Shown: in pieces, positions 1-64,000 of the stretch | How the letters are laid out: each line of letters opens with the position of its first letter | Numbering within the stretch: the stretch's first letter is position 1 | Assembly: GCF_021088345.1 (NCBI RefSeq) | Contig: NZ_CP088156.1 | Coordinates: 186,001-250,000, forward strand | Length of the DNA: 64,000 nucleotides | Direction of reading: 5' to 3' | Origin: Bradyrhizobium ontarionense | GTDB lineage: Bacteria; Pseudomonadota; Alphaproteobacteria; Rhizobiales; Xanthobacteraceae | Translations under genes and position numbers: made by a program | The notes under the pieces: model-generated | What the model saw: only the letters and a program-made list of their open reading frames with translations | What the model was told of the DNA's origin: nothing | Databases searched by the model: none

Positions 1-138
1 CATGTCCATGCCGCCCATGTCCATGTCGTTGGCGAGCCAGAGCACATAGGCCCATGCGAGGGCGATCATGATCGCGATCGCGCCACCCACAATCCAGCGA
101 TCGCGCCGCAGTACGGCTTCCAGGGCGCTACCGGTCAT
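1..138 (-). CDS. DUF2182-type membrane protein, N-terminal part
   Basis: The gene starts at 138 on the minus strand and runs off the left edge of the window, so only about 46 residues are visible. They show a short charged N-terminus, one hydrophobic segment (about residues 17-36), and then a Met/Asp/Gly-rich stretch (NDMDMGGMDM). This pattern fits the start of DUF2182 (predicted metal-binding integral membrane) proteins. The DUF1326 gene lies 36 bp upstream on the same strand, and DUF1326-DUF2182 pairs are a recurring arrangement, which supports the call. The family's function is not established; a metal-related role is inference from the Met-rich segment. Confidence 0.7.
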   Translation of the reverse strand, partial: MTGSALEAVLRRDRWIVGGAIAIMIALAWAYVLWLANDMDMGGMDM

Positions 139-174
139 CTGCAAGGCGGGTTGCCGGCCTTGCCGCACGTCGCA

Positions 175-807
175 TCAGGCCTGGTTGGACCAGCTGATCG
201 AGGCGTACAGGCCGTTCTTGCCGGAATTGTCCCAGTGCATGCCGTGATCATTGTAGGTGTTGCCCGCCGCGCCGACGGCCAGCGCCATCCTGTCGGGGCT
301 GACGGGATGGCCGATGTTCACCCACATCTCTCCACTCGGATGCATGGTCGGCAGCGGATCGACGGACATGTGCAGAATGTCAGCGACTTCGGCGGACCGC
401 GTCTTGCCGTCGATCCGGAAGGTGATGGCGGCCTTGCGCACGCCGAGATTGGTGCTGATCAGCGGCGTGAACGCGGCCATCGGGCCGCCGGCCGCACCGG
501 TGAAGATCGCGGCCATCGCCTCGGTCTGCTGGTCGTCGGCGCGCTGATCGACATAGGCGGCGATCGACCAGTCTCCCTCCGCCATCACTCCGGGCGCATG
601 GAGCATCACCGCCGCGTTGAGGCCATCGAGCGCGACATCGCCGTAGCGGCCGGTTTCAATGTGGAACAGCAGCGGCACGTTGCAGAACCCCTCGGTCGGT
701 TGCGCGGTCAGGGGAGGGGCGGCCGACATCAGGCACGGACACAGCAGGCTGCAACTGCAATTTTCGAAATAGTCACCGGACAGGTGCCATGCGACCGGGT
801 CTGCCAT
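175..807 (-). CDS. DUF1326 domain-containing protein
   Basis: A 210-residue soluble protein of the DUF1326 family. The family hallmark is near the N-terminus: a cluster of closely spaced cysteines (ENCSCSLLCPC, about residues 15-25), followed by a beta-rich body with conserved His/Asp residues. The start ATG at 807 follows a GGGAGA ribosome site. It probably forms a two-gene operon with the downstream DUF2182 membrane gene. Biochemical function is unknown; the Cys cluster suggests metal or redox chemistry, but that is inference. Confidence 0.85.
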   Translation of the reverse strand: MADPVAWHLSGDYFENCSCSLLCPCLMSAAPPLTAQPTEGFCNVPLLFHIETGRYGDVALDGLNAAVMLHAPGVMAEGDWSIAAYVDQRADDQQTEAMAAIFTGAAGGPMAAFTPLISTNLGVRKAAITFRIDGKTRSAEVADILHMSVDPLPTMHPSGEMWVNIGHPVSPDRMALAVGAAGNTYNDHGMHWDNSGKNGLYASISWSNQA

Positions 808-1254
808 CGCTGTCTCCCGCTAGGCCAAACCGACAAATTGTTTTCGAACGCGATCTGCACGTCAAAGTTACGCCGCGTGGGGACGTGCCGCAAGCCGGTA
901 ATTTATTCTCTCTGCGTCAGCACCGTGACCGCGCCTCGCCGATCCCTTCATCTGGAATGTGCGTCATAGGCCGAATGGCCGGTCAACAAGCTTGGCTCCG
1001 ACGGCGGTGATCGCAGGGCTCGGTGGTGATGGATTCCGCCTAGAGCGCTATGAGTTGAGGTCTGGTTGCGAACCGCGAAGGAGGTGCGCTCCCTCTCCCG
1101 CTTGCGGGGGAGGGCTGGGGTGGGGGTGTCTCCACGATTGAGGCTGCCCGAGTGGAGAGAGCCCCGGCCCGTCGCTTCGCGCCGACCTCCCCGGCAAGCA
1201 GGAGAGGTGAACTGAGCCTGCGGCTAAGTCGATTTAACCAAGAAACACCGCGCC
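808..1254. other. Intergenic region with a REP-like palindrome
   Basis: No gene could be supported in these 447 bases. The left end is the upstream region of the DUF1326 gene. The middle holds a G/C-rich imperfect palindrome (see 1091-1114), followed by a pyrimidine/purine-skewed stretch to about 1210. Confidence 0.6.
1091..1114. repeat. REP-like palindrome
   Basis: Arms CCCTCTCCCGC (1091-1101) and GCGGGGGAGGG (1104-1114) are complementary with one mismatch, separated by two bases. The sequence continues into a G-rich tail. This type of purine/pyrimidine-skewed palindrome is common between genes in Bradyrhizobium and related genomes. It lies downstream of moaA. Confidence 0.55.
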
Positions 1255-2286
1255 CTAGCCCCCCGTCACGCTCATGTGCCGGCTGACGCTCGGCCGGTTG
1301 TGGCGGCGGTCGATGATGAAGTCGTGGCCCTTTGGCTTCAGGCCGATGGCGCGGTCGATCGCGGCGCTCAGCTCCTCGTCGCTGGCCGAGGCCCGCAGCG
1401 GCTTGCGCAGGTCGGACGCATCCTCGTGGCCGAGGCAGGTGTGCAGGGTGCCGGTGCAGGTGACGCGGACGCGGTTGCAGCTCTCGCAGAAATTATGCGT
1501 CATCGGCGTGATGAAGCCGATCGTGCCGCCGGTCTCGGCGACGCGGACGTAGCGGGCAGGGCCCCCGGTGGTCTCGTCGAGGTCGGTCATCGTGTACTGC
1601 TGCGCCAGCCGCGCCCGCAGCAGCGACAGCGGCAGATACTGGTCGATGCGGCCCTCGCCGATCTCGCCCATCGGCATCACCTCGATCAGGGTGAGCGCCA
1701 TGCCTTTGCCATGCGCCCAGTCGATCAGCACCGGGATCTCGTCCTCGTTCATGTTCTTGAGCGCGACGGCGTTGATCTTCACGGCGAGACCGGCTGTGCG
1801 CGCGGCCTCGATGCCATCGAGCACGCGGTCGAGATCGCCCCAGCGGGTGATGGCGCGGAATTTGGCGGGATCGAGCGTGTCGAGCGAGACGTTGATGCGG
1901 CGGATGCCGCAATCGGCGAGCTCGGCGGCGTACTTCGCGAGCTGCGTCGCGTTGGTCGTCATCGTCAGCTCTCCGAGCGCGCCGCTCGCAAGGTGCCGCG
2001 ACAGCGAGCGCACCAGGCCCATGACGTTGCGCCGGACCAGCGGCTCGCCGCCGGTCAGCCGCAGCTTCTTCACGCCTTTGTGGATGAAGGCCGAGCAGAG
2101 CCGGTCGAGCTCCTCCAGCGTCAGCAGGTCGGCCTTCGGCAGGAAGGCCATGTCCTCCGACATGCAGTAGAAGCATCTGAGGTCGCAGCGGTCGGTGACC
2201 GAGACGCGCAGATAGCTGATGCGACGGCCGAACGGGTCGGTCATCGGGCGCGTCAGGGCGGTGTCACTCAACGTCTCAGCGGTCAT
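1255..2286 (-). CDS. moaA: GTP 3',8-cyclase MoaA
   Basis: Radical-SAM enzyme that converts GTP to 3',8-cyclo-7,8-dihydro-GTP, the first committed step of molybdenum cofactor synthesis. With the ATG at 2286 the protein is 343 residues. The N-terminal cluster motif CxxxCxxC is at Cys34, Cys38 and Cys41 (CDLRCFYC). A TGGEPL motif follows, and the C-terminal second cluster [11 protein letters not shown]...C is present. The chain ends in the Gly-Gly tail required in MoaA. An upstream in-frame ATG at 2328 would add 14 poorly conserved residues. Another Met at 2244 is possible, but neither site has a strong ribosome site. No other moa gene is adjacent. Confidence 0.95.
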
Positions 2287-2447
2287 GGAGGGCCTTGCGG
2301 TGGCAGCATTGCCACGAGGTGGCCGCACGAGACACGGCCGAACATCATCGATACAAAGCCAATCTAGTCACGATCGCGCCGCCCCACAATCGCTGACGCC
2401 GGGGCTTCGATGCTGCGGTGCAGCTTCGCCGAAGCGAGATTTGTCCG

Positions 2448-2930
2448 CTATTGACGCGCGGCGGCAGGCGCGGGTGCCGGGAAGGCAGAACCGGTCGTCG
2501 CCGGCGCCGCGGTCGGCGCTGCGGCGGCCTTGGGGGTCTTCGGCTTCTTCGGCCGCATATGCTTGACGGCTTTCGGCGGCGCTCCAGGCGCCGGCAGCAG
2601 CTCCGCGACCACCGGATTCGGCTCCATCACCACCGGCGGCGAATTGTTGAAATCGCCGGTGTTGCGGATCACCTGCACCGGCACCGTGGCCGGCTGGTAT
2701 CTGTCCATGGTGAAGGTGACGCTGAAGCCCGAGTCGGGCGCCGGGACGGACACGGAGCAGGGCGTCTTGCAGCCCGGTCCGAGCGAGGTCTTGGCGTCCG
2801 CGCCCTGCGGGACCGAGTCGAGCTGCACGGGAACTTCCGTCGGCGCCATCTTGAAAGCATCCATGGAGAACGACGAGCAGCCGGCCAGGCCAGCTCCCGC
2901 AACCGCAATTGCGATGACGCGCCGAATCAT
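2448..2930 (-). CDS. Proline-rich lipoprotein
   Basis: A 160-residue protein with a lipoprotein signal: a hydrophobic N-terminus and lipobox LAGC with Cys18 as the predicted lipidated residue. The central part (about 35-95) contains a beta-rich segment with a CKTPC pair and the motif VTFTMDRYQPATVPV, which resembles PEGA-type surface domains. The C-terminal 60 residues are Pro/Ala/Lys-rich and probably disordered. Predicted to be anchored in the outer or inner membrane facing the periplasm. Function unknown; it is not clearly in an operon with its neighbours. Confidence 0.8.
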   Translation of the reverse strand: MIRRVIAIAVAGAGLAGCSSFSMDAFKMAPTEVPVQLDSVPQGADAKTSLGPGCKTPCSVSVPAPDSGFSVTFTMDRYQPATVPVQVIRNTGDFNNSPPVVMEPNPVVAELLPAPGAPPKAVKHMRPKKPKTPKAAAAPTAAPATTGSAFPAPAPAAARQ

Positions 2931-3099
2931 GATGTCCGCCCCACAACCCTGCGGCCATCGGCCGCAATCCCACGCCGACCATAAGAGCGTCAGAACAGCG
3001 GCGCAACTGCGGTCAACCCTATTCTCAACAGAACGTTAACGCCCGTCGTGGTGCAGATTTCGAATGAGGGGTCAGGGAGTTAGGCGCGACGCAGCGGAT

Positions 3100-3174
3100 G
3101 AATCGCAGCGGTGGCGCGAGCTCGGTTCGGCCTTCTACGGCCCGCTCCGAGCGGCGGAGAACCTCCTGCGATTC
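3100..3174 (-). other. Nested stem-loop at the gph 3' end
   Basis: Outer arms GAATCGCAG (3100-3108) and CTGCGATTC (3166-3174) are perfectly complementary. An inner pair, GCTCGG (3120-3125) and CCGAGC (3147-3152), is also complementary. The right outer arm overlaps the gph stop codon. There is no U-run, so this may be an RNA-stabilising or Rho-associated 3' structure rather than an intrinsic terminator. Confidence 0.45.
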
Positions 3175-3859
3175 AGCCGATCTTCAGCGAAGGGCCGAGC
3201 GCGCTGACCGCTGCCGGCAGCTCGCGCATGTGGTCGATCAGGTGGTCCGGGTTGAGCTCGGCGATCGGCACGTCCGTATAACCAAAGGTGCAGCCGATCA
3301 CGGGTACGCCGGCGCGGCGGGCGGCGCCGACATCGGTGCCGGCATCGCCGACCATGATCGCCGCACCAATCTCGCCGCCGGCCTGCGCGATGGTCTGGCG
3401 CAGGATCGCCGGATCCGGCTTGGCGACCCCGAACGTGTCGGCGCCGCAGATGGCCGCGAAGCGGGACGACAGGCCGAGCTGGTCGAGCAGCCGCTTCGAC
3501 AGCCATTCCAGCTTGTTGGTGCACACCGCGAACTGGCAGCCGCGGGCGGCGAGCTCGTCGAGCGCGGTCTCGAGCCCCTCGAAGGGCTGCGATTCGACCG
3601 CGATGTTCTCGGCGTAAAAGTCGATGAAATCGGTGGTCAGGCGGTTGATGTCGTCGGGGCTGGCCTGGCGGCCCTCGGCCTCCAGCCCGCGCTCGATCAG
3701 CTTGCGCGCGCCATGTCCGATCATCTTGCGGGCCGAAGCCAGCGGCACCGGCCGCAGGCCTTCGCGCTGCAATATGTGGTTGAGTGCGCTGATGAGGTCC
3801 GGCGCGGTGTCGACCAGGGTGCCGTCGAGATCGAAGACGATGGTGCTGGAGATGCGCAT
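3173..3859 (-). CDS. gph: Phosphoglycolate phosphatase (HAD family)
   Basis: A 228-residue HAD-superfamily hydrolase that removes phosphate from 2-phosphoglycolate. HAD motif I is DLDGT at residues 10-14 (nucleophile Asp10). Motif II is the Thr in CTNK, motif III the Lys in KPDP, and motif [13 protein letters not shown]. The helical cap domain lies between motifs I and II. The length is normal for Gph. It is transcribed divergently from rpiA with about 170 bp between the starts. Substrate assignment within this broad family is by overall resemblance. Confidence 0.88.
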
Positions 3860-4032
3860 CGGTATCCGGTAGCGGCCGCGCCGCGGCCTTGCAAGAGGCT
3901 CGCACAGCCTTTTTGTCCGATTTCGTGACCCGCAACCGCTATTCGTCGCGGCAAAACACCGCTAGATATGCGCCGGTTTTCGGCCCCCGTCCTTCGGGGG
4001 CCCCGATCCGAGGGGCGGGTTCGTTGGTCGAC

Positions 4033-4731
4033 ATGGACGCATTGAAACGGCAGGCGGCGGCGCGCGCGCTGGAGGAGGTCCGAAGCGGTATGAAGCTCGG
4101 CCTCGGCACCGGCTCGACTGCCAAGCATTTCGTCGATCTGCTCGGGGAAAAGGTCCGCGCCGGCCTGAAAGTGGTGGGTGTGCCGACCTCGGAGGCCACG
4201 CGGGCGCAGGCCGAGGCGTGCGGCGTGCCGCTGACCACGCTCGACGACGTCGACCATCTCGACCTCACGATCGACGGCGCCGACGAGATCAATCCGGCGC
4301 TCGACCTGATCAAGGGCGGTGGCGGGGCGCTGCTGCGCGAGAAGATCGTTGCCAACGCGTCCGATCGCATGATCGTGATCGCCGACGAGACCAAATGGGT
4401 CGAGCGGCTCGGCCGCTTCCCGCTGCCGGTCGAAGTGATTCCGTTCGGCCTCGCCGCCACGCAGCGGGCGATGACCGAGGCCTTCGCCAAGGCAGGCGTT
4501 TCCGGGCAGATGGTGCTGCGCAAGGCCGGAGCCGGAGATGGCCACGTTTTCGTCACCGATGGCGGCCACTGGATTATCGATGTCCGCCTTGGGGAGATCG
4601 AGGATCCCCCGCGTCTGGCGGGTCTTTTGAGCGCAATTCCGGGCGTGGTCGAGCACGGGCTGTTCATCGGCCTTGGCAGCACGGCCATCCTGGCAGGCGC
4701 ACAGGGAATTCGCGTTATCCAGCGGCCTTAA
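4033..4731 (+). CDS. rpiA: Ribose-5-phosphate isomerase A
   Basis: Interconverts ribose 5-phosphate and ribulose 5-phosphate in the pentose phosphate pathway. The protein has 232 residues when started at ATG 4033, which gives the conserved RpiA N-terminus ([14 protein letters not shown]). Longer upstream readings add non-conserved sequence. Family motifs are all present: [31 protein letters not shown] and the EVIPFG segment. The stop codon lies inside the left arm of a strong hairpin (4722-4760). Confidence 0.96.
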
Positions 4732-4760
4732 GCGCAGCAGGAACCTGCGCTTAAGGCCGC
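4722..4760 (+). terminator. Perfect 16-bp hairpin spanning the rpiA stop codon
   Basis: Arms at 4722-4737 and 4745-4760 are perfectly complementary over 16 bp (outer bases GCGGCC/GGCCGC, inner GCGCAG/CTGCGC), with a 7-base loop. The rpiA TAA (4729-4731) lies within the left arm. No U-run follows, and the next start codon is only 20 bases downstream. It may attenuate or process the transcript rather than end it completely. Confidence 0.6.
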
Positions 4761-4780
4761 AATCTCACAGGAGACTTGGA

Positions 4781-5320
4781 ATGAAGAGCGTGTTCAGAAT
4801 CTTGCCGGCCGCCGGAATAGTGCTGGCCGTGGGGGCGGTCCTTGCCTCGGCAAGCCCCGCTGCCGCGCAGGCGCAGGGCCAGCCGCCGGCGCTGAAGCCG
4901 GCGTCGGCCGCCTGCATGGCCGGCGCACGCGATATTCTCGGGATGAAGAATGCGGCTGCAATGTACGCCAATGCCGTCCCCGGCATCGTGCAGCAGACCA
5001 AGCAGACGCTGCTCCAGGCCAACCTGAACTATCAGAAGGACCTCGACGAGGTCGCCGTGGTGGTCGCGCAGACCTATGCCGGCAAGGAGAAGGAGATCGG
5101 CGAGAAGATGGCGCAGATCTACTGCAACGAGTTCACCGATGCCGAGATCGCGAGCCTCGTCACCTTCTACAAGTCGACGATCGGCCAGAAGCTGCTTGCG
5201 GCCGAGCCGAAGGCGATCCAGATGAGCATGGGCGCCATGAACCAGTGGGCCGCGGAGTTCTCCGACACCGTGACCGCGCAGTTCCGCGCCGAGATGCGCA
5301 AGCGCGGCAAGCAGATCTAG
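4781..5320 (+). CDS. DUF2059 secreted protein
   Basis: A 179-residue protein with a clear Sec signal peptide (hydrophobic 7-25, cleavage near SPAAAQA). A helical DUF2059 domain follows, containing the characteristic FTDAEIASLVTFYKSTIGQKLL segment in the second half. The start ATG 4781 is preceded by a CAGGAGA ribosome site. Predicted periplasmic; the family's function is unknown. The gene lies between rpiA and glutathione reductase on the same strand, 31 bp before the latter. Confidence 0.85.
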   Translation: MKSVFRILPAAGIVLAVGAVLASASPAAAQAQGQPPALKPASAACMAGARDILGMKNAAAMYANAVPGIVQQTKQTLLQANLNYQKDLDEVAVVVAQTYAGKEKEIGEKMAQIYCNEFTDAEIASLVTFYKSTIGQKLLAAEPKAIQMSMGAMNQWAAEFSDTVTAQFRAEMRKRGKQI

Positions 5321-5351
5321 CTGATTCAACAGAGAGCAGGTCGAGGACGAG

Positions 5352-6737
5352 ATGGCTGATTTCGACGTCGACCTGTTTGTGATCGGTGGCGGGTCGGGGG
5401 GCGTGCGCGCCGCCCGCATCGCCGCCGGCCATGGCGCCCGCGTGACGGTCGCCGAGGAATACCGCATGGGCGGCACCTGCGTGATCCGCGGCTGCGTGCC
5501 CAAGAAGCTGTTCGTGATCGGCTCGCATGTGCGCCAGGAGATCGCTGACGCCGCCGGCTTCGGCTGGACGATCCCGACCGCGACGTTCGACTGGCCGACG
5601 CTGATCAGGAACAAGGACAAGGAGATCGCGCGGCTCGAGGCGGCCTACGCCGCCAATGTCGAGAAGAGTGGCGCCCGCATCGTCAAGACACGCGCCGTGC
5701 TCGAGGATGCGCACACCGTGCGGCTCGCGACCGGCGAGACGGTGCGCGCGAAAACCATCCTGATCGCGACCGGCGGCGCGCCCAATCATGGCACGCCCAT
5801 TCCCGGCATCGAGCACGTCATCTCGTCGAACGAGGCGTTTCATCTCGACGAGCTGCCGCGCCGCATCGTGATCCAGGGCGGCGGCTACATCGCGCTGGAA
5901 TTCGCCTGCATCTTCGCCAATTTCGGCTCCGACGTCACCGTCGTCTATCGCGGCGACAACATCCTGCGCGGCTTCGACGAGGACGTGCGCAAGCACGTTC
6001 GTGCCGAGATGGAGAAGGAAGGCATCACCATCCTGACCGGCTGCACGGTTGCCAGCGTCGACAAGCACGGCAAGGACTACACGACGCATCTGTCGAACGG
6101 CTCCAGCATCGCCTCCGACAAGGTGATGTTCGCGATCGGCCGGCATCCGGCCGTGGCCAATCTGGGCCTGGAAAAGGCCGGCGTCGCCATCAATCCCAGG
6201 AACGGCGGCATCGCGGTCGATGCGTTCTCGCAGAGCTCGGTGCCGAGCATCTATGCGATCGGCGATGTCACCCACCGCTTCAACCTGACGCCGGTCGCGA
6301 TCCGCGAGGGCCATGCCTTTGCCGACACCGTGTTCGGCAACAAGACCGTGCGTGTCGACCACGCCGACATCCCGACCGCGGTGTTCTGCCAGCCGGAAGT
6401 GGGCACGGTCGGCCTGACGGAGACGCAGGCGCGCGAGCTGCACGACCGCGTCGACATCTACAAGACCAGTTTCCGGCCGATCAAGGCGACGATGTCCGGC
6501 CGCGACACCCGTGTGCTGATGAAGCTCGTCGTCGACGGCGCGACCGACCGCGTGCTCGGCTGCCACATCGTCGGCGACATGGCGGCCGAGATCACCCAGG
6601 CCGTCGCCATCGCCATCAAGATGAAGGCGACCAAGGCCGATTTCGACGCCACCGTCGCGCTGCATCCGTCCGCCGCCGAAGAGCTGGTGACGATGCGGAC
6701 GGTAACCGAGCGGCACGTCCGGCAGGCGGCGGAGTAG
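5352..6737 (+). CDS. gor: Glutathione-disulfide reductase
   Basis: A 461-residue flavoprotein that reduces glutathione disulfide with NADPH. The FAD-binding GGGSGG motif is at about residues 12-17. The redox-active disulfide is in GGTCVIRGCVPKK. The second nucleotide-binding motif is GGGYIALEFA, and the C-terminal interface has the catalytic His in HPSAAEE. The second motif is followed by basic residues (VVYRGDNILR), which agrees with NADPH rather than NADH use. Convergent with the LysE-type gene, 25 bp away. Confidence 0.95.
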   Translation: MADFDVDLFVIGGGSGGVRAARIAAGHGARVTVAEEYRMGGTCVIRGCVPKKLFVIGSHVRQEIADAAGFGWTIPTATFDWPTLIRNKDKEIARLEAAYAANVEKSGARIVKTRAVLEDAHTVRLATGETVRAKTILIATGGAPNHGTPIPGIEHVISSNEAFHLDELPRRIVIQGGGYIALEFACIFANFGSDVTVVYRGDNILRGFDEDVRKHVRAEMEKEGITILTGCTVASVDKHGKDYTTHLSNGSSIASDKVMFAIGRHPAVANLGLEKAGVAINPRNGGIAVDAFSQSSVPSIYAIGDVTHRFNLTPVAIREGHAFADTVFGNKTVRVDHADIPTAVFCQPEVGTVGLTETQARELHDRVDIYKTSFRPIKATMSGRDTRVLMKLVVDGATDRVLGCHIVGDMAAEITQAVAIAIKMKATKADFDATVALHPSAAEELVTMRTVTERHVRQAAE

Positions 6738-6762
6738 CCGGACCGCCGCGACGCGCGGCGAG

Positions 6763-7398
6763 TCAGGGGCCGGCCCGCCGGTAAAGCGCAAGGGCGCCAG
6801 CAAGGCTCAGCAGCGCGCCGCCGCAGATGCGATCGAGCCAGAGTGCACCGGAGCGCTTGAGGAAACACATCGCTTGCGAGCCCGCGCTCGCGTAGGCGAG
6901 CATGATCAGGACATCGAGCATCGCGAAGGTGAGGGCCAGCGTGAGATATTGCGGCAGCTGCGGCGCGGACGGCACCACGAACTGCGGCAGGAATGCCGAG
7001 AAGAACAGATAGCCCTTCGGATTTGTGATCGCGACGAGGAAGCTCTTCAGAAACAGCGCGTGCGGCTGTCGTGACCCGTCCTTGCCGTCTGCGGACGTCG
7101 CGAGGTCGATCGACCCGCTGGACCGCAGCAGCATGAGCCCGAGATAGGCGAGGTAGGCCACGCCGATCCACTTCACGACCGAGAACCAGAATTCGGAAGC
7201 GGCGAGCAGTGCGCCCAGGCCGACCGCGACGGCGCCGATGAGGATGAAGTCCGACGCCACCGCGCCGGCGATGCCGGCACAGGCGCGGCGCACACCGACG
7301 CGCGAGCCGTTGGTCAGGGCCAGCAGCACCGTCGGACCGGGGGTCGCGATTCCGATGAAGGCGACGATGGCGAAGCTGAAAAGCGTAAGAGCGTTCAC
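6763..7398 (-). CDS. LysE family exporter
   Basis: A 211-residue integral membrane protein of the LysE/RhtB amino-acid exporter family, with about six hydrophobic segments. The family signature near the N-terminus is ATPGPTVLLALTNGSRVG, and NPKGYLFFSAFLPQF appears in the middle. I chose the GTG at 7398 (VNALTLFSF) because it places the first membrane helix directly at the N-terminus. An upstream ATG at 7464 would add 22 non-hydrophobic residues. The substrate cannot be predicted. Confidence 0.85.
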   Translation of the reverse strand: MNALTLFSFAIVAFIGIATPGPTVLLALTNGSRVGVRRACAGIAGAVASDFILIGAVAVGLGALLAASEFWFSVVKWIGVAYLAYLGLMLLRSSGSIDLATSADGKDGSRQPHALFLKSFLVAITNPKGYLFFSAFLPQFVVPSAPQLPQYLTLALTFAMLDVLIMLAYASAGSQAMCFLKRSGALWLDRICGGALLSLAGALALYRRAGP

Positions 7399-7567
7399 GT
7401 CAGAATGGCCTCGTTGGCGGAAGACGCGCCAGTAGGGCGCGGTCCGGCCGCGAAGGCAAGACATTCCAGCAGGCGGCCAGCGATCGTCTTCGCTGACCCG
7501 CGCTCGACCTGCCGGATCGCGAGGCTCGGCTCCCTCTCGGAAAACGCACCTGGGCGCGATTGCCCGC

Positions 7568-7789
7568 TCAGCGCTCTGCCCGCGAGGCCGTCAACTTCGT
7601 CGCGACGTAGGGCAGCGCGAACAGATACAGACCCGTGCCCAGCAGCACGATCAGCGGGATCAGCGCCAGCAGGCCAATCCAGAAAGCCGGCTGCGTCTGC
7701 GTCATAGCGGCGATGTTGATGATGACGGCGACCGTGAAGGCGATCGATATCCAGCGATGAACCTGCCGGATGGTGTTGTTCCAGTTCAA
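7568..7789 (-). CDS. Small two-helix membrane protein
   Basis: A 73-residue protein with two predicted membrane helices (about 13-32 and 37-58). I chose the TTG at 7789 because a strong GGGGAGGAG ribosome site lies five bases before it. An in-frame GTG at 7822 would add 11 residues. It is the third gene of an operon with the SRPBCC and ArsR genes. Function unknown; it may be a membrane partner of the SRPBCC protein. Confidence 0.7.
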   Translation of the reverse strand: MNWNNTIRQVHRWISIAFTVAVIINIAAMTQTQPAFWIGLLALIPLIVLLGTGLYLFALPYVATKLTASRAER

Positions 7790-7825
7790 CTGCTCCTCCC
7801 CTGATGACGTCGTGATGCGCACGCC

Positions 7826-8236
7826 TCAGCCGAGGCGCGCGACGCTCTGTTCGAGCGCATCGAAGAATTTCGGCCAGCCATAGCGCGCGCCCTGATAGGC
7901 GCGGGTCTGGTCCGGACCGAAGCCGGTCTGCTCCATGCGCAGATGCGTTCCCGTATTCGTCGGCGTCAGCGTCCAGGTCACGACGCTGTCGAGGCCGAGC
8001 GCCGCCCAGGTGTAGGACAGGCTGCGATGCGGCTCGATGGTCACGACCTGGCAGTCGACCACGCCCCAGTCGGCCTCGAGCTTGAAGCGATGATCGACCA
8101 CCGGTGTGAAGTCGTTCCTCATCAGCCACTCCGCGATCAGGTGCGGCTGCGTCAGCGCGCGCCAGAGCTTTTCGGGCGGATGCGCAAACTCGCGCTCGAC
8201 GACGACGGTGCGGGTCTCGGACGCAGTACGGGTCAT
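7826..8236 (-). CDS. SRPBCC (AHSA1-like) domain protein
   Basis: A 136-residue START/SRPBCC-fold protein of the activator-of-Hsp90-ATPase-1-like type. The characteristic opening is FAHPPEKLWRALTQPHLIAEWL, and the C-terminal GWPKFFDALEQSV helix is present. The start ATG overlaps the ArsR stop codon (ATGA, 8233-8236), so translation is coupled. ArsR-SRPBCC pairs are a very common bacterial arrangement in which the regulator controls the ligand-binding protein. The ligand is unknown. Confidence 0.88.
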   Translation of the reverse strand: MTRTASETRTVVVEREFAHPPEKLWRALTQPHLIAEWLMRNDFTPVVDHRFKLEADWGVVDCQVVTIEPHRSLSYTWAALGLDSVVTWTLTPTNTGTHLRMEQTGFGPDQTRAYQGARYGWPKFFDALEQSVARLG

Positions 8237-8565
8237 TGATCCATCCTGTTGAGCAATTTTTCGAGTTCGTCGAACCGGCTCTCCCAGAACGCAGCCATGC
8301 GGCTGGTCCAGTCGAGCAGGGGGGAGAGCGCCTTCGGCTGGGCGCGATAGTGGGTCTGGCGGCCTTCGTGGCGCTCGCGCACCAGGCCGGCCTGCTTGAG
8401 AACGCCGAGATGTTTGGATACGGCCGGTTGCGACACGCCGGCCTTGGTGGTCAGCGCGCCGACCGTCTGCTCGCCGTGGCGGCACAGGCCCTCGAAGATG
8501 GCCCGCCGCGTCGGGTCGGCCAGCGTTCTGAACAAGAGGTCGGGCGTGCGCGGCATGTTATTCAT
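8233..8565 (-). CDS. ArsR family winged-helix repressor
   Basis: A 110-residue regulator with a canonical ArsR helix-turn-helix: RTLADPTRRAIFEGLCRHGE followed by the recognition helix region SQPAVSKHLGVLKQAGLV. It lacks cysteine metal sites of the ArsR/SmtB type, so a non-metal signal is likely. The start at 8565 lies inside one of two palindromes (8560-8609). A second in-frame ATG at 8556 sits just outside the palindrome. The gene is probably autoregulated and heads a three-gene operon. Confidence 0.9.
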   Translation of the reverse strand: MNNMPRTPDLLFRTLADPTRRAIFEGLCRHGEQTVGALTTKAGVSQPAVSKHLGVLKQAGLVRERHEGRQTHYRAQPKALSPLLDWTSRMAAFWESRFDELEKLLNRMDQ

Positions 8566-8609
8566 AACTCGTCGGTTATGGATAAATGCATAACCGATGG
8601 GTTATGAAT
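8560..8609 (-). promoter_or_regulatory. Double palindromic operator of the ArsR operon
   Basis: A 21-bp arm (8560-8580) and its near-perfect inverted copy (8589-8609, two mismatches) flank an 8-base spacer. Each arm itself contains a palindrome of the form ATAAC-N6-GTTAT: 8564-8579 and 8590-8605. The centres are 26 bp apart, two to three helical turns. The element covers the ArsR start codon, which fits strong autorepression and possibly a leaderless transcript. Confidence 0.75.
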
Positions 8610-8919
8610 AGGTCAAGCCGGAACTTGACGCCCGGCTGGATCAGGTCGATCGCGCTGGTCTTCAATTCACCGCGAGGGCCGTGTCGGTCCGGGACGTGCC
8701 GCGCAGCGGCGCGGGCCCGGAGGCCATCCTCCCGATCGTGGTTTTGGATTCCGGGCTCGCCCTTCGGGGCGCCCCGGAATGACTTGGGGAGAGAGTGAGC
8801 GCAAATGCGCCCCCGGGCGCTGAAGAGGTGACACGGCGCGCTCCGCATACTCCGCTCGGGGGACGCCCAGGGGACGCTGCGATGCTAGCAACCTGAAATC
8901 AGTTGCTGGAGATCACGAC
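8610..8919. other. Intergenic region with REP hairpin
   Basis: No gene is supported here. It contains a REP-like hairpin at 8748-8780 and the upstream region of the small gene at 8920. Confidence 0.5.
8748..8780. repeat. REP-like hairpin
   Basis: Arms ATTCCGGG (8748-8755) and CCCGGAAT (8773-8780) are perfectly complementary around a G/C-rich loop containing CCTTCGGGGC. The sequence resembles intergenic REP elements common in alphaproteobacteria. Confidence 0.6.
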
Positions 8920-9102
8920 ATGCAGGCCAATGAGGTTCCGCCGCGGCGCAAGCTGTCGATCACGCCGCAGGCGGTGCTGGCCGCGGGCGTCGTCGTCATG
9001 TTCCTGCTCCTGCACCTTGTCGCCGGCGCGATCCTGCAGGGCGCTGCCACGCGCGATGGATCCCCCGCGACGCCGGTTTCGACGCTTCAAGACTACGATT
9101 GA
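8920..9102 (+). CDS. Small single-pass membrane protein
   Basis: A 60-residue protein with a basic N-terminus and one membrane helix (about 17-40). A CTGGAG ribosome site precedes the ATG. It lies 39 bp upstream of the TauE/SafE permease on the same strand. I do not recognise a family; the consistent codon use and ribosome site make it plausible. Confidence 0.55.
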   Translation: MQANEVPPRRKLSITPQAVLAAGVVVMFLLLHLVAGAILQGAATRDGSPATPVSTLQDYD

Positions 9103-9141
9103 AGATCACTCATTTTCAGGCTCATCAGCCGGAGATATTTC

Positions 9142-9870
9142 ATGCCCGGGCTCGACTCGTTTCTGCTGCTCAGCGCCGCCGTGTTCTTCGGCGCCTTCGT
9201 CTCCGGCTTGGCCGGCTTCGCCTTTTCGGCTGTGGCCGGCGCGATCCTCCTGCACATGCTGCAGCCGTTGGAGGCGGTGCCGTTGATGATGGCCTGCAGC
9301 GTCGGCGTGCAGGCGACGAATCTCTGGGCGCTGCGCACCAGCATCCGATGGAAGGAAAGCCTGGTCCTGATCCTGGGCGGGCTGCTCGGCGTGCCCTTGG
9401 CGCTGTGGCTGCTTCATAATGCAGATACCCGCATGTTTCAGCAGGTGTTTGGCCTGACGATCGCGATCTACGCCGGCTATATGCTGTTCAAGCCCGCCCT
9501 CGGCTGCGTCCAGCACATGAGCAGGAATCGCATGGCGATCATCGGTTTCGGCGGCGGTCTCATCGGCGGGCTCACTGCGATGCCCGGCGCCTTGCCGACC
9601 ATCTGGTGCGAAATGCACGGCCTGCCGAAAACCGAGCAGCGCGGCCTGGTGCAGCCGTTCATCGCCGTGATGCAGATCGCCTCGCTGGCGATGATGCTGG
9701 CGCGACAGGACCTGTCGTCGAAGGTGATCATCGATCTGGCTTTGAGCATCCCGGCTCTGCTCGCCGGGACGGCACTCGGTATCCTCGCCTTTCGCAAAGT
9801 CAACGACGCGTTGTTCAGGCGGATCATCCTGGGTATTCTGCTTCTCTCCGGGCTCCTGCTCGTTGTCTGA
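9142..9870 (+). CDS. TauE/SafE (TSUP) family permease
   Basis: A 242-residue protein with about seven or eight hydrophobic segments. It has the internal repeat typical of the sulfite exporter TauE/SafE family: GAFVSGLAGFAFSAVAGAIL near the N-terminus and GFGGGLIGGLTAMPGALPTIW at mid-protein. The family moves sulfite, sulfoacetate or other organic anions across the inner membrane; the substrate here is unknown. Possibly co-transcribed with the small membrane protein upstream. Confidence 0.85.
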   Translation: MPGLDSFLLLSAAVFFGAFVSGLAGFAFSAVAGAILLHMLQPLEAVPLMMACSVGVQATNLWALRTSIRWKESLVLILGGLLGVPLALWLLHNADTRMFQQVFGLTIAIYAGYMLFKPALGCVQHMSRNRMAIIGFGGGLIGGLTAMPGALPTIWCEMHGLPKTEQRGLVQPFIAVMQIASLAMMLARQDLSSKVIIDLALSIPALLAGTALGILAFRKVNDALFRRIILGILLLSGLLLVV

Positions 9871-9980
9871 TCTGTCGCGGAGCGGCTGACGGGGCACGCC
9901 ATTCTCTGAGCAGTCCGGTGACAACACGAGGCAGGTTCGGCGCCAAAGAGCTTGGCAATGACGGCGCGGCCGTCGGTCGA

Positions 9981-10335
9981 TCACTCCACCCAGCCCGTGG
10001 CGATGGCGTTGGCCCAGTCGTGCATGCCCCTGCGACGTGCGAGTGCGGCCATCGGCGCGGGGTCATACGGTACGTAGCGGAACGTCATCGACCAGCACCC
10101 GAGCTGGCGCTCCGCGATCGCGTAACAAGCATCCGGCGTCCCGGTCTCCACCTGATAAGAGATCGGCTTGGAGAGTCGATAGCCGGGCAGCCCGACGCTG
10201 CCGGGGTTGACGATGAGCCGGCCATCGCTGAGCCTGACGATGCGCGGAATATGGCTGCGTCCGCACAGGATGAGCGAGGCGTCGACGCCGCTGGCCCGCG
10301 AGAGGGACCACTTCGTCCTTCGCGAACACTGTAGT
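9981..10335 (-). pseudogene. Metallophosphoesterase, C-terminal remnant
   Basis: The frame ending at 9981 encodes the C-terminal part of a YfcE/calcineurin-type phosphoesterase: LILCGRSHIPRIVRLSDGRL followed by IVNPGSVGLPGY. The normal metal-binding motif CGHTH reads CGRSH, so one His ligand is lost. Upstream of about 10335 the homology stops: the N-terminal metal motifs (DxH, GD, GNxE) are absent, and the sequence runs into an unrelated gene. The right boundary is approximate. This is a truncated, decaying gene. Confidence 0.7.
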
Positions 10336-10359
10336 TCGCGATGCCGGTCGGTCGAGATC

Positions 10360-10875
10360 CTACTCCGGTTTGTCCTTGCAGAGGGCCCTCGGAACATTCC
10401 CCCTGCCTTGCGGCTCCAATGAGGAGTGATGCTGCACGATCTCGTTCTGGTGAAAGATATAGGTATATCGTGCGCGCAGCACCGCGTTGTCCTGCGTCGT
10501 GAAAGTATACGGCCCGCTGGCAAAGGCGAAATTGCAGTCGCCGCTGATGATCGCTTTGTCGGGATCGATGTCGGCTTTCGGGCGGTCTTGCAGAAAAACA
10601 AAGAAGTATGACGTAATCTGTTCCCTGGTCGTCAAGGGCCCGTTGGCGCATGTCGGCAGCAGGACCGCGCGGTCGGCGTAGGTCGCGACGATAGGGCCCG
10701 GCTTGGTCGCCGTCGATTCATTCAGCGCCGTCTGCCAATTCTTCAGGAGCGCCTTGACCCTCTCAGGGGTGACGACACAATGACGCTTGGTCGTCCTCGA
10801 CCAGCCCTCTGACGGCACGGCGAGAAGGATCATGACGCTGGCGCATCCGAGCAGGGACATCCAATGGCGCTTCAA
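10360..10875 (-). CDS. Secreted SgcJ/EcaC-type NTF2-like protein
   Basis: A 171-residue protein. I chose the TTG at 10875 because a perfect AAGGAGGA ribosome site precedes it with six bases of spacing. A Met at 10860 is an alternative. A signal peptide (about 1-24) precedes an NTF2/SnoaL-like fold of the SgcJ/EcaC kind. Supporting features are WQTALNESTATKPGPIVATYADRAVLLPT near the start and the closing IVQHHSSLEP strand. Predicted periplasmic; function unknown. Confidence 0.75.
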   Translation of the reverse strand: MKRHWMSLLGCASVMILLAVPSEGWSRTTKRHCVVTPERVKALLKNWQTALNESTATKPGPIVATYADRAVLLPTCANGPLTTREQITSYFFVFLQDRPKADIDPDKAIISGDCNFAFASGPYTFTTQDNAVLRARYTYIFHQNEIVQHHSSLEPQGRGNVPRALCKDKPE

Positions 10876-11701
10876 GGCATTCCTCCTTGGTCGACGCAGT
10901 CCTCGTGGGCAGGCGGCATCTCCGATCTGAAGCGGAGGACGCAGCGTTTCGGACAGTGCGCTCAATTGCGCATCCGGCCAGCGGCCGATAGGTCTCGTTC
11001 ATCCGAACTCGTTGGGTACGCGCCGGCAAGGGGTGGCTTCTTCGCCTGAGGACTCGATCTACAATTCTGTGCGCGCTCACCTCGTGCCAATTCGAAACGC
11101 GCCCGCGAGCTGATCGTCGAACTGGTCATTGATGTTGTTTGTAGCACGCGACAGCCTAACAAGGCAATCAAAAAGAGAGTAAGTCATTCATCGCAATTAT
11201 TGATAGAGTCGATGTGATGCGCGCGTTTGTCGGAAACACCACTTGTTCAAGCATCTTGCCCATTGGACTGTTGTTGACAGTGCACTGAACAACCCTCTCC
11301 GCGGCGCAGCCGACCCGCCTCGGTCACCCGAACGCGCCCGTTGGGCCGTCGCCGATCAGGGCGGTTGCTTCGCCTCAGAATTACGGTGGCAGTGCATTCA
11401 ACTTTGCCGATGACCGTGCAGCCTTCCTGCTTCGGTCATCTGACCTCCCGGTCATTCGGCGCGTGTCGGAGAGGCGCAGGATCGATGCCTTGGCGGCGTG
11501 CTGGAAGGCGACGACCACTTTGATTTTGGCGGGTTGCGCTCATCGTGGCGATATGCACGCGTGAAGTGCCGATATCGGCCGTTGGGGCTACTCGGCATCG
11601 TCAGCTCGATCAGAGTCTGGCGGCTTTGATCTACGCACCCCATTGTACAGTCGGGAGCTGTGACGATAGGTTCGTGGCAGGAAAGAGTAGGGTTTTCTGG
11701 C
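10876..11701. other. Intergenic region, no gene supported
   Basis: An 826-base stretch between the NTF2-like gene and the HWE kinase, with mixed base composition. Short open frames occur on both strands, but none has a recognisable domain or a convincing ribosome site. Short A+T-rich patches around 11130-11260 could hold promoters. Nothing firm can be assigned. Confidence 0.5.
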
Positions 11702-12793
11702 ATGGCTGCGGAAGGAGTAAGCGACTTCTTGGCGGGAGGTGGCGAGATGGGCGCCCTGACGCGCGCATTCGACTGGTCAAAAACCTCGCTCGGCCCTCCG
11801 GACACATGGCCGCAAAGTCTGCGGGTGACGGTTCGGCTCGTGCTCACCTCGCGCCACCCGATGTTCGTGTGGTGGGGACCGGAGCTGATCCAGTTCTATA
11901 ACGACGCTTACCGTGAGACGATGGGGCCCGAACGGCATCCGAGTGCTTTGGGGGCTCGGGGCCAAGAGTGCTGGGCCGAGATATGGGACATCATCGGCCC
12001 CCAGATCGCTTATGTCATGGCCGGTCACGGCGCGACCTGGAACGAGGACCAGTTGGTCCCGGTGACGCGCCATGGCCGTCGCGAGGATGTCTGGTGGACT
12101 TATAGCTTTGGTCCGATTGATCTCGACGGCAAGGTGGGCGGCGTGCTTGTCGTCTGCAGAGATGTCACCTCCGAGCACATGGCCAGGAGTTCGTTGAACC
12201 TCATCAACGAGGAGCTCACCCACCGCGTCAAGAACACGCTTGCGATCCTTGGAGCCGTGGCCACTCAGACGTTCAGAGATCCTTCGAGCAAGGCCGATCT
12301 CGACAAGTACCAGGGACGACTTGCTGCGTTCGGACGCGCCCACGATCTGCTCACGGCCGCGAACTGGGCTGCGGCTCCCCTCAAGGACGTGATCGACGCT
12401 GCCCTGATTCCCTACAGGACAGGCGAAGACCAGTTCAAGGTCTCGGGTTCTCCCCTCGTGGTGAAATCCCGGCAGGCCCTCGCTCTGTGCTTGGCCATCC
12501 ATGAGCTCGCGACCAACGCCTTGAAGTATGGCGCTCTGACCGTGGCAAACGGACGTGTGTCCATCACGTGGACGTCCGACGATCAGGAGGGCGAGCCAAG
12601 GTTCGTTTTCGTCTGGCAGGAGTCCGGTGGCCCGGCTGCGTCGAAGCCGGCCAGTGTCGGCTTTGGGTCGCGCCTCATCTCTCGTGTGCTGCAAGACGAT
12701 TTCGGAGGCACCGTTGAGGTGTCTTATGATTCGACCGGGCTTATGTGCCGGCTGACGGCTCCGCTCGACAATCTGAGGCCGCCTCCCGAATAG
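11702..12793 (+). CDS. HWE-family sensor histidine kinase
   Basis: A 363-residue cytoplasmic kinase. An N-terminal PAS-like domain (about 40-160, HPMFVWWGPELIQFYNDAY) is followed by an HWE phosphoacceptor box with His174 in ELTHRVKNTLAIL. The ATP-binding part has the family signature: His267 in LAIHELATNALKYGAL, and Trp305/Glu307 in FVWQESGG. The start at 11702 is the Met nearest the conserved region; an upstream frame to 11660 is possible. No response regulator is adjacent, which is common for HWE kinases of the general stress response. Confidence 0.9.
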   Translation: MAAEGVSDFLAGGGEMGALTRAFDWSKTSLGPPDTWPQSLRVTVRLVLTSRHPMFVWWGPELIQFYNDAYRETMGPERHPSALGARGQECWAEIWDIIGPQIAYVMAGHGATWNEDQLVPVTRHGRREDVWWTYSFGPIDLDGKVGGVLVVCRDVTSEHMARSSLNLINEELTHRVKNTLAILGAVATQTFRDPSSKADLDKYQGRLAAFGRAHDLLTAANWAAAPLKDVIDAALIPYRTGEDQFKVSGSPLVVKSRQALALCLAIHELATNALKYGALTVANGRVSITWTSDDQEGEPRFVFVWQESGGPAASKPASVGFGSRLISRVLQDDFGGTVEVSYDSTGLMCRLTAPLDNLRPPPE

Positions 12794-12886
12794 CGTCGGA
12801 GCTCATTTCAAGCCGTGCTGTCCAGCACTGTCACCGTCACTCGGAGAACAGCCGGATGCGGCCAAGGTGGTATCGTCTGGCGATGC

Positions 12887-13210
12887 CTACTGAATCGCGC
12901 GTACGATCTCGATCACCGTCCCGATTCCGACCACTCGGGCGCCTTCCTGGATTCGCCACTGGCGGCCGGAGTAGATTTGTCCCTCCAGGCCCGGCCAGTT
13001 CAGGAATCTGATGGTTGTTTCGATGCTGTCGCCCGGATGTAACGCGACGCCCGCGGGCAGGTCGATGACGCCCATGGTCATGGCGCGGTTGTCAGGCCCG
13101 AAGAAATTGTGGTTCGGACGATAGCCGCCGTAGACGGGTCGGCTCCGGCCGCTCTCTTCGCTGGGGAGCAGCCTGACGGTGGCTCGCACATGGACGACGT
13201 CATCGGGCAT
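12887..13210 (-). CDS. Stand-alone EF-Tu domain III-like protein
   Basis: A 107-residue protein that resembles the C-terminal beta-barrel (domain III) of elongation factor Tu. It has an HVRATVRLLPSEESGRSRPV opening, then the YGGYRPNHNFF segment equivalent to GYRPQFYF. DLPAGVALHPGDSIETTI corresponds to the ELP...MPGD segment, and WRIQEGARVVGIGTVIEI to FAIREGGRTVGAGVV. The GTPase domain and domain II are absent, and the flanking sequence does not encode them. It is far from any ribosomal or tuf locus. The role is unknown. Confidence 0.75.
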   Translation of the reverse strand: MPDDVVHVRATVRLLPSEESGRSRPVYGGYRPNHNFFGPDNRAMTMGVIDLPAGVALHPGDSIETTIRFLNWPGLEGQIYSGRQWRIQEGARVVGIGTVIEIVRAIQ

Positions 13211-13566
13211 CCGCTAGAATCTGCCAAACATCGTAGCCTTTTCGAGTAAGGGTAGAAGCCAGATGTGGCATGACGCGGAAAAAGGTCCAACGTCGGTTGG
13301 AAAATCCGGACAAGATTCTCTTCGATCGTCGGATTGGCATGGGCATCGCCGCGAGACGCTTTGGGCGGAGCCGTCGATGGAACGGCTCAAACGTTTTCCT
13401 CATCCGGAAATCGCCTTCTTCACGCGAGGATTCGATCACCTCGAACATCGGCGCCGACTGCAGAGTCTCGCAACCGCGCTATCCTATCGGTGACTACCGC
13501 GGCCCTGAATCAGTGGGATGATCATGCGTGATCCAAGGGGTGATCGAGGGTAGCGGAAGGTTTCGA
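13211..13566. other. Intergenic region, no gene supported
   Basis: A 356-base gap between divergently oriented genes. Several open frames of 60-85 codons overlap each other on both strands; none has a recognisable motif. It probably holds promoters for the EF-Tu-like and iminopeptidase genes. Confidence 0.45.
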
Positions 13567-14526
13567 ATGCAGGACGATAGATTCCCAGCCATTGAACCGC
13601 ACGACAGCGGCATGATCGACGTGGGTGACGGCCATCGCGTATATTGGGAGTGCTGCGGGAATCCTGCCGGCAAGCCAGCGCTTTACTTGCACGGTGGCCC
13701 AGGCTCCGGCTTTTCGCCGGGCCAGCGGCGTTTCTTTGATCCAAGTGCCTATCGGGTCGTCCTCTTCGACCAACGTGGATGCGGGCGGAGCAGGCCGCTC
13801 GCAAGCTCTCCGGATGCTGACCTGCGCGTCAATACGACAGCCCATCTCATCGCCGATATTGAAGCGTTACGTCGGCTTCATGGGGTCGAGCGCTGGACGA
13901 TCTTGGGCATGTCCTGGGGAACGACCCTGGCTCTGGCCTATGCACAAGCCCATATGCACAGAGTCGAGGCCTTGGTGCTGGCGCTGGTCACGACCACATC
14001 GCGTCGTGAGGTCGAATGGATTACCCGCGATGTCGGACGTATTTTTCCCCGCGAGTGGGAGCGCTTCACGAAAGCCCTGCCGGACTCATTGCGGCACCTT
14101 CCGCCGGTAGACGCCTATGCCACGCTGCTCTTTGATGCCGACCCTGCAGTTCGGGACCATGCGGCACGGGAATGGTGCGCCTGGGAAGACGCCCACATCT
14201 CACTCACTCCCGGCCATCTGCCGAATCGGCGGTACGAAGACCCGAAATTCCGCCTGCAGTTCTCGCGCCTAGTCACGCACTACTGGCGCCACGGTGCCTT
14301 CCTTGAAGACGATCAGCTGCTTCGTGATGCTTCAAGACTGAGCGGTATTCCCGGGGTCCTAATCCACGGTCGCTACGACGTCAGCAGCCCGCTCGATGTC
14401 GCTTGGCAGCTGTCGCAGCGCTGGAGCACCACACAGCTTCACGTCCTGGACGATGCAGGCCATGGTGGGGGCGTCACCCTCATCGCCAAAGTCGTTGGTG
14501 CCTTGAACCAGTTTGCATCTACGTAG
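13567..14526 (+). CDS. pip: Prolyl aminopeptidase (proline iminopeptidase)
   Basis: A 319-residue alpha/beta-hydrolase of peptidase family S33, which releases N-terminal proline from peptides. The oxyanion motif HGGPGSG (about 42-48), the DQRGCGRS segment and the nucleophile elbow GMSWGT (Ser116) are all present. The remaining triad members are the Asp in HGRYDVSSP and the His in GHGG near the C-terminus. I took ATG 13567; an upstream GTG/ATG region to 13528 would add 13 residues not typical of the family. Cytoplasmic. Confidence 0.92.
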   Translation: MQDDRFPAIEPHDSGMIDVGDGHRVYWECCGNPAGKPALYLHGGPGSGFSPGQRRFFDPSAYRVVLFDQRGCGRSRPLASSPDADLRVNTTAHLIADIEALRRLHGVERWTILGMSWGTTLALAYAQAHMHRVEALVLALVTTTSRREVEWITRDVGRIFPREWERFTKALPDSLRHLPPVDAYATLLFDADPAVRDHAAREWCAWEDAHISLTPGHLPNRRYEDPKFRLQFSRLVTHYWRHGAFLEDDQLLRDASRLSGIPGVLIHGRYDVSSPLDVAWQLSQRWSTTQLHVLDDAGHGGGVTLIAKVVGALNQFAST

Positions 14527-14999
14527 TGTGATTACCGCGATATCGCACTGAACTTCGCTGATCGATGCGTGCCGGAAAACGACGAGACGCTGACATCCGA
14601 GTTCGGACAGAGTTGCGATGACAGTGCACTAAAGTTCCCGGGCACTACTGTGCGGGCCGCATCGTTCATTCCAGCGCGGTCGGGGCGCGTCGGCAGCGCG
14701 GCTTTTTCAAGCTAGCGTGCTCAGATCGATTGATCTTATGCAGCGTCACCGCAATTCGCGTATCATGCCCGTTCAGATTTGAGAGGTATGAGACAGGCGA
14801 CAGATTGGAAAAGGTCATGCCGCTGTACAATCAAAAGGCGAGAGAATTCCGCGGTGGGTAACTTCATATGAAGCGATTCGCGGCTGCGGCCGAGGCAGCC
14901 AATTTCGGGTTTCGTCCGAAGTATTGAAAATAGGCTTTACGATTTACAGAAATTATGCTCTACTGTCCGCCATCCCGCCTCGGTACGGAGGGGCGTAGC

Positions 15000-15330
15000 G
15001 CGCGATCGTCACGACACGCGGGGCGGGGAGCGATGGCCGCGAGGCTGCCGGCAGCGTGTCTTCGGGCGCGCCGACGAACGGCAGCGCGCGGACGTGAAGT
15101 CGCAGCGTGCTGACACCCCGATGCTGGTGTCCCGCGCAATGCGTTTGAAGCGCATTGTGCGCATGGTGGCCAACAAGCCCGGTGCACCAGGCAGACTGCG
15201 TATAAGCGTTAAGACCGTCGCGCAGGGAATGCCGGTTGATCGGTTTTGCCTGTGGTACCTGCCGCCTGCACTTCTTTCCGCAGGCGGGCCATGGGTGGGG
15301 CCTTCACCCGGCATTCCCTGCGCCCTCCGA
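15000..15330 (-). repeat. Dispersed repeat B, copy 1
   Basis: About 330 bp that reappear, in opposite orientation, at about 54250-54580. On the minus strand the order of matching blocks is: GCAGGGAATGCCGGGTG, CACCCATGGCCCGCCTGC, GCAGGCGGCAG, CATTCCCTGCGC, GCTTATACG, and the terminal GTGACGATCG. All have counterparts in the second copy in the same order. The element contains internal inverted repeats and no conserved protein. Its edges are approximate. Confidence 0.7.
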
Positions 15331-15438
15331 CGTCTCGGGAGGGTGAGATGCTGCAGTAGAACTCGGGCATCCATGCCGCGGGAATGCAAGCGTGCGCCCG
15401 GGCAAGGTCTCGTTGAATGTCGAGGAGTCAGCCATGCT

Positions 15439-15516
15439 GTCGTTGCGAGCGCAGCGAAGCAATCCAGGCTGGTGCTGCGGAAAGACTCTGGATTGTTTCG
15501 CTGCGCTCGCAATGAC
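15439..15516. repeat. Dispersed repeat A, copy 1 (long hairpin)
   Basis: An inverted-repeat element. The left arm reads TTGCGAGCGCAGCGAAGCAA and continues with TCCAG. The right arm has the complementary CTGGATTG, then TTTCGCTGCGCTCGCAATGAC. Closely related copies lie at 25463-25546 and 43156-43236. It would form a long stable stem in RNA or single-stranded DNA. Confidence 0.8.
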
Positions 15517-15639
15517 GGAAGAGAAACGGTGTCTTCCAATCGACGATCGTATCGCAGGATGCATGCGATGGCGGAAGGCGAGGCTTGCAGCTCTGGGCCT
15601 CAGCCCCGCGCCAAACTCCGCTGTCATCCCGGGCAAGCC

Positions 15640-15780
15640 CTGATTGCGCGAGCGCCATCAGGGCGCCGACCCGGGATCCACTCCCAGGGAGCAGTTGGCT
15701 TGTGCAAGCCTGGCCATCTCGCGCGACGATGTCATGCGGTAGCGATGGGTCCCGGCGTTCGCCGGGACGACAGCGGAGGG
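15640..15780. repeat. Dispersed repeat C (palindromic, G/C-rich)
   Basis: A segment with CCCGGGCAAGCCC, the phrase CGACCCGGGATCCACTCCC, and the closing GGTCCCGGCGTTCGCCGGGACGAC. The last phrase forms a hairpin (GTCCCGGCG/CGCCGGGAC). It has the look of an intergenic repeat common in Bradyrhizobium; no second copy was identified in this window. Confidence 0.5.
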
Positions 15781-16063
15781 TGTGGCGACGTATTTGCCCC
15801 ACCCCCGCAGGGCGGCCTGGAGGCAATTCGGACTCGTGCCGAGGCCAGGAATCCGGATCGCTTCGCAGCGCTCGCAAGGACGGAGGAGAGCGTGCGCCTG
15901 CCATCATCATCCGGAATCTCGGGCCGAGCGGAATCCCTTCGCAGCCGCAACGGCTTGGCGGGGCGACTTAAATTCCAGATGGCGGTTCGGGGACAGGCTG
16001 TGTATAACGCGCGCGCCGCAGCTGGGGACTAGACGCGCGGTGTTTCGCAAGGGAGTTGAAGCC

Positions 16064-17452
16064 ATGACCGAGCGCTGGAGCCCGGAAAGCTGGCGTTCCA
16101 AGCCGGTGCAGCAGGTGCCTGATTATCCCGACCAGAAGGCGCTGGCCGACGTTGAGGCGCAGCTTGCGACCTTTCCGCCGCTGGTGTTTGCGGGTGAGGC
16201 GCGCAACCTGAAGAAGTCGCTGGCGCGGGTGGCGGCCGGGGAAGCCTTCCTGCTGCAGGGCGGCGACTGCGCCGAGAGCTTCGCCGAGCACGGCGCCAAC
16301 AACATCCGCGACTTCTTTCGCGTGCTGCTGCAGATGGCCGTCGTCATGACCTATGCCGGCGCGGTGCCGGTGGTGAAGGTCGGCCGCATCGCCGGCCAGT
16401 TCGCCAAGCCGCGCTCCTCGCCGACCGAGAAGATCGACGGCGTCGAGCTGCCGAGCTATCGCGGCGACATCGTCAACGACACCGCGTTCACGCCGCAGGC
16501 GCGCATTCCCAATCCGCAGCGCCAGCTCGACGCCTACCGGCAGTCGGCGGCGACCTTGAACCTGTTGCGCGCGTTCGCCACCGGCGGGTTCGCCAATCTC
16601 GGCAGCGTGCACCAGTGGATGCTCGGCTTCGTCAAGGATAGCCCGCAGTCGCGCCGCTACAAGGAGCTGGCCGACCGCATCTCCGAGGCGCTCAATTTCA
16701 TGCGCGCCTGCGGCCTCGACCTCGAGAGCCATCCGGAACTGCGCGCCACCGACTTCTACACCAGCCACGAGGCGCTGCTGCTGGGCTACGAACAGGCCTT
16801 CACCCGGGTCGATTCCACCACCGGAGATTGGTACGCGACCTCAGGCCATTTCATCTGGATCGGCGACCGTACGAGGCAGCTCGACCACGGCCACGTCGAA
16901 TATTTCCGCGGCATCAGGAATCCGATCGGCCTGAAATGCGGCCCGTCGCTGAAGCCGGACGAGCTGTTGAAGCTGATCGACATCCTCAACCCCGACAACG
17001 AGCCGGGCCGGCTGACGCTGATCAACCGCTTCGGCGCCGACAAGATCGGCGATCACCTGCCGCAGCTGATCCGCGCGGTGAAGCGTGAAGGGCGCAGCGT
17101 GGTCTGGTCGTGCGACCCGATGCACGGCAATACGATCACGTCGACGAGCGGCTACAAGACGCGGCCGTTCGACCGCATCGTCTCCGAGGTTCGCGCGTTC
17201 TTCTCGGTCCATGCTGCCGAGGGCACGCATGCCGGCGGCATCCACCTCGAGATGACCGGCAAGGACGTCACCGAGTGCATCGGCGGAGCGCGGGCGATCA
17301 CCGACGAGGATCTCAACGACCGCTATCACACGGTGTGCGATCCCAGGCTCAATGCCGAACAGTCGATCGACATGGCGTTCCTGATCGCCGAGCTGCTGAA
17401 GCAGCAGCGCGGCGGCAAGGCCGCCCCGATGCCGGCGGTCGCGGGCTTCTGA
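16064..17452 (+). CDS. Class II 3-deoxy-7-phosphoheptulonate (DAHP) synthase
   Basis: Catalyses the first step of the shikimate pathway: phosphoenolpyruvate plus erythrose 4-phosphate to DAHP. It is 462 residues, the usual length of the plant-like class II enzyme. Family motifs include [14 protein letters not shown], the [16 protein letters not shown] segment, RGEIV-like [35 protein letters not shown] and the [11 protein letters not shown] metal-site segment. The ATG at 16064 matches the family start ([15 protein letters not shown]). Its TGA overlaps the dgkA ATG by one base. Confidence 0.95.
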
Positions 17453-17805
17453 TGCTGCGGATCTGGCGCGCGACGCTCAACTCGCGCAATGGACTGTCGT
17501 TCGCGCTCCGCTCCGAGCAGGCGGTGCGCGAGGAGGTGGTTGCGTTCCTGCTGGCGCTGCCGCTCGCCTATCTGGTCGGCGCGACGCCGATGCGCAGCGT
17601 CGAGCTGGTCTGTGCAGTGGTGCTGGTGCTGGTGGTGGAGCTGCTCAACACCGCGATCGAGAAGCTCGCCGACCGCCTGACCACCGAGCACGATCTGCAG
17701 ATCGGCCGGGTCAAGGATCTCGGCTCGGCCGCGGTCGGCGTCGCGCTGCTGATGGCCGGCAGCTTCTGGCTGTTCGCGATCGCCGAGCGGCTCGGGCTGC
17801 TCTGA
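17452..17805 (+). CDS. dgkA: Diacylglycerol kinase DgkA
   Basis: A 117-residue inner-membrane enzyme that phosphorylates diacylglycerol. It has three predicted membrane helices. The family signature VVELLNTAIEKLADRL is intact, with Glu and Asn in the ELLNTAIE catalytic segment, and the N-terminal amphipathic RNGLSFALRSEQAVREE segment is present. The length is normal for prokaryotic DgkA. It is coupled to the DAHP synthase stop (TGATG) and followed by the NAD synthetase-like gene after 10 bp. Confidence 0.92.
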   Translation: MLRIWRATLNSRNGLSFALRSEQAVREEVVAFLLALPLAYLVGATPMRSVELVCAVVLVLVVELLNTAIEKLADRLTTEHDLQIGRVKDLGSAAVGVALLMAGSFWLFAIAERLGLL

Positions 17806-17815
17806 GTTGCCGCGC

Positions 17816-19519
17816 ATGACCGCCGCCGACGGGTTCAGGATCACGCTGGCGCAGCTCGATCCGACGGTCGGCGATCCCAAGGGCAACGCGGCGAAGGCGC
17901 GTGAGGCCCGCGCGAAAGCTGCAGCCGACGGCGCCGACCTGGTGCTGCTGCCGGAGCTGTTCATGTCCGGCTATCCGCCGGAGGATCTCGTCCTGAAGCC
18001 GGCCTTTCAGGCCGCCTGCCGCGCCGCGATCGAGGCGCTGGCGCGCGAGACCGCCGATGGCGGGCCTGCGGTGCTGATCGGCACGCCCTGGGTCGAGGAT
18101 GGTCAACTCTACAATGCCAGCGCGCTGCTCGACGGCGGCCGCATCGCGGCGCTGCGCTTCAAGACCAATCTGCCTGATGACCGTGCGCTCGGTCCGAAGC
18201 GTCTGTTCGCGCGCGGCCCCGCCGCCGGCCCGGTCAGCGTGCGGGGATTGCGCATCGGCGTGGCGATCGGCGACGACATCGGGGTCGAAGAGGCCGAAGG
18301 CTACGAGAACGTGGTCGAGACCCTGGCCGAAACCGGCGCCGAGATCATCGTGGCGCCGAGCGCCTCGCCCTATATCCGCGACGGCGGCGACCGGCGCCTC
18401 TCCGCCGCCGTGGCCCGCGTCACCGAAAGCGACCTGCCGCTGATCTATCTCAACCAGGTCGGCGGCCAGGATGACCAGGTGTTCGACGGTGCGTCCTTCG
18501 CGCTCAACGCCGATCTGTCGGTCGCCGCGCAACTGCCCGGCTTCGTCGAGGCGATTGTGACGCTGAGCTGGAGCAGGGCGCCGGACGGCTGGCAATGCGA
18601 GGGCCCGGTGACGGCCCTGCTCGAGGGCGACAAGGCGGACTACGCGGCTTGCGTGCTCGGCCTGCGCGACCATGTCGGCAAGAACGGCTTCGCTGGCGTC
18701 ATGCTCGACCTGTCCGGCGGCATCGAGTCCGCGCTATCGGCGGTGATGGCCGTCGACGCGCTCGGAGCCGACAAGGTGCGCGGCGTGGTGATGCCTGATC
18801 GCGACCCGCCGCAGCGTGACTCTGTCAGGTTCGCCGCGAATCTCGGCATCGCCTGTGAGGTGCTGCCGATCGAGCCGGCAGTCGAGGGCTTCAAGAGCGT
18901 CCTGTCGGGAACGCTCGCGACCGACGCGCATGAAGATCTGCTGGGGCGCGTGCGCGGCACGCTGCTGATGGCGCTGGCCAATACGTCCGGCGCGGTGGTC
19001 GTCACCGCGACGAGCAAGTCGGAGCTGTTGATCGGCCGAACGCGCGATGCTGGCGACGTGACCGGTGCGTTCGCCCCGCTCAAGGACATCACCGCGAGCG
19101 AGGCGCTTCGTTTGGCGGCGCTGCGCAACGGCTGGAAGCCCGACGATGCGCGCGGACCATCCGGCGAGGTCGTTCCGCCCGATCTCATCGCGCGTTCGTC
19201 GGGCGCGCAGCAGCGCGGCGAGCCTCTGCCGGCTGATGACGTGCTCGACGCCATTCTCGCGCGGATCATCGACGGGGAGCCGCTCGCCGCGATCATCGCC
19301 GTGGGCTTCGATCGCGCCGCCGTCACGCACATCGATCGGCTGGTGACATCGGCCGAAGCCAGACGGCGACAAGCGGCACCCGGCGTGAAGCTGACGACGC
19401 GTCATCGCCTCTCCCCCATCACCAACCGCTTTCGCGATGACGGCGCGCTGCCGCCTGAGCCGGACCAGACGCTGATCGAACGCAGTGGCCGCGCGTCGAC
19501 CGACGCGTTCGAAGGGTAA
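17816..19519 (+). CDS. NAD synthetase-like protein, catalytic residues degenerate
   Basis: A 567-residue protein with the full two-domain plan of glutamine-dependent NAD synthetase (NadE): an N-terminal nitrilase-type glutaminase and a C-terminal ATP-pyrophosphatase synthetase. Key residues are changed in both. The nucleophile Cys of the usual ICEDIW reads IGDDIG (Gly152). The ATP loop SGGxDS reads SGGIES (Glu304). The usual TGNKSE reads ATSKSE, the YATLYGD segment reads RTRDAGD, and the basic residue after the PIKD motif is lost. The frame is intact throughout. It may be a pseudoenzyme or paralogue with a new role. ATG 17816 was chosen over an upstream TTG. Confidence 0.85.
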   Translation: MTAADGFRITLAQLDPTVGDPKGNAAKAREARAKAAADGADLVLLPELFMSGYPPEDLVLKPAFQAACRAAIEALARETADGGPAVLIGTPWVEDGQLYNASALLDGGRIAALRFKTNLPDDRALGPKRLFARGPAAGPVSVRGLRIGVAIGDDIGVEEAEGYENVVETLAETGAEIIVAPSASPYIRDGGDRRLSAAVARVTESDLPLIYLNQVGGQDDQVFDGASFALNADLSVAAQLPGFVEAIVTLSWSRAPDGWQCEGPVTALLEGDKADYAACVLGLRDHVGKNGFAGVMLDLSGGIESALSAVMAVDALGADKVRGVVMPDRDPPQRDSVRFAANLGIACEVLPIEPAVEGFKSVLSGTLATDAHEDLLGRVRGTLLMALANTSGAVVVTATSKSELLIGRTRDAGDVTGAFAPLKDITASEALRLAALRNGWKPDDARGPSGEVVPPDLIARSSGAQQRGEPLPADDVLDAILARIIDGEPLAAIIAVGFDRAAVTHIDRLVTSAEARRRQAAPGVKLTTRHRLSPITNRFRDDGALPPEPDQTLIERSGRASTDAFEG

Positions 19520-19543
19520 CGGCGGATGGCCCGGCGATCTCGA

Positions 19544-20716
19544 TCAGCGCGTCGGGATGAAGGTCGGGCCGACGGTGCGGATCTGCTTGTCGCCACCGGC
19601 GCCGGTCGTGGTGTCGGTGGCCGAGGGGGCTGCGGCTTCGGCCGGCGCGGCACCCTTCCTGGCGGCGTTCGCCGGCGGCTTGCCGGTCTGGCGCTGCTGC
19701 ATCCGCTTGGCGCTCTCCTCGGTGACGATGATGTCACCCTGCTGCTCGGCGGAGGCCTTGTCGTCGATCGATTTCAGCGCATCGGCCCAGGTCTGTCCGG
19801 GCGCCTTGCAGGAGCAGGTCGGGTTGAACTCGGTGCGATATTTGAACGCGTTGGCCAGCGCGCTGTAGGGCTGGCCGTTGACCGAGACCGCCTGGTTCAT
19901 GTCCTCGCCAGGATTGCGATAGGTGAACAGCGTCGCGTCGGCGGCGGGACATTGCGCCTTGCAGGCACGCTCGTCGTCGGAGAAGCGGCCGGGAACGGTC
20001 GCGAACGAGATCGGGAAATAGGCGCCGTCGCAGCTGCGCACGCAGACCGTGCGATAGGTGCCCTGGGGCGCCGCAAGGTCGGCGCTGGGCGGGGGCAGGG
20101 AGGCTGCCGGGTTGCTGTCGGGTCCACCGCCGAACAGGCTGGTCAGGAAGTTGCCGCCGCCACCACCACCGCCGCCTCCGCGGTTGGCGTTGGCGTATTG
20201 CTGGTACTGCGGCCCGCAATTGTTCTGGCCCAAGGCGGCCAGGACGGAACGGCGTTGGTTGTCGCGCTCACCGCCGAACCCGCCGCCGCGCAGCCGCTCG
20301 AGGCTGTTCGTGATCTGGTCCAGGTTGGTGCGCATCTGCTGGATCTGGTTGTTGACCGGGCCGCATTCGGCCGAGCGACCGTTGAATATCGAGAAGAAAC
20401 CGGGGCTATCGCAGCCCATCCGCTTGGCCTGCATGCTGACGCGATCGAGCTCGGACTGCTGCTTGGCGGCGGCGTCCTGATAGCGCCGGATCTGGTCCTC
20501 GCGGCCGGGATCACCGCCACCGCCGCGGTCGATCGAGGCGAGCTGCGATTCGAGCCGGGGACAGATGGGATTGACACCGGCCTGCGGCGCGGGCTGGCCC
20601 GGCGCCATCTGGGCGTAGGTGTCGGAACTCGATTGCGCAGAGGCGTGAGAGCTCGTCAGAGCGAAACCAAGCAGCGCAGCGGAGGCCAACAGGCGCGGAG
20701 ACAGGGAAGCGATCAA
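19544..20716 (-). CDS. DUF2865 domain-containing secreted protein
   Basis: A 390-residue protein with a signal peptide (about 1-27). A helical region rich in Gln/Arg follows (about 50-160), then a poly-Gly linker (a run of nine Gly). The conserved cysteine-rich DUF2865 domain comes next: VCVRSCDGAYFPISFAT, then CKAQCPAADATLFTYRNPGEDM and CSCKAPGQTW. The C-terminus is low-complexity Ala/Pro/Thr-rich. DUF2865 is largely confined to Rhizobiales-type bacteria and is of unknown function. Predicted periplasmic or surface-associated. Confidence 0.88.
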   Translation of the reverse strand: MIASLSPRLLASAALLGFALTSSHASAQSSSDTYAQMAPGQPAPQAGVNPICPRLESQLASIDRGGGGDPGREDQIRRYQDAAAKQQSELDRVSMQAKRMGCDSPGFFSIFNGRSAECGPVNNQIQQMRTNLDQITNSLERLRGGGFGGERDNQRRSVLAALGQNNCGPQYQQYANANRGGGGGGGGGNFLTSLFGGGPDSNPAASLPPPSADLAAPQGTYRTVCVRSCDGAYFPISFATVPGRFSDDERACKAQCPAADATLFTYRNPGEDMNQAVSVNGQPYSALANAFKYRTEFNPTCSCKAPGQTWADALKSIDDKASAEQQGDIIVTEESAKRMQQRQTGKPPANAARKGAAPAEAAAPSATDTTTGAGGDKQIRTVGPTFIPTR

Positions 20717-20868
20717 GATGCGGTATTCCGGTCCATGGGTGCTGCCGCGGGACTAGCACAGATTTCGGAATATTCGCGGCAGCGGCCGGCCTCCCATAGC
20801 CGCTTTGTTCGGCAGCGTCACGTCGTTTCCGGGGCGCTGAGATGGCGGGAACACCGCGACCGGGCCCG

Positions 20869-21177
20869 TCAGCGCTGGCAGGTGATCGCGACATACTCGT
20901 TGCAGCCGCTGTGGGTGCAGTTTGCGCCGGCTTTCGGCACCGATCCGGTGATTTCGTCGGGGTCGACGCGGCGGTAGGATGAGGCCTGAGCAAAATCCCG
21001 TGATTGGCAGTAGGAGCGGGCGGCCGAGGCGCCGCATCTGTCGCCCTTAGCCAGGCACTGGTCGACGCCATAGCCGTCGGCTTCGTTGGCGATGATGAAG
21101 ATGCGGCTCTCCGCCGAAGCGGCCGTCGCAGCGGCAATGAGAACACAGCAGGCGAGCAGCGCCGAGGAGAATCGCAT
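20869..21177 (-). CDS. Small cysteine-rich secreted protein
   Basis: A 102-residue protein with a signal peptide (about 1-22, ending SAES). The mature chain has six or more Cys residues that could form disulfides: CLAKGDRCG, SYCQSRDF, and CTHSGCNEYVAITCQR at the end. It is in the same orientation as the DUF2865 gene, 152 bp upstream of that gene's start. I do not recognise a named family. Periplasmic location is predicted. Confidence 0.75.
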   Translation of the reverse strand: MRFSSALLACCVLIAAATAASAESRIFIIANEADGYGVDQCLAKGDRCGASAARSYCQSRDFAQASSYRRVDPDEITGSVPKAGANCTHSGCNEYVAITCQR

Positions 21178-21578
21178 GGTGCACCGGTCGGTGAGGGATA
21201 CAACTCATGGTTAGGCCAAAAAGGTTAAAAATGATTAACCATGAGGCAGGGCGCGAGCATTTGGGCGGCGAAAACGGCCGTTTTGCGGCTCTTGACGGAA
21301 ACATTCCGCTGCATCATGGTGAGTTTCATGAACGGTTTCCTCGCCATCTGCTGCATTTGCCGCGAGATTACGCGCTAGCGATTCGCTGGCTGAGGCCGTC
21401 TTTTCTCAACAGAGATGATCAGGACGCCCGGCCGGTAGGTCGGACGCGTGATTCGCGCCATGGCTGCCCGCCTGCGGGCCGTCATGGGGCGTAGGACAGC
21501 CGTTGCGTTTCGCGGGGGATCGGCCGTTGGCAGGCCCGGTCCGGCGAGGCGGAAGCACAGGGCATTCGAGGACGGACC
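21178..21578. other. Divergent intergenic region
   Basis: A 401-base gap between the divergently transcribed small secreted protein and cysS. An A+T-rich patch at about 21215-21245 (GGTTAAAAATGATTAACC) is a plausible promoter or regulator site for the leftward gene. No gene is supported. Confidence 0.5.
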
Positions 21579-23231
21579 ATGGACTTGCGTTTGTACGACA
21601 CCGCGTCGCGGGAAAAGCGCCCCTTCGTGCCGCTCGATCCCGGCAATGTCCGCATGTATGTCTGCGGACCGACGGTCTACGACTTCGCCCATATCGGCAA
21701 TGCGCGCCCGGTGATCGTCTTCGATGTGCTGTTCCGGCTGCTGCGGCATGTCTACGGCAAGGATCACGTCACCTATGTCCGCAACATCACGGACGTCGAC
21801 GACAAGATCAACGCGCGCGCCGCGCGCGACTTTCCGGGGTTGCCGCTGAACGAGGCGATCCGCAAGGTCACGGAGGTAACGGCGAACCAGTTCTATGCGG
21901 ATGCCGCGGCGCTCGGCTGCCTGGAGCCGACAGTGCAGCCGCGGGCCACCGACTTCGTGCTGCCGCGCGCCGATGGCAAGGCGGACATGGTGACGCTGAT
22001 CAAGCAACTGATCGCGCGCGGCCATGCCTATGAGGCGGGCGGCGAGGTGCTGTTCGACACCAGGTCGATGCCGGACTACGGCGCGCTGTCGGGCCGCAAG
22101 CTCGACGAGCAGCTTGCCGGCGCCCGCGTTGCCGTCGATGCGCACAAGCGGAATTCGGCTGACTTCGTGCTGTGGAAGCAGTCGTCGGCGGACGAGCCGG
22201 GCTGGGATAGCCCGTGGGGTCGTGGCCGTCCGGGCTGGCACATCGAATGCTCGGCGATGAGCGCGGCCTATCTCGGCGAGGTCTTCGACATCCACGGCGG
22301 CGGGCTCGACCTGATCTTCCCGCACCATGAGAACGAGATCGCGCAGTCGCGCTGTGCCCATGGCACCTCGGTAATGGCGAACTACTGGCTGCACAACGAG
22401 TTCGTGCAGGTCGAGGGCGCGAAGATGTCGAAGAGCCTCGGCAACTTCGTCACCATTCGAGAAATTCTACAGGGTTGGCGAGGGAGGGAGTGGGCAGGAA
22501 ACGCGGTTCGTTTGGCTATGCTTAGCTCGCATTATCGAACGCCGCTCGATTGGTCTAAAGAGCGCATCTCGGAAGCTGAGAAAGAGATGGCGTTTGTAGC
22601 GGATCACTTTAGCGGCCTCTGCGCGAACTGCTTTAACAATGACCTGCACTCGTTTTCTAGCTGGATAGAGACAGACGTTGCTGCTCCGCTAGACGAAATG
22701 CTCTTCCACATCTGCGATGACCTCAATACCCCAGCAGCATTGGCTGCCATTCGATCCAGGTACAATAACGTAGGTAAGGATCCGTATGTCGCGTCTCAAG
22801 TCCTGAGTTCCTTGGAGCTCTTGGGCGTAGTCGATCGTCGAACCATTCTTCTGAACGGCTTTCCAATACTTCGGGGGATCTATGATCCCGAGGCGATCAA
22901 GCCGATGAGCCTGATCGGTCGACGAATTCAGATTGCACTGCTCAATCAAGCTTCCATCCCAGAAGAAGTCAGTGATTTTCTTCAACAGCTGAATATTCAG
23001 GTCAGTTTGGGTCCTGCAGGGCAGCTGTTCTTGGAACGGAAATCAGAGGACGTCGAGCGCGACCGGAAAAAAATTGAGCATCTGATCGGCGAGCGGAATG
23101 CGGCACGTGCTCGTAAGGACTTCGCTGAGTCTGATCGTATCAGAGATGAGCTCGCGTCCATGGGCATAGTTCTGAAGGATCGCAAGGGCCCCGACGGCAA
23201 GCCGGTCACGACCTGGGAGATCGCGCGATGA
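21579..23231 (+). CDS. cysS: Cysteinyl-tRNA synthetase, mosaic
   Basis: Class I aminoacyl-tRNA synthetase charging tRNA-Cys. Catalytic motifs are intact: the first zinc ligand in [14 protein letters not shown] as [18 protein letters not shown] and HHENE for zinc, and KMSKSLGN. The protein is 550 residues against about 460 usual. From just after [12 protein letters not shown] (about 22455) to about 23185 the DNA is markedly richer in A+T. The protein there ([17 protein letters not shown] onward) departs from the usual rhizobial sequence and holds the extra length. The last 15 codons return to normal composition. This looks like a recombinant gene. A GAGGACGG ribosome site precedes the start. 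Confidence 0.92.
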
Positions 23232-23341
23232 GCAAGCCCGACACGCCGTTTCCACGGCACTGGCTGTACTACATCGGACTGAAGCTGGTGCTGATCGTGA
23301 GCGCGGTGGCGCTGGTCACGAAACTCTACGGCATGTGGTGA
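23228..23341 (+). CDS. 37-residue single-pass membrane peptide
   Basis: A short open frame whose ATG overlaps the cysS stop (ATGA). It encodes 37 residues with one membrane helix (about 17-34) after the hydrophilic opening [12 protein letters not shown], and ends KLYGMW. Its stop lies four bases before the GNAT start. Tight coupling on both sides and a well-formed membrane helix argue for a real small protein. Function unknown. Confidence 0.6.
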
Positions 23342-23345
23342 CGCC

Positions 23346-23849
23346 ATGGGACAGGCTCTTCCGAGGCCCGCATTGCGGCCGTTCCTGCCCGCCGACACGC
23401 CGCTGCTGGCGTCGATCTTCGTCGCCAGCATCCAGGAGCTGACATCGGACGACTACAGCGCGGAGCAGCAGGAGGCCTGGGCCTCCGCCGCCGACGATGA
23501 AGTGGAGTTCGGCAAGAAGCTCGCCGCCGGGCTCACCTTGATTGCGACCATGCAGGGCTCGCCGGTCGGCTTCGCCTCGCTCCGGGGCAACGACCATATC
23601 GACATGCTCTATGTGCATCCGAGCGTGGTCGGGCAGGGCGTCGGGACACTGCTGTGTGATGCGCTGGAAAAACTCACAGCCGCCCGCGGTGCGACCCACC
23701 TGTCCGTCGATGCCAGCGACACCGCGGTCGATTTTTTCAAGACGCGCGGCTACGTCGCGCAACAGCGCAACAGCGTCACCGTCAACGACGAATGGCTCGC
23801 CAATACCACGATGAAGAAAGAGCTGGCGCCGGGCGGAGCGAAGACATGA
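23346..23849 (+). CDS. GNAT family N-acetyltransferase
   Basis: A 167-residue GNAT-fold protein that would transfer an acetyl group from acetyl-CoA to an unknown substrate. The beta4/alpha3 acetyl-CoA motif reads DMLYVHPSVVGQGVGTLLCDAL, and the C-terminal VDFFKTRGYVAQQ segment is typical. Its TGA overlaps the cimA ATG (ATGA), so it belongs to the cysS-GNAT-cimA transcription unit. Confidence 0.88.
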   Translation: MGQALPRPALRPFLPADTPLLASIFVASIQELTSDDYSAEQQEAWASAADDEVEFGKKLAAGLTLIATMQGSPVGFASLRGNDHIDMLYVHPSVVGQGVGTLLCDALEKLTAARGATHLSVDASDTAVDFFKTRGYVAQQRNSVTVNDEWLANTTMKKELAPGGAKT

Positions 23850-25453
23850 GCACGACAGGCAGGGAACGGCTTTATCTGTTCGACACCACCTTGCGCGACG
23901 GCGCGCAGACCAACGGTGTCGATTTCACGCTGGCCGACAAGCAGGCGATCGCGCGGCTGCTGGACGATCTCGGCATCGACTATGTCGAGGGCGGCTACCC
24001 CGGCGCCAATCCGCTCGACACGGAGTTCTTCGCCGAGAAGCCGAAGCTGGGCCACGCCCGGTTCACGGCGTTCGGCATGACCCGGCGCGCGGGACGTTCG
24101 GTCTCGAACGATCCCGGCGTGGCCGCGCTGCTGGAGGCCAGGGCGGACGCGATCTGCTTCGTCGCGAAGGCGTCGGCCTATCAGGTGCGCGTGGCGCTCG
24201 AGACCACCAACGAGGAGAACCTGGCTTCCATCCGCGACAGCGTCACCGCGGCCAAGGCTGCCGGCCGCGAAGTGATGCTCGACTGCGAGCATTTCTTCGA
24301 CGGCTACAAGGAGAATGCGGATTTTGCGCTGGCCTGCGCACGCGCGGCCTTTGAGGCCGGCGCGCGCTGGGTGGTGCTGTGCGACACCAATGGCGGCACC
24401 ATGCCGCACGAGATCGAGGCCATCGTCGGCGAGGTCGTCAAGCATGTGCCCGGCGACCGCGTCGGCATCCACGCCCATAACGACACCGAGCAGGCGGTGG
24501 CGAACTCGCTCGCCGCGGTGCGCGCCGGTGCGCGCCAGATCCAGGGCACGCTGAACGGCCTGGGCGAGCGCTGCGGCAATGCCAATCTGTGCTCGCTGAT
24601 CCCGACCTTGAAGCTGAAGACAGAGTTCGCGGACCGGTTCGAGATCGCGGTCTCGGACCAGCAGCTCGCCGGGCTGATGAAGGTGTCGCGCACGCTCGAC
24701 GACATGCTCAACCGCGCGCCGAACCGCCACGCGCCTTACGTCGGTGAGAGCGCCTTCGTGACCAAGACCGGCATTCATGCGTCAGCGGTGCTGAAAGACC
24801 CTCACACCTACGAGCACGTGCTGCCCGAGAGCGTCGGCAATCGTCGCAAGGTGCTGGTCTCCGACCAGGCCGGCCGGTCGAATGTCATTGCGGCGCTGGA
24901 GCGGGGCGGCATTCCGTTCAGCAAGAGCGATCCCAAGCTGACGCGCCTCGTCGAGGAGCTGAAGGAGCGCGAGGCGGCCGGCTATGCCTACGAGTCCGCC
25001 AACGCCTCGTTCGAGCTGCTGGCGCGACGCACGCTCGGCTCGGTGCCGGATTACTTCCGGGTCGAGCAGTTCGACGTCAATGTCGAGCAGCGCTACAACG
25101 CGCTCGGTGAGCGCGTCACGGTGGCGCTCGCCGTGGTCAAGGTCGACGTCGCCGGCGAGCGGCTGATCTCGGCCGCCGAAGGCAATGGTCCGGTCAACGC
25201 GCTCGACGTCGCGCTGCGCAAGGATCTCGGCAAGTATCAGGGCTATATCGACGGCCTCAAGCTGATCGACTACCGCGTGCGTATCCTCAATGGCGGCACC
25301 GAGGCGGTCACGCGCGTCCTGATCGAGAGCGAGGACGAGACGGGCGAACGCTGGACCACGGTCGGCGTCTCGCCCAACATTATCGACGCCTCGTTCCAGG
25401 CGCTGATGGATTCGGTGTTCTACAAGCTGGTGAAGTCCGGCGCGCCGGGGTGA
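23846..25453 (+). CDS. cimA: Citramalate synthase
   Basis: A 535-residue enzyme of the isopropylmalate/citramalate synthase family. It condenses pyruvate and acetyl-CoA to citramalate, giving 2-oxobutyrate for isoleucine without threonine. The TIM-barrel N-terminus has LFDTTLRDGAQTNGVDF and the metal-site HAHND in IHAHNDTEQAVANSL, plus GTLNGLGERCGNANL. The C-terminal third is a LeuA-dimer regulatory domain. The length and the DGAQTNGVDF variant match the TIGR00977 type. Leucine-type feedback control is expected from the family. Confidence 0.92.
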   Translation: MSTTGRERLYLFDTTLRDGAQTNGVDFTLADKQAIARLLDDLGIDYVEGGYPGANPLDTEFFAEKPKLGHARFTAFGMTRRAGRSVSNDPGVAALLEARADAICFVAKASAYQVRVALETTNEENLASIRDSVTAAKAAGREVMLDCEHFFDGYKENADFALACARAAFEAGARWVVLCDTNGGTMPHEIEAIVGEVVKHVPGDRVGIHAHNDTEQAVANSLAAVRAGARQIQGTLNGLGERCGNANLCSLIPTLKLKTEFADRFEIAVSDQQLAGLMKVSRTLDDMLNRAPNRHAPYVGESAFVTKTGIHASAVLKDPHTYEHVLPESVGNRRKVLVSDQAGRSNVIAALERGGIPFSKSDPKLTRLVEELKEREAAGYAYESANASFELLARRTLGSVPDYFRVEQFDVNVEQRYNALGERVTVALAVVKVDVAGERLISAAEGNGPVNALDVALRKDLGKYQGYIDGLKLIDYRVRILNGGTEAVTRVLIESEDETGERWTTVGVSPNIIDASFQALMDSVFYKLVKSGAPG

Positions 25454-25462
25454 ATTAGGTGG

Positions 25463-25546
25463 CCGTCATTGCGAGCGCAGCGAAGCAATCCAGAGTCTTT
25501 CCGCGGATTGAGTCTGGATTGCTTCGTCGCTATCCTCGCACTGACG
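25463..25546. repeat. Dispersed repeat A, copy 2
   Basis: The left arm begins CCGTCATTGCGAGCGCAGCG and includes AAGCAATCCAG. The right arm CTGGATTGCTTCG is followed by a degenerate end (CGCTATCCTCGCACTGACG). It is the same element as at 15439-15516, inserted between cimA and the VOC gene. Confidence 0.8.
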
Positions 25547-25568
25547 TGGAGAGGCCAGGAGCAAGTGC

Positions 25569-25946
25569 ATGATCGACCACGTCTCCATCGGCGTCAGCGA
25601 TCTCGTCCGCAGCGCGCGCTTCTACGAGCTCGCGCTGGCGCCGCTCGGCCTGACGCGCCTGATCGAGCGTCCCGCCACGGTCGGCTTCGGCAAGGCCTAT
25701 CCGGAGTTCTGGATCAATCTGCGCTCCGCGATGGCGCGAGTTTCGGCCGAGACCGGCTCGCATCTCTGCTTCCGCGCGAAGAGCACGGCCGAGGTCGATG
25801 CGTTCCATGCCGCGGCGATCACGGCCGGCGGTGTGTCGGACGGGGCGCCCGGACTGCGGCCGCATGACCGCGTACGCTATTATGCCGCCTTCGTGCTCGA
25901 TCCCGACGGCAATCGGATCGAGGCGGTGACGTTTCCTGCGGAGTAG
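25569..25946 (+). CDS. VOC (glyoxalase/dioxygenase-like) family protein
   Basis: A 125-residue protein with the paired beta-alpha-beta-beta-beta repeats of the vicinal oxygen chelate fold. The opening MIDHVSIGVSDLVRSARFYE supplies the first His ligand. The C-terminal AFVLDPDGNRIEAVTF supplies the Glu ligand. An AGGAG ribosome site precedes the ATG. Substrate unknown. Confidence 0.88.
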   Translation: MIDHVSIGVSDLVRSARFYELALAPLGLTRLIERPATVGFGKAYPEFWINLRSAMARVSAETGSHLCFRAKSTAEVDAFHAAAITAGGVSDGAPGLRPHDRVRYYAAFVLDPDGNRIEAVTFPAE

Positions 25947-25949
25947 GAG

Positions 25950-26552
25950 TCAGAGTCGCTTGGCGATCTCCGGCGCCATCTCGGCATCTTCCTTGGCGAC
26001 GCGCGCGGCCGCTTCGCGCAGCCGCGGCAGGATGTCTTCGACGCGATCGGCCTTCAGCAGCTCGATCTGGAAGCCGGGCCGGATGAACTCGGTCTCGCGC
26101 ATGTGCGCAAGCAGCCCGAACAGCGGCTCCCAGAAGCCGTCGATATTGGCCATCAGAACCGGCTTGGCGTGGCGGCCGAGCTGCTTCCAGGTCAGCTGTT
26201 CGACCAGTTCCTCGAGCGTGCCGATGCCGCCGGGCAGGGCGACGAACGCATCGGAATGCTCGAACATCAGCCGCTTGCGCTCGTGCATGTCGGGGGTGAC
26301 GATGAGGTCCTTCAGCGGCATCATGACTTCCTTCTTCACCAGGAAATCGGGGATGATGCCGGTCACATCGCCGCCATGATCGAGCACGGACTTGGCGACT
26401 GCGCCCATCATACCGATGGAGCCGCCGCCATAGACGAGTCTGACGCCGTTCTCGGCAAACACCTTGCCGAGTGCTCTCGCTGATTCGATGAAGCTGGGAT
26501 TGGTCCCCGGGCCGGAGCCGCAATAGACACAGACGGTGCGGATTTCAGTCAT
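25950..26552 (-). CDS. LOG family protein (cytokinin riboside 5'-monophosphate phosphoribohydrolase type)
   Basis: A 200-residue Rossmann-fold protein of the LOG/TIGR00730 family. It has the nucleotide-site motif YGGGSIGMMGA and the catalytic LPGGIGTLEE. Family members cleave nucleoside 5'-monophosphates, and in plant-associated organisms some release free cytokinins. ATG 26552 gives the conserved start MTEIRTVCVYCGSGPG; longer upstream frames lack similarity. Convergent with the VOC gene, three bases apart. Confidence 0.9.
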   Translation of the reverse strand: MTEIRTVCVYCGSGPGTNPSFIESARALGKVFAENGVRLVYGGGSIGMMGAVAKSVLDHGGDVTGIIPDFLVKKEVMMPLKDLIVTPDMHERKRLMFEHSDAFVALPGGIGTLEELVEQLTWKQLGRHAKPVLMANIDGFWEPLFGLLAHMRETEFIRPGFQIELLKADRVEDILPRLREAAARVAKEDAEMAPEIAKRL

Positions 26553-26783
26553 TGGACGGATGTGACACTGCAGTTGGAAGGCGTCAAGACGGAGGCGGGC
26601 AGGGCTCTGCTCGCCAATTTTCACGAAATGGTACAGACGGGCTGAATTCAGTGATGCAAATACTGCGCCGCCGCAACGGAATCCGTTGAAGTGCGGGTGC
26701 ATGTGGCGGCCGGACTCTCTATATGAGGCCTGCACCGCCCGGCGCCACGACACGCCCAGACCTCCGCTGTTCCAGATCGCTTG

Positions 26784-28727
26784 ATGCCCCCCGATTCACA
26801 CCCCCATTCCGGCGCCACTCAGCCGCCCGCGTCCCTGGAGCAGGGAACGATGGCTGGCACATTGAGGCGCCTGTGGCCTTTCATCTGGCCGAGCGATCGG
26901 GCCGATCTGAAGATGCGCGTGGCGTGGTCGGTGGTGCTGCTGCTCGTGGCCAAGGTCGCGACGCTGATCCTGCCCTTCACCTTCAAATGGGCCACCGATG
27001 CGCTGACGGGCGCCAACACCGCGCCGGTGGCGCCTGCGAGCTGGGCGTTCTGGCTTGTGGTCTCGCCCGTAATGATGACGGCGAGCTATGGCGTGGTGCG
27101 CGTGCTGATGGCCATCCTGACGCAATGGCGCGACGGTATTTTTGCGCGTGTGGCCATGCACGCGGTGCGCAAGCTCGCGACCATCACCTTCGTTCACATG
27201 CACGAATTGTCGCTGCGCTTCCATCTGGAGCGCAAGACGGGCGGATTGACGCGCGTGCTCGAGCGCGGCCGCAACGCGATCGAGACCATCGTGCGCATGG
27301 TGATCCTGCAGCTGATCCCGACCATCGTCGAGGTCTCGCTGCTGACCGCGGTGCTGCTGTGGCAGTTCGACTGGCGCTACGTGCTGGTGACGCTGACGAT
27401 GGTCGCAGCCTACCTGTACTACACCTACATCGCGACCGAGTGGCGTATCGAGATCCGCCGCCGCATGAACGACTCGGATACAGACGCCAACACCAAGGCG
27501 ATCGACTCGCTGCTGAACTATGAGACGGTGAAATATTTCAGCGCCGAAGCGCGCGAGGCCGAGCGCTACGACCGCTCGATGGAGCGCTACGAGCGGGCCA
27601 GCGTGAAGACCTACACGTCGCTTGCCGTCCTCAATGCCGGGCAGGCGGTGATCTTCACGATCGGGCTGACCGCGGCGATGCTGATGTGCGCCCAGGGCGT
27701 ACGCGAGGGACGCAACACGGTCGGCGACTTCGTCATGATCAACAGCATGATGATCCAGCTGTATCAGCCCTTGAACTTCATGGGCATGGTCTATCGCGAG
27801 ATCAAGCAGGCGATCATCGACATCGAGATGATGTTCGGCGTGCTTACGCGCGATCCGGAGGTGAAGGATGTGCCCGGGGCCACACCGCTCCTCGTGACCT
27901 CCGGCGCGGTGCGCTTCGAGGATGTCCGGTTCGCCTATGAGCCCGACCGGCTGATTCTCAAGGGCCTCAGCTTCGACGTGCCGGCCGGCAAGACGGTTGC
28001 GATCGTCGGTCCCTCCGGCGCCGGCAAGTCGACCATTTCACGGCTGATCTTCCGTCTCTACGACGTCTCCGGGGGCCGCATCCTGATCGACGGCCAGGAC
28101 ATCCGCTCGGTGACCCAGGCGTCGCTGCGGTCCCAGATCGGCATGGTGCCGCAGGACACCGTGCTGTTCAACGACACCATCCGCTACAACATCAGGTATG
28201 GGCGCTGGGATGCCGACGATGCCGCGGTCGAGGAGGCCGCGCGGCTCGCCCAGATCGACGGCTTCATCCGGATGGCGCCCAAGGGCTACGAGACCCAGGT
28301 CGGCGAACGCGGCCTCAAGCTCTCCGGAGGCGAGAAGCAGCGCGTCGCGATTGCCCGCACGATTCTCAAGGGTCCGCCGATCCTGGTGCTGGACGAGGCG
28401 ACCTCGGCGCTCGACAGCCATACCGAACACGAGATCCAGGAAGCGCTGGAGCGCGTGTCGCGCAACCGGACCTCGCTCGTCATCGCGCACCGGCTCTCCA
28501 CCATCGTCGCGGCCGACGACATCATCGTGCTCGACCAGGGCCGGATTGCGGAACGCGGCACCCATGGCGAGCTGCTGGCGCGGGGTGGTCTCTATGCCGG
28601 CATGTGGAACCGGCAGCGCGAGGCCGAGGCGGCCCGCGAACGGCTGGCGCAGATCGACGATACAGTCGGGGCGCCCAATAGCAATCCGCCCGGCACGGGT
28701 GAAACGGTGGCAAGTGCTGCGGAATAA
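26784..28727 (+). CDS. Atm1/HMT1-type ABC exporter
   Basis: A 647-residue half-transporter: six membrane helices (about 40-330) fused to an ATPase. Walker A is GPSGAGKST, the signature LSGGEKQRVAIART, and Walker B ILVLDEATSALD, followed by the switch HRLS. The TNTKAIDSLLNYETVKYFSAE-like segment (here DANTKAIDSLLNYETVKYF) is the hallmark of the Atm1/HMT1 group that exports glutathione-linked metal or sulfur species. ATG 26784 directly follows an in-frame TTG. It acts as a homodimer in the inner membrane. Confidence 0.93.
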   Translation: MPPDSHPHSGATQPPASLEQGTMAGTLRRLWPFIWPSDRADLKMRVAWSVVLLLVAKVATLILPFTFKWATDALTGANTAPVAPASWAFWLVVSPVMMTASYGVVRVLMAILTQWRDGIFARVAMHAVRKLATITFVHMHELSLRFHLERKTGGLTRVLERGRNAIETIVRMVILQLIPTIVEVSLLTAVLLWQFDWRYVLVTLTMVAAYLYYTYIATEWRIEIRRRMNDSDTDANTKAIDSLLNYETVKYFSAEAREAERYDRSMERYERASVKTYTSLAVLNAGQAVIFTIGLTAAMLMCAQGVREGRNTVGDFVMINSMMIQLYQPLNFMGMVYREIKQAIIDIEMMFGVLTRDPEVKDVPGATPLLVTSGAVRFEDVRFAYEPDRLILKGLSFDVPAGKTVAIVGPSGAGKSTISRLIFRLYDVSGGRILIDGQDIRSVTQASLRSQIGMVPQDTVLFNDTIRYNIRYGRWDADDAAVEEAARLAQIDGFIRMAPKGYETQVGERGLKLSGGEKQRVAIARTILKGPPILVLDEATSALDSHTEHEIQEALERVSRNRTSLVIAHRLSTIVAADDIIVLDQGRIAERGTHGELLARGGLYAGMWNRQREAEAARERLAQIDDTVGAPNSNPPGTGETVASAAE

Positions 28728-29021
28728 TGACGCATTTTGCCATCATTGAGCGGAGGAATTCATGTCGACCTTCGCGGTCCACCGACCTCGTGCGGCGAAT
28801 TCGAAGTTCTCGTCAATTCCCCGGCCCGTTCGTCGTCAGACGTTCGAATTCAAAGCTGCAAGCGAATCGAAGAACTGCCGGCGCGCCTCGTTTCCGAAGT
28901 TCGCAAACGAACGCGCCATGATATGATACGAACTTCGGAAACGAAGCACTATTCAATGCGGCGGTCCGCTCTGACGTCTCCGCTCTGACGTTAGAGGGAT
29001 CCCATCTCAACGAAGCAGGCC
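28728..29021. other. Intergenic region, no gene supported
   Basis: A 294-base gap between the ABC exporter and psd. Its composition is less G+C-rich than the flanks. It contains two related phrases (CGAAGTTCTCGTC and CGAAGTTCGCAAACG), and GAACTTCGGAAACGAAG nearby could pair with them. The function is unknown; it likely holds the psd promoter. Confidence 0.4.
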
Positions 29022-29720
29022 ATGTCGATCAGCAATTCCATCCGCGCCCAGATTCCGCCGATCCATCCCGAAGGCTATCCGTTCATCGGGGGCTTTGCGC
29101 TGGGCAGCCTCATCCTGTTCTGGATCTGGACGCCGCTCGGCTGGATCGGCACGCTGCTCACGGTGTGGTGCGCGCTGTTTTTCCGCGATCCGATTCGGGT
29201 GACACCGCAGCGTGAAGGGCTCGTGGTGTCGCCGGCCGACGGGCGCATCTCGATGATCACGCGGGCGCTGCCGCCGGCCGAGCTCGGCCTGGGGGATCGG
29301 CCGCTGCTGCGGGTCTCGATCTTCATGAGTGTGTTCAACGTCCACGTGAACCGCAGCCCGGTGGCCGGCCGGATCGAGAAAATCTCATACCGCCCGGGCG
29401 CCTTCCTCAATGCCGAGCTCGACAAGGCGAGCGAGGACAATGAGCGCAACTCGCTCGCGATCTCGACGCCGCATGGCCGGATCGGCGTGGTCCAGATCGC
29501 GGGCCTGGTGGCGCGCCGGATCGTCTCCTTCGTGCGGGAAGGCCAGACCATCGGGGCCGGCGAGCGCTTCGGGCTGATCCGCTTCGGGTCGCGGCTCGAC
29601 GTCTATCTGCCTGACGGCACCGAGGTCCTGGTCTCCGAGGGCCAGACCGCCATCGCCGGTGAAACGGTCCTGGCTGATTTCGACGTGACCACCCCGGGGT
29701 TGACATTCCGAAACGCATGA
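29022..29720 (+). CDS. psd: Phosphatidylserine decarboxylase
   Basis: A 232-residue enzyme of the short (archaeal-type, PSD-A) class. It makes phosphatidylethanolamine from phosphatidylserine at the inner membrane. Two hydrophobic segments lie near the N-terminus (about 20-52). Conserved parts are [21 protein letters not shown] and the self-cleavage site [11 protein letters not shown], where the Gly-Ser bond is cut to give the pyruvoyl group. It precedes pssA by 87 bp, forming the usual psd-pssA pair. Confidence 0.95.
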
Positions 29721-29807
29721 ACCCCCGTGGGCTTTAAATGACCCATTAACGGGACCTTGGGTCGTCATTGGGCACAAAGTCCCGGCCAGCCAGCCTGCGG
29801 TGTCATC

Positions 29808-30695
29808 ATGAGCTTCGATCCGAATTCTTCTGACTTGCTACGTCGCCGCCGCTTTCGCCCGATCCCGGTGCGGCTGCTCGTCCCGAACATGATCACGCTG
29901 CTGGCGATCTGCGCCGGCCTGACCGCGATCCGGCTGTCGACGGAAGGCCGCATGGAGCTCGCGGTCGGCGCGATCGCCTTTGCCGCCTTTCTGGACGGCA
30001 TCGACGGGCGCATCGCACGCCTGATCAAGGGCCAGTCGAAATTCGGCGCTGAGCTCGATAGCTTGGCCGATTTCGTCAATTTCGGCGTCGCGCCCGGCCT
30101 GATCCTGTATTTCTGGCAGCTGCATGAGCTGCGCGACGGCGGCTGGATCGCTGCGATGATGTATGCGATCAGCGGCGGGCTGCGGCTGGCGCGTTTCAAC
30201 GCCAGCATCGACGATCCCAACAAGCCGCCCTTCGCCGCCAATTTCTTCACCGGCGTGCCGGCGCCGCTGGGCGCCATCACGGTGCTGCTGCCGGTCTATC
30301 TGGCGTTCCTGGGCGTGCCGACACCGCCGGCGCTGGTGACGGCCTTCTACACGCTGCTGATCGCGTTCCTGATGGTGTCGCGGCTTCCGGTCTTTTCCGG
30401 CAAGACGACGCGGATGCGTGTCTCGCCGGAATTCGTCCTGCCGGTGTTCGCGGCGGTGGTGTTCTTCGTGGCGCTGCTGGTGGTCTATCCCTGGCAGATC
30501 CTGTCGGCCGGCTCGATCCTCTACATCCTCAGCCTGCCGCTGGGCTGGCGGTCGTATCGCCAGCAGGCCGTACGGCATGCGGCGGCGCTCGGTACTGCGG
30601 CTGCCGCATCGCCAGCCTCGGCGTCGACGCCAGCTTTTGCGCCGCCGGGCGCGGCGGCGACCGAGCAGGACCGGCCGTCGGAACGGCTGCACTGA
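29808..30695 (+). CDS. pssA: CDP-diacylglycerol-serine O-phosphatidyltransferase
   Basis: A 295-residue integral membrane enzyme that makes phosphatidylserine from CDP-diacylglycerol and serine. The CDP-alcohol phosphotransferase motif DG-x2-AR-x8-G-x3-D-x3-D is fully present as DGRIARLIKGQ followed by SKFGAELDSLADF. It has about eight hydrophobic segments. The C-terminal 45 residues are a low-complexity Ala/Pro tail. ATG 29808 is preceded by no strong ribosome site, but it is the first Met before the conserved LVPNMITLLAICAG. It works directly upstream of Psd in the pathway. Confidence 0.94.
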   Translation: MSFDPNSSDLLRRRRFRPIPVRLLVPNMITLLAICAGLTAIRLSTEGRMELAVGAIAFAAFLDGIDGRIARLIKGQSKFGAELDSLADFVNFGVAPGLILYFWQLHELRDGGWIAAMMYAISGGLRLARFNASIDDPNKPPFAANFFTGVPAPLGAITVLLPVYLAFLGVPTPPALVTAFYTLLIAFLMVSRLPVFSGKTTRMRVSPEFVLPVFAAVVFFVALLVVYPWQILSAGSILYILSLPLGWRSYRQQAVRHAAALGTAAAASPASASTPAFAPPGAAATEQDRPSERLH

Positions 30696-30808
30696 ACGGC
30701 CCGCGCGTCAGGCCCGCGCCCGGCGCTTTTGCCGGCTGCACTGGCGTCGGTTATACCGGAGGCAAGGACGGTCAGAATGCCGTCCGCATCATCCGGAGAA
30801 AAACGCCT

Positions 30809-31528
30809 GTGACAAGTTCCGCTGCCGCGCCGCTCGCTCCATCCGTCCTCGAGGCGCTCGCGCGCTACGATACGCCGACCATCTGCAACGCGATGGAGAT
30901 CGTGGCGCCCGAGCGACGCCTGATCGGCTATACGACCAAGCCGCTGGTCTGTCCGTTTCCCGATCTGCCGCCCATGGTCGGCTACGCGCGCACGGTGACG
31001 ATCCGCTCGGTGGTGAAGTCCGGCCTGCCGGCCGACGAGCAGGGCAGGCGCCGCATCGCCTATTATGAGTATGTCGGCACCGGGCATGGTCCCCGCATCG
31101 CGGTCATCCAGGACATCGACGGGCCGGATATCGGTTATGGCGCTTTCTGGGGCGAGGTGCAGAGCAATGTGCACAAGGCGCTCGGTTGCCTCGGCGTGGT
31201 CACCGACGGCTCGATCCGTGACATCCCGCAATGGGCGCCCGGCTTCCAGGCGCTGGCCGGCTCGATCGGTCCGTCGCATGCGTGGGTTCATGCCGAGAGC
31301 TTCGGCGGCGAGGTTCGCGTCGCCGGAATGACGGTGCGTTCGGACGATCTCATCCACGCCGATCGCCACGGCGCGATCGTGATTCCGGCTGACATTGCTC
31401 CCAAGTTGCCGGAGGCTGCCGAGCTCTGTGCCCGGCGCGAAACGCCGATCCTGGAGATCGCGCGAGCGGCGGATTTCTCGCTCGAGAAGCTGAAGGATGC
31501 GCTGAAGCGGTCGGCTGAGATCCACTGA
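30809..31528 (+). CDS. RraA family protein (aldolase/decarboxylase-like)
   Basis: A 239-residue protein of the RraA/HMG-aldolase family. It has the conserved core VVTDGSIRDI, where Arg-Asp correspond to the substrate and metal site, and DLIHADRHGAIVIP. Enzymatic members act as 4-hydroxy-4-methyl-2-oxoglutarate aldolases or oxaloacetate decarboxylases; others bind RNase E. The GTG start at 30809 has a CGGAGA ribosome site. The specific activity cannot be chosen from sequence alone. Confidence 0.85.
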   Translation: MTSSAAAPLAPSVLEALARYDTPTICNAMEIVAPERRLIGYTTKPLVCPFPDLPPMVGYARTVTIRSVVKSGLPADEQGRRRIAYYEYVGTGHGPRIAVIQDIDGPDIGYGAFWGEVQSNVHKALGCLGVVTDGSIRDIPQWAPGFQALAGSIGPSHAWVHAESFGGEVRVAGMTVRSDDLIHADRHGAIVIPADIAPKLPEAAELCARRETPILEIARAADFSLEKLKDALKRSAEIH

Positions 31529-31897
31529 GCGTCCGGGAGGCATGCGCCGTCGGGTGACCGCCGCCGCTGCGCTGCGCCCTGGACGTGAGTGACGGCGTTG
31601 GGTCCTGCAACTGAAACGCGGGCCGGTCTTGGTGAGACCGCCCGCGGCCAAGGCGATCGGCTGTCGCATCCGCAACGTCGGCTACGGCGCGGCTGCGTGA
31701 CCACCTGATCCGGATGATTACGGGGAGAGAGGCTCGGCCTGCCCAGAACCCATCGGGCATGGTGGCCGATTACCCGCTGATCATCAGAGATGTGCCGAGG
31801 ATTAACGGGCACTCTCGCGTTGGGAAGATTTTATCCATCAAGCTTTACCGGATCGCTAGCCTGCATCGCTATGCCATGTCGTCGAGGACGAAGAGAC
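31529..31897. other. Intergenic region, no gene supported
   Basis: A 369-base gap between the RraA-family gene and the hybrid kinase. It contains no recognisable small gene or repeat. The last 100 bases are less G+C-rich and are the likely promoter region of the kinase operon. Confidence 0.45.
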
Positions 31898-34093
31898 ATG
31901 CGCAGGCTGATATCCAAATCGATGCCGTTGTTCGGCTGGCTCGACCGGGCCGTCGACCGGGCGGTGCGTCTGATCGGGCATTTCGGCAGCGCCATGATCG
32001 GCCTGTCGGCGATCGCACTGGTCTGGGCCGGCATCTTCTACACCATCACCGAGGAGCATTCGCGCACCGAGCAGTCGGCGCTGAAGAATGGCGCCAATCT
32101 CGCGCGCGCCTTCGAGGAGCAGATCATCCGCTCGATCCGCGCGGCCGACCAGACGCTGCTCTATGTCCGCGATTCCTACGCGAAGGATCCGCAGAACTTC
32201 GACATGTCGCTGTGGTGGAAGAACAGCCAGTTCCTGTCCGACTTCTCCTTCCAGGTGGTCGTGATCGGCAAGGACGGTGTCATGCTGTCCAGCAACATCG
32301 ATCCGAAGATGCGCGGCCTCGACCTGCACGACCGCGAGCACTTCCGCGTGCATGCCGACGGTAAGGATGATTTTCTGTTCATCAGCAAGCCGATCTTCGG
32401 CCGGGTCTCCAACAAATGGTCGATCCAGCTGACACGCCGGATCATCCTGTCGGACGGCTCGTTCGGCGGAGTCGTCGTGGTCTCGCTCGACCCCGAATAC
32501 CTCTCGAGCTTCTACAACTCGGTCGACATCGGCAAGAAGGGGAATGTCACCCTGGTCGGGCTCGACGGCATCGTGCGTGCCCGCGCCTCCGCCGGACCCA
32601 GCGCAATCGGCGCCTCGCTGGTCGGTAGCAAGATGCTCGCCGGAGTTCTGGAGCAGGGCACCGGCGCCTATACCGGTCGCAGCCAGATCGATGGCGTCAC
32701 CCGCATTTATTCATTCCGGCGGATCACGCACTACCCGCTGGCGGTCGTCGTGGGCCAGGCGTCGGACGAGATCTTCGACGCCTTCAAGATCGACCGCGAT
32801 CGCGATCTGCTGGTCGGCGCGCTGCTGACGGTGATCATCGGCATCGTCACGATCCTGATCGCGCGCTACCAGGCCGGGCTCGCTGCGTCGCGCGACGCAG
32901 CCGAGGCCGGAACGCGCGCGCGTTCCGAGTTCCTGGCCATGATGAGCCACGAAATCCGCACCCCGATGAACGGCGTCATCGGGCTCGCCGACCTGCTGCT
33001 GTCGGCCGACCTGGCGCCGGAACAGCGCAAGATCGCAACCACCCTGCGCGAGTCGGCGGACTATCTGCTGCAGTTGCTCAATGACGTCCTGGATTTTTCC
33101 AAGCTCGATGCCGACCGCCTGGAGATCGAGCACATCGAGTTCGACCTGCACCGGTCGGTCACGGCGACGGCTGAGCTCCTGGTGTCTCGCGCCAAGGAGA
33201 AGGGCCTGCAACTGACGACCTCGATCGCGCCGGAGGTGCCCAATTTCGTGGTCGGCGATCCCGCACGGCTGCGGCAGGTGCTGTTCAACCTGGTCGGCAA
33301 TGCCATCAAGTTCACGGAGGCGGGCAGTGTGCATGTCGGCGTGCGTGCCGAGGATCTTTCCGAATCGAATCTGACCCTGGTGTTTTCGGTCGCCGATACC
33401 GGCGTCGGCATTCCGGCGGAAGCCGCCGGCCGGTTGTTCAAGCAGTTCTCGCAGGTCGACAACTCGATCTCGCGCCGCTTCGGCGGCACCGGACTTGGCC
33501 TTGCGATCTGCAAGCGCCTCGTCACCTGCATGGGTGGCGACATCAAGGTGCAGAGCAAGGTGGGCGAAGGCAGCACCTTCACGTTCTCCATCCAGGTCCA
33601 GCCGCAACCGCAGCAGGATGTCGACCACGTCAGCGCGCTCGAGGCCGTCATCGCGCCCGTCGGGGAGGCCGCGCACGAGGAGCGGCCGGCCGCGACCGAC
33701 CCGCTCAAGATCCTGGTGGCGGAAGACAATCTGACCAATCAGTTCGTGATCAAGAAGCTGCTCGACAAGCTGGGCCATCGCCATGACATCGTCGAGAACG
33801 GCACCCAGGCCATCGCGGCGGTGCAGAAGCACACCTACGACCTCGTGCTCATGGACATGATGATGCCGGAAATGGACGGATTGACGGCGACGCGGATGAT
33901 CCGCTCGCTGCCGCCGCCCGCCCAGGACATCTACATCATCGCCCTGACGGCCAACGCCACCAGCCAGGACCATCTGGCGTGCACGGATGCCGGCATGAAC
34001 GACTTCGTGACCAAGCCGGTCACTCGCGATCGACTGAACGCCGCTCTGCTTCGCGCGGTCGCCGCCACACACAAGGAGAGGCTTGTCGCATGA
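31898..34093 (+). CDS. Hybrid sensor histidine kinase with extracytoplasmic sensor
   Basis: A 731-residue membrane kinase. The first helix (about 28-48) and the second (about 305-325) flank a Cache-like periplasmic domain with the [11 protein letters not shown] motif. The transmitter follows: the H-box [15 protein letters not shown], then N-box [16 protein letters not shown], and [15 protein letters not shown]-terminal receiver has acidic residues in LVAEDN, the phospho-Asp in [13 protein letters not shown], and the KPV lysine. ATG 31898 was chosen as the Met just before the first helix. Its stop overlaps the Hpt start, so the phosphorelay pair is co-translated. Confidence 0.92.
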
Positions 34094-34446
34094 CCGACTT
34101 GGTGCAATTCGATGAATCCGTCTATCAGATCCTCGTCTCCGAACTCGGCGAGGAGGATGCGCTGGAAGTGCTGCGGACGTTCCTGGATGATACGTCCGGC
34201 AAGTTTGCCCGGATGGCGACCAGGTTCGAGGACCCGCTGGAACTGAGGCGCGAGGCGCATTCCATCAAGAGCTCGTCGGCGACGTTCGGCTTCTCGGCCC
34301 TGTCGCGGCTGTCCCGCGAACTCGAGGTCGGCTCGGCGACGATGGCTCCGGCGCAGATGCTGGAGCTGGTCAACAAGATGCAGCAATCGTTCGAGCAGGC
34401 GGTTCTGTTCGCAGAGACGAAGCTGCTGAAGCCTGCCGCCGCATGA
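34090..34446 (+). CDS. Hpt (histidine phosphotransfer) domain protein
   Basis: A 118-residue single-domain Hpt protein. The phosphoacceptor His is in [17 protein letters not shown], the canonical HxxKSSxxxxG motif. The ATG overlaps the stop of the hybrid kinase (ATGA). It presumably takes phosphate from that kinase's receiver and passes it to an output regulator encoded elsewhere. The motAB pair follows after 178 bp. Confidence 0.92.
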
Positions 34447-34624
34447 GGCCGCGTGGAACGCGTGTTCTAAGCACCGATTCCGCGATCTTGTTTACCTCTC
34501 ATTATGCCTACCAAATTCGGTAACTCGTCCTTAATCGCAGCCATTTAGGGTCGTGGCACGTGGTTCAGAAGTGTCGCGTCAGTCCGGCAGGATCGATGGT
34601 TCGCGTAGGCGGTGGAGTTGACTC

Positions 34625-35398
34625 ATGGATATTATGACGACCGTGGGGCTCGTGGCTGGCGTGATCGTCATTGCGACGATGATGCTGTTGGGCGGCGATC
34701 TCGAGATGTTCGTCAGCGAGCACGCCGCCATCATCATTTTCGGCGGTTCAATCTCGGCAACCATGATCCGTTTCCCCCTGGGCGTGATGCTGCACGGCAT
34801 TCCGCTCGGAATGAAGTTCGTCTTCACGATGAGCCGCCTGTCGGCCCGCGACCTGGTCGACGAACTGGCCCGCATCGCCGAGATCGCCCGCAAGCAGGGA
34901 CCGGTGGGGCTGGAAAAGGTCGAGACCGACGAGCCGTTCCTGGCCAAGGGCATCCGGTACGTCGCCGACGGCTACGACCTCGAATTCATCCGCGACAATC
35001 TCGAGCGCGACCGCGACAACTTTCTCATGCACCTCGATGAGGGCAGCAAGATCTACCGCGCCATCGGCGACTGCGCCCCGGCGTTCGGCATGGTCGGCAC
35101 TCTGATCGGCATGGTGCAGATGTTCGCCAACATGACCGACCCTTCGAAGCTCGGCCCCTTCATGGCAACCGCGCTGCTCGCAACCCTGTACGGCGCGTTG
35201 GTGTCGAACCTGATCTGTCTGCCGATCGCCGACAAGCTGCATGGCAAGCTGCTGGATGAGGAAACCAACCGTACCCTGATCATCGACGGCATCCTGATGA
35301 TCCGCGACTCCAAGAGCCCGGCGCTGGTCCGCGAAATGCTGCTGGCCTACCTGCCGGAGAAGCATCGCCACGCCGAAGGTGAGCCTGTGCCGGCCTGA
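34625..35398 (+). CDS. motA: MotA/PomA-type flagellar stator protein
   Basis: A 257-residue MotA/TolQ/ExbB-family membrane protein with four predicted helices (about 5-22, 33-52, 148-168, 180-202). The conserved GDCAPAFGMVGTLIGMVQMF segment and the GALVSNLICLPIADKL segment match the PomA-like group of stator A subunits. The large cytoplasmic loop (about 55-145) is charged, as needed for torque generation. Encoded with motB 36 bp downstream. No flagellar genes surround it. Confidence 0.88.
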   Translation: MDIMTTVGLVAGVIVIATMMLLGGDLEMFVSEHAAIIIFGGSISATMIRFPLGVMLHGIPLGMKFVFTMSRLSARDLVDELARIAEIARKQGPVGLEKVETDEPFLAKGIRYVADGYDLEFIRDNLERDRDNFLMHLDEGSKIYRAIGDCAPAFGMVGTLIGMVQMFANMTDPSKLGPFMATALLATLYGALVSNLICLPIADKLHGKLLDEETNRTLIIDGILMIRDSKSPALVREMLLAYLPEKHRHAEGEPVPA

Positions 35399-35434
35399 TC
35401 GGCGGCAGCAGGGCGAACTGGGGTGGGGTGAGCG

Positions 35435-36265
35435 ATGGCCAAGAAGAAACGAGGCGATGCGCATGGCGGCGGTCACGGCTGGTTCGTGACGTTCGCCGAC
35501 CTGATGGGTCTTCTGGTCAGCTTCTTCGTGATGCTGGTCGCGTTCTCGACCATGGACAACAACAAGCTGAAGGTCGTCGCCGGCTCGATGCGTGACGCCT
35601 TCGGCGTGCAGTCGGAATCACGCTATTCCGGCATCGTCGAATCCGACGGCCTGCCGACCCGGCCGCGACTCAAGAATGCCGCTCACGTCTCGCCCGAGGA
35701 GACCTCAAACGAGCCGAGCCCCGAGCAGGAGGAGCGGCAACATACCAACGGCGCCAAGCTGAAGACCGACCGCCAGTTCGCGCTCGCCTCGGCCTCGCTC
35801 CGCCAGGCTCTGCAGGACATGCCGGAGATGACCGAGATCTCCAAGCACATCATGTTCGAGGAGACCAAGCAGGGGCTCAACCTCGAGATCGTCGACCAGG
35901 ACGGTCGCTCGATGTTCGCCGACGGCTCAAAGGTACCTTATGACCGCACCCGGCGCCTGATCGAGAAGCTGGCCGCGCCGCTCAAGGCGACGCCGCTGCG
36001 GATCCAGATCACCGGACATACGGCAGCCGGCTTTGTCCCGGCGCGCAGCGACTATGGGGCCTTCGACCTGTCGGCCGACCGTGCCAACGCCGTCCGCCAG
36101 ATCCTGGAGCGGGAAGGGCTTCCCGGAAGTCACGTTTACGCCGTGGCCGGCAAGGCCGACACGCAACCGCTGTTTCCGGACGATCCCTCGCTGTCGGCCA
36201 ATCGACGCGTCACCATCACCTTGATGCGGGAAGACCCGCCGTTGCCGCCGGACCTGAAGCCCTAG
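35435..36265 (+). CDS. motB: MotB/PomB-type stator protein
   Basis: A 276-residue protein with one membrane helix (about 20-40). The essential ion-path Asp lies in VTFADLMGLLVSFFVMLVAF. The C-terminal peptidoglycan-binding OmpA-like domain has ITGHTAAGF, DLSADRANAVRQIL and SANRRVTI. The linker (about 65-115) is acidic and Glu/Pro-rich. With MotA it would form an ion-driven stator in the inner membrane anchored to the cell wall. Confidence 0.9.
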   Translation: MAKKKRGDAHGGGHGWFVTFADLMGLLVSFFVMLVAFSTMDNNKLKVVAGSMRDAFGVQSESRYSGIVESDGLPTRPRLKNAAHVSPEETSNEPSPEQEERQHTNGAKLKTDRQFALASASLRQALQDMPEMTEISKHIMFEETKQGLNLEIVDQDGRSMFADGSKVPYDRTRRLIEKLAAPLKATPLRIQITGHTAAGFVPARSDYGAFDLSADRANAVRQILEREGLPGSHVYAVAGKADTQPLFPDDPSLSANRRVTITLMREDPPLPPDLKP

Positions 36266-36424
36266 CTGGCCGGCAACTGGCCGCGGTGGCAGTGGAGATC
36301 CACGAGGGGCATGCTTCTTTGGTCGCAACCGGGGAACCAAGGTCTGCTACGGTAGAGTCTTGACCTGCGGCCGGTATGCGTCCAAACGCGCCGGGCCAAG
36401 CAGGGAAGATGCGTTCCGCGCGAC

Positions 36425-38323
36425 ATGACGGCCAACGCCACATCGACCGAAGACCAGGAAGCCGCGAGTACTTCGGGGTTTTGGGGGCTGACGCTCGGCA
36501 GCGTCGGGGTCGTGTTCGGCGACATCGGGACCTCGCCTCTCTACGCCTTCCGCGAGGCCGCGACCGGCGCCGCTCAGGGCCAGCCGGTGTCGCGGATCAT
36601 CGTGCTCGGCGTGCTCTCCCTGATCCTCTGGTCGCTCTTTATCGTGGTCACCGCCAAATACGTGCTGCTGCTGTTGCGGGCCGACAACAACGGCGAGGGC
36701 GGAACATTGTCGCTGATGGCGCTCGGCCAGCGGGCGCTGGGCCGGCGAAGCCTCTTCCTCATGTCGTTGGGCGTTGTCGGCGCCTCGATGTTCATCGGCG
36801 ACTCCATGATCACGCCGGCGATTTCGGTGCTCTCGGCAGTCGAGGGCCTCAAGCTCGCAGCACCCGCGCTCGAGCACTACGTCGTGCCGCTCACGGTGTT
36901 CATCCTGGTCGTGCTGTTTGCGGTCCAGAGCAAGGGGACGGCGCGGGTCGCCTCCGCCTTCGGCCCCGTGATGGTCGTCTGGTTCACGTCTCTGGCCGTG
37001 ATGGGGATCGTTCACATCAGCGACGATCCCTCCGTGCTCGTGGCGATCAATCCATATTATGCAGTGCAGTTCCTGCTCTCGCATGGGACGATCGGTCTGG
37101 TCACGCTGGGGGCGGTGTTTCTCGCGGTGACCGGCGGCGAGGCGCTCTATGCGGATCTCGGTCATTTCGGCCGCAAGCCGATCCAGTCGGCGTGGCTGTT
37201 CTTCGTGCTTCCATCGCTGCTGATCAACTACTTCGGGCAGGGCGCGCTGGTGCTGTCCGATCCCGGCGCCATCGAGAATTCGTTCTACCGGATGGTGCCG
37301 GATCTGCTGCTGCTGCCGCTGGTGGGGCTCGCGACGGCGGCAACAGTGATCGCGAGCCAGGCCGTGATCACCGGAGCCTACTCGCTGGTCAGCCAGGCCG
37401 TGCAGCTCGGCCTGCTGCCGCGGTTCGAGGTCCGGTACACGTCGGAGAGCCACGCCGGACAGATCTATCTGCCGCGCGTCAACCGGCTGCTCCTGATCGG
37501 CGTGATGCTGCTGGTGCTGCTGTTCCGGACCTCCAGCAATCTTGCATCCGCCTACGGCATTGCCGTTTCCACCACCATGGTCGCCGACGGCATCATGGGT
37601 TTCGTGGTGATCTGGAAGCTCTGGAACCTGCGTGCCGCCGTGGCGGCGGCCGTGATCGCTCCGTTCGTCATTGTCGACATGACCTTCTTCAGCGCCAACC
37701 TCCTCAAGCTCCTTGAGGGAGCCTGGGTGCCGCTGCTGTTCGGTGCCGCGATGGTGGTGACGATCTGGACCTGGCGGCGCGGCTCGGCCATCCTGGTGCT
37801 CAAGACGCGCAAGATCGAAGTTCCGCTGGACGTGCTGATTGCCAGCCTGGAGAAGCGGCCGCCGCACATCGTGAAGGGCACGGCGGTGTTTCTCACCAGC
37901 GATCCCACCTCCGTGCCGACGGCCCTGCTGCACAATCTGAAGCACAACAAGGTGCTGCACGAGCACAATGTGGTCTTGACCATCGAGACCGCGCAGACGC
38001 CGCGGGTCGACCTGTCGGAGCGCGTGCGCATGGAGAAGATCAGCGACAAGTTCTCCAAGGTGCGGCTGCGCTTCGGCTTCATGGAGTCGCCGAACGTGCC
38101 CAGGGCGCTCGCGGTGGCGCGGAAGCTTGGTTGGCAGTTCGACATCATGTCGACGTCGTTCTTCGTCTCGCGACGCTCTCTGAAGCCGTCGTCGCAGTCC
38201 GGCATGCCGTCCTGGCAGGACCAGCTGTTCATCGCGCTCAGCCGCTCGGCCAATGACGCGACGGACTACTTCCAAATTCCAACGGGCAGAGTGGTCGAGG
38301 TTGGTACTCAGGTAACGATTTGA
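36425..38323 (+). CDS. kup: KUP potassium transporter, copy 1
   Basis: A 632-residue K+/H+ symporter of the KUP/HAK/KT family. It has about twelve hydrophobic segments (18-440) and a C-terminal cytoplasmic domain (from about 455). The family signature [15 protein letters not shown] is at about residues 28-42, and conserved blocks include [32 protein letters not shown] and [12 protein letters not shown]. It is strongly similar throughout to the second kup gene downstream, so the two are tandem paralogues. It takes up potassium at the inner membrane. Confidence 0.94.
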
Positions 38324-38350
38324 GGTCTTTGGCCATCGGCAGTATCTCTA

Positions 38351-38381
38351 AAATGCATATTTGCATGTCAGGAATGCATTT
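38351..38381. promoter_or_regulatory. A+T-rich inverted repeat between the kup genes
   Basis: Arms AAATGCAT (38351-38358) and ATGCATTT (38374-38381) are complementary. A further TGCAT lies between them, making ATGCATATTTGCAT another imperfect palindrome. In a G+C-rich genome this is a likely regulator site or promoter element for the second kup gene. The regulator is unknown. Confidence 0.4.
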
Positions 38382-38475
38382 GTATCGGGTCAGGTACAGA
38401 GCACTACAGCTATAAGCCGCGCGCTCTGCCATCTTGTGCAGCGAAGCATCAACGAGTCCTCGAGGGGGCTATCCC

Positions 38476-40398
38476 ATGACATTCGACGCCGCAGCCACGC
38501 CCGCGGAAACGCCGGCGACCAATGGGCATGGCGATACTCATTCGACGGCCAGCTACGCCGCGCTGACGCTGGGGAGCATCGGTGTCGTCTACGGCGATAT
38601 CGGTACCAGCCCTCTCTACGCGCTGCGCGAGGCCGTGATGGCCGCCAGCAGCGGCGGCGAAGCCGCGCCCCACGCCGTGATGGGCGTGGTCTCGCTGATC
38701 CTGTGGGCCCTCGTGGTCGTAGTCACCCTCAAATACGTCGTGATCCTGCTGCGCGCCGACAACCACGGCGAGGGCGGCACGTTGGCCCTGATGGCGCTCG
38801 CCCAGCGTGGGGTCACGCGCGGCGCCAGTGTCATCGTTCTGCTCGGCATCATCAGCGGCGCGCTGTTCTATGGCGACGCGGTGATCACGCCGGCCCTGTC
38901 GGTGCTGTCGGCGATCGAAGGCATCAAGCTGGTGACGGCGGCGTTCGACCCCTACGTCGTGCCGCTCACGGTCGTGATTCTCGTGCTGCTGTTCGCGGTC
39001 CAGGTGCGCGGCACCGCCAAGGTGGCGGCGTTCTTCGGGCCGATCATGCTGATCTGGTTCCTGGTGATCGGGATCGCGGCGTTGCCGCCGATCCTGCACC
39101 ATCCGGAGGTGCTGTGGGCGATCAACCCGCTGCATGCCGTGTCGTTCATGCTGCATCACGGCATCATCGGCTTCATCACGCTGGGCGCGGTCTTCCTGGC
39201 TGTGACCGGTGCCGAGGCGCTGTATGCCGACCTCGGCCATTTCGGCAAACGTCCCATCCAGACCGCCTGGCTGTTCATCGTGCTGCCGTCGCTCGCGCTC
39301 AACTATCTGGGGCAGGGGGCGCTGGTGATCGCCGATGCCAAGGCGATCGAGAATCCCTTCTTCCTGATGTTCCCTGACTGGGCGTTGATCCCGATGGTCG
39401 CGCTTGCCACGATGGCGACCGTCATCGCCAGCCAGGCTGTCATCACCGGCGCCTATTCGCTGACGCGACAGGCGATCCAGCTCGGTCTCCTGCCACGCTT
39501 CGAGATCCGCCACACCTCCGAGGCACATTCGGGCCAGATCTACATTCCGCGCATCAACAAGCTGCTGCTGATCTCGGTCATGCTGCTGGTGCTGATGTTC
39601 AAGTCGTCGAGCGCGCTGGCCTCGGCCTACGGCATCTCGGTCACCGGGACCATGGTCGTCACCGCCATGATGGGCTTCGTCGTGATCTGGAAGGTCTGGA
39701 GATGGTCGCCGTTGGCGGCGGCCGCCTTGATTGCACCGTTCCTGTTCCTGGACCTGACCTTCCTGGCGGCGAACCTCCTGAAGGTGTTCGAAGGCGGCTG
39801 GGTGCCTCTGGCGCTGGGTGGCTTCGTGATGACGCTGATGTACACGTGGCGGCGCGGCAGCCGGCTGCTGTTCGAGAAATCACGCAAGCTGGAATTTCCG
39901 CTGGCCGACCTCGTCACCATGCTGGAGAAGCGTCCGCCGCAGCGGGTGGCGGGAACGGCCGTGTTCCTGACCAGCGATCCCTTGAGCGCGCCGACCGCGC
40001 TGATGCACAGCCTCAAGCACTACAAGGTGCTGCACGAGAAGAACGTGATCCTGACCATCGAGACCGCGACGACGCCACGCATCGACCCGGCAGAGCGCGT
40101 GCGCCTCGAGCAGATCAGCCCGACCTTCTCCAAGGTCACCCTGCGTTTCGGCTTCATGGAATCGCCGAACGTGCCACGCGCGCTTGCGATCGCGCGCAAG
40201 CTCGGCTGGCAATTCGACATCATGTCGACGTCGTTCTTCCTGTCGCGCCGCGCGCTCAAGCCGGCGGCGCATTCCGGCATGCCGCGCTGGCAGGATCACC
40301 TGTTCATTTCGATGAGCCGCTCCGCCAACGACGCGACCGACTACTTCCAGATCCCGAGCGGGCGCGTGGTCGAGGTCGGCACCCAGGTCACGGTCTGA
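38476..40398 (+). CDS. kup: KUP potassium transporter, copy 2
   Basis: A 640-residue K+ transporter of the KUP family, tandem to copy 1. It shares the [15 protein letters not shown] signature, [32 protein letters not shown] and [12 protein letters not shown]. The C-terminal domain is also closely similar ([17 protein letters not shown], the [18 protein letters not shown] block, and the ending GTQVTV). The N-terminal 30 residues differ from copy 1. ATG 38476 follows a CGAGGGGG ribosome site. The separate A+T-rich leader suggests its expression is controlled independently. Confidence 0.94.
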
Positions 40399-40530
40399 CC
40401 GCACGCACGAGGGGCCCGGCGCGAGCAGAGGGCATGTGTCGCCGTAGCGCTTGATTTTCCGCGCGTCCGGGGTGAGTTTGGCGGCCGGAACGGGGGCCGC
40501 TGCGGTCCCTTCAAGGTTGGAGGATGGGCC

Positions 40531-40854
40531 GTGGCAGCAGTGCACGATTTGACGCCGCAGGACGTGGCCAAGGGGATCGCGGAAGGGCGCTATCTCCTCG
40601 TCGACGTGCGCGAGCCGAATGAAGTTTCTGCGGAAGCCTATCCCGATGGCATTGTCGTTCCGCTGTCGGCCTTCGATCCGAAACTGATTCCCGATCCGGC
40701 CGGCAAGGACGTCGTGTTCGCCTGTCGTTCCGGCAAGCGCTCGGTAACGGCTTCCATGGCCGCACAGGCGGCAGGCCTGCCCTACGACAAGCATCTCCAG
40801 GGCGGGATGCTCGGCTGGAAGGCGGCAGGCCTGCCGACCAAAACCGGCGGCTGA
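40531..40854 (+). CDS. Rhodanese-like sulfurtransferase
   Basis: A 107-residue single rhodanese domain. The catalytic Cys is in the loop FACRSGKRS, followed by the typical SMAAQAAGL helix and the closing GGMLGWKAAGLP. The LLVDVREPNE segment is the conserved first half. The GTG start at 40531 follows a TTGGAGGA ribosome site. A sulfur carrier or thiosulfate sulfurtransferase role is likely. Nine bases separate it from the aminotransferase. Confidence 0.92.
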   Translation: MAAVHDLTPQDVAKGIAEGRYLLVDVREPNEVSAEAYPDGIVVPLSAFDPKLIPDPAGKDVVFACRSGKRSVTASMAAQAAGLPYDKHLQGGMLGWKAAGLPTKTGG

Positions 40855-40863
40855 CGGCTTCTC

Positions 40864-42027
40864 ATGATCTCGCAGAACAAGGTCTTTGCCGACCTGCCCG
40901 TCACGATTTTCGAGGTGATGTCGCAGCTTGCGCGCGACAACAACGCCATCAATCTGGGGCAGGGCTTTCCCGACGATCCGGGACCCCTGGACATCCGCCG
41001 CGCTGCGGCGGACGCGGTCCTCAACGGCTACAATCAGTATCCCTCGATGATGGGCCTGCCCGAGCTGCGTCAGGCGATCGCCTCGCATTATCGGCACTGG
41101 CACAAGCTCGATCTCGATCCCATGACCGAGGTGATGGTCACCTCCGGCGGCACCGAGGCGCTGACATCGGCGATCCTGTCCGTCGTCGAGCCCGGCGACG
41201 AGGTGATCTGCTTCCAGCCGGTCTATGATTCCTACCTGCCGATCATCCGCCAGGCCGGCGGCATCCCGCGGCTGGTCCGTCTGGAGCCGCCCCATTGGCG
41301 GCTCTCGGAGGAGATGCTGCGCGCGGCGTTCTCGCCGAAGACGAAGGCCGTGCTGTTCAACAACCCGCTCAACCCGGCCGCCGTGGTCTATCCGCGCGAG
41401 GACCTCGAGCTCTTGGCGCGCTTCTGCCAGGAGTTCGACGCGGTCGCGATCTGCGACGAGGTCTGGGAGCACGTGGTGTTCGATGGCCGCGAGCACATCC
41501 CGCTGATCACCATCCCCGGCATGCGTGATCGGACCATCAAGGTCGGCTCGGCCGGCAAGATCTTCTCGCTCACGGGCTGGAAGATCGGCTTCGTCTGCGC
41601 CGCGCCGCAGCTGTTGCGCGTCGCCGCCAAGGTGCATCAGTTCCTGACCTTCACGACGGCGCCGAACCTGCAGGTGGCGGTGGCCTACGGGCTCGGCAAA
41701 TCCGACGACTACTTCGTCAACATGCGTACCGAGCTCGCGCGCAGCCGCGACCGGCTCACGGCGGGCCTCGAAAGCCTTGGTTTTCCGGTGCTGAAGGCGC
41801 AGGGGACCTACTTCCTCACCGTCGACCTGTCGCCGCTCGGCCTCAACGAGACCGACGAGCAGTTCTGCCGGCGCATCGTCCACGACTACAAGGTTGCCGC
41901 GATCCCGGTTTCCGCCTTCTACGAGCAGGACCCCGTGACCTCGGTGGTGCGGTTCTGCTTTGCCAAGAACGACGCGACGCTGGACACGGCGCTGGAGCGT
42001 CTCGCCGACGCCATCCATCGACGGTAG
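40864..42027 (+). CDS. PLP-dependent aminotransferase (class I/II)
   Basis: A 387-residue fold-type I aminotransferase. The PLP lysine lies in KVGSAGKIFSLTGWKIGF. Other conserved segments are INLGQGFPDDPGP, TSGGTEALTSAI, VLFNNPLNPAAVV (usual NPHNP variant) and AICDEVWEHVVFDG. The GQGFPD and SLTGWKIG segments match the YbdL/kynurenine-aminotransferase-like group that uses methionine, glutamine or aromatic amino acids. Exact substrate uncertain. It probably forms a unit with the rhodanese and binding-protein genes. Confidence 0.9.
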   Translation: MISQNKVFADLPVTIFEVMSQLARDNNAINLGQGFPDDPGPLDIRRAAADAVLNGYNQYPSMMGLPELRQAIASHYRHWHKLDLDPMTEVMVTSGGTEALTSAILSVVEPGDEVICFQPVYDSYLPIIRQAGGIPRLVRLEPPHWRLSEEMLRAAFSPKTKAVLFNNPLNPAAVVYPREDLELLARFCQEFDAVAICDEVWEHVVFDGREHIPLITIPGMRDRTIKVGSAGKIFSLTGWKIGFVCAAPQLLRVAAKVHQFLTFTTAPNLQVAVAYGLGKSDDYFVNMRTELARSRDRLTAGLESLGFPVLKAQGTYFLTVDLSPLGLNETDEQFCRRIVHDYKVAAIPVSAFYEQDPVTSVVRFCFAKNDATLDTALERLADAIHRR

Positions 42028-42039
42028 GAGACGAGGTTC

Positions 42040-43146
42040 ATGACGCGCGGCTATATTGGTTGGGCTCTGCGCTTCGCTGTCGTCGCGCTGACGCTCCCGC
42101 TCTCCGCCGTTCGCGCCGAGGAGCGCGTCGTCAACTTCTACAACTGGTCGAACTACGTGGCGCCCGGTGTCCTCGATGACTTCACCAAGGAGACCGGCAT
42201 CAAGGTGGTCTACGACACGTTCGACGCCAACGAGACCTTGGAGACCCGGCTGCTCGCGGGCAAGTCGGGTTACGACGTCGTGGTGCCCACAGCCTATTTC
42301 CTGCAGCGCCAGATCAAGGCCAGGATCTTCCAGCCGCTCGACAAGGCGAAGCTGCCGAACCTCGCCAATGCATGGCCGGTGGTCACGCAGAGCCTGGCGA
42401 CATACGATCCCGGCAATCAGTTCGCCGCCAACTACATGTGGGGCACCACCGGTATCGGCTATAACGTCAAGGCGGTCGAGAAGATCCTCGGGCCCGGTGC
42501 CAGGATCGACAGCTGGGACATGGTGTTCAAGCCGGAGAACCTTGCGAAGTTCAAGGATTGCGGCGTCCATATGCTGGATTCCGCCGACGACATCTTCCCG
42601 GCTGCGCTGAACTTCCTCGGCCTCGATCCGAACTCAACCAAGCAGGCGGACCTCGATAAGGCGGCCGATGTGGTCGGCAAGGTCGCACCGTCAGTACGCA
42701 AGTTTCATTCGTCGGAGTACTTGAGTGCGCTCGCCACCGGCGAGATCTGCCTCGTGGTCGGCTGGTCGGGCGACATCATGCAGGCGCGCAGCCGCGCGGA
42801 GGAGGCGAAGAATGGTGTCGAGATCGGCTACGCGATCCCGAAAGAGGGCGCGCAGATGTTCTTCGACAATCTCGCCATCCCCGCCGACGCCCAGCACGTG
42901 GCCGAGGCCTATGCGCTGATCGACTACCTCTACCGCCCCGAGGTCGCCGCCAAGAATTCCGACTTCCTGTCCTATGCCAACGGCAATCTGGCCAGCCAGA
43001 AGCTGATCGACCCGAAGATCCTCGGCGACAAGAACATCTATCCGGACGAAGCGACGCTGAAGAAGCTGTTCGTCATCACCGCCCGCGAGCCGGCGACGCA
43101 GCGCATCATCAACCGGCTGTGGACGAAGGTGAAGACGGGGCGGTAG
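42040..43146 (+). CDS. Polyamine ABC transporter substrate-binding protein (PotF-like)
   Basis: A 368-residue periplasmic binding protein with a signal peptide (about 1-26, cleavage near VRAEE). The PotD/PotF hallmark follows: VVNFYNWSNYVAPGVLDDF, then YDVVVPTAYFLQRQIKA, NYMWGTTGIGYN and WSGDIMQA. It should bind putrescine, spermidine or a related amine. No permease or ATPase genes are adjacent, so it is an orphan subunit. It starts 12 bp after the aminotransferase. Confidence 0.9.
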   Translation: MTRGYIGWALRFAVVALTLPLSAVRAEERVVNFYNWSNYVAPGVLDDFTKETGIKVVYDTFDANETLETRLLAGKSGYDVVVPTAYFLQRQIKARIFQPLDKAKLPNLANAWPVVTQSLATYDPGNQFAANYMWGTTGIGYNVKAVEKILGPGARIDSWDMVFKPENLAKFKDCGVHMLDSADDIFPAALNFLGLDPNSTKQADLDKAADVVGKVAPSVRKFHSSEYLSALATGEICLVVGWSGDIMQARSRAEEAKNGVEIGYAIPKEGAQMFFDNLAIPADAQHVAEAYALIDYLYRPEVAAKNSDFLSYANGNLASQKLIDPKILGDKNIYPDEATLKKLFVITAREPATQRIINRLWTKVKTGR

Positions 43147-43155
43147 CCGGCGCTG

Positions 43156-43236
43156 CCGTCATTACGAGCGAAGCGAAGCAATCCAGGGCCGAGAATAAGG
43201 TCTGGATTCCTTTATCGTTGCTCCTCGCAACGACGG
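43156..43236. repeat. Dispersed repeat A, copy 3
   Basis: The left arm CCGTCATTACGAGCGAAGCG is followed by AAGCAATCCAGG. The right arm TCTGGATTCCTTTATCGTTG is followed by CTCCTCGCAACGACGG, which pairs imperfectly. It is a more degenerate copy of the element at 15439-15516, lying between convergent genes. Confidence 0.75.
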
Positions 43237-43246
43237 CGAGGCTCGA

Positions 43247-43624
43247 TCAGGTCATCCGATGCATTGCGCAGAGCTTGTTGCCGTCGAGGTCGCGCAAGTA
43301 GGCGAGGTACAGCTTGCCGGCCGAGCCTTCGCGGACACCGGGTGGATTTTCGCACGTCGTGCCGCCGGCATCGAGGCCTGCTGCATGCCAAGCGTCGGCC
43401 TGTTCGGCAGAGCTGCAGGTGAAGCCGATGGTGCCGCCGTTGGCGGGCGTGGCCGGTTGGCCGTTGATCGGCTTCGACACCGAGAAGATGCCGGTCGGGG
43501 TGAAGTAGAAGATGCGGTGGCCGTCGACCCTGGCCGGCCTCACGCCTAGCGTCCCCAGGAGCTTGTCGTAGAAGGCCTTGGCCTTGTCGAGGTCGTTGGT
43601 GCCGACCATGATGTGTGAAAACAT
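43247..43624 (-). CDS. VOC family protein
   Basis: A 125-residue vicinal oxygen chelate-fold protein. The first ligand His is in MFSHIMVGTNDLDKAKAFYD. The C-terminal strand reads LAYLRDLDGNKLCAMH, where the usual Glu ligand position after DGNK is replaced (LCA), so metal binding may differ. ATG 43624 was chosen as the Met of the conserved opening. An upstream reading to 43675 adds 17 unrelated residues. Confidence 0.85.
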   Translation of the reverse strand: MFSHIMVGTNDLDKAKAFYDKLLGTLGVRPARVDGHRIFYFTPTGIFSVSKPINGQPATPANGGTIGFTCSSAEQADAWHAAGLDAGGTTCENPPGVREGSAGKLYLAYLRDLDGNKLCAMHRMT

Positions 43625-43781
43625 TCCCGCTTGTCCTCCCCCGTGGTCCCGAACGCCGGTCGGGATCGTGACCAAAGGTAGCAGGCTTGCTAGAACGCGT
43701 AAGTCGTTTCTTGCGGAATGACGCTCATTGGCAGTAATTTATCCTACCGATGACCTTCCTTGTGGTGGAATTTTACGCCGA

Positions 43782-44714
43782 CTAGCGCCAGCGCCGGTGC
43801 AGCCAGAGCCATTGCTCCGGATATTCGCGGATCCAGCTCTCGACGACGTTGGTGACCGCCTGCGTCGTGCCCTGGATGTCGATCTGGCCGTCGGCCGTCC
43901 GCACCGGCTTCACTTCCTCCGACAGCTCGGCGCGGAAGCGGTTGCCGGGGAGGCGGATGATGCGGACGCCGTGGACGGGGCATTCGACCTGGCGGAGCAG
44001 GCGCGCCAGCATCGGGTTGGCGCGGGTCTTGCGGCCGAAGAAGGTGACCTCGACGCCGCCGGTCAGGTACTGATCGACCAGCATCGCGACGTGCTGGCCG
44101 TTCCTGAGCGCTTCGGCGAGCCGCAGCGGCGCATCACGACCGGCCGGAATCAGAGTCCCCATCTTCACCTGTCGCATCTCCTGGATGATGCGGTCGGCGG
44201 CGGCGATGTTCGGCCGGCGATAGAGGATCGCCGTATCGAGCTTATGGGCAACGGCCGCGAGCGCCGGCATTTCCCAGTTGGCGAGGTGGCTCGCGAAGAT
44301 CAGCGCAGGCTTGCCGTCGAGACGCAGCTGATGGAACAGCTCGTGGGTCCGCGGCGTCAGCTCGATCCGGCTGCGCTCCGGATGCGCCTCGTCGAAATCC
44401 CAGATCTTGTCGAGATGGGCGAACTCGGCGCCGACGCGGCCGAGATTGTCCCACACGCCGGCGATGATGGTCTCGATCTCCTGCGGCGACTTTTCAGGAA
44501 AGGCTGCCGTGAGATTGTTGCGGGCGATCCGCTGCTCGCGCAGGCGCGGACCGATCGTCTGCGCGATGCGCGCGAACAAATTGGCCGTCTTCATCGGATC
44601 GAAATAGCGCGTCGTGCGCAGCATGCCGACCGTCAGCGCGCCGATGGCGGAGGCGCCGAGCGATTTCGAGGCCTCGCGTATCCTGGCCTTGGTCCGGGCG
44701 GGCAGGAGGCTCAT
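43782..44714 (-). CDS. lpxXL: Lipid A very-long-chain acyltransferase (LpxXL-type)
   Basis: A 310-residue membrane-associated acyltransferase of the LpxL/HtrB family. The catalytic motif HxxxxE is present as HLANWE (about 142-147). The conserved GRDAPLRLAEALRNGQHVAMLVDQ block and the closing WLWLHRRWR are intact. It lies at the 3' end of the acpXL operon, 16 bp after a ketosynthase gene. From this context it is the enzyme that moves the very-long-chain hydroxy fatty acid from AcpXL to lipid A. Confidence 0.88.
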   Translation of the reverse strand: MSLLPARTKARIREASKSLGASAIGALTVGMLRTTRYFDPMKTANLFARIAQTIGPRLREQRIARNNLTAAFPEKSPQEIETIIAGVWDNLGRVGAEFAHLDKIWDFDEAHPERSRIELTPRTHELFHQLRLDGKPALIFASHLANWEMPALAAVAHKLDTAILYRRPNIAAADRIIQEMRQVKMGTLIPAGRDAPLRLAEALRNGQHVAMLVDQYLTGGVEVTFFGRKTRANPMLARLLRQVECPVHGVRIIRLPGNRFRAELSEEVKPVRTADGQIDIQGTTQAVTNVVESWIREYPEQWLWLHRRWR

Positions 44715-44730
44715 CGATGTTCGAGGCGCA

Positions 44731-46005
44731 TCAGGCCGGTTCGCGGGTCAGGATCAGCGAGGCGTTCTGGCCGCCGAAGCCGAACGAGTTCGACATCACG
44801 GCCGTGACGCGCGCGTCGCGGGCCTTGTTGCCGACCACGTCGAACGGGATCGCCGGATCCGGGACGTCGTAGTTGATCGTCGGCGGAATCCGCTGATGCT
44901 CGAGTGTGAGCAGCGAGAAGATCGCCTCGACCGCGCCGGCTGCGGAGATCGTGTGGCCGACCATCGACTTGTTGGACGACACCGGGATCTTGCTGGCGCG
45001 CTCGCCGAACACGGCTGATACCCCGACATATTCCATCTTGTCGTTCTCGGGCGTGGCGGTGCCGTGGGCGTTGATGTGGTCGATCTGTTCCGGCGCCATG
45101 CCGGCGTCGGCCAGCGCCTTGCGAATGCAGCCGATGATCGGCTTGCCGTCGGGCGAGGAACGGGTGCGGTGGAAAGAGTCGGTCAGCTCGCCGCAGCCGG
45201 CGACAACGCCGAGGATCTTGGCTCCGCGCGCCATCGCGGCATCATAGCTCTCCAGCACCAGCGCCCCGGCGCCTTCGGCCATCACGAAGCCGTCGCGGTT
45301 CTTCGAGAATGGCTTCGAGGCCCCTTGAGGCGGATCGTTCTGGGTCGACAGCGCCGACAGCAGCGAGAAGCGCACGAGGCCTTCCGGATTGACCGAGCCT
45401 TCGGTGGCGGCGCACAGCGCAACGTCGGTCTCACCGCGCCGGATGGCTTCGACGCCGAGCTGGATCGCGGTGGCGCCGGAGGCGCAGGCGGTCGACAGCG
45501 AGATCGGCGAACCCTTGGTGCCGAAGGCATCGGACAGCGAATCTGCCACCGAGCCGAACAGGAAACGGTGGTGATAGGACAGGAACTTGCCGCCGCCGCA
45601 GGCCTTCAGCAGGTCGTCATAGCTGAAGTCGGTGCCGCCGACCTCGTGGGCGAGCTCCAGACGCTGCGGCCATTCGATCTCGACCGGCGCGACGGCGAGG
45701 AACAGCGGACCGGGGAAGTCGCCCTTGGTGCCGATCCCGGATTGCGCGATCGCTTCCTCGACCGCCATGTGGCCCAGGCGCTCGGAGAGACCCGTCGAGG
45801 TGAACGGGGCGACGGGGACGAAGTCGACCGTGCCGGCCATCGTCGTCTTCAACCCGTCGATCGGGAAGCGCGTGATGGTGCGGATGCCGGACTCGCCGGC
45901 AACGAGCTTGTTCCAATTGTCCGACTTGCCGGCCCCGAGCGAGGTGACGATGCCCATCCCGGTCACGACCACGATGGGGCGTCCAAACTTGTCGCGTGTA
46001 CTCAT
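44731..46005 (-). CDS. Beta-ketoacyl-ACP synthase (VLCFA cluster, FabF1XL-like)
   Basis: A 424-residue FabF-type condensing enzyme. The Cys-His-His catalytic set is complete: Cys in STACASGAT, His in NAHGTATPEND, and His in MVGHTISAAGAVEA. The opening PIVVVTGMGIVTSLGAG and the C-terminal NSFGFGGQNASLIL are typical. It is expected to elongate acyl chains on AcpXL toward C28. It lies between the degenerate partner ketosynthase and lpxXL, all on the minus strand. Confidence 0.92.
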   Translation of the reverse strand: MSTRDKFGRPIVVVTGMGIVTSLGAGKSDNWNKLVAGESGIRTITRFPIDGLKTTMAGTVDFVPVAPFTSTGLSERLGHMAVEEAIAQSGIGTKGDFPGPLFLAVAPVEIEWPQRLELAHEVGGTDFSYDDLLKACGGGKFLSYHHRFLFGSVADSLSDAFGTKGSPISLSTACASGATAIQLGVEAIRRGETDVALCAATEGSVNPEGLVRFSLLSALSTQNDPPQGASKPFSKNRDGFVMAEGAGALVLESYDAAMARGAKILGVVAGCGELTDSFHRTRSSPDGKPIIGCIRKALADAGMAPEQIDHINAHGTATPENDKMEYVGVSAVFGERASKIPVSSNKSMVGHTISAAGAVEAIFSLLTLEHQRIPPTINYDVPDPAIPFDVVGNKARDARVTAVMSNSFGFGGQNASLILTREPA

Positions 46006-46042
46006 GATATCCCCCGTCGCGTCTTCGCAGGCTGTACCGCGT

Positions 46043-47248
46043 TCACTTCACTGCTTCGACCAAGGCCATGCCTTCGCCGCGGTAGTGGCCGGCGCCGACC
46101 ACGACGATCTGGGTCGGAGCCTCCTTCATGTCGATCTCGACGCCCGAGGAGTCGCCCGGCGCGAACAGGGCGCCACGTGAGATCGAGAGCGCCGCGAGCG
46201 CAAGACCGAGCGCGAATTGCGCTTCCATCGCGTGGCCGAAGCGGGTCCCGCTCGATCGCACGGCGAAGGACTTGTGATGGTCGAGGAACGCGCGCTCCTC
46301 CGACGTCACGGGCTCGGCCCCCGTGGCGCCCGTGATGATGGCGCCCGGCGCTTCGTGAACATCCAGCGCCGACCACAAACGGTCCAGCGTTCCGGTCACG
46401 GCGCCTGCCTCCTTGCGACGGGCGCGATCGGCGACGACCGTGCTGAGCCGCGCCAGCGGCTTGGCCCCACGAGCCTCGGCATGCGGCTTGGATTCCAGGA
46501 CCAGGAACGCGCCGGCCGAACCGAGCGCAAAACCCGGGTGGTCCTTGCGGGCCCAGACCGGTGCGAACTCGTTCTTCAGATTGTAGTCGCCGAACTCATA
46601 GAGGACGAGCAGGTCCTTGCGCTCGCCATTGTGCGAGCCGCCGACCAGCGCGATGTCGCTCTGGCCGCCGGCGATGCGGGCCAGCGCGATCTTGAAGGCA
46701 TCCACACCAGCGACCTCTTCGCCCATGAAGGTGCGCGACGTGCCACACACGCCGTGTGAGATCGCGATGTTGCCGGCGAGCAGGTTGGACAGCTGCGCCA
46801 GGAATAGCGTGGGGCGCAGGTCGTTCATCAGGCGATCATTGAGGAAGCTCGGGGTACAGTTGCCCTTTGCCTCCGCGTTGAGGATGGCCGTGTCGACGGA
46901 GATGTCACGCTCGCCGCCACCGGCGGCGACGATCATGTCCATCCGGGACAGGATATCCTTGTTGCCCTTGAGGCCCGCGGAATCCAGCGCAAGCCCGGCG
47001 GCATAGGTGCCGATGCGCTGCCAGGCTTCCATCTGGCGCTGTTCCTTCTTGGGGATCTGCGCTTCCAGATTCACCTTGGCCCAGGGATGCACGATATAGG
47101 GCGCGAAACCCTGCTCATCGACATTCATGCGACCGGAGTTGAGTGCCTCCCAGTTCGCGTCCAGCCCCTCGCCGAGCGAGGTCGCAAGCCCGATACCGGT
47201 GATCCAGACTTCGACGGGCTCGGAGGTCACCGCTGTCGTTTCATTCAT
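46043..47248 (-). CDS. Beta-ketoacyl-ACP synthase partner (FabF2XL-like)
   Basis: A 401-residue ketosynthase-fold protein. A Cys is present in SHGVCGTSRTF and a His in RFGHAMEAQFALGL. The usual NAHGTxTPxND motif is replaced by ITGATGAEPVTSEE, so the first catalytic His is missing. It resembles a chain-length-factor-type partner that would pair with the complete enzyme encoded downstream. The ATG at 47248 overlaps the FabZ stop by four bases. It belongs to the acpXL operon. Confidence 0.88.
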   Translation of the reverse strand: MNETTAVTSEPVEVWITGIGLATSLGEGLDANWEALNSGRMNVDEQGFAPYIVHPWAKVNLEAQIPKKEQRQMEAWQRIGTYAAGLALDSAGLKGNKDILSRMDMIVAAGGGERDISVDTAILNAEAKGNCTPSFLNDRLMNDLRPTLFLAQLSNLLAGNIAISHGVCGTSRTFMGEEVAGVDAFKIALARIAGGQSDIALVGGSHNGERKDLLVLYEFGDYNLKNEFAPVWARKDHPGFALGSAGAFLVLESKPHAEARGAKPLARLSTVVADRARRKEAGAVTGTLDRLWSALDVHEAPGAIITGATGAEPVTSEERAFLDHHKSFAVRSSGTRFGHAMEAQFALGLALAALSISRGALFAPGDSSGVEIDMKEAPTQIVVVGAGHYRGEGMALVEAVK

Positions 47249-47715
47249 AGCTGGAGAGCCTGTTGCGGAAAGCCGATGCGCTGGGCCTCGGCGTCCATGT
47301 GTCCGCGCAATTCCGGATTGGGGAAGGGGACATGGCTGAAGGTGAGGCTGGCGTTCGAGCGCAATTTGCCCCCGACCTTCACCCGCGCTTCGGTCATGGC
47401 GTAGCCGGAGCCTTCGTGGATCACGCTCGCTTCCACGCTCAGCACCTCGCCCGGCGTCACGAAGCCGCGCATTTTGGCTTCCTTGACGGCGGCCAGGAAC
47501 GGCATCCGCTCGAACTTCATCAGCGCCAGCAGCAGCCAACCCGATGTCTGTGCCATCGATTCGATCAACAACACGCCGGGCATGATTGGATGCCCTGGAA
47601 AGTGCCCCTCGAAAATCGTGCTCTGAAGGGGAACCGTGGCTTCAACGATGATCGTTTTCTCGGCCACGTTGAGGTCGAGAATGCGGTCGATGAGCTTGAA
47701 ATATTCGATCTGCAT
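47245..47715 (-). CDS. FabZ-like 3-hydroxyacyl-ACP dehydratase (VLCFA cluster)
   Basis: A 156-residue hotdog-fold dehydratase. The catalytic His and downstream Glu are in EGHFPGHPIMPGVLLIESMAQ (His38/His42, Glu52). It would remove water from 3-hydroxyacyl-AcpXL in very-long-chain elongation. It lies nine bases after acpXL and is translationally coupled to the next ketosynthase gene. Confidence 0.9.
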   Translation of the reverse strand: MQIEYFKLIDRILDLNVAEKTIIVEATVPLQSTIFEGHFPGHPIMPGVLLIESMAQTSGWLLLALMKFERMPFLAAVKEAKMRGFVTPGEVLSVEASVIHEGSGYAMTEARVKVGGKLRSNASLTFSHVPFPNPELRGHMDAEAQRIGFPQQALQL

Positions 47716-47724
47716 GGCGGGCGT

Positions 47725-48006
47725 TCAGGCGCCCTTGGCAGCGACCAGCTCGTCGATGCGGGCGCACAGATTCTTCAGCACGAAATACTGCTCGGTGCTG
47801 GCCTTGCCGTCGTTGACTTCCTGCGTCCACTTCTCGAGCGGCAGCTTGATCCCGAAGGCCTTGTCGATCGCGAAGGCGATGTCGAGGAAATCGAGGCTAT
47901 CGATGCCCAGATCGTCGATGGCGTGGCTATCCGGCGTGATCGTGTCGCGCGGGATGTCGCAGGTTTCAGCGATGATCGTGGCGACCTGATCGAATGTTGA
48001 GGACAT
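47725..48006 (-). CDS. acpXL: Long-chain acyl carrier protein AcpXL
   Basis: A 93-residue acyl carrier protein. The phosphopantetheine Ser37 is in [20 protein letters not shown]. The DSLDFLD sequence and the LPLEKW tail are characteristic of rhizobial AcpXL rather than the housekeeping DSLD-V-ELVM type. It carries the growing 27-hydroxyoctacosanoate-type chain for lipid A. First gene of the operon acpXL-fabZ-KS-KS-lpxXL. ATG 48006 was taken over an in-frame GTG at 48009. Confidence 0.93.
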
Positions 48007-48014
48007 CACTAAGC

Positions 48015-48045
48015 CTTTGATATATTGGAACTAATTCCGTTGCGG
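48015..48045 (-). promoter_or_regulatory. Candidate acpXL promoter region with small palindrome
   Basis: On the minus strand, a palindrome GGAA-TTAG-TTCC (48027-48038) is followed by the A+T-rich AATATATCAAAG just upstream of the acpXL start. TATATC could be a -10 element. Weak evidence: position and composition only. Confidence 0.3.
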
Positions 48046-48221
48046 GGCAACAGGAGGACACCGCGCCCCCGGAGGTCTGATGCGAGCCCTTTACCCCCGT
48101 CGCCCAGGAGTCGTGTGCCCGTATATCGGAGCGCCGCGGTGAGTTCAATGGAGCCGGACGCGCCGGTTGTGGCGGGATTGTGATACCCCGCCAGGAGCGG
48201 CTCTGCCGCGTCCGTTATGGG

Positions 48222-48572
48222 TCAGGGCGTGTAGGTCTCGGTGATGATGCGCGCGCAGTCGCGCCGTCCGGTCAAGAGGCAGTCCTGGGTCTTGCGCAGA
48301 TCCGCAATGCTCATGGCCAGCCAGATCCCGATTGTGGTCAGCGCGATCGTAAAGGCGATCGCTGCAATGTTGGCGAGGATCCGGTGACGGAATTCGTCGG
48401 GCTCCTCGCGCGGCTGCTCATAGCGGGACAGATCGAGTTGCGCCGGTTCGCGCCGATGCAGCGGCACGGGCGGACTGCCGCCCTCGGTCACCTGCCGCGC
48501 CGGACCGCTGCGCGGCCGGAACGGCACCACGCGATGCTCTTCCTCGACTGCAATGGGGCGCTGGGTCTTCAT
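48222..48572 (-). CDS. Single-pass membrane protein, unknown function
   Basis: A 116-residue protein. The first 65 residues are hydrophilic, Arg/Pro-rich and probably disordered in the cytoplasm. One membrane helix follows (about 69-90), then a short C-terminal tail with two Cys residues (QDCLLTGRRDCARII). No family is recognised. It lies upstream of, and in the same orientation as, the acpXL operon, but 215 bp separate them. Confidence 0.65.
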   Translation of the reverse strand: MKTQRPIAVEEEHRVVPFRPRSGPARQVTEGGSPPVPLHRREPAQLDLSRYEQPREEPDEFRHRILANIAAIAFTIALTTIGIWLAMSIADLRKTQDCLLTGRRDCARIITETYTP

Positions 48573-48830
48573 GCCTCGACTCCGGTGCCCTTTCTTAGCA
48601 TGCGGACGCATCCTCTCACAAAGAAACTTTGCCACGATCGGGCTGTATCGAGCCAACATCTCGCCCTTCGGGTGTGCGCTCGCCGCCGCATGTCGCGCGC
48701 ATCGTGGAATCCGCCACGGCCGATCGGCAGCGCTTCGCAGGAGCGGACAGGGGCGCTGCAATCGCCGACCCGGCATGGCATAATGCTGATCTCTTGAACG
48801 GCATCATTCCCGATCGATCGGAGCTCACGC

Positions 48831-49457
48831 ATGGCCAATACCCGCGAGCCGCTGCTTCATCCCGTGCCGATCCTGTCGCTGCGCCCGACGCAGATGACGG
48901 TCGGCATGCGCGAGGTGAAGGAGAAGCGTGAACGCTGGCGCGAGCACAAATCCGCCAAGAAGCAGGCCGAGCTGCTCGGCAAGCACATGATCCCGGTCGT
49001 GCTCGGCCCCGACAAGCGGAATTACGTGGTCGACCACCATCACCTGGCACGCGCGCTGCACGACGAGGGCGTGAAGGATGTGCTGGTCACCATCATCGGC
49101 GATCTCACGATGGTCGATCGCGACGCCTTCTGGGGCGTGATGGACAACAAGCGCTGGGTCTATCCCTATGACGCCAAGGGCGAGCGGCGGCATTTCAAGG
49201 ACCTGCCGAAGACGATGGCGGACCTGAAGGACGATCCGTTCCGCAGCCTCGCCGGCGAGCTGCGCCGGGCCGGGGGCTTCGCCAAGGACACGACCCCGTT
49301 CAGCGAGTTCCTGTGGGCCGACTTCCTGCGCCGCAAGATCAAGCGCAAGACCATCGAGACCCATTTCGCGGCGGCCATGGAGCACGCGCTTGCGTTCGCC
49401 AAGAGCCACGACGCGGTCTATCTGCCCGGCTGGTGCGGCCCGGCATCGGACGACTGA
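48831..49457 (+). CDS. ParB-like nuclease family protein (ParBc_2 type)
   Basis: A 208-residue protein of the chromosomal ParB-like nuclease family that lacks partition helix-turn-helix features. Conserved parts are PILSLRPTQMTVGMREVKEK near the start, the central IPVVLGPDKRNYVVDHHHLARAL and the later WADFLRRK segment. The His-rich VVDHHH motif is a likely active or metal site. Biological role unknown; there is no parA neighbour. Confidence 0.85.
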   Translation: MANTREPLLHPVPILSLRPTQMTVGMREVKEKRERWREHKSAKKQAELLGKHMIPVVLGPDKRNYVVDHHHLARALHDEGVKDVLVTIIGDLTMVDRDAFWGVMDNKRWVYPYDAKGERRHFKDLPKTMADLKDDPFRSLAGELRRAGGFAKDTTPFSEFLWADFLRRKIKRKTIETHFAAAMEHALAFAKSHDAVYLPGWCGPASDD

Positions 49458-49463
49458 TCCTCC

Positions 49464-50048
49464 TTACGCCGTCTTCGGCAGCCGCCCCATCAGATAGAAC
49501 TCGTCATTGGGGCGCATGCCCGTCACGTTCGCCATCCGGTTGGACAGCGCGAAGAACGCCGCGATCGCGGCGATGTCCCAGATGTCGTCGTCGCTGAATT
49601 CGTGGCCGGCCAGCGTCTTGAAGTCTGCGTCGCCGACCGTTTGAGCCTCGAGCGCGACCTTCATCGCGAAGTCGAGCATGGCGCGCTGCCGCGGCGTGAT
49701 GTCGGCCTTGCGGTAGTTGATCGCGATCTGGTCGGCGATGACGGGGCTCTTGGCGCGGATGCGCAGGATCGCACCATGCGCGATCACGCAATACTGGCAC
49801 TGGTTGGCGCTCGATGTCGCCACCACGATCATCTCGCGCTCGGCCTTGGTGAGCCCGCCGTCCTTGTCCATCAGCGCGTCGTGATAGGCGAAGAAGGCGC
49901 GGAATTCGTCCGGCCGGTGCGCCAGCGTGAGAAACACGTTCGGCACGAAGCCGCTCTTCTCCTGCACCGCCAGCAGGCGGCCGCGGATGTCGTCGGGCAG
50001 TGCGGCGATCGCGGGGACGGGAAAGCGGCTGATGGGGGCTTGCGTCAT
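49464..50048 (-). CDS. Carboxymuconolactone decarboxylase-like (peroxidase-related) enzyme
   Basis: A 194-residue AhpD-like protein. It carries the redox motif CQYCVIAHG with CxxC followed by His. The preceding Glu-rich helix LTKAEREMIVVATSSANQ is typical of the TIGR01926-type uncharacterised peroxidase-related enzymes. The ATG at 50048 gives the conserved start (MTQAPISRFPVP). A role in peroxide or thiol stress is inferred from the family. Convergent with the ParB-like gene. Confidence 0.88.
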   Translation of the reverse strand: MTQAPISRFPVPAIAALPDDIRGRLLAVQEKSGFVPNVFLTLAHRPDEFRAFFAYHDALMDKDGGLTKAEREMIVVATSSANQCQYCVIAHGAILRIRAKSPVIADQIAINYRKADITPRQRAMLDFAMKVALEAQTVGDADFKTLAGHEFSDDDIWDIAAIAAFFALSNRMANVTGMRPNDEFYLMGRLPKTA

Positions 50049-50162
50049 GGCAACGGGGCGTCCGGCTTGCATGTCCTATGCGCGAAACATAGTCGATCGC
50101 GGCCACGGCGCAATGGCGAGAGCGTTCGCCCCCCGCCGCCGATGGTCCCGGGATGCGCCGGC

Positions 50163-51917
50163 TCAGCGCAGCGGTTTCTTCAACAGCGAGAAGCGGTCCG
50201 GATCGAGCCCCATGGACGGTTGCAGCATCGGGGCATCCAGGGAGGTCGACAGGCTGCCGCGATCGCCACCGCTGCTGACGACGCCGCCGTCACCGGCTGC
50301 GTCCCGGCTTGACGTGGCGCCGCGCCAACGTTCCAGCACGGCGGCGACGAAATGCATGTCGTGTCCGGCGCTGACCGAGCGCACGGTGGCGATCGTCGCC
50401 TCGCTGCGCGGCAACTGATGCGGCGGCACCTCCTTGAAGCGCAGCCGCGTCGGCAGTGCGACGCCTTCGCCGAACGCGAGCACCTCGCGGGTGCCGAGCG
50501 AGGGCACGAACGACAGCAGGTTGGCGGCGGCGTCCGAGACTGCGGAGCGCAACAGTGACTGGTCGCGCTCGTTGGCGAGGCGCATCGTGAACAGCGTGTT
50601 GCACTGGGAGATGATGGTGGAGTCGAGCTCGGCCGGCCGCTGGGTGATCAGGCCGAGATAGACGCCGTATTTGCGGCCTTCCTTGGCGATGCGCGAGATC
50701 GCCTTGCGGGTCGGGCCGAAGCCGATCGAGCGGTCGGCGGAGGCGTAGCGGTGCGCTTCCTCGCAGACGAACAGCAGCGGCGAGACGCCGTCGCTCCACA
50801 GGCCGAAGTCGAACGCCATGCGGCACACCACCGAGACGACGGAATCGACGACCTCGGCCGGGAAGCCGGCGAGCTGCATCACCGTCATCGGCCGGCCGTT
50901 CGCGGGCAGGCGGAACAGATGGCTGATGACCTCCGCCATGGTGTCGCCGCCGACATTGGCGTTGTCGAACATGAAGGCGTAGCGCGGGTCGTTGCGCACG
51001 GTCTCGATGCGCGAGATCAGCTTGTGATAGATGATGCGCGACGAGCGGTTCTCGAGCTTGCCCATGCGCTCGTCGATCAGGTTGATCAGGTCGACCAGGC
51101 GATAGGGCACCGGCGTGTCGACCGTGTAGCCGACGGTCTTGGGATCGATGCGCTTCAGCCCGATGCGGTCCGTGCTCTGGTACTGGGTGTAGATGCCCTT
51201 CGCCAGCGGAATGACCTCGGCGAGGATGTCGAGCTCTTCCGGCACGCCCGGCCGGCCGCCGAACAGGACGTCGACGATCTCCTCGAAATTGAACAGCCAG
51301 AACGGCAGCTTCAGATTGCGCGGGTTCAGCACCAGCGCGCGCTCGCCGAAGCAGCGGCCATATTCGTTGTGGACGTCGAGCAGGAAGATGCGCAGGTTCG
51401 GCCGCGCCTTCAGGATCTCGTTGAGCAGGAGCGACACGCCGGTCGATTTGCCGACGCCGGTCGATCCGAGCACAGCGAAGTGCTTCGACAGCATCTCCTC
51501 GACATTGACGCAGGCGCGGACGGTGTTGTCCTGCTGCAGCGCGCCGATGTCGATATGGTCTCCCGCCGTCGGCGTGTAGATCGTGCGCAGCTCCTGGCTC
51601 GTGATCATGTCGACGGCGTCGCCGATGGTCGGGTAGTGGGTCACGCCGCGCTGGAACTTGGGACGCTCGGCAGGCCCCAGGATCTCGCCGAGCAGGTCCA
51701 CCGAGGCGGTCGCGACGTATTCGTCGGCATGCGAGAGGTCCTCGCTGGTGACCTCGGTGATGATCGCGATGATCGTGGCGCTCGGGCAGCGAATGCTGAT
51801 GAAACGGCCGACTGTCGCGCGGACGTCGGAGACGGTCATCTGCCTGGTCGACAGGATGCCGACGCGGGCCTGGGAGCCTCGTACCGAGATCACACGTCCG
51901 AAGGAAGTCACGGTCAT
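50163..51917 (-). CDS. HerA-like hexameric ATPase
   Basis: A 584-residue HerA/FtsK-type P-loop ATPase with an N-terminal HAS-barrel (about 1-95). Walker A is LGSTGVGKST. Walker B is LLFVCEEAHRYAS. A later arginine-rich segment reads ITQRPAELDSTIISQCNTLF. The C-terminal 60 residues are Ser/Gly-rich and variable. HerA proteins translocate DNA, often with the nuclease NurA or as part of defence systems. Here no NurA or SIR2 gene is adjacent, so this appears to be the common stand-alone rhizobial form. The ATG at 51917 matches the barrel start (MTVTSFGRVISVRG). Confidence 0.88.
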   Translation of the reverse strand: MTVTSFGRVISVRGSQARVGILSTRQMTVSDVRATVGRFISIRCPSATIIAIITEVTSEDLSHADEYVATASVDLLGEILGPAERPKFQRGVTHYPTIGDAVDMITSQELRTIYTPTAGDHIDIGALQQDNTVRACVNVEEMLSKHFAVLGSTGVGKSTGVSLLLNEILKARPNLRIFLLDVHNEYGRCFGERALVLNPRNLKLPFWLFNFEEIVDVLFGGRPGVPEELDILAEVIPLAKGIYTQYQSTDRIGLKRIDPKTVGYTVDTPVPYRLVDLINLIDERMGKLENRSSRIIYHKLISRIETVRNDPRYAFMFDNANVGGDTMAEVISHLFRLPANGRPMTVMQLAGFPAEVVDSVVSVVCRMAFDFGLWSDGVSPLLFVCEEAHRYASADRSIGFGPTRKAISRIAKEGRKYGVYLGLITQRPAELDSTIISQCNTLFTMRLANERDQSLLRSAVSDAAANLLSFVPSLGTREVLAFGEGVALPTRLRFKEVPPHQLPRSEATIATVRSVSAGHDMHFVAAVLERWRGATSSRDAAGDGGVVSSGGDRGSLSTSLDAPMLQPSMGLDPDRFSLLKKPLR

Positions 51918-52022
51918 GAAGCCTGTGGTGAATTGTTGAGCTGACAGCTTCGTCGCTGTGACTGGAAAATCTGTTAAGCGGCCCGCACTTTGCGCGTCAT
52001 GCGGCCACAATCCGGGCTCCGA

Positions 52023-52040
52023 AGCGCCGCCTTCGGCGCT
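52023..52040. other. Short G/C hairpin in the herA-hsp20 divergent region
   Basis: Arms AGCGCCG (52023-52029) and CGGCGCT (52034-52040) pair perfectly around a CCTT loop. No U-run follows. Its role is unclear. Confidence 0.35.
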
Positions 52041-52054
52041 GTGAGAGTGCTCCG

Positions 52055-52084
52055 CTTTTGTCTCCTAACGCATTGGCATATAAA
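52055..52084 (+). promoter_or_regulatory. Candidate hsp20 promoter
   Basis: CTTTTG (52055-52060) and CATATAAA (52077-52084) are separated by 16 bases, upstream of the Hsp20 gene. The arrangement would fit a sigma-70 or heat-shock sigma promoter. Only position and composition support it. Confidence 0.35.
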
Positions 52085-52133
52085 GCTTTCTACTGTTTGA
52101 CCTAAAGCGGGTTGCGAGCGGATCCGGTTTACG

Positions 52134-52547
52134 ATGCATTCACCATCTTCGAGGGCTCCTCGTGCCTTGCGCCGGCAATCGCCGATTGATCGGCGACAGC
52201 GCCTGGGCCTCTTGAGCGAGCCGGTTGTCGACGTCGCCGGGCACGACAACGCCCATGAAGTCTCCGCGGAACTGCCAGGGCTCGACGAGAAGAACATCGA
52301 GGTGAAGGTCGCCAACGGCGTGCTGTCCATCAAGGGCGAGAAGCAGGAGGACAAGGAGGACAAGAAGAAGGACTATGACGTCCGCGAGCGCAGCTTCGGC
52401 TCCTTCGAGCGTTCCTTCCAGATTCCCGACGGCGTCGACACCGACAAGATCGAAGCGGTGTTCAAGCAGGGCGTGCTCGAGGTCACCCTGCCGAAGAAGC
52501 CGGACGTGCAGAAGGCCGCCAAGACTATCGACATCAAGGCTGCCTGA
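52134..52547 (+). CDS. Hsp20 family small heat-shock protein, atypical N-terminus
   Basis: A 137-residue alpha-crystallin-domain chaperone. The domain (about 29-125) is intact: VDVAGHDNAHEVSAELPGLD, then the Lys/Glu-rich KQEDKEDKKKDY loop and GVLEVTLPKK. The usual aromatic N-terminal region (RREVDRLF-like) before the domain is missing. In its place is a short basic segment, RAPRALRRQSPIDRRQR, suggesting 5' truncation or a frameshift. No good ribosome site precedes the ATG. A strong terminator follows at 52653-52677. Confidence 0.85.
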   Translation: MHSPSSRAPRALRRQSPIDRRQRLGLLSEPVVDVAGHDNAHEVSAELPGLDEKNIEVKVANGVLSIKGEKQEDKEDKKKDYDVRERSFGSFERSFQIPDGVDTDKIEAVFKQGVLEVTLPKKPDVQKAAKTIDIKAA

Positions 52548-52652
52548 GCTCGCTCGACGTCCCCCAGGCGCGCCGCGGTCGCGCAGGCGAGGGGCCGGCG
52601 CGCCGCGCTGTCCCATAGTCATGTGACGGCCGCCGGGCTCGTCTCCGACGAA

Positions 52653-52677
52653 GGGCCGTCCTCGCGGCCCTTTTTTT
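52653..52677 (+). terminator. Intrinsic terminator after hsp20
   Basis: Stem GGGCCG (52653-52658) and CGGCCC (52665-52670), loop of six bases, followed by seven T residues (52671-52677). It is the clearest Rho-independent terminator in the window, ending the Hsp20 transcript about 105 bp after its stop and before the dioxygenase gene. Confidence 0.88.
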
Positions 52678-52760
52678 CGCGAGGCTGTCCGGCTACTCTG
52701 TGCTCCAAGCAAGCGGTCCGCGGTATCGGACCGGGAAACGATCGAAAGGGAGACGAGGAG

Positions 52761-53678
52761 ATGGGCAAGCTCGCGCTGGCGGCGAAGATCACGCATGTGC
52801 CGTCGATGTATCTCAGCGAGCTCGATGGCCCGGCCAAGGGCAAGCGCCAGTCGGCGATTGACGGCCACATCGAGATCGGGCGGCGCTGCCGCGAGGCCGG
52901 CGTCGACACCATCGTCGTGTTCGACACCCATTGGCTGGTGAATGCCGGCTATCACATCAACTGCGCGCCGCATTTCGAAGGGCTCTACACCTCCAACGAG
53001 CTGCCGCACTTCATCGCCAACATGACCTACGCGTATGACGGCAATCCGGAGCTCGGCCGCATCCTCGCCGAGGGCGCCAATGCCGATGGCATCGCCACGA
53101 TGGCGCATGCGGCGACCTCGCTGACGCTGGAATACGGCACCTTGGTGCCGATGCGCTACATGAACCCCGACCGCCACTTCAAGGTGGTATCGGTCTCGGC
53201 GCTGTGCACCTCGCATTATCTCGCTGACAGCGCCAGGCTCGGCTGGGCCTTCCGCCGCGCCGTCGAGGACCACTACGAGGGCACGGTGGCGTTCTTCGCC
53301 TCGGGCTCGCTGAGCCATCGCTTCGCCCAGAACGGCACCGCCGACGCGTATCGCGACAGGATGTTCAGCCCATTCCTGGAGCGCCTCGATCACGAGGTGA
53401 TCCAGATGTGGGAGCACGGCGAGTGGCCGGATTTCTGCGACATGCTGCCGGAATATGCCAGCAAGGGCCATGGCGAGGGCTTCATGCACGATACCGCGAT
53501 GCTGCTGGGGGCGCTCGGCTGGAACCATTACGACCGCGGCGTCGAGGTGGTGACGCCGTTTTTCCCGTCGTCGGGCACCGGCCAGATCAACGCGGTCTTT
53601 CCGGTGACGCCGATGCCGCACGCGCTGGACGACATCGGCCGGCCGCGTGTGGCCGCGCTGGCGGGCGGACGGTTGTGA
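52761..53678 (+). CDS. Class III extradiol ring-cleavage dioxygenase (LigB/HpaD-like)
   Basis: A 305-residue protein of the LigB-type extradiol dioxygenase family, which uses Fe(II) to cleave catechol-type rings. Likely metal ligands are His12 in AAKITHVPSMY and the His in VVFDTHWLVNAGYH. Other family blocks are TSHYLADSARLGWAFRRA and FFASGSLSHRFAQNG. The overall sequence resembles 3,4-dihydroxyphenylacetate 2,3-dioxygenase. A good GACGAGGAG ribosome site precedes the ATG. The rest of a degradation pathway is not adjacent. Confidence 0.85.
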   Translation: MGKLALAAKITHVPSMYLSELDGPAKGKRQSAIDGHIEIGRRCREAGVDTIVVFDTHWLVNAGYHINCAPHFEGLYTSNELPHFIANMTYAYDGNPELGRILAEGANADGIATMAHAATSLTLEYGTLVPMRYMNPDRHFKVVSVSALCTSHYLADSARLGWAFRRAVEDHYEGTVAFFASGSLSHRFAQNGTADAYRDRMFSPFLERLDHEVIQMWEHGEWPDFCDMLPEYASKGHGEGFMHDTAMLLGALGWNHYDRGVEVVTPFFPSSGTGQINAVFPVTPMPHALDDIGRPRVAALAGGRL

Positions 53679-53691
53679 AGGCGAGGGCGCC

Positions 53692-54141
53692 TCACCACAC
53701 GCCCGCACGCGTCAGCATGTCAGCGAGATCCTCGGGATAGACCGTGTCGCTCGTCGCCGCGAGCTCGGTGCGCGTCCACCAGCGCTGCGCGGCGATGGCG
53801 GCCCGCTCCAGCTCGGTCCAGTGCGTCGACGAGATGTCGGCGCCGATGACCCTGATGAGGAAGTAGCGCTCGTCCGAAGCGACGCGCTCGCCGTCGACCA
53901 GCGTAAACGTAACCGATCGCCGGGCGATCTGCGGGCCGGGATCGTCGATGCGGAGTCCCGTCTCTTCGAACATCTCGCGGCAGGCCGCGGCCTCGTAGCT
54001 CTCGCCGGGATCGAGCGCGCCGCCTGGCGTCGCCCAGAACTGCTGTCCGGTCAGCGCGCCGGCAAGGTGGACGAATTTGAACAGGAGAAGCCTGTCGTCG
54101 GGATCGATGACCAGCAGGCGGGAGGAGGGGCGGTTGCGCAT
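53692..54141 (-). CDS. NUDIX hydrolase
   Basis: A 149-residue Nudix-fold hydrolase. The Nudix box is complete: GGALDPGESYEAAACREMFE followed by ETGL (GX5EX7REUXEEXGU). The chain opens with RPSSRLLVIDPDDRLLLFKF, as in general nucleoside-diphosphate-type hydrolases. Substrate unknown. It converges on the dioxygenase gene and marks the left side of the accessory region. Confidence 0.9.
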   Translation of the reverse strand: MRNRPSSRLLVIDPDDRLLLFKFVHLAGALTGQQFWATPGGALDPGESYEAAACREMFEETGLRIDDPGPQIARRSVTFTLVDGERVASDERYFLIRVIGADISSTHWTELERAAIAAQRWWTRTELAATSDTVYPEDLADMLTRAGVW

Positions 54142-55281
54142 GGCGGGGAGGGCCTCTGGTCAACGCGACGTGATGGCTCATGCGCGAGGTTCCGCGCTCT
54201 CGCGACACCTCGTGCCCGAGTTTTGCAAATTCATCACCCTCGAAAATGAAGAGGGTGCAGGGAAGGCCGGGTGCAGGCCGCACCCATGGCCCGCCTGCAA
54301 CAAGAAAGCAGGCGGCAGTCACCACAGGATTGGCCGATACATCCGGCCTTCCCTGCGCGATGGGCTTACGGCTTATACGTGATCTCCCCGGGGACCGGGC
54401 TTTTTTGCCCCCGTCATCGGCGCATCATCAGCGCCGACTTGGCCTCAGCGTCGGGAGGCCAGAACCACACGACTTCACCGTCCCGTCAGCATCGTTCGTC
54501 CGCTCGCGAATAGCGCGCTGCAACGCCGACAGGCCATCGCATCCCGCACTCCACGTTCGTGACGATCGCGAAGCGCCCCTCATGACGAGCACGGGACGCG
54601 CGAGAAAATGGAGGTGATTTGCCCGACGGCGCAAGGCTTTTCTTCGCGACATGGTCGCCCGACGGGCAGAATTTATTAGGCCGTGTACGCGTAAGTCCGG
54701 CGGCGTGACGCTAGAAGGCTACGGTTGCTTACTCCTGCAGCGACCAAGGTCGTGCGGCACGGCAATATGTCGCGATGGGCAACGCACCTCTCAGCACAGT
54801 CCGGGAATGTCCCTTAAGGGTGAATTGCGGACATGACGAGGCAGTCCGATCAAATCGTGAATGACCCACAGCACACCCGTTCATTGGAGCATGTGGCTCA
54901 AGTATCTCGCTTCCGAAAATTGGCTGCTTCCACCAAGTATGAGATGGGATTGTCTATCTCGATCTCGTCGATATTAGCATCAACATTTCAGTTTCGGATA
55001 TTCAGCCCATCGGCCGACAGGTGAAAGGCAAGGCTCTGCGTCTGGGCGGTGGGGTAGTGCATGACGACGATCGAGGTGATTGAGGCGGATTTCCCTCAAG
55101 ATTTTCGTCAAAAAGCATCTCCGGCGAGTAGTATATGATAAAATGCTGCGCTGGGTTCTTCCTGACACGGCAACGAAACCTACAGGATTGAGTCCAGACC
55201 AGCGCGGCTGGCGGTTCATGCGGCGCACACGATGACGCTATTCATCCTTGAGACGTGGGAAGCGCGCGGGCGGAAAAAATA
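54142..55281. other. Gene-free left flank of the accessory island
   Basis: About 1.1 kb without a supportable gene. Dispersed repeat B occupies 54250-54580. From about 54650 onward base composition falls and scattered short frames show no domains. The last 150 bases hold the upstream region of the HEPN-like pair. No tRNA or clear attachment-site repeat was seen. Confidence 0.55.
54250..54580 (+). repeat. Dispersed repeat B, copy 2
   Basis: Inverted relative to copy 1 at 15000-15330. Matching blocks in order: GTGCAGGGAAGGCCGGGTG, CACCCATGGCCCGCCTGC, GCAGGCGGCAG, CCTTCCCTGCGCGATGGGCT, GCTTATACGTG, and the closing CGTGACGATCGCG. Frames inside look protein-like on casual reading, but both copies differ by indels, so they are not genes. 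Boundaries are approximate. Confidence 0.7.
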
Positions 55282-55860
55282 ATGGCAGAAACCTTTGATG
55301 AGCTATTAGATTTGTCAGAGTTCGATGGGCACTCCCAAATCATACAATTCGTCCACAAGGACAGTGACATAAACGCCTACAACAGCACATGGGAATTTGT
55401 GGCCTACAGCTATCAACGTGCCTTTGAAGAGTTGGCCAGGAAAGTCTTCGAAGAGGGAAGGCACAGGATTAGCAACCTCTCGAATCCGCTATTCTTTCTC
55501 GCGAGGCATTCGGTCGAACTTGCTCTCAAGAGCACGATCGACGAATACGCTAGGACCGACGAGAAAGAGCCTGAGCTGGCTGGACACCACCTGCTTGATT
55601 TGTGGGACCAGCTTGCTGGATACATGGACCGTTGGGGCGTGTCTGCAGACGATGATTGGGGCCGCATCGTTCGAAAACAGATTGCGCATATGCAGGATGT
55701 TGACCCGAAGGGTGACCGATTCCGATATCCGCTGGACATCAAAGGAAGGCCATTTGAGCCGAAGTGGGTTGAGATTGAAGGGCTGATACGGGCGCATAAT
55801 GGCATCACGACTTATTTGGATGGTAGCGCCACAATGCACGCTGAAGATTATCGAGGATGA
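55282..55860 (+). CDS. HEPN-like protein, first gene of a coupled pair
   Basis: A 192-residue acidic alpha-helical protein. The segment PLFFLARHSVELALKSTIDEY, followed by GHHLLDLWDQLAGYM, resembles the helix pair of HEPN-type domains. The canonical RxxxxH catalytic motif is not obvious in it. DNA here is much richer in A+T than the core genome. Its stop overlaps the next ATG (ATGA), implying linked synthesis. The ATG at 55282 lies after an A-rich leader with no strong ribosome site; an upstream GTG/ATG at 55255 is possible. Function unknown; a toxin/antitoxin or defence role is inference. Confidence 0.65.
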   Translation: MAETFDELLDLSEFDGHSQIIQFVHKDSDINAYNSTWEFVAYSYQRAFEELARKVFEEGRHRISNLSNPLFFLARHSVELALKSTIDEYARTDEKEPELAGHHLLDLWDQLAGYMDRWGVSADDDWGRIVRKQIAHMQDVDPKGDRFRYPLDIKGRPFEPKWVEIEGLIRAHNGITTYLDGSATMHAEDYRG

Positions 55861-56357
55861 GCAAGTCGTTTCGCAAATACTGGAAGGCGCGACCCTCTGG
55901 TGACGAATTGGCCAAAGTGTTCGCCGAGATGCGCGGCGAAAGTTCGAGAGCCGCTGTTCTGGTCGGGACGGCAATGCTTGAGGATGTTCTTCGAGGCGTA
56001 ATTGCCTTCTGGTGCGCGCACCTCGCTGAAACTGAGAAGTCCGATCTGCTGGACGGCATGGAACCGCTTTCGACCTTCTCCGCCAAAATCAAAGCTAATT
56101 ACGTCTTTGGCATGATAGGCGCGAAGACAAGGGACGATTTGGAAGTCGTACGCGAGATTCGGAATGCCTTTGCCCATGGCATCCGTCCGCTCGATTTCGA
56201 GAATCCGAGCACTGTTCGGCTGGTCGCCGGCATGAACGCAATGCGAGACGTGGGCTCACTCGCAGTGACGAAAGATGAGTTCGTCGAGGTCATCCATTTG
56301 CTGATCACGTTCCTTACGTCTCGAATGCAAAATCCTCGTTTCACATCGACGGTATAA
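55857..56357 (+). CDS. MltR/HEPN-like protein, second gene of the pair
   Basis: A 166-residue helical protein with strong resemblance to the mannitol-repressor MltR family. Key blocks are ESSRAAVLVGTAMLEDVLRG, then GMEPLSTFSAKIKANYVFGM and VVREIRNAFAHGIRPLDFE. RNAFAH is the HEPN-type RxxxxH motif often linked to ribonuclease activity. No mannitol operon is nearby. It is translationally coupled to the first HEPN-like gene. It may be a repressor-like partner or an RNase; the sequence alone does not decide. Confidence 0.75.
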   Translation: MSKSFRKYWKARPSGDELAKVFAEMRGESSRAAVLVGTAMLEDVLRGVIAFWCAHLAETEKSDLLDGMEPLSTFSAKIKANYVFGMIGAKTRDDLEVVREIRNAFAHGIRPLDFENPSTVRLVAGMNAMRDVGSLAVTKDEFVEVIHLLITFLTSRMQNPRFTSTV

Positions 56358-56625
56358 ATCATTTGGACTGAGCTTGCTTGCCAACATGACTAACCGCGAT
56401 CAGCGGACGTAGTCCGAGACCGCTCAGGCGGCCAACCGAGCCAGCTCAGAGTAGAACCCCGACATGAGGCGCTCCACCCATCATCGGTTGATGCAGAACA
56501 GAAAACCCGTCTTGCTTCTGGCTATCGCGTTCCTTGCTCCTTGCTTTATGGTACGGCCGGGCGGTGGCATTTTACTACTGTGTTGCTGATGCACTGGTCG
56601 GGTGCCGCCGAGAGAAGGGCGGCCC

Positions 56626-57441
56626 ATGGCTAAAATGTTCACGCAAATGCAGCTTCAAGCGATAGCCGATGCGCTGGGGGACACGGATGAAGGTCTCACG
56701 GGTTCCGAGATTGGGTACCTGCTTAGAACTGCACGAATGGATGATCCGGACGCGGGCCTGGCCAAGCGTCACCGCCTCTATAACGCGTTCGCCTTAGCGC
56801 AAAATACGAAGCAAGATCGGAGGCTGATTCTGGCGTTCATACGTTTTGCTATGAAACCTGAGCAGTACGCTCGCGACGCGCGGCGGTTCGAGCCCATGCG
56901 CACCAACTTAAACCGCGCTCTCGCGTTTGTTGGTTTGGCCGTAGAGCCCTCCGGTAAACTTGTGAGCATGGAGGCGGTCGAAACGCTTGGTCAAGCGCAG
57001 CGGCGAGCGAGCGCATTGCGCGCTGACCTCGAAGTAAGGCGTGTGCATCACGACGTGCTGCGTTTCTGCCGGGAAGAACTGCTCCAGGAGAATTACTTTC
57101 ATGCCGTCTTGGAGGCCACAAAGAGCGTAGCCGACAAGCTTCGAAGTCGAACCGGGCTAACCGATGATGGCGGAGTGCTAGTGGACCGCGTATTTGGCGG
57201 GGAGCATCCGTTACTCGCCATCAACGATCTGAAAAGTGAGAGCGAGAAGTCAGAACAGAAGGGCTTCGCCAACTTGGTAAAGGGCATGTTCGGGATGTTT
57301 CGTAACCCCGTTGCGCATGCGCCGAAAATCTCCTGGGCGGTCAACAAGGACGATGCCGAAGAGGTATTCACGCTGCTCTCTCTGGTTCACCGCCGCGTGG
57401 ATGCAGCAAAAATGCCACCTCGACCCGGCGCAGAGCAATAA
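56626..57441 (+). CDS. TIGR02391 (Hypoth_Ymh) family protein
   Basis: A 271-residue protein. The C-terminal half matches the Hypoth_Ymh family: NYFHAVLEATKSVADKLR, then TGLTDDGGVLVDRVFG, HPLLAINDLKSESEKSEQKG and FGMFRNPVAHAPK. The last contains an R-N-P-x-A-H motif like that of HEPN proteins. The N-terminal part (about 1-125) is helical and includes an RRLILAFIRFAM segment. Family members are common next to phage and restriction genes. ATG 56626 was chosen over an upstream GTG frame. A+T-rich composition indicates transfer. Confidence 0.8.
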   Translation: MAKMFTQMQLQAIADALGDTDEGLTGSEIGYLLRTARMDDPDAGLAKRHRLYNAFALAQNTKQDRRLILAFIRFAMKPEQYARDARRFEPMRTNLNRALAFVGLAVEPSGKLVSMEAVETLGQAQRRASALRADLEVRRVHHDVLRFCREELLQENYFHAVLEATKSVADKLRSRTGLTDDGGVLVDRVFGGEHPLLAINDLKSESEKSEQKGFANLVKGMFGMFRNPVAHAPKISWAVNKDDAEEVFTLLSLVHRRVDAAKMPPRPGAEQ

Positions 57442-57589
57442 ACCGGCGACGGGCTGACCCGTTAGTGTTTGAGCGCCTGTCCGTTTTGGGCTGTTCGCGT
57501 CGTTTCGACCGTACGCCGGACACTTCCGGCCTGCCCACCAACAGACATCAACAGACCTGCCCGACCACTATTGATAACGCCCGCCGTCT

Positions 57590-57751
57590 CTAAGCATCAT
57601 CGAGATGCAGCAGACCTAACTCCACAAGACAAATCACAAGCTCTTCCGCCTTTTCTTTAGACTTCGGATAATCATCTAACGACTGAGTATTATAACCCTG
57701 CTTGCGCAGGAGGGCTTTGCCGCATCGTTCAATAGCTTGAGCTTTCGTCAT
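57590..57751 (-). CDS. 53-residue small protein downstream of a TIR gene
   Basis: A short frame on the minus strand, preceded by an AAGGAT ribosome site. The 53 residues open MTKAQAIERCGKALLRKQGY and end VELGLLHLDDA, mostly helical and acidic at the C-terminus. It lies 62 bp downstream of the TIR gene in the same direction, so the two are probably co-transcribed. I recognise no family. It could be a regulator or antitoxin-like partner of the TIR protein (inference). Confidence 0.6.
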   Translation of the reverse strand: MTKAQAIERCGKALLRKQGYNTQSLDDYPKSKEKAEELVICLVELGLLHLDDA

Positions 57752-57813
57752 TCTAATTATCCTTGATCTGCTGGTCGCGCCAAATGATCGTCACTAGAAG
57801 CTCTGATGCACGT

Positions 57814-58821
57814 CTACAGCGGCGGACGCCGCACGTTTCCGCGGTTTGCCCGCGAGAGCAGGTCCAGGAAGATGCGCATGATGTGGTCGGCCAGCAGCGG
57901 CGCAGCAATGACCGTATTCCTGCCAGATTCCTTCCAGATCAGCTCTCGCGTCTCTGAAATATCGACCTTGAATTTATGCCGCTTCAATTCGGTCGGCTCA
58001 TGCATGACCCACGCGCGCTCACCGGGCAGGATCAGCGTACCCGAAAACTCTGAGGCGCGCAGAAAACACTCGCCGTTTTGCTGGTCATCTTCGACGCGAT
58101 TGAAGATCGGCTGGTGCCAGCCGATACCGAGGCTCACGAAACTGGAACGCATGACGCATACCGTGCCCTCCGCTTTGCCGACGATATTAAATCCATGATC
58201 GGCATTGGCCCTTTCCGCCAAGGCGATAACATCTTGTAGCGACTGTTTGATATTCGCATGCACGGTGCCTTCAATCCAGCGCCGGTCCCGCATCAAGGCC
58301 TCACGGTCTTCCAGGAACTTCGCCTCACGCTGAATGCGTGACATTTCAGTGATGGCATCGACTGGCACCAACTTGCCGCCGTGTTCCTGTACGCGGGCTT
58401 TGATGACGCCCACCAAGCCTTCCATGCCGTAGGCTTGCATTCCGAAGCGCACCTGAGTCGTCGGCACCCATTTCGGCGTTACACTCGTTTGGTCAAGGTT
58501 CACGAACACCAACCCAGGCCAGCCCTGCTTCAAGCACCGCTCGCCGATTGCTGTCTCTTCAACGCCGGTCCACGGCGTCTTACCCCAAGGATCGCGGTAT
58601 AGGACAACGACTACGCGCGAATCGAAGAATGGCTCTCGCATGCTTTCGAGCCCGTTGGTGCCGACCAGGTCTTCTTGGTTGTGTGGGAAGTAAAAGACCT
58701 TGAGGACCTCGCTTAGGCGGTCATAAAGTTCCTTCGCGATCACCTCATCCTTGGCCAGGAAGGATATCGCCACATCGTATTTCGGTTCGGTCGCGATCAC
58801 GGTTACAGCGGGTTTTGCCAC
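57814..58821 (-). CDS. TIR-domain protein
   Basis: A 335-residue protein with an N-terminal TIR domain (about 14-130): YDVAISFLAKDEVIAKELYD, then FFDSRVVVVLYRDPWG and the helix TPWTGVEETAIGER, where Glu88 or Glu89 after Trp84 is the likely NAD-hydrolysing residue. The C-terminal region (about 145-335) is of unrecognised fold, with a GTVCVMRSSFVSLGIGWHQP stretch, and may sense the trigger. The start is GTG at 58821. Prokaryotic TIR proteins often deplete NAD during phage infection; no Thoeris ThsA partner is adjacent. Confidence 0.82.
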   Translation of the reverse strand: MAKPAVTVIATEPKYDVAISFLAKDEVIAKELYDRLSEVLKVFYFPHNQEDLVGTNGLESMREPFFDSRVVVVLYRDPWGKTPWTGVEETAIGERCLKQGWPGLVFVNLDQTSVTPKWVPTTQVRFGMQAYGMEGLVGVIKARVQEHGGKLVPVDAITEMSRIQREAKFLEDREALMRDRRWIEGTVHANIKQSLQDVIALAERANADHGFNIVGKAEGTVCVMRSSFVSLGIGWHQPIFNRVEDDQQNGECFLRASEFSGTLILPGERAWVMHEPTELKRHKFKVDISETRELIWKESGRNTVIAAPLLADHIMRIFLDLLSRANRGNVRRPPL

Positions 58822-59335
58822 GGGAAATCCATTTGTAATTAAACTTTAAGTATATGGGGACACGAGGTCCCGCGCAACCGGCTGATAGGGAAGTTCGTTT
58901 TTTGCTCTCGAAGCCGTCCTTGGAGCCAATAGGAAGTCCGTGTCTCGCGAGTACCCGCAGTTGGGATGCCGCTGACATCCGCTTAGGGCTGAATGCGGAC
59001 GCCGGTAGCTCGGTTGCAAAGGTCGGCCTTGGGTCACTCACCACTTGGTCGAGCCGGCGGCAGGCCCGGTCGCTGTCCCCAGATCGCGACTATAAGACCC
59101 GGCTGATTGTGAGCACGCGCCGCCTCGCGGCATCGCGCCGCGCTTGCTGAGCGGGCCGCCGAGATCGGGCTGTGCCGCGATCCAGATCGATGATCCTTGC
59201 GCTGTGTGTTGGATGATCCGGCTGCATGATGGCACGCGGCGGCTCAGACCAGTGCGTGCGGGCTGTTGAAAACAGCTCTTTTGGTTGTATGCTTCTCCGC
59301 AACGAGACGTGGTGCAACCCCGGGGGAGGAACGGC
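58822..59335. other. Intergenic region between divergent genes
   Basis: A 514-base gap. Next to the TIR gene it holds an A+T-rich promoter-like stretch and a small inverted repeat (58857-58871). The composition then returns to high G+C by about 59040. No gene or repeat is recognised in the remainder. Confidence 0.5.
58857..58871 (-). promoter_or_regulatory. Small inverted repeat upstream of the TIR gene
   Basis: GGGAC (58857-58861) and GTCCC (58867-58871) are complementary around five bases. They sit just upstream of an A+T-rich run (TTTAATTACAA on the minus strand) that could be the promoter of the TIR gene. A possible operator; weak evidence. Confidence 0.3.
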
Positions 59336-60124
59336 ATGGCTGCCGGAGACGATGATGCGACTTACCGGGCGAGGCTCGGGTCGTATCTGGTGATCGGCTC
59401 GTCGATCGGCGTGCTGTTCCTGAGCATCGCCATCATCGTCGCGGCGGGAGTGGGGGGCGGCGCCAAGGACGTCAAGGACACCGCGCAGATCATCCTCACC
59501 GCCGTGCTGCCGCTGCTCGGCACCTGGGTCGGCACCGTGCTGGCGTTCTACTACTCCAAGGACAATTTCGAGGCCGCGAGCAAGGGGACGCTGGATCTGG
59601 TCCGCTCGATCTCGCAGCGGCTGAGCACCACGCGCGTGGCCGACCAGATGATGCGGGCAGGGACCATCATCAAGATCCAGGTGCCCGCGGGCAAGCAGGT
59701 GGTCGACCTCTTCGCCAAGGACGTCGAGGCGCTGTTCGGCACCGTCGGCGCCAATGGCCAGAAGATCTCGCGCCTGCCGATCGTCGCCAGCGATGGCGCC
59801 TGCGTCGGGTTTCTCCATCGCGGTCTGTGGCTCGAGATGCTGGTCAGCGGCGCCAAGCTGACGCCGCCGTTCAATGATGCCACCGATACACTGGCGAAGC
59901 TGCTGCCACTGTCCTGCCAGTCTCGGCTCGGCAGCACCTTCGCCGACTTCGTGACCAACAGCGTGGCCTACGTCGCCGAGGCGGCGAGTCTGGCGGACGC
60001 GAAGGCGGCCATGGAGGCGAAGCCGCAATGCCAGGACGTCGTGGTGACGGCAACCGGCAAGAGCGACGCGCCCATGCTGGGCTGGATCTCGAACGTCGAC
60101 ATCTCCCGGCTGTCGGTCGCCTGA
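59336..60124 (+). CDS. Two-helix membrane protein with CBS-like pair
   Basis: A 262-residue protein with two membrane helices (about 17-40 and 52-73), then a cytoplasmic part resembling a tandem CBS pair. The first half is VADQMMRAGTIIKIQVPAGK through ISRLPIVASDGACVGFLHRG. The second is TFADFVTNSVAYVAEAASLA through MLGWISNVDI. CBS domains usually bind adenosyl nucleotides. A strong GGGGGAGGA ribosome site precedes the ATG. It converges on the second TIR gene with 52 bp between stops. Family not recognised. Confidence 0.75.
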   Translation: MAAGDDDATYRARLGSYLVIGSSIGVLFLSIAIIVAAGVGGGAKDVKDTAQIILTAVLPLLGTWVGTVLAFYYSKDNFEAASKGTLDLVRSISQRLSTTRVADQMMRAGTIIKIQVPAGKQVVDLFAKDVEALFGTVGANGQKISRLPIVASDGACVGFLHRGLWLEMLVSGAKLTPPFNDATDTLAKLLPLSCQSRLGSTFADFVTNSVAYVAEAASLADAKAAMEAKPQCQDVVVTATGKSDAPMLGWISNVDISRLSVA

Positions 60125-60176
60125 CGCGGGTCAGCGTGGCATTGTCCGTCGGGACAGGCGTCCCGACGGTGCGCGC

Positions 60177-61739
60177 TCAGATCGCAAAACTCTGCTTCAG
60201 ATTGTCCAGCGCCTTCACGGTGACGGTCGAGTTGATCTGCGCCGAGGTCTCGCGGAACGAGCGCAGCGTGGCGATCCACTGCTCGGCGGCCGCCGCGAAG
60301 GCCGGGCTGGCGAGGTCGGTGCCGAGGATCTTCTCGGCCGCGGCCATCAGCTGCGAGCGGGCTCCGTACCATGTGTCCTGAAGCTGCTTGGCGAGCTTCA
60401 GATGGTCGCCGTCGGCGCCGAAATACTGCCGGATGGCCGCGACCTGATCCAGCTTGAGGGCACGCGCCTCCTCCTCGATCAGCAAGAGCTCGCGGACCAG
60501 CTGCCGCACCTTGTACAGGATCTTCGCCGGCTCGTGCTCGAGGATGAAGGAATCGACCGACAGCGCGCTGTCGGGCTCGACGAAGATGAAGCGGTACTTG
60601 GCCGCCACGTTGATGAAGCCGAGAATGGACGAGGTGGCGTTGTCGCCGAGCAGGCGGGTCGACAGCTTCTTGATGAAGTAGACATGCACCAGCTTCTGGC
60701 CGTTGTAGTAGTCGAGCTGCCGGGTCACGATGACGCGGAAGATTTCGTCATCGACCGATTTCAGGATCTGGTCGCTGTCGGTCGGCGTCTCCGACGAGAT
60801 CGCGCTGACGACGGCCTGCTCGATCGCCACCAGGATGGAGGATGCGCCGAGCGTGTCACGGACCCGCATCTTCTTGCGGAACTCACCCCATTTCAGCGTC
60901 TCACGCGGCTCGGCGATGCCGAAGATCTCCAGTGCCCGCGAATGCGGCGTCAGCGTCGTGTCGTCCGGAATGGTGCCGATGGCCTGGTCGCCGGGCGGCT
61001 TTGGCAGCAGGAATTCGATCAGCCGCTGCTCGACCGAGTGGCGCGTCACGCGCATGCTCATGCTGTCGAACAGCTTGCCCTTCAAGGTCGGGATGATCTC
61101 GGTGGCGATCTTTTGGCGACGCTTGCCGCGCAGCCGGTCCAGCGTGTCGCGGTCCTCGTTCAAAGGCGGCGGCAGCCGGCTCTCGGCGCGCTCGGCGATG
61201 TCGAGCATGACGCGTGCCAGCGCATCGGGATCGTCGACCGACTGCGCCGATTTGGCGACATAGTCCGCGCGCGGTCCGGACAGGTCGTCGGTCTCGACCT
61301 CCATGTTGATGCCGAGAATGCCTTCGCCGGTCGGCGGCGTCTCGCCGCAATAGAGATAGATGATCCGGCGTGACGTCTCGCCGGTGCCCTGCTTCTTCTC
61401 CTCATCCATCAGCGCCTCGAAGAAGCCGAGCTCCCAGCCGGTGTAGCCGTGGCTCTTCTTGAGCTGGCCGGTGTAGAGCACGACGAGGAAGTCGGATTTG
61501 CGCAAGCCCGCGCGCAGGTCCTGGCGGATCTCGTCGCTGGCCTCGATCGATTTGGAATCGAGGAAGATCCGGACCCGGTCGAAGATCGTCTCGCTCAGCG
61601 CCTGCATGGTCTGATAGACGGCCTGGGCGACGTCGTGATCTTCGGACGCATAGGAAATGAACACGCCGGCGGGACGATAGGGGCCTAGATCATTGGCGGA
61701 TCGGGCTGCGGCGGCCATCGCGACTGGAGCTAACGCCAT
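60177..61739 (-). CDS. TIR-domain protein with long C-terminal region
   Basis: A 520-residue protein. The N-terminal TIR domain (about 24-170) has AGVFISYASEDHDVAQAVYQ, the BB-loop-like FLDSKSIEASDEI, then DFLVVLYTGQLKKSHGYTGW and ELGFFEALM, with Glu103 after Trp102 as the likely catalytic residue. The 350-residue C-terminal region is helical and of unrecognised family. ATG 61739 follows a TGGAGAG ribosome site; an upstream TTG at 61760 is less likely. Base composition is close to the host, unlike the left part of the island. Confidence 0.85.
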   Translation of the reverse strand: MALAPVAMAAAARSANDLGPYRPAGVFISYASEDHDVAQAVYQTMQALSETIFDRVRIFLDSKSIEASDEIRQDLRAGLRKSDFLVVLYTGQLKKSHGYTGWELGFFEALMDEEKKQGTGETSRRIIYLYCGETPPTGEGILGINMEVETDDLSGPRADYVAKSAQSVDDPDALARVMLDIAERAESRLPPPLNEDRDTLDRLRGKRRQKIATEIIPTLKGKLFDSMSMRVTRHSVEQRLIEFLLPKPPGDQAIGTIPDDTTLTPHSRALEIFGIAEPRETLKWGEFRKKMRVRDTLGASSILVAIEQAVVSAISSETPTDSDQILKSVDDEIFRVIVTRQLDYYNGQKLVHVYFIKKLSTRLLGDNATSSILGFINVAAKYRFIFVEPDSALSVDSFILEHEPAKILYKVRQLVRELLLIEEEARALKLDQVAAIRQYFGADGDHLKLAKQLQDTWYGARSQLMAAAEKILGTDLASPAFAAAAEQWIATLRSFRETSAQINSTVTVKALDNLKQSFAI

Positions 61740-61940
61740 GACGCTCTCCAAACTCGGCAAAACGACTTAAAATATCAGAGGTCATCTTGATTGCGATCGC
61801 GCCGGAATGCAACCATTGACCCTGGAAGTGTCATGATACCTGATCACGACAGCCGGGTCCGCGTGCAGGCATTTACGCGCGTTGAACTTCGGGGCTGTCG
61901 GCACGACCAATGCGGACGAGTCCGAGGCGTTGTCGACCGC

Positions 61941-62474
61941 ATGATCCCGACCAGAATTCTGCTGCTGACCCTGATGCTCGCGGCGCCGCATGCGGTGTCT
62001 GCACAAGCCCCCGGGCGGGACGCCTGCAACGTCGAGGTCGACATCACCGACCGCGATCCGCATGGCGCCAACGTCCGTGCCGCGCCCGGCGGCAGCATTG
62101 TCACCGCGCTCAAGAACCCCGCCGGTGATGGCTGGATCGTCGTGCATCTGACCGCGCAGCAGGGTGACTGGTTCGAGATCGACCGGGCTGTTCTGATCGA
62201 CCTCGACCAGGACAAGGAGCAGGGCAAGGAGAGTGTGATCTTCCAGGGCAGGGGCTTCGTGCACCGCGGCGTGGTCGGCGCCGGCGGCCTGCAGAATGGT
62301 GCCGTCATCTATCGCGATCATGCCACCTCGAGCGCGAAGCTCGATGGGCATGCGAGCGGTGATCAGGCGGTCGAGCTGCTCGGCTGCTTCGGGGACTTCG
62401 CGAAGGTCCGTGTGAAGGCGGGGATCGGCTGGACCCGGCAGCTCTGCACCAACATGGTGACGACCTGCTCCTGA
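61941..62474 (+). CDS. Secreted protein with SH3-like domains
   Basis: A 177-residue protein with a signal peptide (about 1-21, SAQA). The mature part looks like two bacterial SH3-type segments: DPHGANVRAAPGGSIVTALK and, later, VIYRDHATSSAKLDGHASGD with a closing GCFGDFAKVRVKAGIGWTRQ. ATG 61941 begins the signal peptide; upstream in-frame Mets add non-signal sequence. Predicted periplasmic; it may bind cell wall or protein ligands. Confidence 0.78.
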   Translation: MIPTRILLLTLMLAAPHAVSAQAPGRDACNVEVDITDRDPHGANVRAAPGGSIVTALKNPAGDGWIVVHLTAQQGDWFEIDRAVLIDLDQDKEQGKESVIFQGRGFVHRGVVGAGGLQNGAVIYRDHATSSAKLDGHASGDQAVELLGCFGDFAKVRVKAGIGWTRQLCTNMVTTCS

Positions 62475-62561
62475 GCGGCCCGCTTTCCGATCAGCGCGCG
62501 CGGAACGCGGTGCCGCTCTTGGCATGCGAGGCCGGTCAGCAGGGCGCCGCGTCGGCGACGT

Positions 62562-62720
62562 TCACGCGGCGCGGGGGTGATGGTGCGACAGTCGCTCCGC
62601 CTCATGCCGGCACGCGGCCGCGAACTGTCGCAGCCGCTCGATCGTCAGCATGTCGCCGATGCTCCGCTCGAGCCGCTCGGCCCGCTCAATCTGGTCTTCG
62701 AGATCCTGCAGCCTGGTCAT
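62562..62720 (-). CDS. 52-residue coiled-coil protein
   Basis: A short frame encoding a highly charged helical peptide. It opens MTRLQDLEDQIERAERLERS with heptad-like hydrophobic spacing and ends in a His-rich tail (SHHHPRAA). It has no signal or membrane segment. Small proteins of this kind recur in Bradyrhizobium genomes without assigned function. Confidence 0.6.
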   Translation of the reverse strand: MTRLQDLEDQIERAERLERSIGDMLTIERLRQFAAACRHEAERLSHHHPRAA

Positions 62721-62939
62721 GTCCCGCCTCCTGACACGGACAAGTTGATGCAAATTGTATCGTTCCCGCAGGGTGAGGATCGTGGTGAATGGCGGGTTAA
62801 TCCGTGACCGGGCGCACACCGGCGGCGGCGGCGTGGCGCGCGGGGGGTGGTCGCGTTTGAGCGACCTGACACGCGAGCTTTGTTGTGATCGAACATCCCG
62901 TTCGCTAGCATGTGCGAGCGAGCCCAAATCCACGGAAGC

Positions 62940-64000
62940 ATGCCTATGCGTCGCGGGACAGCCGATCCCGACGAAACGATCGTCGTCGCTCCCGAGCAGC
63001 GCTCGCCCAAGGCGGCACAGCTGCTCACCATGCTGCTGTCGCTGGACCGCGAGCTCGGCGCGAGGGGCGTGTTGGACGTCGATCAGTTCCTGGACCTCGC
63101 GCAAAGCCGCGTCGGTCCGGTGTCGCTGGGCGCGCGCGCCGATCTTCATCTTGAAGGGATCAGGCGGCTGGCGGACTCGATCGGGCGAGACCCCTATTAT
63201 GATGACCTCGGCAGGTACATGGCCAGCCACTACATCTACGGCTGGATCGAAAGATACGTCCAGTTCGAGCAGGATCTGGCCGACTTCCCGGACATCGTCG
63301 ATGTCCCCGTTGCAAAACCGCTGTTTCTCATCGGTTTCGGCCGAACGGGCAGCACGTTCCTGCATCATCTGCTTGCCCTCGATCCGCGGGCGCGCGCCCC
63401 GCTGCTATGGGAGTTGCAGGAGCCATCGCCGCCGCCTCGGCCAGAGACCTACGCGACGGACCCGCGGATCGGCCGGGTGCGTTCGCAGTCCGATTTCCGC
63501 TCGGCGGTGATGCCGGATCTGCACAAGATCCATGAGTTCGCCGTGCAGGCACCCGAGGAGTGCCAGCACATGATGTGGCATGGCCCACAGCACAGCATCC
63601 TTGGGCTCAGGTCGCCGGACTATTGGCAATGGTTTCGTAATCTGAGCCCGTCTCAGCTTCACGAGCTCTATGCAGGCTACAAGCGTCAAGTCCAGCACCT
63701 GCAGCTGTTTCATCGCGGCGGGCATTGGGTCAGCAAGTCCCTGGCCCATGCCCACTTTCTTCCGGTGCTGTCCAACGTCTTTCCCGATGCGCGGATCGTT
63801 CGGCTGCACCGCGATCCCTGCCAGATCATTCCGGCCCTCGCCAGCCTGATCGCGCATCTGCAGATCCCCTATACGGCGCGCAGCGACTTCCATGACCTCG
63901 GTCGACGGATGCTGGACCTGTTCGAACAGTCCATGGACAGGATGATGCAAGCGGACAAGGAGGTGAGTTCGGACTGTTTGGTCGACGTCCTGTTTGACGA
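62940..64000 (+). CDS. Sulfotransferase family protein, 3' end beyond window
   Basis: The open frame runs from 62940 to the right edge with no stop (at least 353 residues). The 5'-phosphosulfate-binding loop is LFLIGFGRTGSTFLHHLL (about residue 126 onward), and RIVRLHRDP about 150 residues later is the 3'-phosphate-site segment. An N-terminal helical region of about 120 residues precedes the core, as in the Sulfotransfer_3-type proteins of rhizobia and actinobacteria. An in-frame ATG at 62910 would add ten residues. The acceptor is unknown. Confidence 0.85.
   Translation, partial: MPMRRGTADPDETIVVAPEQRSPKAAQLLTMLLSLDRELGARGVLDVDQFLDLAQSRVGPVSLGARADLHLEGIRRLADSIGRDPYYDDLGRYMASHYIYGWIERYVQFEQDLADFPDIVDVPVAKPLFLIGFGRTGSTFLHHLLALDPRARAPLLWELQEPSPPPRPETYATDPRIGRVRSQSDFRSAVMPDLHKIHEFAVQAPEECQHMMWHGPQHSILGLRSPDYWQWFRNLSPSQLHELYAGYKRQVQHLQLFHRGGHWVSKSLAHAHFLPVLSNVFPDARIVRLHRDPCQIIPALASLIAHLQIPYTARSDFHDLGRRMLDLFEQSMDRMMQADKEVSSDCLVDVLFD

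Follow-up and report, generated by a model that had tools for sequence, protein, structure and literature searches.

A ~7.7 kb insertion in Bradyrhizobium ontarionense probably represents a small accessory defence island in which several independent abortive-infection-type modules have gathered, not one six-part machine. The insertion (54.15-61.86 kb) lies in the window, the 64,000-nucleotide stretch of contig NZ_CP088156.1 that was analysed, and carries six genes, A to F (Table 1). Its putative anti-phage function is read from protein family and genomic context. HEPN and TIR proteins frequently serve as immune effectors, and to our knowledge it is not known for most of them how they are restrained and triggered. 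Judged by title and the start of the abstract, no account of the island or of the A family is present among the literature matches listed, a scope that mostly excluded subscription papers. For the reading of genomes, the island would illustrate that defence genes of mixed kinds can share an insertion without forming one system.

Table 1. Features of the insertion, with positions in the window.
Feature	Position	Strand	Basis or remark
Accessory insertion (island)	54150..61856	.	Between Nudix gene and SH3-domain gene; site compared in L115-L119
Dispersed repeat-like stretch, left edge	54160..54640	.	70-80% identity matches in six other loci
AbiJ-like (Abi_C) gene remnant, last 38 codons and stop	55166..55282	+	5' part deleted
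Gene A, HEPN-fold protein without conserved Rx4-6H motif	55282..55860	+	Predicted fold, alignment
Gene B, MtlR/DUF4145-type HEPN with RNAFAH	55857..56357	+	Overlaps end of A
Gene C, TIGR02391/Ymh HEPN (RNPVAH), PADLOC PD-Lambda-3_B	56602..57441	+	Family matches
Gene D, TIR and ~180-residue C-terminal region	57814..58821	-	Family scan, alignment
Gene E, protein with two hydrophobic segments and a weak CBS match	59285..60124	+	Pfam, sequence features
Gene F, TIR and mostly helical C-terminal region of ~330 residues	60177..61760	-	Family, structure matches

The island is an insertion of patchily distributed genes

The sequence-only reading had proposed an accessory island and a synteny check against close relatives. 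This comparison was run and bears the proposal out, as five close relatives lack the island at the corresponding site: the insertion is missing in L116-L119 and a different gene is present in L115. Across 195 genomes of the genus, the window's own included, the distribution of the genes searched is patchy, with A found in 18 genomes, C in 10, D in 11, E in two and F in eight. GC content is 0.53-0.56 across 55-59 kb versus about 0.65 in the surroundings, in agreement with the greater A+T richness noticed earlier in the left part. The GC content of E and F is core-like, and the split in GC3 between A-D (0.58-0.70) and E-F (0.89) suggests at least two acquisitions. No integrase was recognised, and the search for flanking direct repeats turned up nothing convincing. 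An Rfam scan of the whole window at gathering thresholds returned no RNA, and counts of promoter- and terminator-like sites are near chance. A HerA-like stretch on the left flank (50163-52010) gives strong PADLOC HerA matches and was counted as core because it is present in all 195 genus genomes.

Gene A is the survivor of a two-gene module

The window's A gene has outlasted an AbiJ-like partner that is mostly deleted. In relatives, A belongs to a two-gene module, its start overlapping an AbiJ-like gene that ends there. The gene upstream of A matches Abi_C in four relatives, and the one upstream partner scanned with PADLOC matches AbiJ (E = 1.5e-15). The window, in contrast, lacks an intact Abi_C effector gene and retains a 38-codon C-terminal remnant (55166-55279), the protein of which is 82-89% identical to the C-terminus of the gene upstream of A in L098, L101 and L102; 764 bp are missing relative to L102. 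We know of no partner gene like A as part of the AbiJ system. The open reading frame of A opens at GTG 55255, and the start codon in most homologues corresponds to ATG 55282.

Structure prediction assigns A the HEPN helical fold, and the Rx4-6H catalytic motif is not conserved among 20 aligned family sequences. A is the further HEPN-like helical protein of the sequence-only reading, with a predicted HEPN fold and without a conserved RNase motif. The lack of the motif sets A apart from HepT of HEPN/MNT toxin-antitoxin systems, as do the genes on either side, which are not MNT proteins by Pfam. A PDB sequence search with the A profile gave no match, and a genome-collection scan with A yielded five loci.

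Genes B and C carry HEPN-type motifs within family matches

Both HEPN motifs pointed out earlier, RNAFAH and RNPVAH, are located inside family matches. A short Rx4H motif alone is weak evidence and the case for HEPN rests on family and fold matches. RNAFAH of B falls inside DUF4145 and MtlR matches, both weak and below gathering score, and RN-x3-H is present in all four aligned B-type rows (window included). The one PDB hint for B is a mannitol operon repressor (E = 0.096). B shares the helical region and RN-x3-H with the MtlR/DUF4145 HEPN families (PMC3710099), but differs in that its matches lie below gathering score and in that no mannitol operon was recognised. B also matches phage protein families.

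In C, RNPVAH falls in a region that matches Hypoth_Ymh strongly (E = 8e-41). RN-x3-H is found in nine of 11 C-type rows (window included); of the other two, one is cut off and one carries K instead of R. C matches the PD-Lambda-3_B model PDLC03987 over its full length (E = 1.5e-82, residues 12-270) and, with its HEPN motif kept, resembles the B component of the abortive infection system PD-lambda-3. It differs from that system in that no second component, the existence of which is deduced from the model's B suffix, is present among the eight proteins scanned with PADLOC (all six island genes included). A PDB sequence search with C alone gave no match; C matches phage protein families and nine phage records. 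Three plasmid contexts of C homologues were viewed out of 123 plasmid records. On a Ti plasmid the homologue overlaps a restriction-type gene and ABC-three-component genes are nearby, ABC-three-component genes are likewise nearby on a Rhizobium plasmid, and in one of the three contexts no defence gene was recognised.

Genes D and F represent two TIR architectures

The two TIR domains described by the sequence-only reading are confirmed, with the glutamate E88 of D invariant in 36 aligned rows and E110 of F in 21. D alone falls below the Pfam cutoff, but a scan of 36 D-family members gave TIR_2 matches for 32. D matches no PADLOC model, a PDB sequence search with its profile gave no match and a plasmid search found nothing. 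Relatives of D (36-40% identity) are present in five viral contigs, and the gene order around one relative, named by eye, is recombinase, GmrSD-type, TIR, MtlR-type HEPN and KAP-type NTPase.

F matches TIR_2 above the Pfam cutoff. Residues 28-193 of the F model structurally resemble the TIR domains of SARM1, plants (RUN1) and SPARTA, as well as the related DNPH1 fold, and the C-terminal region gives helical-bundle structure matches only. Over the TIR part alone, F matches PADLOC PDC-S66 (5.5e-8) and, weakly, Thoeris ThsB profiles (best E = 1e-4). Unlike in Thoeris, there is no ThsA match among the eight PADLOC-scanned proteins, and unlike in SPARTA, no Argonaute family was seen. A weak ribosomal uS19 match to F profile positions 305-366 was taken as chance, and a viral scan for F found nothing. 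The D and F families represent two TIR architectures not assigned to a named system.

Gene E, situated between them, had been described as a CBS-like membrane protein; the membrane part stands, with two segments, and the CBS match is weak. The sole other match to E in the genus is in G160. E and F as a convergent unit was rejected, since six F-family regions contain no E match and G160 is not an F-family genome.

The six genes look like separate modules

Of 20 neighbourhoods (17 of A, C or F homologues and three plasmid neighbourhoods of C), only one contains another of the six genes, namely A with B, and of six genus neighbourhoods of D, one includes a B-type neighbour. Because homologues are rarely together, the six genes look like separate modules, and one six-gene system was rejected as the main reading. 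Of the single undescribed immune locus proposed earlier, the accessory island holds, but one system is not supported, and C is a PD-Lambda-3_B member and hence not undescribed. That no complete named system is present agrees with PADLOC on eight proteins; PADLOC and NCBIfam together gave no full set for PD-lambda-3, Thoeris, retron or AbiJ. We consider it very unlikely that the genes form a coordinated immune locus in which TIR proteins would produce a signal and HEPN and membrane proteins would respond. A single insertion holding six defence-type genes, a B-type HEPN gene directly adjoining a D relative in another genome, and E-like and F-like genes ca. 32 kb apart on one Rhizobium plasmid (the F-like gene annotated as two ORFs) are consistent with such coordination, but the rarity of shared neighbourhoods and the GC3 split argue against it, as does the location of A-F on both strands, which precludes one transcript.

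The insertion, domains, conserved residues, deletion and gene neighbourhoods are observed; for independent modules, we infer enzymatic activity, trigger and anti-phage effect as follows. B and C would be HEPN ribonucleases that, when triggered, cut cellular or phage RNA. D and F would act as TIR enzymes, destroying or converting NAD once their C-terminal regions sense infection. Either RNA cutting or NAD loss may stop the cell and thereby the phage. A would be a non-catalytic HEPN-fold partner, persisting beside B after the AbiJ-like effector gene was mostly lost. Homologues are found in defence settings, with relatives of C, D and A beside or near restriction, ABC-three-component, GmrSD-type, AbiJ-like or Shedu genes.

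A decaying island, consisting mostly of remnants under no selection, is unlikely. The deletion of most of the AbiJ-like gene and the A homologues split across two frames in G171 and G169 would fit decay, but B, C, D, E and F have full-length open frames, homologues of similar length exist for C, D and F, and the motifs of B, C, D and F are kept. It is still less probable, and very unlikely, that the genes serve regulation or metabolism, the MtlR-type and CBS proteins being ordinary regulators. PMC3710099 indicates that MtlR-type HEPN proteins can act as regulators, and the weak match of B to the MltR regulator family and the weak CBS match of E point in this direction. Yet inspection by eye revealed no mannitol-operon gene next to B in the window, in G150 or in G073 (G150 has ordinary metabolic genes further out), and neither C nor D has a metabolic-family match; F shows a weak nucleoside deoxyribosyltransferase match over its TIR part (E = 0.034). 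A possible but not probable account of A and B is a toxin-antitoxin pair, with B as the HEPN ribonuclease and A as a catalytically dead HEPN protein that would bind and silence B until infection. The two genes overlap by 4 bp, an overlapping pair recurs in G150 at 36 and 35% identity (A aligned there over only ~116 residues), and other A relatives adjoin catalytic HEPN genes of other families. However, no B was recognised alongside the closer A homologues (L098-L103, L127), and DNase-type genes (Shedu, Mrr, PDDEXK_4) also adjoin A relatives, indicating that A is no antitoxin dedicated to HEPN proteins.

The A family recurs beside different effectors

Direct neighbours of the A family elsewhere are AbiJ-like, MtlR-type HEPN, Shedu, PDDEXK_4, Mrr, HNH-like or HsdS genes; the HNH_5 match beside A in L172 is below gathering score. 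The 29 A-family neighbours also include ordinary genes, among them those for an aminoglycoside kinase and an amidohydrolase. ORF calling followed a simple GC-position rule, and some neighbours are probably spurious ORFs. In 17 of 40 loci, A lacks a close neighbour on its own strand, and the weakest loci, L168-L170, are possibly not genuine relatives. In the control for the neighbour count, the defence count represents a lower bound (25 of 63 families listed). We tentatively suggest, as a rather speculative possibility, that the A family is portable: a non-catalytic HEPN-fold subunit with a regulatory role, recruited by neighbour-gene swapping to serve many unrelated immune effectors as a sensor, a brake or a partner in assembly. 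If true, one conserved module would control RNA- and DNA-cleaving immunity alike. Because it recurs beside several different effectors, this small HEPN-fold protein is the main lead of the analysis and a concrete candidate, open to testing, for a control part that they share. Under the portable-subunit reading, the effectors concerned would include AbiJ, MtlR and RiboL-PSP type HEPN RNases as well as Shedu, PDDEXK_4, Mrr and HNH nucleases.

The HEPN and TIR genes lie in an island at a variable site

An ORF check in the window (positions 186001-250000 of the 8.4-Mb single-contig genome) shows that the six genes of the region are real, and their domains and location in an accessory island are as the sequence-only reading had described. 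That reading had also proposed them as one candidate undescribed immune locus; judged from sequence, the set is best read instead as several distinct modules of abortive-infection type, of which one is damaged. We consider gene A the most interesting lead of the island.

Positions of the island genes and nearby features in the window
Feature	Position	Strand	Description
Left flank with HerA-like gene	49464-52010		
LigB-type dioxygenase gene	52623-53675		
Left island edge	54160-54640		Dispersed repeat
Gene A	55255/55282-55860	+	Predicted HEPN fold
Gene B	55857-56357	+	HEPN-type, RN-x3-H
Gene C	56602-57441	+	HEPN-type, RN-x3-H
53-codon ORF	57590-57751	-	Low GC, directly downstream of D
Gene D	57814-58821	-	TIR
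Gene E	59285-60124	+	Two hydrophobic segments, weak CBS match
Gene F	60177-61760	-	TIR

The left flank is matched in all 195 genus genomes examined. Nine relatives with good left-flank matches were fetched for comparison of the site, five of which, with 89-92% identity in the HerA-like stretch, are informative; in L120-L123 the right flank was not reached or not kept. About 0.2 kb separates the Nudix gene from the stretch of the SH3 gene in locus L117, and the two flanks join within 24 bp in L116, which lacks most of the Nudix gene. In L118 and L119 the stretch beginning at about 62.55 kb in the window comes 0.15-0.27 kb after the Nudix gene, and the SH3 gene consequently has no match at the site. 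L115 keeps both flanks; the insert between them differs from that of the window and contains a 706-aa ORF (L115 5863-7983), indicating that the site is variable. Since the corresponding flanks are at least 7.7 kb apart in the window, the island spans about 54.15-61.86 kb. Neither an integrase nor a convincing flanking repeat was identified. GC3 is 0.58-0.70 for genes A-D and 0.89 for E-F, a split that fits at least two sources of the island genes.

Matches to the left-edge stretch, at 70-80% identity, occur in six other loci. The short ORF next to D may encode a small protein. Of 60 related genomes (own included), 16 have a match to the nearby LigB-type gene, elsewhere at about 31-51% identity, although the closest relatives retain the gene at 84-85% DNA identity.

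At E ≤ 1e-3, genus matches (195 genomes, own included) number 18 for A, 10 for C, 11 for D, 2 for E and 8 for F. Many are distant, F being 24-29% identical outside its own genome; C exceeds 60% identity in three other genus genomes. In order-level draws, which include the own genome, 18 of 397 genomes match the A family at E ≤ 1e-6 and 3 of 367 match the F family at E ≤ 1e-10. The close homologues of A that carry a name are from Bradyrhizobium, plus one Bradyrhizobiaceae MAG, which makes the host Bradyrhizobium-like. Elsewhere in the own genome lie another F-like gene, 24% identical, at 7.42 Mb and another member of the A family at 3.99 Mb (L112 and L155).

Gene A has a predicted HEPN fold and follows an AbiJ-like remnant

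Gene A has no Pfam match. Of the 24 best rows in a structure search with its model (pLDDT 74, pTM 0.72; residues 1-37 poor), 17 are HEPN entries by title, and the remaining rows are mostly or entirely HEPN on further grounds. No Rx4-6H motif is conserved across the 20 aligned sequences. In L098, L101, L102 and L127 an Abi_C gene lies upstream and its end overlaps the A gene; PADLOC identifies it as AbiJ in L098, the locus scanned. Window positions 54952-55165 align to L102 8504-8717 and 55166-55860 to L102 9482-10175; the 764 bp between the two L102 blocks are absent from the window, which cuts the AbiJ-like gene down to 38 codons. By inspection, the remnant has lost the R-x6-H stretch of its AbiJ-like relatives. 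B directly follows A in the window. The A-B order recurs in genome G150 (36 and 35% identity), preceded by a gene whose product has a hydrophobic start; the alignable part of A there is only about 116 residues long, and the gene may be broken beyond it. In L099 (8780-9510) and L100 (9032-9814), the upstream neighbour of A is a 260-aa protein that fits no Pfam family clearly, split into two frames in one of the two.

For A as a possible portable partner, neighbours of the family were defined as same-strand ORFs within 150 bp of A in 40 loci at E ≤ 1e-10. At least one is present in 23 of these loci (29 ORFs in total) and A stands alone by this rule in 17. Nuclease, HEPN or restriction families are matched by 13 of the 29 neighbours (Abi_C 4, Mrr_cat 2, HNH_5 2, PDDEXK_4 1, SduA_C 1, Methylase_S 1, HEPN_RiboL-PSP 1, MtlR 1); as the four Abi_C neighbours are >90% identical to each other, these stand for about eight partner types. 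Three neighbours match other families (aminoglycoside kinase, amidohydrolase, DUF2971) and 13, by subtraction, have no family match at E ≤ 1e-4, including one in L176 with an RNALAH motif by eye. Among 79 non-adjacent control ORFs, at least about seven nuclease-, HEPN- or restriction-type matches (SWI2_SNF2/T1R 2, Methylase_S 2, N6_Mtase 1, GmrSD 1, putAbiC 1) occur among the 25 of 63 families listed; the control is incomplete, and it is conservative because these ORFs are drawn from the same loci as A.

Genes B and C match HEPN families

Family searches identify C as a TIGR02391/Ymh HEPN protein, with a full-length match to PADLOC PD-Lambda-3_B. PD-lambda-3 is termed an abortive infection system in a passage of PMC13190303 and placed under PD-(D/E)XK nucleases in an excerpt of PMC10952713. 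Plasmid relatives of C show 62-69% identity at the top of a list of 123 records, three of whose contexts were viewed. On a Ti plasmid, C overlaps a restriction-type gene and ABC-three-component genes adjoin; such genes also adjoin C on a Rhizobium plasmid, and no defence gene was recognised around C on a Methylobacterium plasmid. More distant relatives occur in nine phage records, six of them streptococcal. B has weak Pfam matches to DUF4145 and MtlR, both assigned to the HEPN superfamily in part of PMC3710099, where 60% of MtlR members are said to conserve the motif. All four B-type rows of the alignment retain RN-x3-H.

TIR genes D and F have relatives in diverse contexts

Relatives of D number 425 (E ≤ 0.001); TIR_2 is matched by 32 of 36 scanned family members, and W84 and E88 are invariant in the alignment. 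Relatives at 36-40% identity are found in five viral contigs, and no PADLOC model matches D. The gene row around a 74% identical homologue in genome G073 (L208 698-7996) is itself a candidate defence system. Named by eye, its order is recombinase, GmrSD-type gene, D-type TIR, MtlR-type HEPN with RNAFSH and KAP-type NTPase.

The F search recovered 46 proteins, own F included, and E110 is invariant in the alignment. PDB profile matches of F include AbTIR. In the F model (mean pLDDT 78), the first domain matches SARM1, RUN1, SPARTA and DNPH1. In PADLOC, F matches PDC-S66 and ThsB through its TIR part only. An 862-aa F homologue (P0039) has ParA-type ATPase domains besides its TIR domain. In genome G179 (L113 7858-13689) a patatin-like gene precedes a distant F relative, and a KGG-motif ATPase and a second TIR gene lie on the opposite strand, all by eye. 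One Rhizobium leguminosarum plasmid (L194, L214) carries an E-like and an F-like gene about 32 kb apart. Each of the two genes has a further TIR gene no more than a few kb away, and the F-like one is annotated as two ORFs.
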